This document shows positions 1 through 49,956 of a DNA stretch of 49,956 nt, piece after piece. Source of the DNA: Chloroflexota bacterium (GTDB lineage: Bacteria; Chloroflexota; Dehalococcoidia; UBA2979). Below the pieces are notes generated by a model. The model made no database searches and had not been told where the DNA came from. It was given only the letters and a program-made list of their open reading frames with translations. The stretch is from NCBI GenBank assembly GCA_003228125.1, contig QGNP01000008.1:1-49956 (forward strand). Direction: 5' to 3'. Position numbers and translations under genes: made by a program. Position 1 is the stretch's first letter. Each line of letters opens with the position of its first letter.

Positions 1-258
1 AGCAAATTCTTCAATAGTTGTATATGGATCTTGCGGCCTATCAGACTCACCATATCCAATAGAAGACATGGCAATGCAACGAACCTCATCATTTAAGTGC
101 GGGAACGCACCGATGAAAAATGATGACGAGCGAGGAGTTGGATGTAGCATAATTAATGGCTTGCCATCAGCAGGACCAGATTCTCTATATTCAATGTTTC
201 CATGAGGTGATTGTATAAAACCTCTTTTTACATAGTTTGATTGTTTAACTTCAGCCAT
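1..258 (-). CDS. alpha/beta hydrolase, N-terminal part (runs off window)
   Basis: The minus strand is open from an ATG at 258 to the window edge, giving 86 residues of a longer protein. The start is supported by an AAAGGAG SD just upstream. The N-terminus resembles alpha/beta-hydrolase-fold enzymes: a short beta hairpin (residues about 13-27), then LIMLHPTPRSSS around residues 35-46, where His-Pro-Thr-Pro sits at the usual oxyanion-hole loop, and a later IGYGESDRP segment (about 67-75), the classic G-x-G-x-S-D-x-P strand of this fold. The nucleophile elbow, acid and His would lie beyond the edge, so the substrate cannot be inferred. It is divergent from the binding-protein gene at 351 and the two share a 92-bp promoter region. 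Confidence 0.75.
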   Translation of the reverse strand, partial: MAEVKQSNYVKRGFIQSPHGNIEYRESGPADGKPLIMLHPTPRSSSFFIGAFPHLNDEVRCIAMSSIGYGESDRPQDPYTTIEEFA

Positions 259-350
259 TATTAGCTCCTTTACTATTTAAAAGTTTGGATTATTATTTTA
301 GCTTATTTTACACTAGATATTCAATATTTTTTTTTGTTAGTATATAAAAT

Positions 351-1865
351 ATGAAAAATAAATTAATTACTGCATATTCCATGAATTCGATAAATGATAC
401 CTGGGATAGCGATAGTTCTCATGTTGCAGCTAATAATACTGTATATATGGTATACGAACCTTTGACTTTTCCAAGAGTTAAAATTGATAATGCTGGTGTT
501 CGTTATCCTGTTGCAAATGATTTAATGCCTCGTTTAGCTGCTAGCTGGGAAAATCTTGATAACGCAAAAAAGTGGCGAATACATTTGCGCAAGAATGTAA
601 TTAATCAATATGGGCATGAATTAACTGCTGAAGATGTTGTCTGGAGTTGGCTTAGAACCTATGAACTGCGGCGAGTTGGAAGATGGCGTTCACGACGAGT
701 AGGTGGTGTTTTTGAAAGCAGTGATATTATTCAGAAAGATAAATATACAATAGATTTTATCTTAAACAGACCAAATGAATTTTTCCCTCAATATCTGTCA
801 TTTTCAACTAATGTGATTGTTGATTCTATTGAAGCACGCAAGCATATTACTGAAAATGATCCATGGGCAGTTGGATGGTTAGAAAAAAATCCAGCTGGTT
901 GGGGTGCTTTTAAATTAACAGAACAAGGTAAGAATCAAATTACACTTCAATCTAATGAAACTTATTGGGCTGGCCAATCACCAATTAAAGAAATTATTCA
1001 AATTGGCGTGCAAAGCAGAGAGGAGGGTCTTTCCTTATTACGGAATGGCGAAGTAAATTGTTTAATGAATTTGTACCCTGAAGAATTACAAGAATTTTCT
1101 TCTCAATTAAATATTCAAACTCATCTTGTGCGTTCTAATCATTCAAAGCTTGAATTTGATTACACGGCTGCTCCATTTGATGATCTTAATGTAAGACAAG
1201 CAGTTGCCTATGCCCTCGCTTATGAACGCATTATCGAAGAAGCTTACATGGGCTTTGCTAAACGAAGCATCAGTCCTATCCTAAGTGTCTCTTCAGGTTA
1301 CTCGGATGCTTATTCACCATATGAAACTAATATAGAGAAAGCAAAATTATTAATGGCTAATAGTAAATATCCTGATGGTATTTCGACTGAATTATTTATT
1401 GATCCTACTAATGAATCCATTCGCTTTGCTGAAATAGCTCAAAGTTCTCTAAAAGAGATTGGTATAGAGCTAACTATTTCAAACTTAAACTGGCCTGAAC
1501 CGCTAAAAAACGGAAGACCTCCTATGTGGTTTCATAGTGATTGCGGCCATGCTTTAACTGAACCAATTTATGATCTTTGTCACGACTTTGATCCGCCGAT
1601 GGGTATTTTAGGTGGCCTATTTATACGTAACGATAATTTTGTTGAAAAAATTACTGCTATTAAAAATGCCTCACTTTCTAACAAAGCACAAATGTATGCG
1701 GAAATTCAAAAAGATATTATTGATTTTACGCCATGTGTATTTATTGCTGAAAATCAAACTGGATGGGCTATTCATAAATCCGTTGATCCATGGATATATA
1801 CTAAGGATAATTTAGGTTTAAATGCCACTGTGTGGTCAACTCACCGCAATCAAATGAATACTTGA
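351..1865 (+). CDS. family-5 extracellular solute-binding protein (DppA/OppA type) without signal peptide
   Basis: This 504-residue protein matches the ABC peptide/nickel binding-protein family (SBP_bac_5). Near the N-terminus it has the YMVYEPLT segment (about 32-39), then LAASWE and WRIHLRKNV (about 62-84), and the hallmark LTAEDVVWSW (about 91-100). Later DLNVRQAVAYALAYERI is the typical hinge region. Family members are normally secreted, but this one starts directly in the mature fold with no hydrophobic signal, Tat motif or lipobox. An in-frame stop at 345-347 rules out a longer start, and no SD is visible. No permease or ATPase gene is adjacent. It may be a cytoplasmic derivative, may have lost its export signal, or may follow an upstream sequencing error. 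The family is clear; the location is not. Confidence 0.85.
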   Translation: MKNKLITAYSMNSINDTWDSDSSHVAANNTVYMVYEPLTFPRVKIDNAGVRYPVANDLMPRLAASWENLDNAKKWRIHLRKNVINQYGHELTAEDVVWSWLRTYELRRVGRWRSRRVGGVFESSDIIQKDKYTIDFILNRPNEFFPQYLSFSTNVIVDSIEARKHITENDPWAVGWLEKNPAGWGAFKLTEQGKNQITLQSNETYWAGQSPIKEIIQIGVQSREEGLSLLRNGEVNCLMNLYPEELQEFSSQLNIQTHLVRSNHSKLEFDYTAAPFDDLNVRQAVAYALAYERIIEEAYMGFAKRSISPILSVSSGYSDAYSPYETNIEKAKLLMANSKYPDGISTELFIDPTNESIRFAEIAQSSLKEIGIELTISNLNWPEPLKNGRPPMWFHSDCGHALTEPIYDLCHDFDPPMGILGGLFIRNDNFVEKITAIKNASLSNKAQMYAEIQKDIIDFTPCVFIAENQTGWAIHKSVDPWIYTKDNLGLNATVWSTHRNQMNT

Positions 1866-1916
1866 CATAATCGATTATTTATTTGATTGCGAAATGTTTT
1901 GATAATTAATTTATTC

Positions 1917-2441
1917 TTACTCAATAATTTTTCTTAATAATTCCATTGCTGTATGGTTATCAAGTTCTTGCCAGACATGCAAAACATATTCATGCATTAT
2001 TTTTGCACTTCCAATTATGACAATAATAGCTAGCTTGCTATTTATACTGATATTATTAAACCTATTAAATTGAAATTTGTATGCGAAGAAAATAAATGCA
2101 AATTCAAAGAAATTAGGGAAAATGAATAAAACCAGTCGTTCTGAAAATATTTCAAACATAATCATGCCGATAAGTCTATAAATAAATAAGCCAGTCAAAA
2201 TGTTTTTTGTTGTTGTGTCCCAACGTCTTGAAACAATAAAAAATGTTACAAGATAAAAGCAATCAAGGATTTTATCAAACTGCTGATAATTAGATACGCC
2301 TCCTAATTGTAGTGATTGCATTAAAAATAGATCTGATAAATCAATGGCAATAACGGCGAGGCCACCAAAAAAAGGAGAAAATAAAACTGGAAGGGATCCA
2401 ATGATTCGAACTATAGCTATTATGATCTCTTCTAAATTCAT
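1917..2441 (-). CDS. hypothetical integral membrane protein
   Basis: A 174-residue protein with about four or five hydrophobic segments (roughly residues 8-35, 62-72, 82-98, 102-122 and 136-148) separated by short charged loops, so an inner-membrane protein. I do not recognise the family. A central Arg-Leu-Ile-Gly ... Phe-Glu pattern and a Pro-Asn-Phe-Phe-Glu motif near residue 110 might be conserved functional residues. It is the last gene of a three-gene minus-strand unit: its ATG follows the stop of the carboxymuconolactone-decarboxylase-like gene by 3 bp, which implies translational coupling. A link to that enzyme pair (uptake or sensing of its substrate) is only inference from position. 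Confidence 0.6.
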   Translation of the reverse strand: MNLEEIIIAIVRIIGSLPVLFSPFFGGLAVIAIDLSDLFLMQSLQLGGVSNYQQFDKILDCFYLVTFFIVSRRWDTTTKNILTGLFIYRLIGMIMFEIFSERLVLFIFPNFFEFAFIFFAYKFQFNRFNNISINSKLAIIVIIGSAKIMHEYVLHVWQELDNHTAMELLRKIIE

Positions 2442-2444
2442 GAC

Positions 2445-3356
2445 TTACTTAATGAGAGGAAGTTTTTCTAAGTATGCAGCAGCTGACTTTACAAATCCTA
2501 CACCTGACATTTTGTATGCTACCATTCCTGCTTCCATAATGACTAAGCCTTCAATCTCTCGTACTTGTTCTATTGTTGCACCGTTTACTAACGCTGCTCG
2601 TAAATGAGCTGTACCACCCCAGTCATTATGAAGTAAAGTGTCGATAGCAACTGCATTTAGTTCTTTGATAATCTTAGGTGTAAATCCACCTTCTTCTTCT
2701 CGTTTCATTGTTTCTTTACGAAGTAAAAAATACCCTTCAAGCATCTCTAAGCTTTCCTTGCCAAGCAATGCCCAAAATTCAGGCATTGGTGCATTGAAAC
2801 TTTTTTGAAAATACTCATGAATTTTCTTTTCTTCATCATTTGTAGGCTTAACAATGTCTTCTATGAGTACTGGAAATATCTCATGATCAAGAGGTATAAG
2901 TTTCTCACCAAGATGATGATAAGAAGTCAGCTCTGGCATTGATTCAAGTGCTTCAAAATCGATATTTAAATTTGATTGTAATTTTATTGCATACTTGAGG
3001 CATTCCGAACCTATATCAATAAATGTTCCTAGCCCTTGTCCGGTTAGATTAAAGCATACATTTTCTGTTAACTCTTCTACTTTAAGTCCCCAATGCATTG
3101 CAGCATGTGTCCACCAAAGTGCTGATTGTTTGTTTCTTGCAGCTTTAGCAATACTCATTGCTACTAATGCTTTATATCGTTTAGGAATTGCACCGCCTTC
3201 TGATGGATCTTTAAATAAATGATTCCACATCGTGTAATGTCCTTGCAAAGAAGTCGGGGCAACATCATACATGAATTGAATGTGTTCTGGGACTTCATTA
3301 AATTCTTCTTTAAAAAATTGCATAATTTCATCTGGCGTTATATCTGCACTACTCAT
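2445..3356 (-). CDS. carboxymuconolactone decarboxylase / AhpD-like protein, two-domain
   Basis: 303 residues when started at the ATG at 3356, which has TTGGAG five bases upstream; an in-frame TTG 15 bp earlier is less likely. Two all-helical repeats of the CMD/AhpD type can be seen. The first, about residues 35-115, has the KRYKALVAMSIAKAARNK and H-A-A-M-H-W segments. The second, about 190-285, has KIIKELNAVAIDT and H-L-R-A-A-L. Neither repeat carries the CxxC redox pair of AhpD, so a peroxidase role is unlikely; decarboxylase-like or unknown chemistry fits better. It lies between an amidohydrolase and a membrane protein on one transcript, suggesting a small catabolic pathway for a ring or amide compound (inference). 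Confidence 0.75.
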   Translation of the reverse strand: MSSADITPDEIMQFFKEEFNEVPEHIQFMYDVAPTSLQGHYTMWNHLFKDPSEGGAIPKRYKALVAMSIAKAARNKQSALWWTHAAMHWGLKVEELTENVCFNLTGQGLGTFIDIGSECLKYAIKLQSNLNIDFEALESMPELTSYHHLGEKLIPLDHEIFPVLIEDIVKPTNDEEKKIHEYFQKSFNAPMPEFWALLGKESLEMLEGYFLLRKETMKREEEGGFTPKIIKELNAVAIDTLLHNDWGGTAHLRAALVNGATIEQVREIEGLVIMEAGMVAYKMSGVGFVKSAAAYLEKLPLIK

Positions 3357-3373
3357 GATGGCTCCAATCAAAA

Positions 3374-4753
3374 CTATTTTTTTATTTCAAAAGATTTTTT
3401 GAAATCTACTTCAATATGGTATTTCATAATTCTATTGATATCTTGAATGATATCAGCTTCATTCCATTTTAGATGTTTTTTGTCTTTAATAATTTGCTCT
3501 CCGTTAATGAAGACATCCTTAATCAGTGATGGGCTACCAGCTAATACAATGTTTGATATCATTCCAGTAATTGGATGCAATAATGAAGAATTTTGATCAA
3601 GAATTATAAAATCAGCAGCCTTACCTTTTTCTAAGGAGCCAATAATATTTTCTTTATGAATGGCTTCAGCACCATTAATCGTTCCAAGCTGAAGGGCAAG
3701 TAGCGGGTTGCCATAATCGGAATTATTTGGGATAGTTCGCTGTGCAAGTATTGCGTATTTCATTAATTCAAAAAAATTATGACTGTCATTTGGCTGGTCA
3801 AGTCCTATTCCTATTTTGGAGTTTTTTAATAACTGGAGATTTGCTGTACCAGTTCCAATCAACATATTATCAACTGGACAATATGCAAATCCAATATTTT
3901 TGTTTTTTGCAATCTCTATTTCCTTTTCACTAAGCCATACTGGATGGTATCCAATAAACTTAGTATTAAATGCACCCAATGCATCTAGGAATTCTAATAG
4001 CGGTTTTCCAAAACGTTTGACTGGATCTCGTGCGGCATCTTGACTATAAGCAAGGTGCATTCCAAACATGAGATCGTTGTCTTGAGCAATTTGTATTAAT
4101 TCTTTTAGTAATGGTTGTTCCAATCTATGCAATGCCATAGCTTCAATGCCTAATTCAATAAGAGGTGATGGCAATAGTTGTAGCAATCTTTCAGTTTCGT
4201 TATGTGCTGTTATAGCATCGTCATGGTATTGATGTTCAAAAAAATCAGTCCTATTTACTGATGAGCGCATCAATACTGCACGCATTCCAGATTCATTTAA
4301 GGCATCAATAGTTCCATTAAAGTTTTTTTCTTTTCCTTTTAATGCAATTTGACTATCAATAGTAGTGGTAACTCCTGATAGTTGCATTTCATATAAAGCT
4401 AATTTTGATGCCAGATAACATGTTTCTTCATTCATAAATTGTCGTAATCTATTTGGAAATCTGTCCATCGCTTTACCGCTAACATTCACAAAAGACTCGC
4501 CGCCCATTCCTCTACCTAATGCAGCAATAAGATGTGAATGCGTATTAATGAATCCAGGCAAGGCAATGTTATTATTTGCATCAATTGTTTTTTCTGAATT
4601 GTAGTGACAGTCTTCCATGTTGCCAATATCAGCGATAAATCCATTTACGATTGCAATAAATCCACTCTTTTCCATAGCATTGCCAATAATGGTATTCCTT
4701 TGATTCATCGTTAATATTGTTGCATTTGTTATTAGTGTATCGACATTTTTCAT
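3374..4753 (-). CDS. metal-dependent amidohydrolase (TrzN/AtzA/SsnA-like)
   Basis: This 459-residue protein belongs to the amidohydrolase superfamily, in the cytosine/guanine-deaminase and chlorohydrolase branch. The N-terminal beta-sandwich start (TLITNATILTMN) is followed by ALPGFINTHSHL with the metal-binding H72-x-H74 pair. Further metal or catalytic positions are the His in GMHLAYS, the His in GYHPVWLS and the Asp in GIGLDQPND. The C-terminal GSLEKGKAADFIILD is the usual return strand of the sandwich. It probably hydrolyses or deaminates a heterocycle or amide in the cytoplasm; the substrate is unknown. It is the first gene of the minus-strand unit, with the CMD-like gene starting 17 bp downstream, and it is divergent from the flavoprotein at 4842. 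Confidence 0.85.
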   Translation of the reverse strand: MKNVDTLITNATILTMNQRNTIIGNAMEKSGFIAIVNGFIADIGNMEDCHYNSEKTIDANNNIALPGFINTHSHLIAALGRGMGGESFVNVSGKAMDRFPNRLRQFMNEETCYLASKLALYEMQLSGVTTTIDSQIALKGKEKNFNGTIDALNESGMRAVLMRSSVNRTDFFEHQYHDDAITAHNETERLLQLLPSPLIELGIEAMALHRLEQPLLKELIQIAQDNDLMFGMHLAYSQDAARDPVKRFGKPLLEFLDALGAFNTKFIGYHPVWLSEKEIEIAKNKNIGFAYCPVDNMLIGTGTANLQLLKNSKIGIGLDQPNDSHNFFELMKYAILAQRTIPNNSDYGNPLLALQLGTINGAEAIHKENIIGSLEKGKAADFIILDQNSSLLHPITGMISNIVLAGSPSLIKDVFINGEQIIKDKKHLKWNEADIIQDINRIMKYHIEVDFKKSFEIKK

Positions 4754-4841
4754 GGTTGACCTATGTGTATGATAAGGTTATTGTAATCAAAATTTATTAT
4801 TTTGTATGTTTTTTAATAAAGATAAATATAAGGGTTTACTC

Positions 4842-5366
4842 ATGAGTGAAGAAGAAACGACTGGTAAAGAAGCTTGGTCCCAAGAAAAAGGGTTAAGTGA
4901 TGATATTGCGGAACAATACAAATTACAAATTCTAGAATTTATTTCTGACAAGAATGCTCACATGGCATACTTGATGTCTCGACGTAAAAATGGTGAAGAA
5001 ATTATGAGACCTGTGGGTACATTTGTAACTGATTGGACTGTGGAAACATTAACGCAACATGTGCAACCTAAGACAAATCATATTATGAACGATAGTAACG
5101 TTGGTTATTTATGGGTCGGTAAAGAAACACGCGATAATGCATTATGGAATCCTTATGTTGTTTGGATGCATGGATTAGCTGAAGTGATTACTGATCAAGA
5201 TCGCGTAGATGATTTTTATGAACGTAGAAAAAATAAAACAGGCGTAGGCATGATCCATCATGACGATGACACCACCCTTCATTATGTTATTAAAACAACT
5301 CCTAAATATATACGTGCTGAAGGATGGCATGGTCGTAACGCAATTGTTATCAAGGATTTTAGTTAA
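4842..5366 (+). CDS. pyridoxamine-5'-phosphate-oxidase-like FMN/F420 split-barrel protein
   Basis: A 174-residue protein with the split-barrel pattern of the PPOX family: a helix (DKNAHMAYLMSRR), strands carrying G-E-E-I-M-R-P-V-G-T-F-V, then NVGYLWVGKETRDN and the C-terminal YIRAEGWHGRNAIVI strand. Members bind FMN, F420 or haem and act as small oxidoreductases; the cofactor cannot be told from sequence. I chose the ATG at 4842, with AAGGG about eight bases upstream, over the ATG at 4806, which lacks an SD. The final 8 bp overlap the 3' end of the convergent MFS gene. Its divergent neighbour is the amidohydrolase operon. Confidence 0.7.
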   Translation: MSEEETTGKEAWSQEKGLSDDIAEQYKLQILEFISDKNAHMAYLMSRRKNGEEIMRPVGTFVTDWTVETLTQHVQPKTNHIMNDSNVGYLWVGKETRDNALWNPYVVWMHGLAEVITDQDRVDDFYERRKNKTGVGMIHHDDDTTLHYVIKTTPKYIRAEGWHGRNAIVIKDFS

Positions 5367-6609
5367 TAGTTTCTTTAAGTATTGGTTTGTTAGCGAACAA
5401 AAATGCCAATGATCCTAAAGCTGCCAATACAGCAAGAATAATAAATCCCATATTGTAGCTACCAGTCGTATCGGCTAGATACCCTGCAAATAATGGACCT
5501 GAAGTAATAGCAATTGTAATTCCTAAAGATGAAAAACCCATAATTGTGCCGTAGTGTTTTGTTCCAAAAAAGTCAGCTCTAATTGCCATCATGAGTGGGC
5601 CTCTGGTGCCCCAGGCAAAACCATGCAGTAGAGCAAAGCATACTATTGCAATTGTTGAATCAAATACTGCTAGTAATAATAATGCAATACAATGCATTGC
5701 CATGCATAACATAATAATAATTTTTTTATTATAAAGATCACCTAGTGATGCACCAAATAATTGTCCAACAGCTTGCATGATCGTCATTAACGAAACAACA
5801 AGAGCTGCCTTCTGAACACTCATCCCACTTCCTTCAGTAAGATGTAAAATAAGATGTGCGATTACTGTCGAGACAATTAATAATGCAGAACTATGTCCAA
5901 TCGTTATCATCCAAAATGCTTTTGTTTTCATTGCTTGCCTGGCGGTAAAGTGCACCTTGCTATCTTGAATATTTTTATTTCGGAACCCTGTATCTTTAGC
6001 ATCTTCGAGTGCACCATCTGCGATGTACCCTTTGTCTTCGGGTTGATGATGAATCATTGTTGATAAAGGCAATCCTATAAGTAAAATAATTCCAGATGAC
6101 AATAAAGCATTATTACGCCATCCTATAGAATCCATAGAAAAAACAACTAATGGGATAACTAATCCACCAAGTGAAAAACCAAATTGCATTATTCCTAAAG
6201 CACGAGAACGCTTTTTAATAAACCAATTAACAATTGTTGCATTAAGAGTTAAGGGACCTGCGAGACTTGCACCAATAGAAATAATGAAATATGAAGCATA
6301 GAATTCAAAGAGACTATCTAATCTGCTAAATAAAAAAAATCCAAATGCAAATAATATCATTCCTACTCGTAAAAGCATTTTTGGACCATATTTATCAACC
6401 ATCCAACCTTGAATAGGGCCTAATAATCCAGATTCAACCCGCGTCAAAGCAAAAGCACCAGATAAAAGCGCAAGGCTCCATCCATAGTCATCTCTTAAAA
6501 ATACTGCATATGCACCGAATGCTTGAATATGTAATGCTGCAAACATCATAGATATGCCTGAAGCTGAAAAAACAACCCACCACCCATAAAAAATTTTTTT
6601 GTTTAGCAT
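5359..6609 (-). CDS. MFS transporter, oxalate/formate-antiporter-like
   Basis: 416 residues with about 12 hydrophobic segments and a hydrophilic central loop (about residues 190-220), as expected for a major facilitator. The N-terminal FYGWWVVFSASGISMM is typical of the OFA (oxalate/formate antiporter) and monocarboxylate-like branch. G-P-I-Q-G-W-M-V-D-K-Y-G-P-K in the loop after TM2 is the MFS signature loop. It probably moves a small organic acid across the inner membrane, with the substrate unknown. The YbaK-like gene ends 24 bp upstream on the same strand, so the two may be co-transcribed, though no functional link is obvious. Its 3' end overlaps the convergent flavoprotein gene by 8 bp. 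Confidence 0.85.
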   Translation of the reverse strand: MLNKKIFYGWWVVFSASGISMMFAALHIQAFGAYAVFLRDDYGWSLALLSGAFALTRVESGLLGPIQGWMVDKYGPKMLLRVGMILFAFGFFLFSRLDSLFEFYASYFIISIGASLAGPLTLNATIVNWFIKKRSRALGIMQFGFSLGGLVIPLVVFSMDSIGWRNNALLSSGIILLIGLPLSTMIHHQPEDKGYIADGALEDAKDTGFRNKNIQDSKVHFTARQAMKTKAFWMITIGHSSALLIVSTVIAHLILHLTEGSGMSVQKAALVVSLMTIMQAVGQLFGASLGDLYNKKIIIMLCMAMHCIALLLLAVFDSTIAIVCFALLHGFAWGTRGPLMMAIRADFFGTKHYGTIMGFSSLGITIAITSGPLFAGYLADTTGSYNMGFIILAVLAALGSLAFLFANKPILKETIN

Positions 6610-6633
6610 AAAATTTTTTTCTAGCTTTCGTTT

Positions 6634-7101
6634 TTATCTGACTGAAATTTTTGTCGCATTGGAAATTTTTTGTAAAAAAATGGGATTCGTTTGGAATACT
6701 GAAAATTCTGTTCCTGCTGACGCCCAAATTTCGTCATAAAGAAATAAATCATTATCTATAAATGTTTGAATGCTTTGTATGTGACCAATAGGTGAAACGC
6801 CGCCAATATGAAATCCGGTGGATTCATATACAAATATTGCATTAGCTTTATGCAATTCAATTTTTTGACGTTCTTGAAATAAATATGTATCTACCTGATT
6901 TTTACCAGAAATTAGAAGTAGTATTGGTAGATTTGTAGCAGCATCTTTAAAAATTAATGATTTAACAATTTGCCCAACACTAACCCCTCTCACTTTGGCT
7001 GCCTCTCGAGCTGTTTTTGTTGTTTGTTCTCTAGTTATTATTTCTCCATCAAAATTATTATCCTGCAAAAAAGCATGTACCCTTCGAACGTATTTGTCCA
7101 T
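6634..7101 (-). CDS. YbaK/ProX-type aminoacyl-tRNA deacylase domain protein
   Basis: 155 residues, the usual size for a free-standing YbaK/EbsC domain. Visible hallmarks are TAREAAKVRGVSVGQIVKSL with the conserved Lys (about K47), LLISGKNQVD, the G-G-V-S-P-I-G-H loop (about 105-112) and E-I-W-A-S-A-G-T-E. These proteins hydrolyse mischarged tRNAs such as Cys- or Ala-tRNA(Pro), keeping translation accurate. Which tRNA this one edits is not evident. It precedes the MFS gene on the minus strand and is divergent from the YyaL-like gene, with a 117-bp promoter region between them. Confidence 0.85.
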   Translation of the reverse strand: MDKYVRRVHAFLQDNNFDGEIITREQTTKTAREAAKVRGVSVGQIVKSLIFKDAATNLPILLLISGKNQVDTYLFQERQKIELHKANAIFVYESTGFHIGGVSPIGHIQSIQTFIDNDLFLYDEIWASAGTEFSVFQTNPIFLQKISNATKISVR

Positions 7102-7218
7102 GTTGTTACCTTTATACCAATAATTCGTGAATATTTATATATTTGATCAATTTCTCTGGATAAAGAAGCTTTAAAATGAATTAATAGAAATAATTATATA
7201 TTCTTTTTAAAAGTAATC

Positions 7219-9273
7219 ATGAATAACAAACAATATAAGTATACTAACGCACTTATTAATGAAACTAGTCCTTACTTATTACAGCATGCTCACAACCCAG
7301 TTAATTGGCACCCATGGACTGATGACATTCTTGAAAAGGCACAAAAAGATAATAAGCCTATTATATTAAGTATTGGTTATTCTGCTTGTCATTGGTGTCA
7401 TGTTATGGAACATGAAAGTTTTGAAAATGAATCAATTGCAGCGTTAATGAATGATAATTTTATTTGCATTAAAGTTGATAGAGAAGAACGACCTGATATA
7501 GATCAAATTTATATGTCTGCAGTACAAATTATGACTGGTCAAGGTGGATGGCCTTTAAACTGCATGCTATTGCCAGATGGGCGACCTTTTTGGGGAGGCA
7601 CATATTTTCCAGCACCAGCATGGGAAAAAAGTCTAATACAATTAACAAAAGTTTTTAATGATAATATTGACGAAGTAATTGAGTATGCAATAAAGCTTTC
7701 TGAAGGAATTAAACAAGCTGAGATCATTCCAAAACAAAAAATAGAATCTGATTTTTCAATGGATACATTAGATCGAATGGTTGTCTTATGGAAAAATAAT
7801 TTTGATTTAGAAGATGGCGGTTTTGGGGGAGCACCAAAATTTCCTATGCCTTCTAGTCTTTCATTTTTACTAGAGTATTCCTTTTTGAATAATGATAAAC
7901 AAGTGCAGGCTTTTGTTAATACTACTTTACATAATATTGCACTTGGTGGCATCTACGATCATGTAGGGGGTGGATTTGCACGATATTCAACTGATAAAAT
8001 ATGGAAAGTTCCTCATTTTGAAAAAATGTTATATGACAATGCACAGCTTATCAGTCTTTACAGTAATGCCTATACTCTTAGCAAGGATACTCTTTTCAAA
8101 TCAGTAGTAACGCAAACGTTAGATTTTATTCAACGAGAGATGACATCTTCAGAAGGTCTTTTTTATGCAGGACTAGATGCAGACAGCGAAGGAGAAGAAG
8201 GGAAATTTTATATATGGGATCAACAAGAACTTGAGAGCATTATTGGTTCTGATTATGAATTGTTCGCAGCTTACTACAATATTAATGAATATGGATACTG
8301 GGAAGACAATGATGATGGAATTCGTAAATACATCCTTTTACGTAGACAAAATGAATCAAAGATCTATAAGGAATTTGAGATTGATCAGCAATCTCTTGAA
8401 AAAAAAACTATTTCTTGGAGAGCATCGTTACTGGAAGAACGCTCACATCGAATTAGACCCAGCTTAGATAATAAGCATTTAATCTCTTGGAACGGACTAA
8501 TGAGTCGAGCTTACATTGATGCATATTTAGCATTTGGTAATCAAGAATTCTTAGATTGCGCTGTTAAAAATGCTGAATTTATTGTTAATAATTGCATGAA
8601 CGATAATGGCATGCTATTGCATTCTTATAATACTACTGTAATTTTTACGCAATCTATAGAAGGTTTTTTAGAAGACTACGCTATGGTTACAGATGCTTTT
8701 ATAAGGCTTTATGAAGCAACTTTTAATGAGAAATGGCTGAGGCAAGCTGAGCAACTAACAATTTATGCGATTGAGAATTTTTTTGATAATCAATCTGGAA
8801 TGTTCTATTTTACATCAAAGAAAAGCAAAGAACTTATTGTTAAAAAAATGGAAATTTATGATAACGTAATACCTTCTTCTAATTCTATAATGGCTAAAAA
8901 TCTATTTCTATTAGGAACTTTATTAAATAAAGATAATTATATTCAAATCTCAAAACAAATGCTTAGTAATACAATTATTCAAATGGAAAAATATACTAGT
9001 GCTTTTTCTAATTATGCGTCTCTTTTATTAAAAATAAATTTACCTTTTTATGAAGTAGCCATTGTTGGTGATAAGGCCCAACAGCTGTGTTCAGAACTCA
9101 ACAAGACATATTTCCCAAATAAAATAACTATTGGAACAAATCAAAATAGCAGTCTTAATTTATTACAAGACAAGTTTGTTAAAAACCAAACGTTTATTTA
9201 TGTATGCAATAATAAAGTATGTGATTTACCAACTTTGGAAATTGAATCAGCCATTGAACAAATGATAAATTAA
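7219..9273 (+). CDS. YyaL/SPATA20-type thioredoxin-domain protein (DUF255)
   Basis: 684 residues, full length for this conserved family. The N-terminal thioredoxin-like domain carries [17 protein letters not shown] (about 17-33), the [13 protein letters not shown] motif with C57-x-x-C60, the [11 protein letters not shown] segment and GGWPLNC. The rest (about 190-684) is an alpha/alpha barrel resembling N-acylglucosamine 2-epimerase or glycosidase folds. The family is found across bacteria, archaea and animals, and its biochemical role is not well established; redox or sugar-related functions have been proposed. It stands alone on the plus strand, and its last 4 bp overlap the stop of the convergent lipoprotein gene. 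Confidence 0.9.
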
Positions 9274-9860
9274 TTGTTCAATTTTTTTAATTGTGACTGC
9301 ATAAAACTGTAATTATATATTAATGAATCTAATACTTGTTCTGAAATATTGTTCATTTCAATTTCGTCTTCCTCGTGATAATAAAAAGACATGTACAGTA
9401 ATCCCTTTTTAGGAACTTCACGAATATGATACACAGTAATAAAATCATTTACCTTTTTTTTGAAAATGTGAGGATAGGTACTATTGATTTCAATTGATCC
9501 TTCTCCTGCTATAGATTCAATTAAGTTATCAAGATTTGATATCGGTAATAATTGAGTATGCAAAAACATTTTTTTTGTTTGTTGTGAAAATGGAAGAGGA
9601 TAAAAAACAAGCCTATTTTTTTCCTGCACAGTTTGCCAACTACTTGGATAAAGAAATGATATGTCTAAAGGTTCAAAACTATAGTGTAAATGATTTGCCT
9701 CTTCAATTAATGTTTTATTTGATTGGTTAGAAATTTCCCTTTCAACAATAATTGCATTAGTTTTATTTAATTCTGTTGATGTTAAAATTGAATCAGAGGG
9801 ATCATTGCTGCAGCCTATAATTATCAACATTGTCATTAAAAAAATTGTTTTACGAATCAT
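9270..9860 (-). CDS. small predicted lipoprotein, unknown function
   Basis: 196 residues starting with a short lipoprotein signal: positive M-I-R-K, a hydrophobic stretch, then the lipobox I-I-G-C17. The mature part has a short polar linker, then a beta-rich domain with [18 protein letters not shown] (about 69-86), a phrase typical of the PsbP-like fold that often follows lipoprotein linkers in bacteria. The fold assignment is tentative. It lies 27 bp downstream of the large propeller lipoprotein on the same strand, so both may be made together at the cell surface. Confidence 0.65.
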
Positions 9861-9887
9861 CTACATGCTTATTTTTTATAATAATAA

Positions 9888-12398
9888 TTAATATAACGGA
9901 CTATATCTTAGTAGTCTATTTGAAAATTTAAATTCACCAACCCATAAATAGTCATTGTCATAGTGTGTAGCACCAGGCCAAAACAAGCTATTTTTACCAA
10001 TTGCCGGAATTTCTCTCTTTTCAGAACTGATTACAGCACTAAAGCTTTGTCCTAAAAGCGCTGCATTAATATCATTCCAGATAGCAACCTTATTATTTCC
10101 AGTGTCTGCAACAAAAAGCATGTTATTTGAAATATTTACTCCTTCAGGTAAATTAAACACACCAATACCACCTACATTTGTGCCTGTCGCATTTGAAGAT
10201 AATTGGTCTATTTTAAACAGTGTTACTCTATGATTTATTGTTGAAGTTACAGCTAAGTATTTTCCATCTGACGACATACGTGTTGGACTTGAAAAATTGA
10301 TTATAAATTTAGGATTTGATGTCTTATCAGGGATTCCTTCCCAAATATAGATCTTATTTGCATCTTTATCTCCTACGTATAGATATTTGTCGTCTATTGC
10401 AATTCCTCTAATTTCTTGGAATGTTGCATTACCAATACTGTCTGTATATGTTTTGTCGGGTAAATTTAAACCATCAGGAATTGATTCAAAAATATAGATT
10501 CCTTTTTTACCGCCAAGTACAAAGTTGTCACCCCATAGAGAATTGTCCCATGGCGCTTCAGGAATTGTATAAACTGCATCAGGGTGAACACCACTTTCGT
10601 CAGGTCTTTTATTCCATAAGTATAATTTTTTATCAAAATCTGATGATACTAATAAGTTAGTCCCATTAGATGCTGGTACAGGATTACCTATAATAAAATT
10701 TTTGATTAATGTGTTGGTGTTTATGTCAGGACTACCTATAGCAAAATCAGGATCTTGATTTGAACGAGTTGGTATTGAATTGTATCCAACAATCTTATTG
10801 CCATTACCAGTTGATATGTATAGCTTATCTCCAGCAGCAGCAATACCTGGGTAATCACCAGATGTGAATTCGTATCCGTTTATAGTTAAACTCGGCTCAC
10901 TTAAATTGCTAGTTGGAAAAGTATCATATATATATAATGTACTACCAAATAAAGCTAGTCTTCCATCATCTAAGAAAGCACCTCTGCACCAGCCTCCTCG
11001 TGGATCAGCGCGATCATACATAAAAAAATCGTACATTGCTTCATCTTTTGTTGGAAACGAATTAAAGACGTATGTACCAATTTCAGAATCTTTGCTTGCT
11101 TTTGAATTATGGTCACCAATCATCAATGATTGACCATTGCTTGTTATTTGTCTTGGCGTACCAAAATTACCATTACCAGTTAACAAGATGTCCGCTGGTT
11201 GATTATTTGATGTTGGAAATGAATTCCATATGAGGGCTGAACCACCCATAGTATTTGTAATTACCATTTTTTTACCATTGGTCCATATACCCCAAGGCCA
11301 TTTAATAGTCCTTTTAGTCGCTTGTCCTATTGGTCCAGTATTATTAATAATAATGTCTGCAGGTTGTGCGTTAACAGTAGGAAAAGTGCTCCAAATTAGT
11401 ATTCTATCATTATATGTATCTGTGACAACAAGCTTATTACTTGCCAAGCTAACACTTATTGGCCAATTCATTTGACTAGAACTATTACCTGGATTATTTG
11501 TATTAAAATTAGTTTGCCCAAGAACTATATCAGGAATGGTATTATCTGATGGCAGGCTATTCCAAATGAGAATTCTGTTATTGAAGGTGTCAGCAAGGGC
11601 AAGTCTTACGCCATCTGTAGCTATGCCAGAATTTCTATTAAATGATAGAGCTCCTCCTGTTTCATTAAAACCAAAGGCTGATAAAACAATATCAGCGCTT
11701 TGCCTATTTTTAAACGTTCCATTTGTATTGCCTGTTGCAGCTCGATAGGTAGTTTCAATTTTTTTTATAGAGACTATTTCAGTTGGATCTCGAAATCTTC
11801 CTTGCGCTCCAATTAAACCACTAGGAGGAGAATGTACTGGGTATCCAGCAGAAGTTGGTGGTAATGGTTGTCCGGAAGCAGGAGGAGAATGTACTGGGTA
11901 TCCAGCAGAAGTTGGTGGTAATGGTTGTCCGGAAGCAGGAGGAGAATGTACTGGGTATCCAGCAGAAGTTGGTGGTAATGGTTGTCCTGGTGCCATTGGC
12001 GCATTGCTTGGTGGCGACTGCATACCCATTGGAGAACGAGATCCTTGTGCTAGTGGCATACATGGCCCAATTACTAACATTTCTTGTTGGCTCGGTTGTG
12101 CCATACGAAGTTCATAGTATCTTTTTTCACCAACTACTTGAATCAAGCATGATTTAAGTCTTGGCTCTTCTATTGCAAAGATATTTTGATTGCTATTTAT
12201 TGGTGGTAATGGTTGTCCTGGTGCCATTGGCGCATTGCTTGGTGGCGGCAAAATGACCGCTTTATCTGTTTCAGGAACTGATTTTATTTCATTTTCCGAA
12301 ATAACAGATGGTTTAGATTCTTCATTGCCACAATTTATTAATACGAATAGTGTAAGTACTAAATAAAAGCTTGCTATAAAAAAAGATTTAAGTTTCAT
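9888..12398 (-). CDS. large surface lipoprotein with Pro-rich tandem repeats and NHL-type beta-propeller
   Basis: 836 residues. The N-terminus has a signal of the form MKLKSFF plus a hydrophobic run ending L-I-N-C23; Asn at -1 is unusual for a lipobox but tolerable. Residues about 50-200 are a low-complexity Pro/Gly/Ala linker with copies of PPSNAPMAPGQPLPP and three 19-residue repeats containing SAGYPVHSPP. From about 220 to the end come six to eight degenerate propeller blades of the type D-T-F-N-N-R-I-L-I-W-N-S-L-P followed by P-D-I-V-L-G-Q, as in NHL-repeat proteins. This suggests an outer-surface ligand- or protein-binding protein on a flexible stalk. No enzymatic motif is seen. The downstream neighbour is another lipoprotein. 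Confidence 0.8.
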   Translation of the reverse strand: MKLKSFFIASFYLVLTLFVLINCGNEESKPSVISENEIKSVPETDKAVILPPPSNAPMAPGQPLPPINSNQNIFAIEEPRLKSCLIQVVGEKRYYELRMAQPSQQEMLVIGPCMPLAQGSRSPMGMQSPPSNAPMAPGQPLPPTSAGYPVHSPPASGQPLPPTSAGYPVHSPPASGQPLPPTSAGYPVHSPPSGLIGAQGRFRDPTEIVSIKKIETTYRAATGNTNGTFKNRQSADIVLSAFGFNETGGALSFNRNSGIATDGVRLALADTFNNRILIWNSLPSDNTIPDIVLGQTNFNTNNPGNSSSQMNWPISVSLASNKLVVTDTYNDRILIWSTFPTVNAQPADIIINNTGPIGQATKRTIKWPWGIWTNGKKMVITNTMGGSALIWNSFPTSNNQPADILLTGNGNFGTPRQITSNGQSLMIGDHNSKASKDSEIGTYVFNSFPTKDEAMYDFFMYDRADPRGGWCRGAFLDDGRLALFGSTLYIYDTFPTSNLSEPSLTINGYEFTSGDYPGIAAAGDKLYISTGNGNKIVGYNSIPTRSNQDPDFAIGSPDINTNTLIKNFIIGNPVPASNGTNLLVSSDFDKKLYLWNKRPDESGVHPDAVYTIPEAPWDNSLWGDNFVLGGKKGIYIFESIPDGLNLPDKTYTDSIGNATFQEIRGIAIDDKYLYVGDKDANKIYIWEGIPDKTSNPKFIINFSSPTRMSSDGKYLAVTSTINHRVTLFKIDQLSSNATGTNVGGIGVFNLPEGVNISNNMLFVADTGNNKVAIWNDINAALLGQSFSAVISSEKREIPAIGKNSLFWPGATHYDNDYLWVGEFKFSNRLLRYSPLY
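11824..11987 (-). repeat. 57-bp direct tandem repeat inside the propeller lipoprotein gene
   Basis: Two complete identical 57-bp units (11824-11880 and 11881-11937) are followed by a third that matches for its first 49-50 bp before diverging. 57 is a multiple of three, so each unit adds 19 residues (S-A-G-Y-P-V-H-S-P-P-A-S-G-Q-P-L-P-P-T) without a frameshift. Exact identity implies recent duplication, and copy number could vary between strains. Confidence 0.95.
12201..12247 (-). repeat. 47-bp direct repeat, second copy at 11970-12016
   Basis: Identical 47-bp segments at 12201-12247 and 11970-12016, 231 bp apart in the same frame of the lipoprotein gene, encode PPSNAPMAPGQPLPP. The tail of the third 57-bp unit overlaps the 11970 copy, so the shorter repeat may be the seed from which the tandem array grew. 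Confidence 0.9.
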
Positions 12399-12452
12399 AA
12401 GAATAATGTTTCTAAGAAAATATTATAATTTTAATTGATCTAATACAACAAT

Positions 12453-12605
12453 AGCGAGAGTAAAAGTTACCTCAAACTATTGCTTTATCTACCTTTGATA
12501 TTACTTAAATATTTGACTTTTTAAGTAATATCAAAGGTAGATAATTATTCTTTAACTTAGAATTTTAAATACACATTTTTCATTGCCCTTTACTCTCATC
12601 TCGCT
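12453..12605. repeat. perfect 25-bp hairpin (12485-12544) within imperfect outer inverted repeats
   Basis: Bases 12485-12509 are exactly complementary to 12520-12544, with a 10-nt loop. Outside this, AGCGAGAGTAAAAG at 12453-12466 is mirrored imperfectly by CCTTTACTCTC-A-TCTCGCT ending near 12605. The unit of about 150 bp thus looks like a small non-coding element with terminal inverted repeats around a strong hairpin. It sits between the start of the lipoprotein gene and tRNA-Asn. There is no T-run typical of a terminator and no ORF. It could be a MITE-like relic, a binding site or a structured RNA; I cannot decide. Confidence 0.6.
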
Positions 12606-12621
12606 TATACTTTAATTTCCT

Positions 12622-12697
12622 TCCCCGATAACTCAATTGGTAGAGTGTTCGACTGTTAATCGAAATGTTCCTGGTTCGAGTCCAGGTCGGGGAGCCA
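12622..12697 (+). tRNA. tRNA-Asn (anticodon GTT)
   Basis: A full 76-nt cloverleaf. Acceptor TCCCCGA (12622-12628) pairs with TCGGGGA (12687-12693). The D stem is ACTC/GAGT, the anticodon stem TTCGA/TCGAA with loop CTGTTAA placing GTT at 12655-12657, and the T stem CCTGG/CCAGG with loop TTCGAGT. The discriminator is G and CCA is encoded at 12695-12697. All stems pair perfectly. It decodes AAC/AAT. No other tRNA or integrase lies nearby. Confidence 0.98.
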
Positions 12698-12731
12698 TAA
12701 ATTTCTTCGCAATATATATCGTTCTGTTATT

Positions 12732-13145
12732 TTATTTATAAATAAAATAACCACTTTTAGTTATTGATATGGGGCATTCTTTATATCTACCAAATAATCT
12801 GTGTCTATTTTTAGCAATCATTTTATATATATAATTTAATATTACAGTTGGTATTATTAAGAGTAATTTATAAATTATAAAATGACCTGAAAGCAATTTT
12901 ATAATTTCTTTTATTGCTTTGCCTTCTTTAAATATTCGATTATCTTTATAAAAAAATAACGAATCTGAATATTTAGAATTTATATTGGTATCTAATTTTA
13001 GAGTTCTTTTAGCAAAGTTAGATGATAAAGGACTAAAAAAAATTTTAGAATTTGATTGCTTGATTACTAATAGTGACCATTTTGAACATAAAGGACATAA
13101 TTCATCAAAAAATATTATTGCGGATTCGTTTTCGTTATATATCAT
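12732..13145 (-). CDS. DCC-family thiol-disulfide oxidoreductase-like protein (DUF393)
   Basis: 137 residues. The N-terminal IIFFDELCPLCSKWSLLVI (about 10-28) contains the D-x-x-C-x-L-C motif of the DCC family, followed by the thioredoxin-like strand FFSPLSS and the D-S-L-F-F-Y segment. The C-terminal part has a hydrophobic stretch (about 88-110) and the usual N-R-H-R-L-F-G-R ending, with a further C-P. DCC proteins are predicted membrane-associated thiol-disulfide oxidoreductases; substrates are unknown. The gene is divergent from the SDR at 13202 across a 56-bp region and downstream of the tRNA on the opposite strand. The start ATG has no strong SD. Confidence 0.8.
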   Translation of the reverse strand: MIYNENESAIIFFDELCPLCSKWSLLVIKQSNSKIFFSPLSSNFAKRTLKLDTNINSKYSDSLFFYKDNRIFKEGKAIKEIIKLLSGHFIIYKLLLIIPTVILNYIYKMIAKNRHRLFGRYKECPISITKSGYFIYK

Positions 13146-13201
13146 TAATATATATTAAATTATTAAAAGTTTAAAATATATATTAATTGAAAGGATGAAT
13201 T

Positions 13202-14056
13202 ATGAAATCTGCTTTAATCACAGGATCAACTAATGGCATTGGTTTTTATACTGCAAAAAAAATAGCTGAAAATGGTTATTATACTATCATCCATGGTCGA
13301 TCTCAAGAGTTATGTGAATCGGCTGTTAAGCAAATAATTACTGAAACTGGAAATAAGAATGTAAGTTTTTTAGTTGCTGATTTTGGAAACCTATCTGCAG
13401 TTAAAAGTATGTCCAAGAAAATTTTAACTAATTTTGATTCGTTAGATCTCTTAATTAATAATGCAGGTGCAACTTTTGCTGAAAGACAAGAGGGAATAGA
13501 TGGGAACGAACTAACACTTACAATTAATTATTTAGCTCCCTTTTTATTAACAAATGCACTGCTTCCGTTACTTAGAAATAGATCTCAAGATGATGCAAAG
13601 GCAAGAGTTATTAATGTTTCAACTCTAGGAAGCAATGATGATGCAGAAGTAGCCGATGAGTCAGATATTAATTGGGATGATATTCAAACTAAAGTTAGAT
13701 ATAGCCTAATAAAATCTTATTGGAGAAGTAAAGTTTTATTAAATGTTTTTACATTTATGTTGGCCGAGAAGGAAGTAAATAGCAATGTTAATGTTAATGC
13801 CGTGCATCCTGGAACTATTAGAACTAATATGACAGAAAACATTGCTGCTATTGGAATTATTGAAGATATCAATGCTCTTGATACAATTGAATATGGAGCT
13901 AGTAGGCTATTGAATCTTGCTCTTTCAGAAAAGTTAGAACTCGTATCAGGTAAATTTTTTGCGCATAAACAAAAAGAATTAAAAACAAGCAAGCCAAACA
14001 ATGAAGCTAGAGAAAAACTATGGAAAATATCTTCTGAGCATGTTCAATTACATTAA
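13202..14056 (+). CDS. short-chain dehydrogenase/reductase, retinol-dehydrogenase-like
   Basis: 284 residues. The Rossmann motif TGSTNGIG is at about 8-15, NNAG at about 90-93, the catalytic Ser in INVSTLG, and the Y-x-x-x-K pair in Y-W-R-S-K (about residue 176). NAVHPGTIRTNM is the post-catalytic P-G segment. The long C-terminal part resembles retinol-dehydrogenase-like and WWOX-like SDRs. It will use NAD(P)H; the substrate is unknown. An AAAGGAT SD precedes the ATG. It is a single-gene unit between divergent DCC and convergent tiny membrane genes. Confidence 0.9.
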   Translation: MKSALITGSTNGIGFYTAKKIAENGYYTIIHGRSQELCESAVKQIITETGNKNVSFLVADFGNLSAVKSMSKKILTNFDSLDLLINNAGATFAERQEGIDGNELTLTINYLAPFLLTNALLPLLRNRSQDDAKARVINVSTLGSNDDAEVADESDINWDDIQTKVRYSLIKSYWRSKVLLNVFTFMLAEKEVNSNVNVNAVHPGTIRTNMTENIAAIGIIEDINALDTIEYGASRLLNLALSEKLELVSGKFFAHKQKELKTSKPNNEAREKLWKISSEHVQLH

Positions 14057-14070
14057 ATCTGCTTTAAATA

Positions 14071-14196
14071 TTATTTTTCTTCTAACTCTTTTTCTTGTCT
14101 ATCCAGCTCTATTTTAGTGTATGTTCCTATACAAACAATTGCAAAAATGATTGTTCCGAAGCTACCTACTATAAATTCAATTCCAGTAAGACTCAC
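14071..14196 (-). CDS. 41-residue single-TM membrane protein
   Basis: An ORF of 41 codons starting at GTG (14196) and ending TAA (14071-14073). It begins MSLTGIEFIVGSFG, has one hydrophobic segment of about 20 residues (about 7-26), then a highly charged tail rich in Lys, Glu, Arg and Gln, i.e. a single TM helix with a cytoplasmic charged end. A strong GGAGG SD sits seven bases before the GTG, and the start overlaps the stop of the upstream 56-codon gene by 4 bp (GTGA). Overlap plus SD strongly suggests real coupled translation. No known family is recognised; the size recalls small subunits of respiratory or transport complexes. Confidence 0.6.
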   Translation of the reverse strand: MSLTGIEFIVGSFGTIIFAIVCIGTYTKIELDRQEKELEEK

Positions 14197-14363
14197 TTAC
14201 GAACCTCCAATAATATTCCAAATGAAATTATTGATGGGACCCATATGCCTACAAAAATGCCTTCTAGCTTAAGATCGTCGCCTAAAAACCATAATCCAAT
14301 TGAAAAGAGAAAAGACGCAAATGCTGCAATAAGAATTGATGTAGAAAAATTTATTTTTAACAT
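14193..14363 (-). CDS. 56-residue two-TM membrane protein
   Basis: 56 codons from ATG at 14363 (TTGGAG SD, five-base spacing) to TGA at 14193-14195. Two hydrophobic stretches (about residues 8-27 and 35-53) are separated by a short loop with Gly-Asp-Asp-Leu-Lys-Leu-Glu, and the protein ends E-V-R-K. It overlaps the 41-codon gene by 4 bp, forming a two-gene micro-operon. I do not recognise it. A plus-strand ORF across the same bases (14095-14391) is a shadow of lower quality. The pair lies immediately downstream, in minus-strand terms, of the hairpin at 14470. Confidence 0.6.
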   Translation of the reverse strand: MLKINFSTSILIAAFASFLFSIGLWFLGDDLKLEGIFVGIWVPSIISFGILLEVRK

Positions 14364-14469
14364 AACCACTCCAATCAGTAATTTGTGTTAGTTACTAGTG
14401 TTACACATATACTATGAAAGATTTTTAGCTAAGATCAATAGAAATTGGTGTTTATATTATTTGAAATTA

Positions 14470-14503
14470 AAAAAGGAATGTTAGTTTCCTAACATTCCTT
14501 TTT
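14470..14503. terminator. bidirectional intrinsic-terminator-like hairpin
   Basis: A perfect 15-bp stem (14470-14484 with 14489-14503) with a TTTC loop, whose A/T ends give a U-run in both directions. Read on minus it ends in TTTTTT, well suited to stop transcription coming from about 14650 before the small membrane genes. It is upstream of those genes, so it would terminate a separate leader or RNA, or act as an attenuator for them. Confidence 0.75.
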
Positions 14504-14650
14504 CCCGATAATCCTTCGATTATAGGTAGGCCATAAATAGGTCTGCCGAAAGTTACAAATTAATATATTTTTTTAATTGAACGCATTCTTAGCAGTTTTT
14601 ATTGCGTACAGTAACACATTAATCAGTTGGAGTAACATTCCCCCGCAAGC
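14504..14650 (-). ncRNA. possible structured small RNA or attenuated leader
   Basis: This gap has no ORF but is structured. Read on minus, a G-rich start (GCGGGGGAATGTTACTCC, near 14645) is followed by a hairpin ACGCA...TGCGT (about 14581-14607), a repeated CCTA-type segment (about 14520-14545) and a small hairpin ATAATC-GAAG-GATTAT (about 14507-14524), then the terminator hairpin. The 5' GGAATGTTA (14633-14641) duplicates the left arm of the terminator, so it could pair with the right arm instead and close the whole about 150-nt RNA or prevent termination. This may be an independent sRNA or a regulated leader for the small membrane genes. It does not match tmRNA, SRP RNA or any riboswitch consensus I can recall. 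Confidence 0.3.
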
Positions 14651-14767
14651 ATACATTAAACATACGATAATTATAATAATTATTGCATGTTTATTTATCA
14701 CAAAAACAACAACAATTAATCAACATGTTTTTTTATAGTAAAGTATCATATGTATAAGGATATATTG

Positions 14768-15994
14768 ATGAACTGGCTTGATACTGCTGAACAAAAAAAA
14801 TTTAGAATAAAAGTAAAAGATTTTTTAGATAATTATATTCCTAATTATTATAAAAATATTACTCCTAACAGATTAGCTGAGGGACATACAGGAGGATGGC
14901 AGTATGACTATAAAGTAGGATCTAATGAAGCTAAAGAGGCTGCATTAGATTGGGTTACTAATTTGGCTAAACATAAATGGGTAGCTCCTCATTGGCCGAT
15001 AGAATACGGTGGAGCTGGCCTTTCTCCCATGGAACAATTTATTTTACGATCTGAGTTTGCCTGGAACAATGTTCCGCCCGTAGCTGGACCTGGCGTAAAT
15101 ATGCTTGGACCAACCATTGTTCTGCATGGTACAGAAGAACAAAAAAAAGAACTGTTGCCAGATATTTTATCTGGTGAAATTACTTGGGCTCAAGGTTATT
15201 CAGAGCCTGGAGCTGGTTCTGATCTTGCATCTTTAACAACTAGGGCTATTAAAGATGGTGATGATTATGTTGTTAATGGTCAAAAAATTTGGACGTCTTC
15301 TGCTCATAAAGCAGATTGGATTTTTATACTTGTACGTACAGATAATGATGCTCCAAAACATAGAGGCATTTCTTTTATTTATACAAATATTAAACAAGAA
15401 GGTATTGAGGTAAGACCAATAATAAGTGGTGGTTGGGAGCATGCGACTAACGAAACATTTTATCAAGATGTTAGAGTTCCTATAAAGCAGCGTATTGGAG
15501 ATGAAAATCGAGGATGGTATGTTGCGATGACTTTATTAGATCACGAAAGGTCTAATGTAAGCGGCATGATTGAAAAGAAAAAAACATTAGATTCTTTAAT
15601 TAAATTTCTTAAAATTAAAAATTGCAGATATGTTAAATCTCTTTCTTTTTCTTCATATTCAAGGCAAGTTGTTGATAGATACATTGAATGTGAAGTTGGA
15701 TTTAATTTTTCACTTAGAATTATTTCTATGCAAGACAGTGGATTAATTCCTAATCAAGAAGCTTCAACTGCCAAGTTATATAATTCTGAACTCACACAGA
15801 AAATTGATAATACCGGTATGAAAGTATTTGGTTTGTACTCAAATTTGTGGGATCCAAATGATATTCGTTCGCCTATGCATGCAAGTTTTACGCAAAAATA
15901 TGTACATCACATATCAGCAACTATTGCTGGAGGAACTTCTGAGATTCAAAGAAATATTATTGCTACTCGAGGCCTGGGTTTGCCAAGAGGGTAG
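14768..15994 (+). CDS. acyl-CoA dehydrogenase family protein
   Basis: 408 residues from the ATG at 14768, which has AAGGA seven bases upstream; an ATG 18 bp earlier lacks this. FAD-dependent ACAD features are: the N-terminal helical domain; AQGYSEPGAGSDLASLTTRA (first signature, about 150-170); VNGQKIWTSSAHKADWIFILVRT (beta domain); the RVPIKQRIGDENRGWYV segment; and the C-terminal IAGGTSEIQRNIIATRGLGLPR (second signature). It oxidises an acyl-CoA thioester to the 2-enoyl-CoA; chain length is unknown. The C-terminal helical domain looks divergent between about 270 and 340. The convergent neighbour is a crotonase-fold protein, so both may belong to one acyl-CoA catabolic route even though they are on opposite strands. 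Confidence 0.9.
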   Translation: MNWLDTAEQKKFRIKVKDFLDNYIPNYYKNITPNRLAEGHTGGWQYDYKVGSNEAKEAALDWVTNLAKHKWVAPHWPIEYGGAGLSPMEQFILRSEFAWNNVPPVAGPGVNMLGPTIVLHGTEEQKKELLPDILSGEITWAQGYSEPGAGSDLASLTTRAIKDGDDYVVNGQKIWTSSAHKADWIFILVRTDNDAPKHRGISFIYTNIKQEGIEVRPIISGGWEHATNETFYQDVRVPIKQRIGDENRGWYVAMTLLDHERSNVSGMIEKKKTLDSLIKFLKIKNCRYVKSLSFSSYSRQVVDRYIECEVGFNFSLRIISMQDSGLIPNQEASTAKLYNSELTQKIDNTGMKVFGLYSNLWDPNDIRSPMHASFTQKYVHHISATIAGGTSEIQRNIIATRGLGLPRG

Positions 15995-16011
15995 TTCAAT
16001 GTTACCAAATG

Positions 16012-16791
16012 TTAGTCATCACTAAATTTTGGTTCTCGATGTTCTAGCCATGCTTCTCTAGCCTCTTTTTGATCTTCGCTTCCACGCATTCTAGCCATTA
16101 CTGGTTGTTCAATTTTATGTGCCATTCTGATATCAGGCATTGCTAATTCCATTAAATTTAATGCTTCTTTAGCTGCTTTCATTCCTTCGGGTAATTTAGT
16201 TGATAATTTACGAGCCTCTTCTAATGCTCTATCCATTAATTTTTCAGGCTCAACAATTTCTTGTAATGCACCGACTTCGAATGCTCTTTGAGCATTAACA
16301 TATTCTCCAGTATATTGCATTCTTCTAGCTAATCCTTGAGGGAATATTCTATATGCATGACCGCCACCACCAAGCCCACCCATCCAAATCTGAGGTAAAC
16401 CAAATTGGGCATTCGTAGAACCTATAAGATAATCACAACATGCTGCCATCACAAGCCCGCCACCTAATGCCGGTCCATTTACCGCGCCAATAACTGGAAC
16501 TCTGCAGTCCCATATTGCATCTGCTCCTCCTCCATCAGCACCGCGATCTCTTGGATCTTTATATACTCCATAGTCTCCACCCCTATCGCCTCCACGCTTA
16601 TAATCAAGCCCAGCACAAAATGCTTTTGTTCCAGATCCTGTTAAGATTGCCGCTCTGATGCCATCACTTGCACCAAGTGCCGTAAAATGATCCATGATTG
16701 ACATAACATCTTCCCTTGCTAAAGCATTTACAGGTGGATTATTAATCGTAACTATTGAAATGTGATTTTGGTTTGTTACTTCTATTGGCAT
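16012..16791 (-). CDS. enoyl-CoA hydratase/isomerase (crotonase) superfamily protein, atypical active site
   Basis: 259 residues with the crotonase fold: the NPPVNALA opening (about 18-25), AFCAGLDY (oxyanion-hole residue and CoA site, about 58-65), and VNGPALGGGLVMAACCDYLIG (second oxyanion segment). In canonical hydratases a Glu follows this GGG-x and a second Glu sits in F-G-x-P-E. Here these positions are Val (GGGLV) and Gln (FGLPQ), so the standard water-activating pair is missing. It may catalyse another crotonase reaction (isomerisation, dehalogenation, thioester hydrolysis or decarboxylation). A Gly/Asp-rich insert (about 65-90) is also unusual. Start ATG has an AAGGA SD. It is divergent from the Tat lipoprotein gene. 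Confidence 0.85.
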   Translation of the reverse strand: MPIEVTNQNHISIVTINNPPVNALAREDVMSIMDHFTALGASDGIRAAILTGSGTKAFCAGLDYKRGGDRGGDYGVYKDPRDRGADGGGADAIWDCRVPVIGAVNGPALGGGLVMAACCDYLIGSTNAQFGLPQIWMGGLGGGGHAYRIFPQGLARRMQYTGEYVNAQRAFEVGALQEIVEPEKLMDRALEEARKLSTKLPEGMKAAKEALNLMELAMPDIRMAHKIEQPVMARMRGSEDQKEAREAWLEHREPKFSDD

Positions 16792-16989
16792 AAGGTTTCC
16801 TTTTACTAAATAAATAAATGATTAGTTGTAAATTTGATTGTCTGTAATTATAATACATATAAAATAGTAAGATTTAATTATCTATATTATTATTATTAAC
16901 TTTTCTTTTATACAGTTATTTAATTCTTGCTTTTTTTGAATATATATATCTTATTTTATTAATTGAGATTTTTTTTGAAAGGAGTCATT

Positions 16990-18615
16990 ATGGATATTAT
17001 GAAAGATATTGCTAATAAATATGTTGATCGTCGTAGTTTCTTGAGAGCTGGCGCTTTGGGAACTTTTGGACTTGCTGCAGCAGCAGTCATAGGTTGCGGA
17101 GACGATGATTCATCTTCTTCTTCTTCACCAGCTAGTTCTTCCTCTGCGCCACAAGCGGCTAAGGCAACACATTTAACATTTGGTAAAGGTTCCTTAGGTG
17201 AGACAATGAACCCAAACTTAGCTTCAAGGCGTTCTGTTGAATGGGCTGCATGTTATGAAAATGTTTGCACTACTTATCAAGGTCCAGATGGACCATATCT
17301 AAAACCATACCTTGCTACTTCTTGGGAAGTAGATCCAAAGGATAGTTCATGGGTTTTTAATCTTAGAGATTCAGAATGGTCAGATGGTAAAAAACTTACA
17401 GCTGATGATGTTGGTTTTACAATTCAATATGCTGCTAATCCAGAAAATAAATCTCGATTAATTTCAAGAGTTAATACGTTTGAGAGTTATGAAGTAATTG
17501 ATGATAAAACTATAAGATTCAGAACTAAAAAACCTGATGCTACATGGGCGAATAGAATGTCTCTTGCATTTATTCAGCCAAGACATATCTATGAAGATGC
17601 TACCAAAGGTCCTAATGAACAAGCAGTTAGGCCAGTAGGTAGTGGTCCATACATTATTACTAACTATGTAAAAGATGCTCTAATCGAAGGAGTAGAATCG
17701 CCATCTTCTTGGAAAGGCAATGTAGGCATAAAGTCATGGAAAATGAATGTTATCAAAGAGCATACAACTCGTGTAGCTGCCTTTGAAACAGGTGATGTTG
17801 ATTGGATTGATACAGTTCCTTTGCAGGAGGTAGAGCGTGTTAAAGCAATGGCTGGAGTACAAATTCAAAGTAGTACGCCATACGGTACTGCTGGATATCA
17901 CTTAAGTGGCTGGCAAAGTGAAGGTATACCAACAAATGATGTTCGAGTTCGTAAGGCATACAACCTAGCTACTGATATTGATACTATTGGTAATAGCATT
18001 TATTCTGGTTTCTTCGCATCTGCAAAGGGTCAACCTACTGTAACTGATGTACTTGGTCATGAACCAAATATTAGTGACTATGGATATGATCCAGATGCTG
18101 CGCGGCAACTTATGAAAGATGCTGGCATGCCAAATGGATTTAAGCAAAAATATGACACTCATTCTCTAAATAGTGAAGCTGTACCTATGGCTACTGCCGT
18201 TGCAGGTTACTTAGATGAAATCGGTGTTAAATCAGAGCTTGCGACAATTGATATTAGTACTTGGCGTGATGGCCTTTACGGTCGAGCTCCAAGAACTCCT
18301 ATCTTTGCAAATACATGGCATTCAACATCCATGTTTGATGCTGGTTTTTGTTTTACTTGGTATCTAAGTGACAATGCTGCTAAATACTATGGAAATCCAG
18401 AGTTTGACCAAAATTATGCAGATTCTTTGACTGAATTCGATCCTGCTGCACGAGCAGAGGTGTATAAGAAGAATGTCAAGTTGTTGCATGATGATGCAGT
18501 TGGTTTATTTGTGGTCGATACAAGTCGATTTATGGCTTGGAGACCTGAAATTATTCCTAGCTACGAGATAAGAGAAGATCCACAACTTATCTTACATGAA
18601 ACTGTGCTTGCTTAA
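16990..18615 (+). CDS. Tat-exported family-5 solute-binding lipoprotein
   Basis: 541 residues from the ATG at 16990, which has GAAAGGAG five bases before it; an in-frame TTG at 16963 has no SD. The signal has a twin-arginine motif D-R14-R15-S-F-L, a hydrophobic stretch and lipobox V-I-G-C36, then an acidic Ser-rich linker (about 37-62). The mature domain is SBP_bac_5: SWEVDPKDSSWVFNLRDSEW, LTADDVGFTIQYA and a late NDVRVRKAYNLATDID. It should bind a peptide or other small solute outside the membrane for an ABC importer, whose permeases are not in the window. The TatA and TatC genes at 26082-27296 would export it. A strong terminator follows. The gene has a divergent promoter region (16792-16989) and a decayed paralogous fragment just downstream. 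Confidence 0.92.
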   Translation: MDIMKDIANKYVDRRSFLRAGALGTFGLAAAAVIGCGDDDSSSSSSPASSSSAPQAAKATHLTFGKGSLGETMNPNLASRRSVEWAACYENVCTTYQGPDGPYLKPYLATSWEVDPKDSSWVFNLRDSEWSDGKKLTADDVGFTIQYAANPENKSRLISRVNTFESYEVIDDKTIRFRTKKPDATWANRMSLAFIQPRHIYEDATKGPNEQAVRPVGSGPYIITNYVKDALIEGVESPSSWKGNVGIKSWKMNVIKEHTTRVAAFETGDVDWIDTVPLQEVERVKAMAGVQIQSSTPYGTAGYHLSGWQSEGIPTNDVRVRKAYNLATDIDTIGNSIYSGFFASAKGQPTVTDVLGHEPNISDYGYDPDAARQLMKDAGMPNGFKQKYDTHSLNSEAVPMATAVAGYLDEIGVKSELATIDISTWRDGLYGRAPRTPIFANTWHSTSMFDAGFCFTWYLSDNAAKYYGNPEFDQNYADSLTEFDPAARAEVYKKNVKLLHDDAVGLFVVDTSRFMAWRPEIIPSYEIREDPQLILHETVLA

Positions 18616-18633
18616 GTTATTATTTCTCAGATA

Positions 18634-18665
18634 AATAATAGGGCCATATGGCCCTATTATTTTTT
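18634..18665 (+). terminator. strong intrinsic terminator of the Tat lipoprotein gene
   Basis: A 28-nt perfect palindrome (18634-18661), with AATAATAGGGCC pairing its mirror across an ATAT centre, is followed by TTTT. It lies 18 bp after the stop codon. Confidence 0.9.
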
Positions 18666-18795
18666 ATATATCGTCATGCGATACAAATATATTATTTTTT
18701 TTAAGTTCTAAAATATCTTTTTGCGCATATCCTAGACTTAACAGTATTTCTTCTGAATGCTGCCCAGATGTTGATTGCATTCCTTCCTGTGAGAA
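18664..18795 (-). pseudogene. C-terminal fragment of a CaiB-type CoA transferase
   Basis: On minus, 43 codons read to a TAA at 18664-18666 and spell a sequence ending G-Q-H-S-E-E-I-L-L-S-L-G-Y-A-Q-K-D-I-L, then L-K-K-N-N-I-F-V-S. This is the typical CaiB/BaiF C-terminus (G-x-H-[ST]-E-E-[IV]-L-x-x-L-G-Y) and resembles the tail of the intact gene at 18879. An in-frame stop at 18799-18801 cuts it off upstream and there is no start. It is a remnant of a second transferase gene. Confidence 0.75.
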
Positions 18796-18807
18796 AAGTC
18801 ATGAAGC

Positions 18808-18876
18808 TCAGACAATGCTGCTAGGCAACTTATGCAGGATGCTGGTTTTCCTAATGGTTATAGTACAAACAATTTA
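18808..18876 (+). pseudogene. internal fragment of a family-5 binding-protein gene
   Basis: On plus, a short open stretch spells D-N-A-A-R-Q-L-M-Q-D-A-G-F-P-N-G-Y. It is nearly the same as the segment D-A-A-R-Q-L-M-K-D-A-G-M-P-N-G-F of the intact gene around 18094-18140, and is similar in DNA too (GGCAACTTATG shared). Stops lie just upstream (18802-18804) and downstream (18892-18894), so only about 23 codons of homology survive, running into the 3' end of the next transferase gene. Confidence 0.7.
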
Positions 18877-18878
18877 AT

Positions 18879-21317
18879 TTATCTATCAGTATGAGTATCC
18901 ACTATTCGACTAATGTGCAAATCATTAATTTTTTTCTGTGAATACTTAAGTTCTTTTAATATGATGTCAGTTTGTTCTCCTGCAGAAGATTGCTCTCCTG
19001 CTCGTTTAGGATATGATTCAAAATGTGATAAAGTTTCATGTCTTAGAATGTTTTTCCATAAAGGATTCTTTTTTTTAATAACTAAAGAATTTATTTTTAC
19101 ATGGTTATCTGAATACCAAAAAGGACCTGGTAAATTTTCATCTGCTTGAACGCAACCTATGTCTTGTTTACTCATGATTTGTTCCCAACTATTAGCATCA
19201 GTTGTTATGAAAATTTTTTCTAAAATGAGAGAATGTATATTTTTAATTTGTTGAATATTTACAGGTATTTTTTTTAAAATATTTTTATTAAGAATGATTT
19301 GATTTTGTAGAATTGATAAAAATTTACTCCAATCTTTTTGAGTATTTATTGCAAGAAAAATCCATCCTTTTTTTGCTTTATATAATCTATATAGAGTACC
19401 TAATCCATAAAGGTTTTTATCAACACTTTTATTTTTTGAAATATTTGGAAAGTCTATAAAATGTTCAAAATTTGCATATGCATTGGCAGCTAACATATTG
19501 CAATCAATTTCTTGACCATTTCCACTTAATGCTTGTTCATAAAGTCCTATCAAAGTTGCATTTGCTATCATATGTGAAGCATTGTAGTCTGAGCTTCCTG
19601 GATTAGCTGCATTGATAATTCTTGCCATTTCTATGCTTTTATCTATGTCTTTTTTATAAACAGAAGGCAATTTTCCGCCAAGTTGCTTTAATGGTCCCCC
19701 CATTGCTGCACCTACTCCTGGAGCAGCTGTAGGTCTGTGTGAATGCGGGCCATTCTTTCCATATCCCCAAGCTGAAACATATACTATATTTGGGTTTAAT
19801 TTTCTTACTGTTTTCCAATCAATGCTAAGCCTTTCAGTTACACCTGGCCTGTAGTTATGCAACATTCCATTAGCTTTTTTGATTAATTGGTGTGCAATTT
19901 TTATACCTTCCTTCGTTTTGAGGTTTAAACATATACTTTCTTTATTAGAAGTAGTTTTAATTGATCCTAATCCTTTAATTTGCTTACCAGTACCTGGATT
20001 TGCTCCAACTCTAAAGTTGTCTCCTTCAATCGGTTCAACTTTAATAATCCTAGCTCCTAATTCACCAAGAATTGTTGCTGAATATGGTGCTGCAATAATA
20101 GAAGCAAATTCAATAAAAGTAGTTCCTGAAAGCGGAGCATTAGATATATTTTTTATTGTTTTATTATTTGAATTTAATTTCTTGCTTTTCCAAAAATACC
20201 CAGCATGTTCATTTATTAAAGGAGATCTTCCTGGATGCTTGCTATGCGTTTTACTAAAGTGAGCGATTGGACCTAATTGCTTAATTTTCCCATAGAATTT
20301 ATCATTATAAGTCCATACATCTTTGTTGTGTATTACTTGGCTGTGATCCATTGATTGAAGGGTACTTTTCCATTCTTCAGCAGCTACATTTCCATTTTCT
20401 ATAAATAATTTCATCCAGTCAGCTGAGGTCTTGGTAATTGTTTTAGATGCAATTATTTTAGCTAGCCGTAATTTAGCTTCAGGATTCATGTCCCTTGGAT
20501 CTATTAATTCTAAATCATTATAAATATGTTGCAATTTTGTTACTTCAATGAATGAATGAAATAGATGAGAAACAAGTCCAGCTAATTGGATCCATTTTCC
20601 ATCTTTAGTAGGAATAGGATGATAACCTAATGCAGGCAACATTCCAAATTCTGGATCAGTTGCTTTAGGAAGTGAATTTTTCATTCTATCTCTTATTTGA
20701 GTTATAAATAGACCTGCTGTATCAATAGGAATCATTCCTCTTAATAAACTTGTTTCTATAGACTCACCAAGTCCAGTTTTATGTTTATTTATAAGCGCAG
20801 CCGTTATTGATTGCAATGCTATTTGTGAAGCAGCATGAGTCGCTAGAAGTACTGATGAGTAGACGGGGCCTTTTCTATCAACTGTGCCTTCAAATGTCAT
20901 CATATACCCAGACTTAGCTGCAATAAGTCCTTCAAATCCTGGAATGTTTGATAAATTTCCCTTTCGTTCAAAGCCAGTAATTGAACAGTGAATAATTTGT
21001 GAATTTATTGAACGTATAGATTTCTTATCAATTTTAAGTATCTTTTCATTTTTAGGCCTTGAAGATGTTATTACAACATCAGCCTCTTTAATTAAGGGAA
21101 GAATTTTTTTATATTCTATGGGATCATTTAAGTTGATGACAATGCTTTTTTTACCTCTAAGCCAAGTTAAACTAGAAGGCATTTTTCTAAAAGAATCTCC
21201 TTTAGGTGGTTCAATCTTAATAACACTAGCACCAAAATCAGCCATGATCATTGATGTCAATCCACCTGCAGGGCCATTTGAAAAATCTAAAACATTGATT
21301 TTTTTAAAAACAGACAT
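18879..21317 (-). CDS. double-domain CaiB/BaiF (class III) CoA transferase, apparently lacking the Asp nucleophile
   Basis: 812 residues holding two class III CoA-transferase domains in tandem: residues about 1-390 (opening VLDFSNGPAGGLTSMIMADFGASVIKIEPP) and 395-812 (opening FIEFASIIAAPYSATILGELGARIIKVEP). Usual members are about 400 residues and work as interlocked dimers, so this fusion may be an intramolecular dimer. In formyl-CoA transferase the nucleophilic Asp lies in G-x-G-Q-x-V-x-V-S-M-Q-D; the aligned places here are Arg (GLGESIETSLLR) and Ala (GNGQEIDCNMLA). Transfer between CoA and a carboxylate may therefore use another residue or be lost. The C-terminus ends G-E-Q-T-D-I-I-L-K-E-L-K-Y. 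Neighbouring CaiB and binding-protein fragments mark a decayed duplicate. Confidence 0.85.
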   Translation of the reverse strand: MSVFKKINVLDFSNGPAGGLTSMIMADFGASVIKIEPPKGDSFRKMPSSLTWLRGKKSIVINLNDPIEYKKILPLIKEADVVITSSRPKNEKILKIDKKSIRSINSQIIHCSITGFERKGNLSNIPGFEGLIAAKSGYMMTFEGTVDRKGPVYSSVLLATHAASQIALQSITAALINKHKTGLGESIETSLLRGMIPIDTAGLFITQIRDRMKNSLPKATDPEFGMLPALGYHPIPTKDGKWIQLAGLVSHLFHSFIEVTKLQHIYNDLELIDPRDMNPEAKLRLAKIIASKTITKTSADWMKLFIENGNVAAEEWKSTLQSMDHSQVIHNKDVWTYNDKFYGKIKQLGPIAHFSKTHSKHPGRSPLINEHAGYFWKSKKLNSNNKTIKNISNAPLSGTTFIEFASIIAAPYSATILGELGARIIKVEPIEGDNFRVGANPGTGKQIKGLGSIKTTSNKESICLNLKTKEGIKIAHQLIKKANGMLHNYRPGVTERLSIDWKTVRKLNPNIVYVSAWGYGKNGPHSHRPTAAPGVGAAMGGPLKQLGGKLPSVYKKDIDKSIEMARIINAANPGSSDYNASHMIANATLIGLYEQALSGNGQEIDCNMLAANAYANFEHFIDFPNISKNKSVDKNLYGLGTLYRLYKAKKGWIFLAINTQKDWSKFLSILQNQIILNKNILKKIPVNIQQIKNIHSLILEKIFITTDANSWEQIMSKQDIGCVQADENLPGPFWYSDNHVKINSLVIKKKNPLWKNILRHETLSHFESYPKRAGEQSSAGEQTDIILKELKYSQKKINDLHISRIVDTHTDR

Positions 21318-21352
21318 ATTAATATAATATCATATAAGTAATTGAAATTTAT

Positions 21353-23839
21353 TTAATTATTATCGAACTGCTGGGAAATATCTGTATTTTCAATGTTATC
21401 TGCGGATGTATTGTTATTTTCTTGATCAACAATTTCATTATTGATAGATTCAATATCTTTGTCATGAATCACTTTTCTTAAGCTTTGTCCTTCTTCAATC
21501 GGTGAAACTTTATTGTTTTCTTCCAATTCGTCCATCAATCTAGCAGCGCGAGGATATCCAATTCTTAATTTTCTTTGCAGTAGCGAGACTGACACTGTGT
21601 TAATTCTACTAATTAATTCAATGGCATTTGGAAATAGATCGTCAGTTTTTTTACTATCATTTTCATTAGTATTTTTAATTTGAATTGAAGCTTCTACTAT
21701 TAGATGATCTTGTTTTGTTGGTTTAATTTCATCAAATTTATCATCAACCCAAAACTGAACAATTTTTTCAATTTCTTCATCATCAACATATACGCCTTGA
21801 ATTCTTTTAGATTTTTGAGCACTTGGAGATAAAAACAACATATCACCTTTACCTAAAAGTTTTTCTGCCCCTGCGCTATCAATTATCGTTCTAGAATCTA
21901 TTTGAGAAGTAACTGCAAAAGCTATTCGAGTTGGAAAATTTGCTTTAATTAATCCTGTAATAACATCAACTGATGGCCTTTGTGTCGCAACAATTAAATG
22001 AATGCCGGTAGCCCTTGCTAGTTGAGCTAATCTTACTAATTGAGTTTCTACTTCAAATGGTGCAGATAACATAAGATCAGCTAATTCATCTACTATTACT
22101 ACCCAGTATGGCAATGGATCGTCTGGAAATTTATTATTGTAAGTTTGTATATTCCTAACTTTTAATTCTGCAAATTTTTTATATCTATTTTCCATTTCAT
22201 TGATTACTGCTCTTAAAGTACTAACGACTTTATCGGTTTCAACAATTATGTCACTAAATGCTAAATGTGGAATTTTAGCAAATTGAGTGAGCTCTACTCT
22301 TTTTGGATCTATAAGAATAAAACGTAATTCTGACGGAGAATGATTCATTAATAGGCAACTTATGATTCCGGACAAGCACACTGATTTTCCTGATCCTGTT
22401 TGCCCTGCTATTAAGAGATGGGGCATTTTAGCAAGATCAATTAATAACGGTTCACCAGAAACTCCTTGTCCTAAAGCCACTGGTAAGTTGTTTTTGTTTT
22501 TAAAATCCTGAAATTTATCATCTTCAATTAAACTTTTAAGATTGACAATAGAATTTAAACTATTAGGGACTTCAATTCCTATAATTGGTTTTCCTGGAAC
22601 AGGAGCTTCAATTCTCAATGAAGGGGTAGCTAAAGCTAAAGCTAGATCGTTTTGTAAAGCCGTAATTCGATTTACTCGTATTCTAGTTTTTGAAATAATT
22701 TCTTTATTAAAAAGTTCATTCCCATTTTTATCTAATTCTTGTTCTCCTAGTTCGTTAAGCCTAGGAGTTAATTTTTCTTTTATGTCCCAGCCAGGCTCTA
22801 CGCCAAATTGAGTGACCGTTGGTCCTTCATTAATTTCAACTACTTTAGAATCAACACCGAATGAAGATAATGTTTCGGTAATCAATTTTGCTCGTACTTG
22901 AATATCAATTTTATCGTCAGTATTTTCAATGGCATTTGATAATACATTTAATGGTGGTAATTGCCACCCATCGCCTGAATGTCTCCACTCATCGACAGGA
23001 TTCTCAAAATCCATTTTAACTTGAGAGACCTTTGTTGTAGCAGCTGTTTCCATGTTTTTAGTATGATTTTTATTTATATCATCTGTCGATGCACTGTTCA
23101 AAATAACTGAAGGTCTTTTAGGATATTGATCATTTAATTCATCATGTTTTACATTTTCTAAATCATCATTTGAACCATCTTTATTTATTGATTTCTTATT
23201 AAATGATGATAATACTTTAAATAATTTCTTAAAAATAATATAAAAAATATTAAAAATAAACGTAATCGATCGTATTGCATTACGAACAATAATACTTAAG
23301 TTTTTTAATGTAATTTGTTTTGTAACAATTAGTGCGATTTTCTTGGTTAAATATTTTGTAGATTGAGGCCAAAGTAAAGAAAAGCCAGTAATTAATGAAG
23401 CAAAACTCAATAACCTTATTCCTAATTGTGAATTTAAATAAATACCTAGGTCTCCACTCATACTTGTTTCGATTAAACGTACATTATTAATCATTATATT
23501 TATTTGAAAATTTCCAATTATAGCTGCTATAAAAATCAAGAGAAAAAATAAACCTGCTATATGTAAAAACTGTTTTTTAAACCAATTATATCCTTGAAAA
23601 AATAAAGTAACCCCAACAGTTATTAAAGTAGCAATAAATATATAAAGTAGAACACCTATATTAAAAGTCAATGTAGTTATTAAATTATAGATGATTTCTG
23701 AAGAACTAAAGATTCCTGGTATTATAAGAAGGCCAATTAAAATTAAAAAAGTTCCTATAGTTTTATTTTTTAAAAGAATCTGAAATATTGTAAGTATGTC
23801 AGGAATGGGCTGTTTTTTATTAAATCTTTTTGCAGCCAT
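21353..23839 (-). CDS. ftsK: DNA translocase FtsK/SpoIIIE
   Basis: 828 residues. The N-terminal quarter has about four hydrophobic segments (about 26-50, 57-80, 94-110 and 142-158), then an acidic, basic and Asn-rich linker (about 205-280). The motor domain has the alpha/beta subdomains from about 295, Walker A GQTGSGKS at 479-486 and Walker B VVIVDELADLM at 580-590, followed by ATQRPSVDVITGLIKANFP, an FtsK hallmark. The C-terminal gamma winged helix (about 735-790, with VSVSLLQRKLRIGYPRAARL) reads KOPS-like sites. It moves chromosome DNA at the division septum. It is the last gene of the long minus-strand operon, 24 bp after rnj. Confidence 0.95.
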   Translation of the reverse strand: MAAKRFNKKQPIPDILTIFQILLKNKTIGTFLILIGLLIIPGIFSSSEIIYNLITTLTFNIGVLLYIFIATLITVGVTLFFQGYNWFKKQFLHIAGLFFLLIFIAAIIGNFQINIMINNVRLIETSMSGDLGIYLNSQLGIRLLSFASLITGFSLLWPQSTKYLTKKIALIVTKQITLKNLSIIVRNAIRSITFIFNIFYIIFKKLFKVLSSFNKKSINKDGSNDDLENVKHDELNDQYPKRPSVILNSASTDDINKNHTKNMETAATTKVSQVKMDFENPVDEWRHSGDGWQLPPLNVLSNAIENTDDKIDIQVRAKLITETLSSFGVDSKVVEINEGPTVTQFGVEPGWDIKEKLTPRLNELGEQELDKNGNELFNKEIISKTRIRVNRITALQNDLALALATPSLRIEAPVPGKPIIGIEVPNSLNSIVNLKSLIEDDKFQDFKNKNNLPVALGQGVSGEPLLIDLAKMPHLLIAGQTGSGKSVCLSGIISCLLMNHSPSELRFILIDPKRVELTQFAKIPHLAFSDIIVETDKVVSTLRAVINEMENRYKKFAELKVRNIQTYNNKFPDDPLPYWVVIVDELADLMLSAPFEVETQLVRLAQLARATGIHLIVATQRPSVDVITGLIKANFPTRIAFAVTSQIDSRTIIDSAGAEKLLGKGDMLFLSPSAQKSKRIQGVYVDDEEIEKIVQFWVDDKFDEIKPTKQDHLIVEASIQIKNTNENDSKKTDDLFPNAIELISRINTVSVSLLQRKLRIGYPRAARLMDELEENNKVSPIEEGQSLRKVIHDKDIESINNEIVDQENNNTSADNIENTDISQQFDNN

Positions 23840-23863
23840 GTTTTTTATTTCTTTCTTATTAGT

Positions 23864-25513
23864 TTATTTTACTAATAAAGCTAATACTAACGGCCTTCTT
23901 CTTATATCTTTACTTATAAACAATGATATATTGTCACTGATTTTATCTTCATCTATATCAATAAAACGTTCTGAATTTAATTTATTGAAATAATTCTCAA
24001 TATTATCAATTATTTTATTATGAAAATCATCAATGAGATCATCTTTGATAACTCCAAATGAAAATATGTTGGTTTCTTTAAGTTCTTTATTTTTATAGTT
24101 ATAATTAATTCTACAAACTACTACTCCATCTTTTGAAAGTTCGTTTCGATCAATTAAAACTTCTTCATCGATATCTCCAATGCCTTTTCCATCAATAAAT
24201 ATGTAATCTGAATCAATTTTATTTTTTAATAATATTGATTTATCTTTGGTTATCTCTAATATATCTCCATTTTCTAGAACAAATGCGTTATCTTTTTTAA
24301 CTCCATTTTTTATAGCAAGCTTTTTATGTAAGAATAAATGCCTCATTTCTCCATGTATTCCTGCAAATAATTCAGGTTTAACAGCTTTATGAACAATGCT
24401 AAGTTCATCAATTGCTGCATGTCCTCTAACATGTACATTTTCCATCTTGTTATATATTACATTTGCTCCAAGTCGAAATAATTTATTAATGTTTGAAGCA
24501 ACAGACATTTCATTTCCTGGAACTGGGTTGGATGACAGAATGATTGTGTCATCTTTTTTTATATCAATTATTTGATGTATTCCTTTGGCCATTCTTGTAA
24601 GCACTGCATTCGGTTCACCCTGAGAACCCGTGCATATTATTAGTAATTTACTAGGTTTAATATTATTGACTTCTTTTTTTGAAATAATAGTATCTGCTTT
24701 TATTTTTAAATAACCTAATTGCCTTGCCATACCAACATTATTAACCATAGATGTTCCAGTAACAAAAATCTTTCTATCATTTTTTTCAGCTGCATCAATA
24801 GCAATTTGTATTCTAGATATTAAGGATGCAAATGTAGATAAAATAATTCTATTTTTTGACTGACTAATTAATTTATGAAGTGTTTCTTCAACAATTTTTT
24901 CTGATTGAGTATGCCCTGGTATTTCAGCATAAGTCGAATCAGCTAATAAAAGTCGTACTCCTTCATTGCCTACCTCTTTAAGCCTATCTAAATCTGTAAA
25001 TTGTTGCATAATTGGATTATCATCAATTTTAAAATCGCCAGTATGTACAATATTGCCAACTGGTGTATTAATGATGTATCCACCAGCATCAGGAATAGAA
25101 TGCGCAACTGAAAAGAATTCAGCCTTAAAAGGTCCAACTTGAGTAATATCACCAGCGCCTATAACATTAACGGTAACTTTATTTTTTAAACCATGCTCTT
25201 TTAATTTATTCGTTATTAGGCCCTTAGCTAATTTTGAACAATATACAGGAACATTTATTTGTTTTAATAGGTACGGAAGTCCGCCAATATGATCTTCGTG
25301 GCCATGGGTAATAAATATAGCTTTTAATTTTTTTTGATTTTTCTTTAAATATCTAAAATCAGGAATAATAACATCAACTCCTACATGCTCTTCTCTAGGA
25401 AACATTATGCCACAATCTATAACAATTCCAGTATTGTCATATTCTAACAGCATCATGTTTTTCCCTATTTCACCCAATCCTCCAAAAGGAATAACTTTTA
25501 ATTGTTCCATCAT
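23864..25513 (-). CDS. rnj: ribonuclease J
   Basis: 549 residues, standard length. A metallo-beta-lactamase domain with THGHEDHIGGLPY (H70, H72, D74, H75) and HTGDFKID binds two zincs; the beta-CASP insertion follows (LLLADSTYAE, about 195, and STFASLISRIQ, about 227). The CTGSQGEP and VHVRGHAA segments complete the active site. A C-terminal domain follows from about 445. RNase J has 5'-3' exo- and endonuclease activity and shapes mRNA decay and rRNA maturation in Gram-positives, Chloroflexi, cyanobacteria and archaea. The ATG follows the uracil-glycosylase stop by 2 bp, so translation is coupled. Confidence 0.95.
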   Translation of the reverse strand: MMEQLKVIPFGGLGEIGKNMMLLEYDNTGIVIDCGIMFPREEHVGVDVIIPDFRYLKKNQKKLKAIFITHGHEDHIGGLPYLLKQINVPVYCSKLAKGLITNKLKEHGLKNKVTVNVIGAGDITQVGPFKAEFFSVAHSIPDAGGYIINTPVGNIVHTGDFKIDDNPIMQQFTDLDRLKEVGNEGVRLLLADSTYAEIPGHTQSEKIVEETLHKLISQSKNRIILSTFASLISRIQIAIDAAEKNDRKIFVTGTSMVNNVGMARQLGYLKIKADTIISKKEVNNIKPSKLLIICTGSQGEPNAVLTRMAKGIHQIIDIKKDDTIILSSNPVPGNEMSVASNINKLFRLGANVIYNKMENVHVRGHAAIDELSIVHKAVKPELFAGIHGEMRHLFLHKKLAIKNGVKKDNAFVLENGDILEITKDKSILLKNKIDSDYIFIDGKGIGDIDEEVLIDRNELSKDGVVVCRINYNYKNKELKETNIFSFGVIKDDLIDDFHNKIIDNIENYFNKLNSERFIDIDEDKISDNISLFISKDIRRRPLVLALLVK

Positions 25514-25515
25514 AT

Positions 25516-26082
25516 TTAAATTCCTATCCTATTTGTAGTGTTTATAAATTTCCCTAGCTCAACATAATCATTTTCTATAATTTTTCTTAAACTGCCTCGA
25601 TACATTGCTGCTGCTGGATGATACATAGGCACGAGTATAAAGTTATCAATTTTTTTGTAAGTCCCATGAACATTAGAAATAGTTTCCCTAGGCATCCAGT
25701 TTTTTAAAGAATATCTTCCAAGTGTAATAATTAGTTTTGGTTTAATGATATTTATTTGCTCATTGAGATAAGTCGAACATGCAGTAATTTCATCTAATAA
25801 AGGATCTCTATTAGATGGAGGTTTGCATTTTACTAAATTGGTTATAAAAACAAGTTCTCTATTTAATGATGCAATGCTTAATAACTTATCTAAATATTTT
25901 CCTGAGGTACCAGTGAATGGCATGCCAATTTGGTCCTCATTCTTACCTGGAGCCTCTCCAATTAACATTATATTTGATTGAATATTTCCTGTTCCTGGAA
26001 CAGCATTAATACGATTTTGAGACAACATACATAATGTACATGATTTAATCGCTATATTTAATTTATTAATTGATTTAATCAT
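25516..26082 (-). CDS. family-4 uracil-DNA glycosylase (Fe-S)
   Basis: 188 residues from the ATG at 26082, which shares the TAATG junction with the tatC stop; a TTG 18 bp earlier is less likely. Four cysteines that ligate the 4Fe-4S cluster are in CTLC (C15, C18), VKCKPP (C86) and ACSTYL (C102). Motif A is GEAPGKNED (about 42-50), and motif B is the YHPAA near residue 158. It removes uracil from DNA produced by cytosine deamination. Family 4 (UDGa-type) enzymes are found in thermophiles, Chloroflexi and other bacteria. It sits in the tat-rnj-ftsK operon. Confidence 0.93.
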   Translation of the reverse strand: MIKSINKLNIAIKSCTLCMLSQNRINAVPGTGNIQSNIMLIGEAPGKNEDQIGMPFTGTSGKYLDKLLSIASLNRELVFITNLVKCKPPSNRDPLLDEITACSTYLNEQINIIKPKLIITLGRYSLKNWMPRETISNVHGTYKKIDNFILVPMYHPAAAMYRGSLRKIIENDYVELGKFINTTNRIGI

Positions 26083-26822
26083 TATCTTCTTACAATCCAA
26101 GCTAAGCCAATTCCAACAAAATATAATACTATCATTGGACCAGCAACTAAAGATTGTGTGACTGGATCAATTGTAGGAGTTAATATAGCAGAAATAAGAA
26201 ATGACATAACAATCATTGCTCGCCATTTTTTAAGTAATGCTTTTGCAGTTACTACCTTCATTTTAGCTAAACCCATAACAAATAGCGGAGTTTCAAAAAC
26301 TAATCCAAGTATAAATAAAATCCTTGTTACAAAATTAATATAATTACCAATACGCCAATCTGCTCTTGCAAATTCTTGACCAAAAGTTAAAAGAAAATTT
26401 AAAGCTAATGGCAATACAAGATAATAAGCAAATGCCATTCCGCCAATGAATGATAATGAAGCACCAAAAGAGATGGGGATAGCCCAGCGTCTTTCTGATT
26501 TTGTTAAAGCAGGTGACACAAATCTGAGTATATGATATACAATTACTGGCATTGCAAATGCTAGTCCACCTAATAAACATACTTGGAAAAAGGTAACTAT
26601 ATTTTCTAGTGGCTCAATATATTGAGGTCGAAAATCTGGGATGTGTCTTCGAGCAGGAACTAATAAAAAATCCATAAGCTTGAAGCCACCAATGGTAAAG
26701 CAGCCAAACATACCAATTAATATAAAAGATGCCATCCATGTTATGCGAGATCTAAGTTCCTTAAAATGACCGAGCAGGCTCATATCTTTGTCTATGGAGT
26801 CCTTATTTGATTCCTGTGTCAT
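26082..26822 (-). CDS. tatC: Sec-independent translocase subunit TatC
   Basis: 246 residues with six hydrophobic segments. The N-terminal LLGHFKELRSRI (about 16-27) is the TatC signature helix; the conserved Glu in FILGLVFETPLF (about 173-178) and TPTIDPVTQ near the C-terminus (about 216-224) are further hallmarks. TatC recognises the twin-arginine signal and, with TatA/TatB, exports folded proteins. The stop overlaps the next start (TAATG). The lipoprotein at 16990 carries a matching Tat signal, so a real cargo is in the window. Confidence 0.96.
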   Translation of the reverse strand: MTQESNKDSIDKDMSLLGHFKELRSRITWMASFILIGMFGCFTIGGFKLMDFLLVPARRHIPDFRPQYIEPLENIVTFFQVCLLGGLAFAMPVIVYHILRFVSPALTKSERRWAIPISFGASLSFIGGMAFAYYLVLPLALNFLLTFGQEFARADWRIGNYINFVTRILFILGLVFETPLFVMGLAKMKVVTAKALLKKWRAMIVMSFLISAILTPTIDPVTQSLVAGPMIVLYFVGIGLAWIVRR

Positions 26823-26843
26823 ACTTGAATAATATTCATATTT

Positions 26844-27296
26844 TTATTTATTATTACCTGAATCATCATTATTGAAATTTTTCTTAGTTAAATTTGCTTC
26901 TTGGTTATCTGAATCTTTGCTTTTTGAATCTTTGATGATATTATCTTTATGTTCAGAAGATTTTGCGTCATTTTTGTCTTTAAAATCATCGATGTTTGTT
27001 TTAGAAACTGGTTCAATGTCTATGATTTTAGGTAAATTATCTGAGGCTTCTTTACTTATTTGATCAAGTTCATAATTTAAGTTAGTAACTAAATCTTCTT
27101 CGCGTTTAACTTCAGATTCAATTTCCGTAGCTATGCCTTGAACATCTGATTTGACCTCTGCGGCATAATTTCTTGCTACAGAAAACCAGCGGCCAGCACT
27201 TTTTGCTATTTCTGGAAATTTATCAGGCCCAACAACTATGAGAGCAACTACCATCACTAGTAATGCTTCAAGTATACCAACTCCTAATATGTCCAT
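26844..27296 (-). CDS. tatA: TatA/TatB-type translocase protein
   Basis: 150 residues. One N-terminal TM helix (about 5-22), then VVGPDKFPEIAKSAGRWFSVAR, where Gly-Pro plus Phe-Pro is the TatA/B hinge and amphipathic helix. The rest is a long, highly charged, disordered-looking tail (about 60-150). Length and the G-P hinge look TatB-like, while no second tatA is in the window; a single bifunctional TatA/TatB is possible. It sits 21 bp upstream of tatC in the operon. Confidence 0.9.
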   Translation of the reverse strand: MDILGVGILEALLVMVVALIVVGPDKFPEIAKSAGRWFSVARNYAAEVKSDVQGIATEIESEVKREEDLVTNLNYELDQISKEASDNLPKIIDIEPVSKTNIDDFKDKNDAKSSEHKDNIIKDSKSKDSDNQEANLTKKNFNNDDSGNNK

Positions 27297-27317
27297 TGCT
27301 TAACCATTCATATTGAA

Positions 27318-27581
27318 TTATTCATCTTTTATTCCTGCATTTACTAGATAATCAACAGCATTTTTAACTGATCTTATCTTTTCTGCATCATCATCTGAAA
27401 TTTCTATTTGATCTCCATTTTCTGGTGAAAATTCTTCTTCTAATGACATTATTAATTCAACCAAATCTAATGAATCAGCATTCAAATCATCAATAAATGA
27501 AGCTTCCATAACAACGCTTGATTTATCAACGCCTAACTGCTCAACTATCAACTCTTGAACTCTTTCAAACACTGTAGACAT
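27318..27581 (-). CDS. acpP: acyl carrier protein
   Basis: 87 residues from the ATG at 27581, with GAAAGGA upstream; an in-frame start 15 bp before is less likely. Highly acidic four-helix ACP with [12 protein letters not shown], where S37 takes the 4'-phosphopantetheine. It carries acyl chains during type II fatty-acid synthesis, with FabD and FabG encoded upstream in the same operon, although nusB lies between. Confidence 0.97.
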
Positions 27582-27596
27582 AGAAGATCCTTTCAA

Positions 27597-28016
27597 TTAT
27601 TTTTTATTATTTAATTTATTAAATATAACAGCTAATACTCCATTAATAAATGCTCCAGAAGAATTTGAGCCGTAAGCTTTTGCAATTTCAATCGCCTCAT
27701 TTATTACTATCTCTGTAGGTTGTTTGTCATTATGGTAATGCAATTCATAAATTGCGAGTCTTAATACTGATAAATCAACTTTCGGCATTTGATTTAAAGG
27801 AAAATTAGTAGCTGTATTTTCAATTTGTCTATCAATTTCTTTAATATTTTTATTGATTCCATTAATTACCTCAATGCAGAATATTTTACCTGAAGATGAT
27901 ATTTTTTGTGTTACAGCTATGTTTTCAAAACTTTCTAACACTGAGTGCTTTGAAAGTTCAGATTCATATATTGATTGAAAAATAGCAATTCTTGATTTAC
28001 GTCTTGAATTTGACAT
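27597..28016 (-). CDS. nusB: transcription antitermination factor NusB
   Basis: 139 residues, normal for NusB. The N-terminal [17 protein letters not shown] is the RNA/S10-binding helix. [26 protein letters not shown] matches the conserved D-R-x-I-L-R-L-A-x-Y-E-L-L segment, and [29 protein letters not shown] the closing signature. It promotes rRNA antitermination with NusE/S10. Placement between fabG and acpP is unusual; it is 14 bp after fabG and 15 bp before the acpP start. Confidence 0.95.
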
Positions 28017-28030
28017 TAATTATCTCTTTC

Positions 28031-28801
28031 TCACTGCATTACTAATCCACCATCAATGTTGATGGTTTGTCCGGTAATATATGATGCTTCTTTCGAAGCT
28101 AAATAACAAACGGCACTTGCAATATTATATGTTGTTGCATACTTTCTCATAGGGATACTTTCTAAAATTATTTTTTTTTGTTCTTCAGAAAGATTTTTAG
28201 TCATATCTGTTTCAACGAATCCAGGAGCAATTGCATTTACTGTTATACCTCTTGTTGCTACCTCTTTTGCCGTAGACTTAGTAAAACCTATTATTCCAGC
28301 TTTTGCCGCAGAATAATTTGCCTGACCTAAATTACCAATATGAGCTACCACTGATGTCATGTTGATGATTCTTCCATATTTTTCTTTCATCATTGATCTT
28401 AATACAGATTTTGTTAAATTATATGTGCCTTTTAAGTTAGTATTTATTACTGAATCCCATTGTTCTTCCTTCATTCTCATTATTAATGCATCGTCAGTAA
28501 TTCCTGCATTATTTATTAGTATTGTCGTTGTTCCAAATGCTTTCTCTGCATTACTTATTAAATTTGATACATTTTCTAAATTATTTACATCTGTTTGTAC
28601 TGCTATGCCTTTTGATAAATTATTAATTTCAGATAACACTTGATCTGCATTATCTTTGTTCGATTTATAAGCAATTGTCACATTAGCTCCAAGGCTACTT
28701 AGTGAAAGCGCAATAGCTTTTCCTATTCCTCTAGACCCGCCTGTTACTATAGCATTCTGTCCTGCCAATGGATCGTTGTTAGAAAAAATCGAAAATGACA
28801 T
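28031..28801 (-). CDS. fabG: 3-oxoacyl-[ACP] reductase FabG
   Basis: 256 residues with an SDR fold: TGGSRGIG at 20-27, NNAGIT (about 96-101), the catalytic Ser in INMTSVVAH, YSAAK with Y and K (about 163-167), and ITVNAIAPGFVETDM. The C-terminal ITGQTINIDGG is the FabG tail. It reduces 3-oxoacyl-ACP with NADPH in elongation. It starts 1 bp after fabD, so the two are tightly coupled. Confidence 0.95.
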   Translation of the reverse strand: MSFSIFSNNDPLAGQNAIVTGGSRGIGKAIALSLSSLGANVTIAYKSNKDNADQVLSEINNLSKGIAVQTDVNNLENVSNLISNAEKAFGTTTILINNAGITDDALIMRMKEEQWDSVINTNLKGTYNLTKSVLRSMMKEKYGRIINMTSVVAHIGNLGQANYSAAKAGIIGFTKSTAKEVATRGITVNAIAPGFVETDMTKNLSEEQKKIILESIPMRKYATTYNIASAVCYLASKEASYITGQTINIDGGLVMQ

Positions 28802-28802
28802 A

Positions 28803-29747
28803 CTATAACTCCGCTTTGCTAATATCAGACATCTTGTCTATGCTTACTATATCAATTTCTTGATTGTATCGAATAAATAAATTGGTTAAAATTTTACCTG
28901 GGCCAAATTCTACTATTTTTTTAATTTTTAGATCATTTATTTTATTCATTATTTTTAACCATTCTACTGTCGATGTTATTTGATTGATAAGTTCATCATG
29001 TATCTCATTTCTTTTCAGTATGTTTCCTGAAATATTGGATAATATAGCAATATCACTTGTATGAATTGCAACTTTATTAAAAGATCCAGTTATAGCAATT
29101 TTAGCATCATTCATTAACGGAGTATGAAAAGCGCCTGCAACATTTAATTGTATAAACTTACCTCCAATATTTGATACTACATTTCTAAAATCATTCAACG
29201 ATCTTGTTAATCCACCAATTGATATATTTCCATCTGCATTTTCATTACAGATCCATATATTATATTTTCCTATAATTTTTTCTAATTCTATTCTTTTTAA
29301 TTTAATTATTGCAGCCATGCCACTGTCTGCTAAGTTGCAAGATTTTTGCATTTCATTACTTCTTATCATGATCATATTAATTATAGATTCTAAATCTATG
29401 TATCCAGCGATATATAAAGCTGTTAATTCGCCTAAAGAATGACCTGCTACTAATTCAGGCTTGTAGGTTATTTTTTTTTGGTTAATTGCAACGATAATGG
29501 ATGAAACTGAGTGCAAAAAAATTGCCATTTGTGCATTATTTGTTTTTTTTAGTGAATCCTCTGAGTTATTAAAAAGTATCTTAGTAAAATCTTGATTTGT
29601 AATTTTTTCTACTGTATTAAATAAATCTTTAACATCATCATCGAAATCATAGAAATCTTTTGCCATTTCAGAATACTGTGAACCCTGACCCGGAAAAATC
29701 CATGCAGTTTGTTTTCTCGTTGGAAGAGCTTTAATATTGCTTATCAT
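28803..29747 (-). CDS. fabD: malonyl-CoA:ACP transacylase FabD
   Basis: 314 residues. WIFPGQGSQYSEM (about 17-29), the GHSLGE nucleophile elbow (active Ser, about residue 101) and VAGAFHTPLM with the catalytic His (about 203-212) are all present. It loads malonyl onto ACP. No clear SD. It lies between rpmF and fabG, matching the common rpmF-fab gene order of Gram-positive-type clusters, but plsX, fabH and fabF are absent here. Confidence 0.94.
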   Translation of the reverse strand: MISNIKALPTRKQTAWIFPGQGSQYSEMAKDFYDFDDDVKDLFNTVEKITNQDFTKILFNNSEDSLKKTNNAQMAIFLHSVSSIIVAINQKKITYKPELVAGHSLGELTALYIAGYIDLESIINMIMIRSNEMQKSCNLADSGMAAIIKLKRIELEKIIGKYNIWICNENADGNISIGGLTRSLNDFRNVVSNIGGKFIQLNVAGAFHTPLMNDAKIAITGSFNKVAIHTSDIAILSNISGNILKRNEIHDELINQITSTVEWLKIMNKINDLKIKKIVEFGPGKILTNLFIRYNQEIDIVSIDKMSDISKAEL

Positions 29748-29769
29748 AATAAAAGTGCTTTAAAAGTAT

Positions 29770-30030
29770 CTATTTAGAATTTGTTGATTCAGTATCATCT
29801 TGATTGTCTGTACTTATCTCAGGTTTACTAGCTATTGATTCTTCAATTACTTGGTCCTTATTATCAGTATTATCTATGGTAAATGGCTTTCCATTATCAT
29901 CCCTGTTAAGTCTTTCAAGTTGCTTTAATTTAAATTCAAATGAATTCATTAGTGATTTGACACTAAATTTATGATGACTTCTTCTACTACGTTTTTTTGA
30001 TGTAGGGGTTCGTTTTTTGGGTAGAGCCAT
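29770..30030 (-). CDS. rpmF: 50S ribosomal protein L32, zinc-less, with acidic tail
   Basis: 86 residues against 55-60 for usual L32. The N-terminus MALPKKRTPTSKKRSRRSHH is the standard L32 rRNA-binding tail. The middle, where zinc-type L32 has C-x-x-C pairs, holds FEFKLKQLERLNRDDNG with no cysteine at all. From about 55 the chain becomes an acidic Asp/Asn/Ser-rich extension. It is placed after yceD and before fabD, the classic neighbourhood of rpmF, so identity is well supported; the tail may be flexible on the ribosome surface. Confidence 0.88.
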   Translation of the reverse strand: MALPKKRTPTSKKRSRRSHHKFSVKSLMNSFEFKLKQLERLNRDDNGKPFTIDNTDNKDQVIEESIASKPEISTDNQDDTESTNSK

Positions 30031-30056
30031 AATGTTAATCCTTATATACTAATTTA

Positions 30057-30530
30057 TTATAATAAATTTTTTTGACATTTGCATATATTTATATTTAAAT
30101 TTACACCACATAAATTGCATAAACCTTTGCAATCGTTCGAACAAATATACTTCATTGGTCTACTTGATAATTCATGTTGCCTAATTATTTCATTAAGATC
30201 TACTTCATTCGAATTTGTTTTTAATACTAGATCTCCGTCAATGTTACTAATTTCTGATTTATTTATAATATTTGTAAATATTATACTTGCATAAAAAGTA
30301 CTAGAATAACTACTATTTAATTCTTTAAGACATCTATCACAGATAATTTCTAAAGTATATTTCATGTCAATTTTAACTAAGCAACCATCAGTAACTTTGT
30401 TAAATAATAATTTGCATTTATTAATATATAAAAATTCATTATTCTCAAAAATTATTTTTTCATTCGTTACAATTATGTCTTTAATTGCACCATTGTTTTT
30501 TTCAATAAAGTCTGAAAGATTAAATTTCAT
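30057..30530 (-). CDS. yceD: YceD/DUF177 family protein
   Basis: 157 residues. The centre has IICDRCLKEL and the C-terminal part SSRPMKYICSNDCKGLCNLCGVN with many Cys, matching the DUF177 pattern C-x-R-C-L and C-x-x-x-C-x-G-L-C-x-x-C-G. Members (YceD in E. coli, Duf177 in plants) promote 23S rRNA accumulation and lie almost always upstream of rpmF, as here (26-bp gap). It is the first gene of the long minus-strand operon. Confidence 0.9.
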   Translation of the reverse strand: MKFNLSDFIEKNNGAIKDIIVTNEKIIFENNEFLYINKCKLLFNKVTDGCLVKIDMKYTLEIICDRCLKELNSSYSSTFYASIIFTNIINKSEISNIDGDLVLKTNSNEVDLNEIIRQHELSSRPMKYICSNDCKGLCNLCGVNLNINICKCQKNLL

Positions 30531-30571
30531 TTAAATAACAAACGTACATTTATAGTTTAATATCAATGTAT

Positions 30572-30598
30572 ATATTAGCATTTTTATAATTAAGTCAA
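30572..30598 (-). promoter_or_regulatory. promoter for the yceD-to-ftsK operon
   Basis: On minus, TTGACT (30593-30598) is followed after a 15-bp spacer by TAATAT (30572-30577), preceded by TGC, which makes an extended -10 (TGnTAATAT). Transcription would start near 30565, about 35 nt before the yceD ATG. The short spacer is compensated by the extended -10. It overlaps the opposing modA promoter. Confidence 0.45.
30585..30590 (+). promoter_or_regulatory. -10 element of a leaderless modA transcript
   Basis: A consensus TATAAT lies 10 bp before the modA ATG at 30601. Transcription would begin around 30597-30598, giving at most a three- to four-base leader, and no SD exists. The -35 region is poor. 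It overlaps the spacer of the divergent operon promoter, so polymerases would compete. Confidence 0.4.
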
Positions 30599-30600
30599 AT

Positions 30601-31341
30601 ATGAATTTTAAATTTCATTCTTTTTTTTTAATAAGCTTTATTATTGCATTAGTTACCAGTAGTTTTATTTATGTTTTATATTTACATAATAATAATAGCA
30701 ATAAGACTTCTATTTATGCAGCTTCTTCTCTTAGGCCATTACTTGATTACGCTTTTGTTAGCTTTAATGATGATTTATTAATACAATATAATGGAACCCA
30801 AGTTCTTAAACATCAGATATTAAATGGAGCTGATGTCGATCTGTTTTTTTGTGCATCTGAAATTAAATGTTTATCCATGTATCATGCGAAAAATATTTGT
30901 ACGAATAAATTAGTCTTTATTGTTAATAAAAAAATAGATATTTCTAATATGTCTGAAATAGCTGATTATCAATTTGATATAGCTATGGCATCTAAAGATG
31001 TTCCTTTAGGAACTTTAACTACTAGATATTTAATTCAAGAAAATCAAAAAATAGTAAATAAATTAATTGTTAATACTGTATCAAATGATTTATCTGCTGG
31101 TTCAATATTGTCACGTTTAGAATCTAAGCAAGTTCAAGCTGCTTTCTTGTACGAAAGTTATTTTTATAATAATAAAAAATTAATGGATGCATATAAATTG
31201 ATTCCTTTAAACAAAAATTTCGAACTGACTTATTATTATCAAATAATTAATGATAATAGTGATACGAGTATGCTAGTTGAAGCAATTGAATTATTAATTA
31301 AAAATAATGGATGCGAACAATTTGGGTTTGGAAAAAGATGA
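30601..31341 (+). CDS. modA: molybdate/tungstate ABC transporter, substrate-binding protein ModA-like
   Basis: 246 residues with an uncleaved-looking N-terminal hydrophobic segment (about 8-27). The mature domain opens S-I-Y-A-A-S-S-L-R-P-L, as ModA does, with LIQYNGTQVLKHQILNGADVDLFF, then ASKDVPLGTLTTRYL and SAGSILSRLESKQVQAAFLYES, all close to the ModA/WtpA oxyanion-binding segments. It should capture molybdate or tungstate. It overlaps modB by 4 bp (ATGA). Confidence 0.85.
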   Translation: MNFKFHSFFLISFIIALVTSSFIYVLYLHNNNSNKTSIYAASSLRPLLDYAFVSFNDDLLIQYNGTQVLKHQILNGADVDLFFCASEIKCLSMYHAKNICTNKLVFIVNKKIDISNMSEIADYQFDIAMASKDVPLGTLTTRYLIQENQKIVNKLIVNTVSNDLSAGSILSRLESKQVQAAFLYESYFYNNKKLMDAYKLIPLNKNFELTYYYQIINDNSDTSMLVEAIELLIKNNGCEQFGFGKR

Positions 31342-32132
31342 TAATTGATAAAATAATTAAACTGTGGACTTTTTTTTCTTTTGTACTTATATTACTTATT
31401 TTTGCTCCTTTGATTGCACTTACATTACATGCATTTACTAATTCAAATATATCAGATTTGAATAGTTCCATTCTTACTCAGTCAATTATGATCTCAATTT
31501 CTACATCTATCATTTCATTATTTATAATTATTTTTCTAGGAACTCCACTTGCATATTTTTTATCTAAAATTAGATCTAAATTTTTATATTCATTAAGTAC
31601 TTTAATTCAATTTCCTATTTTTATACCTCCAACAGTCGCAGGTATTGCATTAATACTTTTATTTAATGATTCAAGTGTAGTCGGTAATTTTTTATCATCA
31701 TTAGGTATAAAAATACCTTTTACTATATTCGCAGTAATTATTGCCCAAGTTTTTGTAGCTAGTCCATTCTATATTCGGACATTGCAATTAGGATTAATTA
31801 ATATAAATAAAAATTATTTTAATTCTGCTCGTTTACTAGGAGCCTCTTCAATTAAAATTTTTATTTTTATTATTATTCCAAACTTAAGAAGGTCTATTTT
31901 TTCAGGAGCCTTACTTGCTTGGTCTCGTTCAATGGGTGAATTGGGGGCTACCCTACTATTTGCTGGTAATATTTTTCAAGAAACTCAAACTATGCCTTTA
32001 GCAGTTCTTACATCTTTTGAAAATCAAAATGGATTTGATTTAGCTGTTTTAATAGCTTTTGTAAGTATTTTAATATCAAGCATTGTTTTAATATTATTTT
32101 CATATATAAATGAAAAATTTCTAACTGAATAA
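31338..32132 (+). CDS. modB: molybdate/tungstate ABC transporter permease ModB-like
   Basis: 264 residues from the ATG at 31338 within the modA stop (ATGA). Five to six TM segments. AWSRSMGELGATLLFAGNIFQETQTMPLAVL near residues 192-222 is the ABC permease EAA loop in its molybdate-type form. The preceding FPIFIPPTVAGIALI is also typical. No ATPase (modC) follows: rnpB comes next, so the ATPase must be encoded elsewhere. Confidence 0.9.
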   Translation: MIIDKIIKLWTFFSFVLILLIFAPLIALTLHAFTNSNISDLNSSILTQSIMISISTSIISLFIIIFLGTPLAYFLSKIRSKFLYSLSTLIQFPIFIPPTVAGIALILLFNDSSVVGNFLSSLGIKIPFTIFAVIIAQVFVASPFYIRTLQLGLININKNYFNSARLLGASSIKIFIFIIIPNLRRSIFSGALLAWSRSMGELGATLLFAGNIFQETQTMPLAVLTSFENQNGFDLAVLIAFVSILISSIVLILFSYINEKFLTE

Positions 32133-32165
32133 ATACACAAAATCAATATTTATATTATTCAGTAA

Positions 32166-32174
32166 TGCTAGAAT
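32166..32174 (+). promoter_or_regulatory. extended -10 promoter of rnpB
   Basis: TGCTAGAAT (32166-32174) is an extended -10 ending seven bases before 32182, where the RNase P RNA P1 helix begins, so the spacing fits a start at the mature 5' end. The -35 match is weak. Confidence 0.4.
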
Positions 32175-32181
32175 AATAAAT

Positions 32182-32539
32182 GTTAATATGGATGACTGGA
32201 CGATCGCTAATTTTAATTAGAGGAAAGTCGGAACTCCGCTCGGATAGAGTGCCGGATAACGACCGGACGGTGAAAACCGATGGCTAGTGCAACAGAAAAT
32301 ATACCGCCTTTAATTAGGTAAGGTTGAAAAGGTGCGGTAAGAGCGCACCGTGCTTTTGGTAACAAAAGTAGCTAGGTAAACCCCACTCGGAGCAAGGTCA
32401 AATAGGGAGGCGTTGATTCATTCCGAATGAGCCTCCGGGTAGACTGCTTGAAATTTAAGGTAACTTAAGTTCTAGATGGATGATCGTACAGCATTTTTAA
32501 ATGTGGACAGAATTCCGCTTATAGGTTATCCATATTAAC
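32182..32539 (+). ncRNA. rnpB: RNase P RNA (type A, bacterial)
   Basis: 358 nt. The ends pair in a perfect 12-bp P1 helix (32182-32193 with 32528-32539). Conserved core blocks occur in order: GAGGAAAGTCGGAACTCCGC (CR I, from 32219), ACAGAAAATATACCGCC (CR II region), a GGTGCGGTAAGAGCGCACC hairpin, GGTAAACCCCACTCGGAGC (CR III-IV) and the final ACAGAATTCCGCTTATAGG (CR V). The RNA cleaves 5' leaders from tRNA precursors. It lies between modB and murE on plus. Confidence 0.97.
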
Positions 32540-32567
32540 TAAATATTGTAATGTTTAGTGTGGGTTT

Positions 32568-34154
32568 ATGAGTAATAATAATTGGGCATTCAAGCTTTCC
32601 TTGACAGATCCTGAACTGTATAAATATCTTAAGAATTTTCCGGAACAGATAACCGGCATATCCTTTGATTCTCGCTCAGTGAAACCTGGTAATATTTTTG
32701 TCTGCTTACAAGGCACAAAGGCTAACGGTAATGATTTTATTGATAATGCAATTGACAATGGTGCTGTTTTATTAATATCAGACGATACTTCCCGACTAGA
32801 TACAAAATTATTTGCAAGCAACTTTATTAATAATGTACCATCTGTCTATCAAAAAAATACTAGGCGTGCTTTGTCATGTTTAAGTAATGCATTTTATGAT
32901 TATATAGATGATCAATTATCTGATCATTTATATACAATTGGTATTACTGGCACTGATGGAAAATCTAGCACAGCATATCTTATATATACTGCGCTACGGG
33001 AGCTTGGAATTAATGCAGCATTAATTAGTACTCTGGGTATTTTTATTAATGGTAAAGAAATTATTAATGATTATCAAAAAACTAGATTAACTACTCCTGA
33101 TCCTCCTGAATTGTATAAATTAATACATAAAGCAAAAAAATATAAATCTGACGTCATGATTCTTGAAGTTACTTCTCATGCGCTTAAATTTGATAAGATT
33201 CATCCAATTGAACTTGATTCTGCAATTTTTACTTCATTTTCACCGGATCATCAGGAATTTCATGAAGATGAAGATGATTATTTTAATTCAAAAGTTAAAA
33301 TTATTAATCTAATAAGAAAATATGAATCTCCTGCTTCTGAACATTTTCAATATTCTAAAAAAGGCAATTTGATTCTTAATGCTGACAATCAAAAAATTTC
33401 TCATTTATCTGAAATTGAAATTCTTCATAATTGTATAACTGTAGGATTTAATCAAGATGCAAGTATGGTGATTTCAAAAATTGATGAGCAATTATTTCAA
33501 ACAACATATCAAATAAATAAATCATTGTTCGGTCAGACTAAATTAATGGGCAATTTTAATTTAATGAATATTGGCATGGCGTATGAAGCGATACGGATAT
33601 TTAGTGAAGAAAGACATAGAAATTTTTCACCAAATACAATCATAAAATCGATAGAGGCATGCAAGATCATCCCTGGAAGATTAGAACAAATTGATGGTGC
33701 ACCATTTACTGTGATTGTTGATTATGCCCATACTCCTGATTCTTTTGACAAGATCTTAGATACTGTATCTGGATATATTAAAGGACGGTTGATTGTGGTG
33801 TTTGGATGTGCTGGAGAACGATCAAAAGAACGACGTTTTGGTTTAGGTAAACTCGCTGCTGAAAAAGCTGACATGAGTATTATTACAGAAGAAGACTCAC
33901 GGTCTGAGTCAATACATGATATCGTACAAGACATTGAAAATGAAATGATAAAATCTGGTGCTATCATAGGAGATGATTATAAAATTATCCTAGATAGGAA
34001 AGAGGCAATTGAATATGCATTAAAATATGCAAAAGAAGATGATTTTGTTTTAATTTTAGGTAAAGGACATGAAAAATCTATAGAATCTAGTAATAGTTTT
34101 TTGCCATGGGACGATCGAGAGATTGCCAAGAAGTTAATTAAATCATTGTTCTAA
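32568..34154 (+). CDS. murE: MurE-like UDP-N-acetylmuramyl peptide ligase
   Basis: 528 residues with three Mur domains. The N-terminal domain has ISFDSRSVKPGNIFVCLQG (about 31-49). The ATP domain has GITGTDGKSS (125-134), VTSHALKFDK (about 201) and DYFNSKVKI with the carbamylated-Lys place. The C-terminal domain has FGCAGERSKERR (about 412-423). MurE adds the third residue of the peptidoglycan stem. The DAP-recognising D-N-P-R is absent: the corresponding stretch reads ITEEDSRSES (about 439-448), so the amino acid may be unusual, or the ligase may act on something else. It starts 28 bp after rnpB, with a weak SD. Confidence 0.85.
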   Translation: MSNNNWAFKLSLTDPELYKYLKNFPEQITGISFDSRSVKPGNIFVCLQGTKANGNDFIDNAIDNGAVLLISDDTSRLDTKLFASNFINNVPSVYQKNTRRALSCLSNAFYDYIDDQLSDHLYTIGITGTDGKSSTAYLIYTALRELGINAALISTLGIFINGKEIINDYQKTRLTTPDPPELYKLIHKAKKYKSDVMILEVTSHALKFDKIHPIELDSAIFTSFSPDHQEFHEDEDDYFNSKVKIINLIRKYESPASEHFQYSKKGNLILNADNQKISHLSEIEILHNCITVGFNQDASMVISKIDEQLFQTTYQINKSLFGQTKLMGNFNLMNIGMAYEAIRIFSEERHRNFSPNTIIKSIEACKIIPGRLEQIDGAPFTVIVDYAHTPDSFDKILDTVSGYIKGRLIVVFGCAGERSKERRFGLGKLAAEKADMSIITEEDSRSESIHDIVQDIENEMIKSGAIIGDDYKIILDRKEAIEYALKYAKEDDFVLILGKGHEKSIESSNSFLPWDDREIAKKLIKSLF

Positions 34155-34174
34155 TTAAAAGAAGAGGAGTTTTT

Positions 34175-35512
34175 ATGCAAAAAGATGACATAGACCAAAT
34201 AATTAAAGATGATTTAAAGTATTTGATTCACCCACAGTATTTTGCCCCAGATCATCAAGAGCCGATTATTTTTGAAAAAGGAAAAGGTGCATGGCTGTAT
34301 GATTACAATGGTAAAAAATATTTTGATGGACTTTCGTCATTATGGAATGTTGCAGTTGGCCATGGTAGAGAAGAGCTTGCTAAGGCGGCCTATGATCAAA
34401 TTAGTAAAGTCGCATTTACTAATAATTATACTGGCTTTTCTAATCTCCCAGCTATTCAGTTAGCAAAAAAAATTATTGAATTAACGTATGACAATATGCA
34501 AGGTGTGTATTTTACTAACTCTGGTTCTGAATCAAATGAGGGCGCTTTAAAAACTGCAAGATTTTATTGGAACCTTAAGGGGCAACCTAAGAAAAATAAA
34601 TTAATTGCAAGACAACGTGCTTACCACGGGGGTACTTTAGCTACTTCTGCAATGACTGGATTGCCTCCATTTTGGAAATATTTTGGACCATTGCCGAAAG
34701 AAATTATTCATGCCCAAGGTGAAAGCAGGGATGGTGAAGAACTAAATTCAGATGGGGAAACAGCAAGCTGGGTAGAGGACACAATATTGAGAGAAGGAGC
34801 TGATACAGTAGCAGCAGTCATTGCTGAGCCAGTAAAAGGAGCCGGTGGGGTTTGGACACCTTCGGAGAACTATTTCAAAGAATTACGAGCTATCTGTGAT
34901 AAATATGATGTATTGCTTATTGCTGATGAAGTAATTACAGGATTTGGTAGAACTGGTCAATGGTTTGCTTTACAAAGATGGGGCATAAATCCAGACATTG
35001 TTACTTTTGCTAAAGCAATAACATCAGGATATATCCCTATGGGAGGATTTATTGTTTCCAAGGAAATTATGAATGCATTACAAAATGTTCCTCCAGATGC
35101 TAAATTTATGCACGCCTATACTAATAGTGCACATCCAACTGCTTCTGCTGTAGGTCTCCGCAATCTACAAATCATAGAAGATGAACAATTAGTTCAGAAT
35201 GCTCAAGTGATGGGGCAATACCTTTCTGAAGGATTGCAAAATATTTTTGCTAAGAAGAAAAATATATCAAATATTCGAACTCTAGGATTTATTGCAGGAT
35301 TTACATTAGTCGAAGATGCTGATTCAAATACTAATTATGATCCAACATTAGGCATGGGAAGTAAATTTGCTAAATTTCTTAGAGAAGAATGCGGTGTCAT
35401 TACTAGGTTCGTAGGCGATCAAATAGTTCTGGCTCCTCCACTAATTACTGTTCAATCAGAAATTGATTTCTTATTAGATGGATTAGAGCGTTCATTGAAA
35501 TCGATTCTTTGA
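34175..35512 (+). CDS. class III PLP-dependent aminotransferase (omega-amino-acid:pyruvate type)
   Basis: 445 residues. TNSGSESNEGALKTARFYW (about 114-132) is the cofactor-phosphate helix, LLIADEVITGFGRTG (about 247-261) holds the Asp (D251) that pairs with the pyridine N, and ITSGYIPMGG follows the PLP Lys, K280. MHAYTNSAHPTASAVG also matches omega-transaminases (beta-alanine, taurine, 4-aminobutyrate or putrescine types). The donor cannot be fixed from sequence. An AGAGGAG SD precedes it. It is 20 bp after murE and 9 bp before birA, so it is probably co-transcribed. Confidence 0.9.
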   Translation: MQKDDIDQIIKDDLKYLIHPQYFAPDHQEPIIFEKGKGAWLYDYNGKKYFDGLSSLWNVAVGHGREELAKAAYDQISKVAFTNNYTGFSNLPAIQLAKKIIELTYDNMQGVYFTNSGSESNEGALKTARFYWNLKGQPKKNKLIARQRAYHGGTLATSAMTGLPPFWKYFGPLPKEIIHAQGESRDGEELNSDGETASWVEDTILREGADTVAAVIAEPVKGAGGVWTPSENYFKELRAICDKYDVLLIADEVITGFGRTGQWFALQRWGINPDIVTFAKAITSGYIPMGGFIVSKEIMNALQNVPPDAKFMHAYTNSAHPTASAVGLRNLQIIEDEQLVQNAQVMGQYLSEGLQNIFAKKKNISNIRTLGFIAGFTLVEDADSNTNYDPTLGMGSKFAKFLREECGVITRFVGDQIVLAPPLITVQSEIDFLLDGLERSLKSIL

Positions 35513-35521
35513 GTAATTTGA

Positions 35522-36328
35522 ATGAATAATTTCGATAAAACATCTTATTTGAATAATTTGAAAACTATGCATTTAGGTAAACAGGTTTTTTATAAAACCT
35601 CTACTGGCTCTACAATGGACGATGCTAGGAATGCATTAAAAATGCAAAATAGTGAAGCATTGCATGGTTCACTATTTCTTTCCAATGAACAGCTAAAAGG
35701 ACGTGGAAGAGGACAAAAAACTTGGTCTTCAAATCCTGGCTCCGGTATTTATGTTACTTTTCTTTTAAAATATGACGAACATGTTAGTAATTTTTTATAT
35801 ATGATTAGTAGTCTTGCTATTTGTGATGCTATAGAGGACTTGATAAATATTCAAACTTCTATAAAATGGCCAAATGATATTATGCATCAAAATAAAAAAG
35901 TCGCGGGCATACTAATTGAAAATGTTATTGATGACAAAGAAGGTGTTTCATTAATTGGCATGGGCATAAATATGCGTAATTCTGAGTTATTGCCAGATGA
36001 ATATCGTGAGAATAGTACTGATTTAGAAAAGATGCTAAATTTTAATAATTGTAATAATGCAGCTATTGATAACAATGAAATATTTTTATCTTCTCTTTCT
36101 ACTAATTTTGAGAAGAGATACTATCAATCAATAAGTGATTCAGTTAGTTTATATAATAATTGGAGAATTTTAGTTTCTACAATTGGAAAAAACATAATTG
36201 CTCACTTAGATAATGTTTCTTTACATGGTAAGGTTGTTGATATTTCTGACCATGGAGTATTAATTTTAGAGAATGAAGAAGGAAAATATATTGAAGTGAT
36301 GGCTGCTTCAATTGAAGAATTAAATTAA
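35522..36328 (+). CDS. birA: biotin-[acetyl-CoA-carboxylase] ligase, catalytic form without DNA-binding domain
   Basis: 268 residues; no N-terminal winged helix. GRGRGQKTWSSNPGSGIYVTFLL (about 60-82) is the biotin/adenylate-binding signature, and IKWPNDIMHQNKKVAGILIE (about 117-136) the second one; a C-terminal SH3-like domain (about 215-268) completes the enzyme. It attaches biotin to the carboxylase carrier protein. It lacks the repressor domain of E. coli BirA, so it is not a regulator. Confidence 0.93.
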   Translation: MNNFDKTSYLNNLKTMHLGKQVFYKTSTGSTMDDARNALKMQNSEALHGSLFLSNEQLKGRGRGQKTWSSNPGSGIYVTFLLKYDEHVSNFLYMISSLAICDAIEDLINIQTSIKWPNDIMHQNKKVAGILIENVIDDKEGVSLIGMGINMRNSELLPDEYRENSTDLEKMLNFNNCNNAAIDNNEIFLSSLSTNFEKRYYQSISDSVSLYNNWRILVSTIGKNIIAHLDNVSLHGKVVDISDHGVLILENEEGKYIEVMAASIEELN

Positions 36329-36345
36329 CTGAGAGGTTTTTAGGA

Positions 36346-37113
36346 ATGATTGATAATTTAAAAAAATTTCAAGTAATTGAAAAAATATTTCGTGATGTCC
36401 TAAATGCTAACAATTTTACTGAAATTCGCACTACGACTATCCAACCGCTAAATTTATATACTTCTGCCGGCACATTGACTCCCAGTATGTTACATGGAAC
36501 ATACTCGTTTCTTGATTGGGATGGATGGTCAGGAGAGCGGATTGTTTTAAGACCTGATGTAACTGTACCTGTTGCGCAATGGTATTTAAATAATATACAA
36601 GGAGAAGAAGCAAAGCTTTTTTATATTGAACCTGTTTATCGATTCGTTGATGATAAAAATAATAGAGAAATATGGCAGTGCGGTACAGAATTAATAAACA
36701 TATCTCCAGAAATTGCAAATGAAGAAATTATTAAACTTGTTACAGAATTATTAGGTAAATTACATTTAACCACAGCAATTAAAGTTGTTATTACTAACAA
36801 AGATGATGGTTTGCATGCTGATAGTTATGATGCATTACCAAATGGAAGTATCGCAAAAAGATTAATCGAAGCATTAAGCAATATTTTTGAAACAACAGGA
36901 TTTAACTATGAATTCATTGATTCATCTGCAAATAAAAAATTTGAATATTATACAAACTATGCTTTCTCAGTAATTACAAATGATACTGAAATATTATCTG
37001 GAGGCAGATATGATAATTTATGCGAGGAGCTCGGCGGTAAAAAAACTTATGCTTCTGGGTTTGCATTTAATATGAATGAAATAATAAAATTATTAGCTGA
37101 TGATCGACAATGA
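36346..37113 (+). CDS. hisZ: ATP phosphoribosyltransferase regulatory subunit HisZ (HisRS-like core)
   Basis: 255 residues with the class II tRNA-synthetase core: TTIQPLNLY and VLRPDVTVPVAQWYL (motif-2 region, about 67-82), FYIEPVYRF then REIWQCGTELI, and the C-terminal SGGRYDNLCEELGG (motif 3). The anticodon-binding domain is missing, as in HisZ. HisZ binds short-form HisG and confers His feedback. It opens the his operon (a GAGAGG SD lies before it) and overlaps hisG by 4 bp (ATGA), the expected partner order. Confidence 0.85.
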   Translation: MIDNLKKFQVIEKIFRDVLNANNFTEIRTTTIQPLNLYTSAGTLTPSMLHGTYSFLDWDGWSGERIVLRPDVTVPVAQWYLNNIQGEEAKLFYIEPVYRFVDDKNNREIWQCGTELINISPEIANEEIIKLVTELLGKLHLTTAIKVVITNKDDGLHADSYDALPNGSIAKRLIEALSNIFETTGFNYEFIDSSANKKFEYYTNYAFSVITNDTEILSGGRYDNLCEELGGKKTYASGFAFNMNEIIKLLADDRQ

Positions 37114-38480
37114 TTAAACTAGCATTACCTCGAGGGTCTATTCAAAAAAATGTTGCCAATATCTTATTGGAACTTTCTATAGATATACCTGACTACAATT
37201 CAGCAAATAGAGTTTATAGTTATGAATTTAATAATATGAATGATGCTGTTGCTCGATCGTTTGCCGAAAAAGACATTCCAATACAAGTTGCGTTAGGTAA
37301 TTATGACCTTGGAATTGTTACTTCATGGTGGGTAGACGAGTTGTTAATTAAATATCCTCACTTATCAATTGAAAATTTAATCTCTTTTAATGATTCAGTT
37401 TCTACATTATATTCAACTACTTCAAATGACAAAAATATTCTTAATGATAATCTTGACGAACATATCATTATTACAGAATTTCCAAATATAACAACTAATT
37501 ACTTGTACACAAACAGAACTTCTAATTATCGGGTATTTGAAGCCTGGGGAAATCCTGAAAATTGGCTTCATGGAGACGCATCAATTGCAATTTTGCCTGA
37601 AGAGAAGCTTACGGATAAAATCAAAGTTATTGACTCAATTTACCAAGGAGGGATGCTTTTAATTGGCAATAGAAAAAAAAATAAAAATATTAAGGAGTCA
37701 AATATTTTTAAGCTTTTAAATAAATACAACGGCCTATCATCTCGCTCGCCTTTTAATTTTAATGGAAACAAGATAAATGAATACGTAAATAAAACTAAAA
37801 AAATATCTCAACCTAGAAAAAAAATTAGGCTTGCTATTCCAGATGGACATGCATTTAAACATACGGCTCTAGCACTAAATGATGCTGGAATTAATATTTC
37901 AGGTTACACGGACGTAGATTCAATCGGTAAAAATTTTGAAAATGATCTAGGTATGGATATTAATATTATGCGCCCTCAAGATATGCCTCAGGCAGTAGCT
38001 TTAGGTTTATATGATATAGCAATAACAGGAAGAGATTGGCTTAAGAATTTTGTTTTTAATTATCCGAATTCTCCAGTAGAAGAAATACATGACTTGCAAA
38101 GAAGTAAATATAAAATTGGAGCTGTTGTTTCACAAGACTTGAATTGCAAGAATATCAATGAAGCGTTTATTAAATGGGAAAATCAAGGAATAAAAACAAT
38201 TCGAATCGCTTCTGAATATTATGGTATTGCTGATCATTTTGCAAGAAATTCTGCAGCTAATGACTATAAGATTATACCTATTTCAGGTGCATCAGAAGGA
38301 TTTGTACCTCACGATGCAGAAATTTTAGTTGAAGGCGTTGAGACAGGCGCAACATTGAAGGCTAATAATCTTGAAATGCTAGATGTAATTTTGGAATCTA
38401 CTAATATTATTATTGCTAATAAGAATAAACATAAATTAATTGAAGATAAAATATCTCTTTTTTTAAAATATTTTAAATGA
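37110..38480 (+). CDS. hisG: tandem-fused HisG: degenerate N-domain plus catalytic C-domain
   Basis: 456 residues, about twice the short-form HisG length. Each half has the ATP-phosphoribosyltransferase fold: opening MIKLALPRGSIQKN (residue 1) and again KIRLAIPDGHAFKH (about 238). Matching inner segments follow: YDLGIVTSWW (about 65) against YDIAITGRDW (301), and ITEFPNITTNYL (121) against IASEYYGIADHF (366). The PRPP-binding loop VEGVETGATLKANNL (407-421) is intact only in the C-half; in the N-half the same place is shortened and reads EKLTDKIKVIDS without G-x-T-L. So the C-half should be catalytic and the N-half pseudo-enzymatic or regulatory. Reaction: ATP plus PRPP to phosphoribosyl-ATP, the first step of histidine synthesis. 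It is coupled to hisZ by a 4-bp overlap. Confidence 0.85.
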   Translation: MIKLALPRGSIQKNVANILLELSIDIPDYNSANRVYSYEFNNMNDAVARSFAEKDIPIQVALGNYDLGIVTSWWVDELLIKYPHLSIENLISFNDSVSTLYSTTSNDKNILNDNLDEHIIITEFPNITTNYLYTNRTSNYRVFEAWGNPENWLHGDASIAILPEEKLTDKIKVIDSIYQGGMLLIGNRKKNKNIKESNIFKLLNKYNGLSSRSPFNFNGNKINEYVNKTKKISQPRKKIRLAIPDGHAFKHTALALNDAGINISGYTDVDSIGKNFENDLGMDINIMRPQDMPQAVALGLYDIAITGRDWLKNFVFNYPNSPVEEIHDLQRSKYKIGAVVSQDLNCKNINEAFIKWENQGIKTIRIASEYYGIADHFARNSAANDYKIIPISGASEGFVPHDAEILVEGVETGATLKANNLEMLDVILESTNIIIANKNKHKLIEDKISLFLKYFK

Positions 38481-38489
38481 TTGGTTAAT

Positions 38490-39233
38490 ATGCCTGGCTT
38501 ATGCTTACACCTGAGTATTGGTAATTCTATTATTAATAAAACCAATCATTCTGCAATTAAACAGTCACCCGGCTCTTTTTTACTTGGTACTACGGCTCCT
38601 GATATCAGAACAATTACAGGTCAAAATAGAGAGTTAACTCATTTTTTCAATCTAGCTATTCTGGAACCTCAATATCCTATAATTAATTTAAATAAACAAT
38701 ATCCGAATATTTTAAATATATTACAAAGTGATTCATCCGCTAGTTCATTTATAGCTGGTTATATAACTCATTTAATTTCTGATCAAAGATATATAGAATT
38801 AATTTATAGAAAATATTTTTTTTCAAATGATTTTATTAATAATTTAAAAAATAATCTCTATGACCGAACATTGCAATATGAACTAGATAGAATAGTAAGA
38901 TCGGATAATCAATTTTATTCTAAATCTATCGAATTGATAAATAATGATGTTCATAATTATAATCTTCCATTTATTAATGACTTTGAACTGAGTGAATGGA
39001 ATATAATTATGCAAAATATTATTTCACAACCAGCTAGTTTTGATAGATACCCTAGAATGATGATGTCTCACTTAACTAAACTCGGATATGCATTTGAACA
39101 TATTTCTGAACATCTAGGCAATGCAAATAAAATTATAGAAGAATCAATGAATATTGTTGGGAATGAATTTATCAAAATATTTATTGATGATACAGTAGAT
39201 GAATGTATTAAATTAATTGAGGAGCTTGCTTAG
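38490..39233 (+). CDS. phospholipase-C/nuclease-P1-like predicted zinc protein within the his operon
   Basis: 247 residues from ATG 38490, 9 bp after hisG. The pattern recalls zinc-dependent PLC-like domains (Zn_dep_PLPC): an N-terminal M-P-G-L-C-L-H7, GSFLLGTTAPDIR (D38), L-T-H51-F-F, and FIAGYITHLISDQRY (H94, D98). These His/Asp positions could bind metal. It has no signal peptide, unlike secreted PLCs, so a cytoplasmic hydrolase is likely. The stop overlaps the hisD GTG (TAGTG), which binds it tightly to the operon. It is not a known histidine enzyme. Possible roles include phosphatase-like chemistry or an unrelated hitchhiker. Confidence 0.65.
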   Translation: MPGLCLHLSIGNSIINKTNHSAIKQSPGSFLLGTTAPDIRTITGQNRELTHFFNLAILEPQYPIINLNKQYPNILNILQSDSSASSFIAGYITHLISDQRYIELIYRKYFFSNDFINNLKNNLYDRTLQYELDRIVRSDNQFYSKSIELINNDVHNYNLPFINDFELSEWNIIMQNIISQPASFDRYPRMMMSHLTKLGYAFEHISEHLGNANKIIEESMNIVGNEFIKIFIDDTVDECIKLIEELA

Positions 39234-40585
39234 TGTCAAATAATAATTATATAAAAATTTATAAAAATATAGATACTGCTAAAAAAAATCTATTAAAAAG
39301 GAATGCAATTTCTTTATTTGACTATAAGTTACCGCCCATTATTCAAAAAAGAAATGACGGATTGTTTAAAAGAAATCTATCACCTTATGCTCTTGTTAAT
39401 AAAATTATTAAAGAAGTAATTAAAGATGGAGATTCTGCAATAAAAAAATATAGCAAACTTCTTGACGGAGCAGATCTCACTTCATTAAAAGTTACCAAGA
39501 AGGAAATTGATGATGCTTTTAATACTGTCTCTGATGACGATATTAATTCTATAAAATTTATGACTCAAAGAATTAAAAATTATCATGAAATTCAATTAAC
39601 TCATAGCAATAGAGAGTTCTTTCAGAATGGATTTGGTATTAAAGTTGTTCCTATAGATAACATAGGAATATATATGACTGGTGCGCTTACAGCATTACCT
39701 TCTTCAATAATTCACACTGCAATACCAGCAATTATTGCTGGTTCTAAAAATATAGTAGGCATTAGTCCAACTGATGAGAATGGTAATGTTAATCCTTATA
39801 AACTAATTGCTGCAAAATTTGCCGGCATCGAACATGTATACAAAGGGTCTGGTGCTCAAGCAATTGCAGCATTGGCCTACGGAACTGAATCTATTCCAAA
39901 GGTTGATAAAATTGCTGGTCCAGGTAATATTTTTGTATCAATGGCCAAGCAACAGGTATTTGGCAATGTCGGAATCGATGCTCTTTATGGACCAACTGAG
40001 ACACTTGTCATTGCGGATAAGTATGCAAATCCCGACATATGCGCTGCGGATATTTTGCATGCCGCAGAACATGATTCGCTCGCAATTCCAATTTTAATAA
40101 CAGATGATTTAAATATCGCCTTATCAATATCTGATTCAATATCTAAGAATATTGATAATTTTAGCAGAAAAGATACTATTCAAATGTCACTTAAAAATGG
40201 AGGTATAGTTATCAGTAAAAATATTTATGAAGCTGTTGAGTTATCTAATATTTTTGCTCCAGAACATCTTTGTTTATCTATTAGAAATCCCAACAAATTC
40301 ATTTCATTAATTAAAAATGCCGGTGGTATTTTTGTTGGTGAAGGAACGCCTGAAGTCATTGGTGATTATACTGGTGGAATAAGTCATGTTATGCCAACCG
40401 GAGGTACTGCAAAATATGCTAGCCCACTTAGCATTTATGACTTTCAAAAAATCATATCAATTGCTGATATATCAGCAATTGACTTACGGCAACTTGGTCC
40501 TCAAGCATCCCGAATTGCTATGATTGAAGGCCTATCAGCTCATGCAAACTCTATTGATATTAGATTGAATATTTTAAATGAATAA
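39233..40585 (+). CDS. hisD: histidinol dehydrogenase
   Basis: 450 residues from a GTG start that overlaps the previous stop by one base, with GAGGAG about ten bases upstream. KIAGPGNIFVSMAKQQVFG (about 223-241) is the family signature; nearby G-P-T-E-T-L-V-I-A-D and LHAAEHD carry zinc and NAD contacts; APEHLCLSIRNP follows. It catalyses the final two oxidations, histidinol to histidine. It overlaps hisC by 8 bp. Confidence 0.96.
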   Translation: MSNNNYIKIYKNIDTAKKNLLKRNAISLFDYKLPPIIQKRNDGLFKRNLSPYALVNKIIKEVIKDGDSAIKKYSKLLDGADLTSLKVTKKEIDDAFNTVSDDDINSIKFMTQRIKNYHEIQLTHSNREFFQNGFGIKVVPIDNIGIYMTGALTALPSSIIHTAIPAIIAGSKNIVGISPTDENGNVNPYKLIAAKFAGIEHVYKGSGAQAIAALAYGTESIPKVDKIAGPGNIFVSMAKQQVFGNVGIDALYGPTETLVIADKYANPDICAADILHAAEHDSLAIPILITDDLNIALSISDSISKNIDNFSRKDTIQMSLKNGGIVISKNIYEAVELSNIFAPEHLCLSIRNPNKFISLIKNAGGIFVGEGTPEVIGDYTGGISHVMPTGGTAKYASPLSIYDFQKIISIADISAIDLRQLGPQASRIAMIEGLSAHANSIDIRLNILNE

Positions 40586-41651
40586 TTTTGATTTTAAAGA
40601 TTATATTCAATCTAATTTGTCTGAAATTATAGGATACCAAGCTCTAAGTTATCCAAATGAATTAAGAAATTTTATTAAACTCGATGGCAATGAAAATCCC
40701 TATGGACCATCAAAGAAGGCTATTGAAGTGCTATCACAACGGAATGATTTTCATTTATATCCAGATCATCCTGACAAGTTAAGACAAAAAATTGCTGATT
40801 CGTTAAATGTATTGCCAGAGAATATTGTCTGTAGTGCTGGCGCTGATGCAGTTATTAATCTTATTTTTTCATCTTTTAAAAAACAAGATATGAAACTGGT
40901 TATAATTAAGCCCTCATTTGGAATGTATAAACATGATGCCATGATCAATAACTTACTTTTTGATGAAATTAACCTAGAAATAGCCTCTCAACCAAATGGC
41001 CATTATTTAGACGCAAACCTCTTTTCACGCAATAAACATGCATTCATTTTTGCTATTCCTAATAACCCAACTGGAGGAATAATGGAGAAAGAGTCAATTC
41101 TTAAATTATTAGATGCTGAACACTTAGTTATTATTGATGAAGCGTATATAAAATTTTCTAAGCATCAATCATATGTAGAGTTGACTAAGAAATATAAGAA
41201 TTTAATTGTCATACAAACATTTAGCAAGTGGGCAGGACTAGCTGGCCTTAGACTTGGCTACGGAGTTATGCACCGTGATCTTTCTTCTACTTTAAATGCA
41301 ATTCAACAACCTTATACGATAACAAATTATGCAATTGATGCTGCTATGGTATCACTTGATGATGTTGAATTTTTAGATAACAATGTAAAAAAAATCATTG
41401 CAACAAAAGATCTTTTTATTAATCAATTAGTTGACATAACTAATATTACCCCAATTAATTCAGAAGGAAATTTTATCTTATGTAGAATAAATAAAGGGAA
41501 AAATACTGATTTTCAAAAATTTTTGTATAATAAAAATATATTAATTAGGTCATATTCTGATGTCGAATTAAAGAAATATGTTAGAATATCCATTGGAACT
41601 CCCAAGAATATGGAATATGTTATAGAAGTAATTAAAGAATGGAATTCTTAA
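40578..41651 (+). CDS. hisC: histidinol-phosphate aminotransferase
   Basis: 357 residues, fold type I PLP enzyme. KLDGNENPYGPSKKAI (about 34-49), the IPNNPTGG loop (about 156-163), IIDEAYIKF (Asp pairing with the pyridine ring) and IQTFSKWAGLAGLRLGYG (PLP Lys in S-K-W, then the Arg phosphate contact) are all present. It converts imidazole-acetol phosphate to histidinol phosphate. It begins inside the last codons of hisD and ends 1 bp before hisB. Confidence 0.95.
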   Translation: MNNFDFKDYIQSNLSEIIGYQALSYPNELRNFIKLDGNENPYGPSKKAIEVLSQRNDFHLYPDHPDKLRQKIADSLNVLPENIVCSAGADAVINLIFSSFKKQDMKLVIIKPSFGMYKHDAMINNLLFDEINLEIASQPNGHYLDANLFSRNKHAFIFAIPNNPTGGIMEKESILKLLDAEHLVIIDEAYIKFSKHQSYVELTKKYKNLIVIQTFSKWAGLAGLRLGYGVMHRDLSSTLNAIQQPYTITNYAIDAAMVSLDDVEFLDNNVKKIIATKDLFINQLVDITNITPINSEGNFILCRINKGKNTDFQKFLYNKNILIRSYSDVELKKYVRISIGTPKNMEYVIEVIKEWNS

Positions 41652-41652
41652 A

Positions 41653-42252
41653 ATGACTAATCGGGTGAGCAAAGTACAGCGGAAAACAAATGAAACTGAC
41701 ATTGAGGTGTATTTAAACATTGATGGTACAGGTAAGTCTAATATAAATACTGGAATTGGTTTTTGCGATCATATGTTGAGTGCCTTTGCAAAACATGGAC
41801 GTTTTGATTTAAATGTAGATTGTACTGGTGATCTTGAAGTCGACGCACATCATTCAATTGAAGACATAGGAATTTCTATTGGAAAAGCAATAAATGAATC
41901 ATTAGGCGACAGATCTGGTATCAATAGAATGGGAGACGCCACTGTTCCTTTAGATGAAGCAATGGTTCAGTCAATAGTTGATATATCAGGTCGACCTTTT
42001 GCTTCAATTGATTTAACATTCAATAGTCCTATTATTGGTGAAATGCCTAGTGAATTAATTTCTCACATGTTAGATTCTATTGCGATTAATGCATTAATAA
42101 CACTTCATATTGTTCAAAAATCTGGTAAAAACGATCATCATATCGCTGAATCTGCTTTTAAGTCTTTTGCAAGAGCATTAGATGCAGCTTCGACATTTGA
42201 TTTACGAATTAATGGTAATGTTCCAAGTACGAAAGGGACTCTTGACGCTTGA
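41653..42252 (+). CDS. hisB: imidazoleglycerol-phosphate dehydratase
   Basis: 199 residues, the monofunctional HisB type. GFCDHMLSAFAKHGRF (about 37-52), DAHHSIEDIGISIG (about 68-81) and the late repeat GKNDHHIAESAFKSFARAL (about 158-176) provide the His/Glu manganese ligands. It dehydrates IGP to imidazole-acetol phosphate. Its stop overlaps the following TTG start. Confidence 0.96.
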   Translation: MTNRVSKVQRKTNETDIEVYLNIDGTGKSNINTGIGFCDHMLSAFAKHGRFDLNVDCTGDLEVDAHHSIEDIGISIGKAINESLGDRSGINRMGDATVPLDEAMVQSIVDISGRPFASIDLTFNSPIIGEMPSELISHMLDSIAINALITLHIVQKSGKNDHHIAESAFKSFARALDAASTFDLRINGNVPSTKGTLDA

Positions 42253-43058
42253 TAAATGAAAAAAAAATTCTTGAGATATCACAATATATTCATTCCTTTA
42301 TTGATGAAGTAGATAAATTATCAATGCAATATTTTAATTCTGATATTCCTTTAGATGTCATAACTAAAACTGATGGTTCGTTTGTTACTCTTGCTGATCA
42401 AAAAATAGAAGATTATATAACAAGTAAAATTATTCAATTTGATCCCAATCATGCGATTCTTGGTGAGGAGCGAGGACAAAAAAATAATGATAATGATAAT
42501 GATTATATTTGGATTATTGACCCCATAGATGCAACTAATAATTATTTAAAAGGTATTCCAATTTGGGCTACGCTTATATCTTGCATATATAGAAACGAAG
42601 TAATTTCAACAATTGTTTCAGCGCCTGCAATGGATTTTCGTTTATTTGCAAATATAAATCAAGGCTCGTATAAGCAAATCATTTCACTGAACACAGTAAA
42701 AAGAATTAATGTTTCTAAAAATATGGATTTAAATGATTCATATATGCTATATGGATCTTATTCATTGGCCTCTCAAGTCTATGGTAGCAATTTTGAAAAA
42801 TTACTACTTTCTACTAAAAGACAAAGAGGATTTGGTGATTTTTACGGGCATTGTCTTGTTGCAGAAGGAGCTTCAGATTTTATGGTGGATACCCAATTAC
42901 ATATATGGGATATTGCTCCTTTTTTACTTATTCTTAAAGAGGCGGGTGGCGCTATAGAATTTACTGGAGATTTTTCAATTGATTCCATCGGAAATGCCAT
43001 ATCTGCAAATAGTTTAATAACTCTTGATAAAGTTAAATCAATTATTACAAAAATTTAA
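42249..43058 (+). CDS. hisN: inositol-monophosphatase-family phosphatase, probably histidinol-phosphatase (HisN type)
   Basis: 269 residues from a TTG that overlaps the hisB stop (TTGA), with AAAGGGA about 11 bases upstream; no in-frame ATG exists nearby. IMPase motifs are: VTLADQKIEDYI (about 46-57), HAILGEERG (metal Glu, about 70-78), WIIDPIDATNNYLKGIPIWA (about 94-113) and DTQLHIWDIAPFLLILKEAGG (about 217-237). In this operon, histidinol-phosphate is the likely substrate, closing the gap between HisC and HisD. The activity could also be broader. It converges with purS, overlapping 4 bp. Confidence 0.8.
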   Translation: MINEKKILEISQYIHSFIDEVDKLSMQYFNSDIPLDVITKTDGSFVTLADQKIEDYITSKIIQFDPNHAILGEERGQKNNDNDNDYIWIIDPIDATNNYLKGIPIWATLISCIYRNEVISTIVSAPAMDFRLFANINQGSYKQIISLNTVKRINVSKNMDLNDSYMLYGSYSLASQVYGSNFEKLLLSTKRQRGFGDFYGHCLVAEGASDFMVDTQLHIWDIAPFLLILKEAGGAIEFTGDFSIDSIGNAISANSLITLDKVKSIITKI

Positions 43059-43309
43059 GATTTTTTTATTTGTATCGAAAAATCTTCAATCACTGGATTT
43101 GACAACAACTGATCGCACATTAATCTAGTTTCTGATAATGCATCTTCTTCATTATTTGCTGTTAAGGATAAATCTATGACTTTCCCCATTCTTGCGGAAT
43201 TAACATCTGAAAATCCTAATTGATTTAATCCATTCTTGATGGCTATGCCTTGAGGATCATTGACTCCCTGTTTTAACTTTATTAATATAGAAATATTGTA
43301 TGTATTCAT
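43055..43309 (-). CDS. purS: phosphoribosylformylglycinamidine synthase subunit PurS
   Basis: 84 residues. ILIKLKQGVNDPQGIAIKNGL (about 8-28) and MGKVIDLSLTAN match the PurS strand-helix pattern. PurS links PurQ and PurL in the three-subunit FGAM synthase. It is the last visible purine gene, 7 bp after purC; purQ and purL must lie elsewhere, because the his operon converges here. Confidence 0.93.
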   Translation of the reverse strand: MNTYNISILIKLKQGVNDPQGIAIKNGLNQLGFSDVNSARMGKVIDLSLTANNEEDALSETRLMCDQLLSNPVIEDFSIQIKKS

Positions 43310-43316
43310 AATTTTA

Positions 43317-44183
43317 TTAATCTTTACTTAATAAATTAAAAATATCAACATATTTTTTAGATGTTAAATCAATAATATCTGCAGGTACTACTGGCGGGGG
43401 AGATTCTTTGTTCCAATCAGTACCTTCAAGCCAATTCCTTAATATTTGTTTATCAAATGACTCTTGTTCTTTGCCTGCTTGATATTGATTTGTTGGCCAA
43501 AATCTCGATGAATCAGGTGTAAGCACTTCATCTATAAGTACTGGTTCGCCATCTATTAATCCAAATTCAAATTTTGTATCAGCAATAATAATACCTTTTT
43601 TTAGAGCTAATTGCGCAGCATATTCGTACAAGGCAAGAGAACGTGTTTTGATGGTGTTTGCATGTTGCTCGCCAATTATATCAATAGTTTGTTCATAAGA
43701 TATTGCTTCATCATGTTCACCAATATCCGCTTTCGTAGAGGGTGTATAAAGTGGTTCTGGTAATTTAGATGAATTCTTAAGTCCTAACTCTAGCGGTATA
43801 CCAGATACTGAGCCTTTGACTTGATATTCCTTCCATCCTGAACCGGTAATATAGCCTCGTACAATGCATTCTACTTTAAGTGGCTGCGCTCTTTTCATAA
43901 TTGTGCTACGTTGGAATAAATCTTCATTTGTATCAATATTGTATTGTGTTGCTAAATCTGCATTCAATGAACCTATGTAGGCATTAGGAATAATTTGACC
44001 TGTTTTATTAAACCAATAGGCAGAGATATTATTCAGTACTTTTCCTTTTTCAGGAATATATTGGTCCATAATTACATCAAATGCTGAAATACGATCAGAG
44101 GTTACAATAAGTAGTAATTCGTCATTTAATTCATAAATCTCACGAACTTTACCTGAATTTAATAGCTTAAGGTCTCCTACCAT
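43317..44183 (-). CDS. purC: SAICAR synthetase
   Basis: 288 residues. GKVREIYELNDELLLIVTSDRISAFD (about 11-36), VECIVRGYITGSGWKEYQ (about 103-120), IADTKFEFGLIDGEPVLIDEVLTPDSSRFW (about 200-229). This is the longer, eukaryote-like PurC form. It joins aspartate to CAIR using ATP. GGAG SD seven bases before the ATG. It follows purB by 18 bp. Confidence 0.95.
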   Translation of the reverse strand: MVGDLKLLNSGKVREIYELNDELLLIVTSDRISAFDVIMDQYIPEKGKVLNNISAYWFNKTGQIIPNAYIGSLNADLATQYNIDTNEDLFQRSTIMKRAQPLKVECIVRGYITGSGWKEYQVKGSVSGIPLELGLKNSSKLPEPLYTPSTKADIGEHDEAISYEQTIDIIGEQHANTIKTRSLALYEYAAQLALKKGIIIADTKFEFGLIDGEPVLIDEVLTPDSSRFWPTNQYQAGKEQESFDKQILRNWLEGTDWNKESPPPVVPADIIDLTSKKYVDIFNLLSKD

Positions 44184-44201
44184 AATTTCACTCCTAAAAA
44201 T

Positions 44202-45491
44202 TTATTTTACTCTATTAAAAGTTTCTTCAACATGAATTAAGTATTGGTTTATGTCAAAAATATTATCTAACTCTTTTTTAGAGACTAAATTTGCTATCTC
44301 ATCGTCTGAGTCAAGTAAGCTTCTGAAGTTCTTGTCTTGATCAATTACTTGTGCTGAATATCTCTGAACAATATTATAAGCTTCTTCTCTGCTGAGTCCT
44401 TTTTCAACCAATATAAGCATTACCTTGGATGAAAATATAAGACCTTTAGTATGATCGATATTTTTTTTCATCTGCTCGGGGAACACAATCAAGTCTTTCA
44501 TAACACCAGTAAATATTTGCAACATATAAGCTAGTAAACCAGTACTGTCAGGAAAAATAATTCTTTCAGCACCTGAATGAGATATGTCACGTTCATGCCA
44601 TAATGCCACGTTCTCTAAGGCAGTATTTGAATATCCACGTAATACTCTAGCTAAGCCTGTAATGCGTTCGCAAAGTTCGGGATTACGTTTATGAGGCATA
44701 GACGATGAACCAGTTTGACCAGTTGCAAATGGCTCTTGTATTTCACGAACTTCAGTTCTTTGTAAGTGCCTGAGTTCTGTTGCAAATGATTCAAGAGAAC
44801 TACCGATATTTGCTAAAACTTCTAATACAAAGGCGTGCCTGTCCCGTTGAATTACTTGAGTGGTTACTTTAGCAACGTCTAGGCCTAATAGCTCGCATGC
44901 TTTTTGTTCAACAGATGGTGGGACTGTAGCATGTGTACCAACTGGACCAGAAAATTGCCCAACGCTAATTTGTTTCTTAGCAAGAGAAATTCTTTCAAGC
45001 TGACGATTAAGCGATTCAACCCAAACTAATAATTTTAAGCCGAATGTAGTTGGCTCTGCATGAATACCATGAGTCCTACCTATACAAGGAGTCATTTTAT
45101 GCTTGATTGCCGTTTGATAAATGACATCCTTTAAAGTTCGTATTTGTGTTTCAAGGAAATTAATAGCTTCAATTATTTGTAAATTTGTTGAAGTATCCCA
45201 AACATCCTGTGAAGTAAGTCCGTAATGTATCCATCTCTGCTCATCGCCCAATGATTCATTAACATTTTTAATGAAAGCAGTTACATCATGATGAGTAATA
45301 TTAATGTATTCAATTACTTTATCAGAATCAACTTTTGCATTGGATTTAATTTTATCAATATCATCTTTTGGAACAGTGCCTTCATAATGCCATGCTTCTG
45401 ATGCTGCTACTTCAACTTTAAGCCAGGTTTCAAATTTATTTTTATCAGACCAAATATCTGAAATTTCTTTTATATCATATCGAGTAATCAT
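44202..45491 (-). CDS. purB: adenylosuccinate lyase
   Basis: 429 residues. GRTHGIHAEPTTFGLKLL (catalytic His, about 137-154), QFSGPVGTHATV, and the flexible signature loop TGQTGSSSMPHKRNPELCE (about 258-276, catalytic Ser) mark the fumarase/ASL superfamily. It cleaves SAICAR and adenylosuccinate, so it serves both IMP and AMP synthesis. It lies between purE and purC, acting directly after PurC. Confidence 0.96.
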   Translation of the reverse strand: MITRYDIKEISDIWSDKNKFETWLKVEVAASEAWHYEGTVPKDDIDKIKSNAKVDSDKVIEYINITHHDVTAFIKNVNESLGDEQRWIHYGLTSQDVWDTSTNLQIIEAINFLETQIRTLKDVIYQTAIKHKMTPCIGRTHGIHAEPTTFGLKLLVWVESLNRQLERISLAKKQISVGQFSGPVGTHATVPPSVEQKACELLGLDVAKVTTQVIQRDRHAFVLEVLANIGSSLESFATELRHLQRTEVREIQEPFATGQTGSSSMPHKRNPELCERITGLARVLRGYSNTALENVALWHERDISHSGAERIIFPDSTGLLAYMLQIFTGVMKDLIVFPEQMKKNIDHTKGLIFSSKVMLILVEKGLSREEAYNIVQRYSAQVIDQDKNFRSLLDSDDEIANLVSKKELDNIFDINQYLIHVEETFNRVK

Positions 45492-45514
45492 GATTTATTT
45501 ATTACTTTCAACCC

Positions 45515-45937
45515 TTAACCGATTAATTTAAGTATTTTAACAGCAAAAACTGCTGCATTCTTGGCACCCCATGATCCAACAGACATAGTTGCTACTGGGA
45601 CACCTCCTGGCATCATTACAATTGAGTATAAAGCATCAATGCCATTTAATGCTGATGAGGTCAAAGGCACGCCAATTACTGGTAAGTCAGTATATGCAGC
45701 ACATACACCAGGCAGTGCTGCTGCACCACCCGCAGCTGCGATAATAACTTTATATCCATTTGGTTCAAGTGTTTTTAAAAAAGCGCTTAATTTTTCTGGT
45801 TCTCTGTGAGCAGAAATATAATCAACTGTATGGTTGATTCCTTCTTCTGTGAGTATTTTCATGCAATTTTTCATTTCTTCTTCGTCGGAAGTCGAGCCCA
45901 TAATAATTGCTACTTGTGGAGAATTTTTTGAATTCAT
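45515..45937 (-). CDS. purE: N5-CAIR mutase PurE
   Basis: 140 residues. VAIIMGSTSDEEEM (about 9-22), SAHREPEKL (catalytic His, about 43-51), AAAGGAAALPGVCAAYTDLPVIGVP (about 67-91) are the class I PurE motifs. It rearranges N5-carboxy-AIR to CAIR; purK is not in the window. AAAGGA SD before the ATG. Confidence 0.95.
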   Translation of the reverse strand: MNSKNSPQVAIIMGSTSDEEEMKNCMKILTEEGINHTVDYISAHREPEKLSAFLKTLEPNGYKVIIAAAGGAAALPGVCAAYTDLPVIGVPLTSSALNGIDALYSIVMMPGGVPVATMSVGSWGAKNAAVFAVKILKLIG

Positions 45938-46006
45938 GAATTAGTCCTTTCTTTATAGAACTAACATTGTTTTTTAAGAAGTATTTATTATGTAATATCT
46001 TCCAAA

Positions 46007-47272
46007 TTAGATCAATCCTATATCAGTTCTATAATGCATATTATCAAATTTAATTTTGCTAACATTCTTATAGGTTTTTTCTCTCGCTTCATGAAGAGTA
46101 TTACCAGATCCAACCACTGCCATAACTCTTCCACCAGCTGTCAATAGTTTATCGTTTTCTCTTTTAACTCCTGCAAAAAAAATATTAATGTCAGCATCAA
46201 CATCTGCAAGCCCTGTAATTTCTTGACCTGTTTCATATTTTCCTGGATAACCACCTGATGCAAGAATAACTCCTACTGTTGGTCTCTGATCCCATTGAAT
46301 AGACAAATTATGTAGTTTTTTTTCTGCTGCTGCTACGCAAATTTCAAGTAAATCAGAGTTCAATTTACTGAGTAATATCTGTGTTTCTGGGTCCCCAAAC
46401 CGACAGTTATATTCTAAAACATTCATTGAATCATCATTGATCATTAATCCAGGGTATAATACTCCAGCGTAATCTATATCAATCGTCGACAAAGCCTTGA
46501 TAGTTTTTGTAGATATTTCTTCATTAATAATTTCTTGTAATTCTTCTGAGAGCCATTGTGGTGGCGAATAACAACCCATGCCTCCTGTATTTGGACCTTT
46601 ATTTCCATCAAACACAGGTTTATGGTCACAAACAAAAGGCATTGGGATAACATGATTTCCGTCAGAGAATGCATGTGCAGATACTTCTTTGCCAGTAATT
46701 CGTTTTTCTATTATAACATTATTCCCAGAATCACCAAATACTTTATCATTCATAATTTTATTCAGTGCGGCAACAGCTTCATTATAGCTATTTGGTAAAA
46801 TAACTCCTTTTCCAGCAGCTAATCCATCGGCTTTGATAACATATTCATTAATATGTTCACTATTATTATTAATAAATTTTAAAGCTTGATCTATTTCACT
46901 AAAAATTTCAAAATCTGAGGTTGGTATGCCAGATGTCTTCATAAAAGTTTTTGAAAATCCTTTTGATGATTCTATTTTTGCTGCTGCGGCAGTAGGTCCA
47001 AATACTTTAATATTATTACTTATTAAAATATCGGCAAGTCCATCTGCTAGAGGTTGTTCTGGTCCAATAATAACTAATTCAATTTTTTCTTCTTGAATGA
47101 ATTTAATAATTGCTTGACTATCTGAAGTAATTATAGAAGGGACATTAATTGCTATTGAATCAGTACCAGCATTTCCTGGTAGACAAAAAAGAGTAGAGAG
47201 TAAAGGGGATTGTTTGATTTTCCATGCAATTGCATGTTCTCTACCACCATTGCCAATGACTAATACATTCAT
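46007..47272 (-). CDS. purD: phosphoribosylamine-glycine ligase (GARS)
   Basis: 421 residues from the ATG at 47272, with GCAGGA upstream; a TTG nine codons earlier lies inside guaA and is unlikely. N-terminal NVLVIGNGGREHAIAWKI, GPEQPLADGLAD (about 76), the ATP-grasp KADGLAAGKGVILP (about 147) and the signature NCRFGDPETQ (about 289) are clear. It makes GAR from PRA and glycine. It is 13 bp after the guaA stop; 69 bp separate it from purE. Confidence 0.96.
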   Translation of the reverse strand: MNVLVIGNGGREHAIAWKIKQSPLLSTLFCLPGNAGTDSIAINVPSIITSDSQAIIKFIQEEKIELVIIGPEQPLADGLADILISNNIKVFGPTAAAAKIESSKGFSKTFMKTSGIPTSDFEIFSEIDQALKFINNNSEHINEYVIKADGLAAGKGVILPNSYNEAVAALNKIMNDKVFGDSGNNVIIEKRITGKEVSAHAFSDGNHVIPMPFVCDHKPVFDGNKGPNTGGMGCYSPPQWLSEELQEIINEEISTKTIKALSTIDIDYAGVLYPGLMINDDSMNVLEYNCRFGDPETQILLSKLNSDLLEICVAAAEKKLHNLSIQWDQRPTVGVILASGGYPGKYETGQEITGLADVDADINIFFAGVKRENDKLLTAGGRVMAVVGSGNTLHEAREKTYKNVSKIKFDNMHYRTDIGLI

Positions 47273-47285
47273 ATATTTTCCTGCA

Positions 47286-48947
47286 TTACTCCCACTCAAT
47301 AGTTCCTGGAGGCTTAGAAGTTATATCATAAACAACCCTATTAACTTCATTCACTTCATTCACAATTCGAGAGCTAATTCTTCCAAGAAGATCATATGGT
47401 AATTTTGCCCAGTCTGCTGTCATTGCATCATCTGCTGAAACACAACGAATTGCTATGCAATATCCATATGTTCTTTGATCTCCTTGAACTCCAACAGTTT
47501 TATCATTAGTTAATATAGCAAAAGATTGCCACAGATCATAATAAGTACCAGCTTTTTTAATTTCATCCATGACAATCCAATCAGCTCCACGTAGTATATC
47601 AAGCTTTTCATTTGTGACATCTCCCATTATTCGAATTGCTAGACCTGGTCCAGGAAATGGTTGTCTGTATACAATTTCATCAGGCAATCCTAATTCTTTT
47701 CCTACTTTACGGACTTCATCTTTGAATAAATTTCGTAGTGGTTCGATTAAACTAAATTTCATGTCAGCAGGAAGACCCCCAACATTATGATGAGTTTTAA
47801 TTTTTACAGAAGTTGAACCTTTTGTTTCAGATTCGATTACATCAGGATAAGTAGTTCCTTGAACAATAAAATCAACTTCGCCAAGTTCTTTAGCTTTTTT
47901 TTCAAATACTCTTATAAATGCTTCTCCAATTATCATTCGTTTTTTTTCTGGATCTATGACTAGACTTAATTTTTCAATAAATTCTTGAGAAGCATCAATG
48001 CTTATTAATTTAATGCCAATATTATTATTAAATGTTTCAATGACTTTTGCGGCTTCATCTTTTCTCAAAAGCCCATTATTAACAAATATGCAAGTTAGGT
48101 TATCACCAATTGCTTTATGGACTAAAGTTGCTGCTACAGCTGAATCAACGCCTCCTGAAAGAGCACAAATTACTTGCTTGTTGCCAATTTCAGCCTTAAT
48201 AGCATTTATAGCCTCATCGACAAATGATGAAGCATTCCAATTTTGTGAACAATTAGCAACTTTAGTGGTAAAGTTATTAATTATCTCTTTGCCATTTTGG
48301 GTATGAATGACTTCTGGATGAAACTGTATGCCAAAATACATATTATTAATTGATGACATAGCTGCAATTGGAGCTGATTCTGAAAATGCATCAAGTAAAA
48401 AATCTTTGGGTAAAGTTTTAACACTGTCTCCATGGGACATCCATACAGAAAATTTAGGAGAAAGACCATTGAATAATATAGATTTAGTATTTGAAATAGT
48501 TAGAAGAGATTGGCCGTATTCACTAGAAGTAGATCCTAATACTTCACCTCCAAAAGTTTTTGCTAACAATTGCATTCCATAGCAAATTCCTAAAATCGGC
48601 AATTTACTTTCCAAGACAAATTCTGGCAAAATTGGAGAATTATCCATAGCAACAGAATCTGGTCCACCAGAAAGGATGTAACCCTTGATATTTAAATGTT
48701 TTATTTTATCAAAGCTTGAATCCCAAGATATTAATTCTGAATAAACATTGCTCTCTCTAATTCTTCTAGTGATTAGCATAGAATACTGAGAACCATAATC
48801 TATAACTATAATAGTTTCAGGTGAATTGGGTATATCCAAGTCAATTTTTCCTGCTGCTTTAGAACTTGCAATTTCTAAATATACAGAAACTTCATTATCA
48901 CTTGAAGTTGTAATTCTATCTAATTGTTTCTTTTTATCAGAATTCAC
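47286..48947 (-). CDS. guaA: GMP synthase (glutamine-hydrolysing)
   Basis: 553 residues from a GTG start. An N-terminal extension of about 42 polar residues precedes the class I amidotransferase domain (IIVIDYGSQY about 46, GICYGMQ with C122, FHPE with H210 and E212). The ATP-pyrophosphatase domain has ALSGGVDSAVAATLV (264-269 P-loop), then the dimerisation domain ending GTIEWE. It converts XMP to GMP. No Met lies within the extension, so the GTG is the natural choice, with only a weak SD. It heads the purine operon. Confidence 0.95.
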   Translation of the reverse strand: MNSDKKKQLDRITTSSDNEVSVYLEIASSKAAGKIDLDIPNSPETIIVIDYGSQYSMLITRRIRESNVYSELISWDSSFDKIKHLNIKGYILSGGPDSVAMDNSPILPEFVLESKLPILGICYGMQLLAKTFGGEVLGSTSSEYGQSLLTISNTKSILFNGLSPKFSVWMSHGDSVKTLPKDFLLDAFSESAPIAAMSSINNMYFGIQFHPEVIHTQNGKEIINNFTTKVANCSQNWNASSFVDEAINAIKAEIGNKQVICALSGGVDSAVAATLVHKAIGDNLTCIFVNNGLLRKDEAAKVIETFNNNIGIKLISIDASQEFIEKLSLVIDPEKKRMIIGEAFIRVFEKKAKELGEVDFIVQGTTYPDVIESETKGSTSVKIKTHHNVGGLPADMKFSLIEPLRNLFKDEVRKVGKELGLPDEIVYRQPFPGPGLAIRIMGDVTNEKLDILRGADWIVMDEIKKAGTYYDLWQSFAILTNDKTVGVQGDQRTYGYCIAIRCVSADDAMTADWAKLPYDLLGRISSRIVNEVNEVNRVVYDITSKPPGTIEWE

Positions 48948-48986
48948 TAAAATACCAACTTTAATAATTCATAGTAATACATAGAT

Positions 48987-49014
48987 GCTATAGACTACAT
49001 ATGCTCGAGGTCAA
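48987..49014 (-). promoter_or_regulatory. sigma-70-type promoter for guaA-pur operon
   Basis: On minus, TTGACC (49009-49014) and TATAGC (48987-48992) are separated by 16 bp, about 40 bp before the guaA GTG. No purine riboswitch-like structure is seen between promoter and start; the leader is only about 30 nt. Confidence 0.5.
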
Positions 49015-49039
49015 CAATTAAAAGCAAGGATTATTAATT

Positions 49040-49657
49040 ATGACAATTATTAGCAAAAAATCTGCCAGCTTAATTATCAATAAAATTAACAATGGAGAAG
49101 TCGTAATTATTCCTACTGAAACTGTTTATGGTTTAGTTTGCAGGGCAGATAATAAAGCTGGCATTAATATGATATATAAGTTAAAAAATCGTGAAGTTAA
49201 GCAACCTTTGCAAGTACTAATGTCTCAAATTAATAGTCTAGACTCACTGATAGATGACAAATTATTAAAAAAAAAGCTAAGAACATTTTGGCCTGGACCA
49301 CTTACTGCAATATTAAAAATCAGTCAATTGAATGATAAAATTAATAAATGCCTGGTTTTAAAAAACACTATCGGGATTAGAATTCCAGATAATCAGGTAG
49401 CACTAAAAATTATCCAAGCTTCAGGTGGTTTTTTGGCTGCAACTTCAGCTAATATTTCTGGAATTGAACCAGCAAATGATCCAAAAACTATTGATAGTAT
49501 TTTTAATAAATCTCTTTATTTATTGGACGATGGAATTAGAAATAATAATATTCCTTCATCAGTTATAAATTTTGCTGTTGTTCCGCCATTAGTAGTTAGA
49601 TCAGGAGCATTAAATAAAGAACAGATGGACCATCTAACAAACATTAATGCATTATAA
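49040..49657 (+). CDS. Sua5/YrdC/TsaC threonylcarbamoyl-AMP synthase
   Basis: 205 residues. GEVVIIPTETVYGLVCRAD (about 18-36), the K-x-R basic patch in YKLKNREVKQPLQVL (about 46-60), WPGPLTAIL (about 88-96), GIRIPDN and TSANISG (about 146-152) are the YrdC-fold signature. It produces L-threonylcarbamoyl-AMP for the t6A37 modification of ANN-decoding tRNAs. It lacks the extra C-terminal Sua5 domain, so it is the TsaC-like short form. An AAGGA lies about nine bases before the ATG. It is divergent from guaA. Confidence 0.93.
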   Translation: MTIISKKSASLIINKINNGEVVIIPTETVYGLVCRADNKAGINMIYKLKNREVKQPLQVLMSQINSLDSLIDDKLLKKKLRTFWPGPLTAILKISQLNDKINKCLVLKNTIGIRIPDNQVALKIIQASGGFLAATSANISGIEPANDPKTIDSIFNKSLYLLDDGIRNNNIPSSVINFAVVPPLVVRSGALNKEQMDHLTNINAL

Positions 49658-49712
49658 GAAACTTCAATAATAACTAAGATTTTTTTCAGTACCTTTTTTC
49701 TATAATTATAAT

Positions 49713-49784
49713 TCTATATATCTATATATCTATATATCTATATATCTATATATCTATATATCTATGTATCTATGTATCTATGTA
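49713..49784. repeat. 8-bp microsatellite: six TCTATATA then three TCTATGTA
   Basis: Nine tandem octamers fill 72 bp between the YrdC gene and the next gene. Six are identical and the last three share one A-to-G change. Slippage could change the spacing in front of the next gene by 8 bp per unit. Confidence 0.95.
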
Positions 49785-49809
49785 TATTATGTTATTTTTA
49801 CCCATTAAC

Positions 49810-49845
49810 TTGAAAGATATAAATTATCAACTTTTTATCTTTCAA
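49810..49845. other. 10-bp inverted repeat just before the last ORF
   Basis: TTGAAAGATA (49810-49819) is exactly mirrored by TATCTTTCAA (49836-49845), with a 16-nt loop, ending five bases before the ATG at 49850. It could be an operator, a translation-blocking hairpin or a weak terminator for the upstream gene; no T-run follows. Confidence 0.5.
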
Positions 49846-49849
49846 TTTA

Positions 49850-49956
49850 ATGGAAGCAATTACTATCGATATCGATAAATATCCCGTATCTCATGTAATT
49901 GCTTTAACAGATAGTCATACATATTTAGATATGGGCTTTATGCAGGCTTACGATAG
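49850..49956 (+). CDS. start of an unidentified protein (runs off window)
   Basis: An ATG opens 35 codons without stop to the window edge, beginning M-E-A-I-T-I-D-I-D-K-Y-P-V-S-H-V-I-A. It is too short to assign. There is no clear SD; the hairpin lies where one would be expected. The call rests only on the open frame and the lack of any competing gene. Confidence 0.35.
   Translation, partial: MEAITIDIDKYPVSHVIALTDSHTYLDMGFMQAYD

Follow-up and report, generated by a model that had tools for sequence, protein, structure and literature searches.

A tandem HisG fusion in Dehalococcoidia whose diverged halves may share one composite active site

The closest described systems are the short-form HisG enzymes (HisGS) of Psychrobacter arcticus, Acinetobacter baumannii, Lactococcus lactis, and Thermotoga maritima, in which identical, separate HisG subunits each carry a full active site and are partnered by the regulatory subunit HisZ. 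The HisGS holoenzyme is a hetero-octamer of four HisZ subunits and two HisG dimers. Long-form HisG, as in E. coli and M. tuberculosis, lacks HisZ and ends in a histidine-binding domain. In P. arcticus HisG (PaHisG), Arg56 of one subunit crosses the dimer interface into its partner's active site and reaches the PRPP pyrophosphate there; the R56A and R32A variants are impaired 42-fold and 25-fold, respectively, and R56K is ~24-fold slower (PMC9734150). Among other histidine genes, hisA, hisF, and hisB are described in passages of two reviews of histidine-gene fusion and elongation as products of in-tandem duplication and fusion that gave two diverged paralogous modules, and the hisG passages of the same reviews report no elongation of hisG (PMC7284861, PMC1963479).

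We analyzed a window of 49,956 nucleotides from the genome of a Chloroflexota bacterium of the class Dehalococcoidia (assembly GCA_003228125.1, contig QGNP01000008.1), a draft of 22 contigs that is 84% complete. The window contains a histidine operon with a gene, here called hisGG, that joins two HisG domains in one chain (Table 1). A preliminary description made from the sequence alone had read this chain as two HisG-like domains of which only the second keeps its PRPP loop, and had placed hisZ directly upstream; all three observations held. Searched separately, both halves exceeded the Pfam HisG cut-off of 25.5 bits. Against TIGR00070 (cut-off 75.75 bits), the N half scored 56.8 bits, the C half 100.1 bits, and the whole protein 152.7 bits, so the N half of this protein falls below the cut-off and is diverged, though in another tandem protein, that of genome G047, both halves lie above it (150.6 and 122.6 bits). 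No family besides PF01634 passed its own cut-off in profile searches of the protein and its halves; the idea that the N half belongs to another binding-protein family was excluded, as HisG alone fits. A Pfam search of the whole protein detected no ACT-like C-terminal regulatory domain. The PRPP loop of the C half reads EGVETGATL, and the corresponding N-half loop is mostly three residues shorter in the family of this genome than in other tandem N halves. Searching the genome with the hisGG protein returned one place and searching with the HisG profile returned two matches, which we take to be the two halves of hisGG; this 84% complete assembly yielded no other HisG.

Table 1. Features of the hisGG locus, in window coordinates.
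Feature	Position	Strand	Remarks
hisZ, regulatory-subunit homologue	36346..37113	+	255 aa; 4 bp overlap with the start of hisGG
hisGG, tandem HisG fusion	37110..38480	+	456 aa; ATG start, open exact frame
N half, HisG domain without PRPP loop	37110..37700	+	about residues 1-197; PF01634 35.4 bits alone
N-half NRVYS	37206..37220	+	Arg34 is the counterpart of Psychrobacter HisG Arg56 (dimer-crossing)
N-half DASIAILPEEKL	37575..37610	+	residues 156-167; occupies the PRPP-loop site but lacks TGxT
Linker joining the halves	37701..37820	+	about residues 198-237; model confidence lowest here
C half, HisG domain with PRPP site	37821..38477	+	PF01634 102.9 bits alone
C-half IRLAIPDGH	37824..37850	+	PDGH where a P-K-G-R/S loop is usual
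C-half IMRPQDMP	37965..37988	+	its Arg is Arg73
C-half PRPP loop DAEILVEGVETGATLKANNL	38313..38372	+	residues 402-421; Glu for the usual Asp176
Zn-dependent phospholipase C-like ORF	38481..39233	+	250 aa; PF00882 30.6 bits, cut-off 26.8 (weak)
hisD	39233..40585	+	TIGR00069 437.8 bits, cut-off 243.8
hisC	40578..41651	+	TIGR01141 285.9 bits, cut-off 276.55
hisB (dehydratase)	41653..42252	+	NF002116 275 bits, cut-off 269
HisN-like phosphatase, IMPase family	42249..43058	+	TIGR02067 182.6 bits, below cut-off 275.15

The HisZ of the window matched PF13393 at 85.6 bits and TIGR00443 at 106.7 bits, the latter below its cut-off, and a separate true HisRS is encoded elsewhere in the genome (G000:C15). 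Gene order is constant: hisZ lay directly upstream on the same strand at all 145 loci that had enough sequence. The window HisZ lacks ~60-70 residues between HisRS-like motifs 2 and 3 that its aligned relatives have; among the aligned proteins, this loss recurs only in L002, from the second genome of its genus. Between hisGG and hisD sits the PF00882-like ORF, a homologue of which adjoins hisG in ~50 loci of the class, including some with a single HisG, and is absent from Dehalococcoides-like loci. This ORF was considered as a missing histidinol-phosphate phosphatase and dropped, because the operon has a HisN-like gene.

The fusion spans a large part of the class Dehalococcoidia. We read 113 distinct tandem proteins of 454-489 aa with the same architecture, including one from the second genome of the genus that is 77% identical to hisGG; the tandem form recurs in the family of the window and in many other families of the class, while further families carry a single HisG. 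Complete single-contig genomes with the fusion include G047, G078, G106, and G088. Three single-contig fusion genomes of 1.4-1.5 Mb hold 20-27 reductive dehalogenase matches each and are probably Dehalococcoides. The fused gene appears to be carried by cultured relatives. Named tandem records belonged to Dehalococcoidia or other Chloroflexota, with a few under unclassified or doubtful labels, and among the matches listed in a search of the phylum none from any other class extended over the N half. One genome in the family of the window has a single HisG (L048, G025:C204:3943-4491) beside a piece of the tandem form; this may be contamination, listed at 5% for that genome.

We built a quick, unrooted tree from 28 N and 28 C halves together with 27 single HisG domains, excluding the PRPP loop columns. 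The N and C halves each formed their own clade, split off by one branch with SH-aLRT support of 99, and much the same two organism groups recurred inside both; the N half of the window lies on a long branch. Because the halves form separate clades, a single ancient duplication and fusion before the radiation would be the simplest origin of hisGG, with the unrooted tree leaving undecided whether the two clades are mutual sisters relative to single HisG. Estimates of dN/dS were 0.02-0.16 for N halves and 0.01-0.16 for C halves across eleven close pairs (a twelfth was saturated), which shows purifying selection on both halves.

Active-site residues are divided between the halves in a reciprocal pattern. 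TGxT was present in 113/113 C halves and 0/113 N halves, the lone N-half regular-expression match (SGSS in L161) being judged not to be the motif. The missing N-half loop that the preliminary description singled out in this protein is therefore real, but it is a property of every tandem N half that we read, and recent decay in a reduced genome was excluded as its cause. We aligned the halves to the P. arcticus HisG sequence taken from a PDB alignment, checked the register with the R56A crystal sequence (asak for wild-type asrk, differing at that letter only), and ranked 188 aligned positions across the 113 proteins by the difference in entropy between N and C halves. Position 56, which had been singled out before the ranking as the interface-crossing residue named in the PaHisG study, ranked first among positions conserved in N halves and lost in C halves, with an entropy of 0.29 bits in N and 3.55 bits in C. 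Among the 113 N halves, 108 have Arg here, 4 have Lys, and one (L185) has Gly; of the 113 C halves, a single one has Arg and another has Lys. By conservation, position 56 is 18th of the 188 positions in N halves and 187th in C halves. The top of the reverse ranking (conserved in C, lost in N) included T180, D94, G181, T183, R73, position 32, and D176. Arg73 is invariant in C halves and kept in 41/113 N halves; judging from their conservation, R73 and D94 would act within their own subunit.

AlphaFold modeled the window protein with a pTM of 0.89 and a Dehalococcoides-like member with 0.87, values that fit, if indirectly, halves firmly fixed relative to each other. The N half was modeled with high confidence as a HisG-like fold. 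In the window model pLDDT fell to 62 in the linker (block 211-220), and in that of L033 twelve residues at the corresponding place were below 50. In a Foldseek search against the PDB, single HisG chains covered half of the model, with TMq of at most 0.42 among the 50 listed.

We suggest, at a probability of roughly 0.75, that hisGG encodes an ATP phosphoribosyltransferase built as a pseudo-dimer within one chain, with a single composite active site and HisZ as its partner. A short-form hisG would have been duplicated and fused early in a Dehalococcoidia lineage, giving halves that fold as HisG domains and pack like the two subunits of an ordinary HisG dimer. The C half would retain the pocket for PRPP and ATP, including the TGxT loop, Arg73, Asp94, and Glu163, while the N half would have given up its own PRPP loop and kept the equivalent of Arg56 to reach across and aid the exit of pyrophosphate. 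The C half's own Arg would then face a dead, loopless pocket, leaving it free to change and be lost. Each chain would have one composite site, compared with two per HisG dimer, and HisZ would still regulate it. We infer the pseudo-dimer geometry and the catalysis by hisGG from these patterns, and the gene order suggests that HisZ still partners and controls the enzyme. The preliminary description had viewed the N half as a built-in pseudo-subunit that changes the octamer stoichiometry and might add an allosteric layer. It is indeed a HisG domain without the loop, but because the dimer-crossing Arg56 is kept in N halves and lost from C halves, it looks like half of a composite site, not merely a pseudo-subunit nor mainly a new allosteric layer. 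By counting, a changed stoichiometry is likely, as each HisG dimer of the holoenzyme would presumably give way to a single hisGG chain.

Several features of the C half and of position 56 itself speak against such a composite site. C halves still carry Arg close to position 56, mostly as Arg-Arg-Pro just past it (R58 in 96/113, R59 in 92/113), though the C half of the window does not. The usual P-K-G-R is replaced by a nearly invariant PDGH (Gly-His in 113/113, Asp in 112/113), and since Arg32 matters in PaHisG, the C-half site differs from that of the studied enzyme in more than the fusion. Position 176 is Glu in place of Asp in 105/113 C halves, and in Dehalococcoides-like N halves position 56 is occupied by Lys, the substitution that is slow in PaHisG. 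An artefact of assembly, or a chimera, might be suspected in a draft of 22 contigs that is 84% complete, but has negligible probability and is refuted by the recurrence of the same fusion in 113 distinct proteins, in complete single-contig genomes, and in the 77%-identical relative from the genus; the relatives do not encode two separate full-length genes in its place.

The N half could also stand outside catalysis as a regulatory pseudo-enzyme, a module for ligand binding or HisZ docking that adds a layer of allostery. Its modeled HisG fold and purifying selection are compatible with this role, as are its own conserved residues (Gln80 in 113/113 N halves, Glu163 in 99/113) and the constant presence of the usual regulator HisZ next door. 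Were the N half purely regulatory, there would be no reason for Arg56 to stand out as the residue that it conserves most strongly compared with the C half; we consider this explanation quite unlikely, though a regulatory role and the composite site are not mutually exclusive. The N half is more variable than the C half, with a mean entropy of 1.80 versus 1.38 bits, and with its PRPP loop gone and the long branch of the window's own copy it might be taken for a structural or degenerating relic that keeps the C half soluble and dimer-like. Such a relic is hard to reconcile with dN/dS values this low, with Arg or Lys at position 56 in 112/113 N halves, and with persistence over many families, and appears very improbable. 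A bolder version of the composite-site reading, in which hisGG is a natural single-chain, obligately asymmetric enzyme, the HisZ-HisGG complex has half the sites, and the vacated N pocket has been reused as a regulatory ligand site, is in our opinion unlikely.

Compared with known systems, hisGG shares with HisGS-HisZ the HisG fold, the lack of a detected ACT domain, the PRPP loop (in its C half), the crossing-type Arg (in its N half), and an adjacent hisZ; it differs in having two diverged halves in one chain, with the parts of the active site divided between them. A HisGS subunit is a single domain of ~210 residues that forms homodimers, so the 456-aa hisGG is a variant of this form and not a plain member. 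With long-form HisG it shares the catalytic fold and the reaction, but it has a second HisG domain, no detected histidine-binding domain, and a hisZ. The proposed tandem duplication and fusion into diverged paralogous modules would resemble the gene elongation of hisA, hisF, and hisB. A further parallel is large PurL, a pseudo-dimeric fused enzyme in which one site works and the other is dead: hisGG, too, would have arisen by tandem duplication into a pseudo-twofold chain that kept one site, though the fold and reaction of PurL are unrelated. Searches of open-access full texts turned up nothing that describes a HisG-HisG fusion or Dehalococcoides hisG; database entries may show the pair of HisG domains without comment.

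With hisGG, hisG may join the histidine genes that gene elongation has shaped, and it would be a clear case in which two identical active sites were reduced to one shared site. A holoenzyme in which one hisGG chain stood for each HisG dimer would contain half as many active sites. HisZ activates HisG from a distance of ~20 Å by a route that is still to be explained and is linked to the crossing of Arg56. In an ordinary homodimer any mutation strikes both sites. In the fused family, evolution would have separated the donor and acceptor sides of this crossing, so that each may be mutated alone within one polypeptide.
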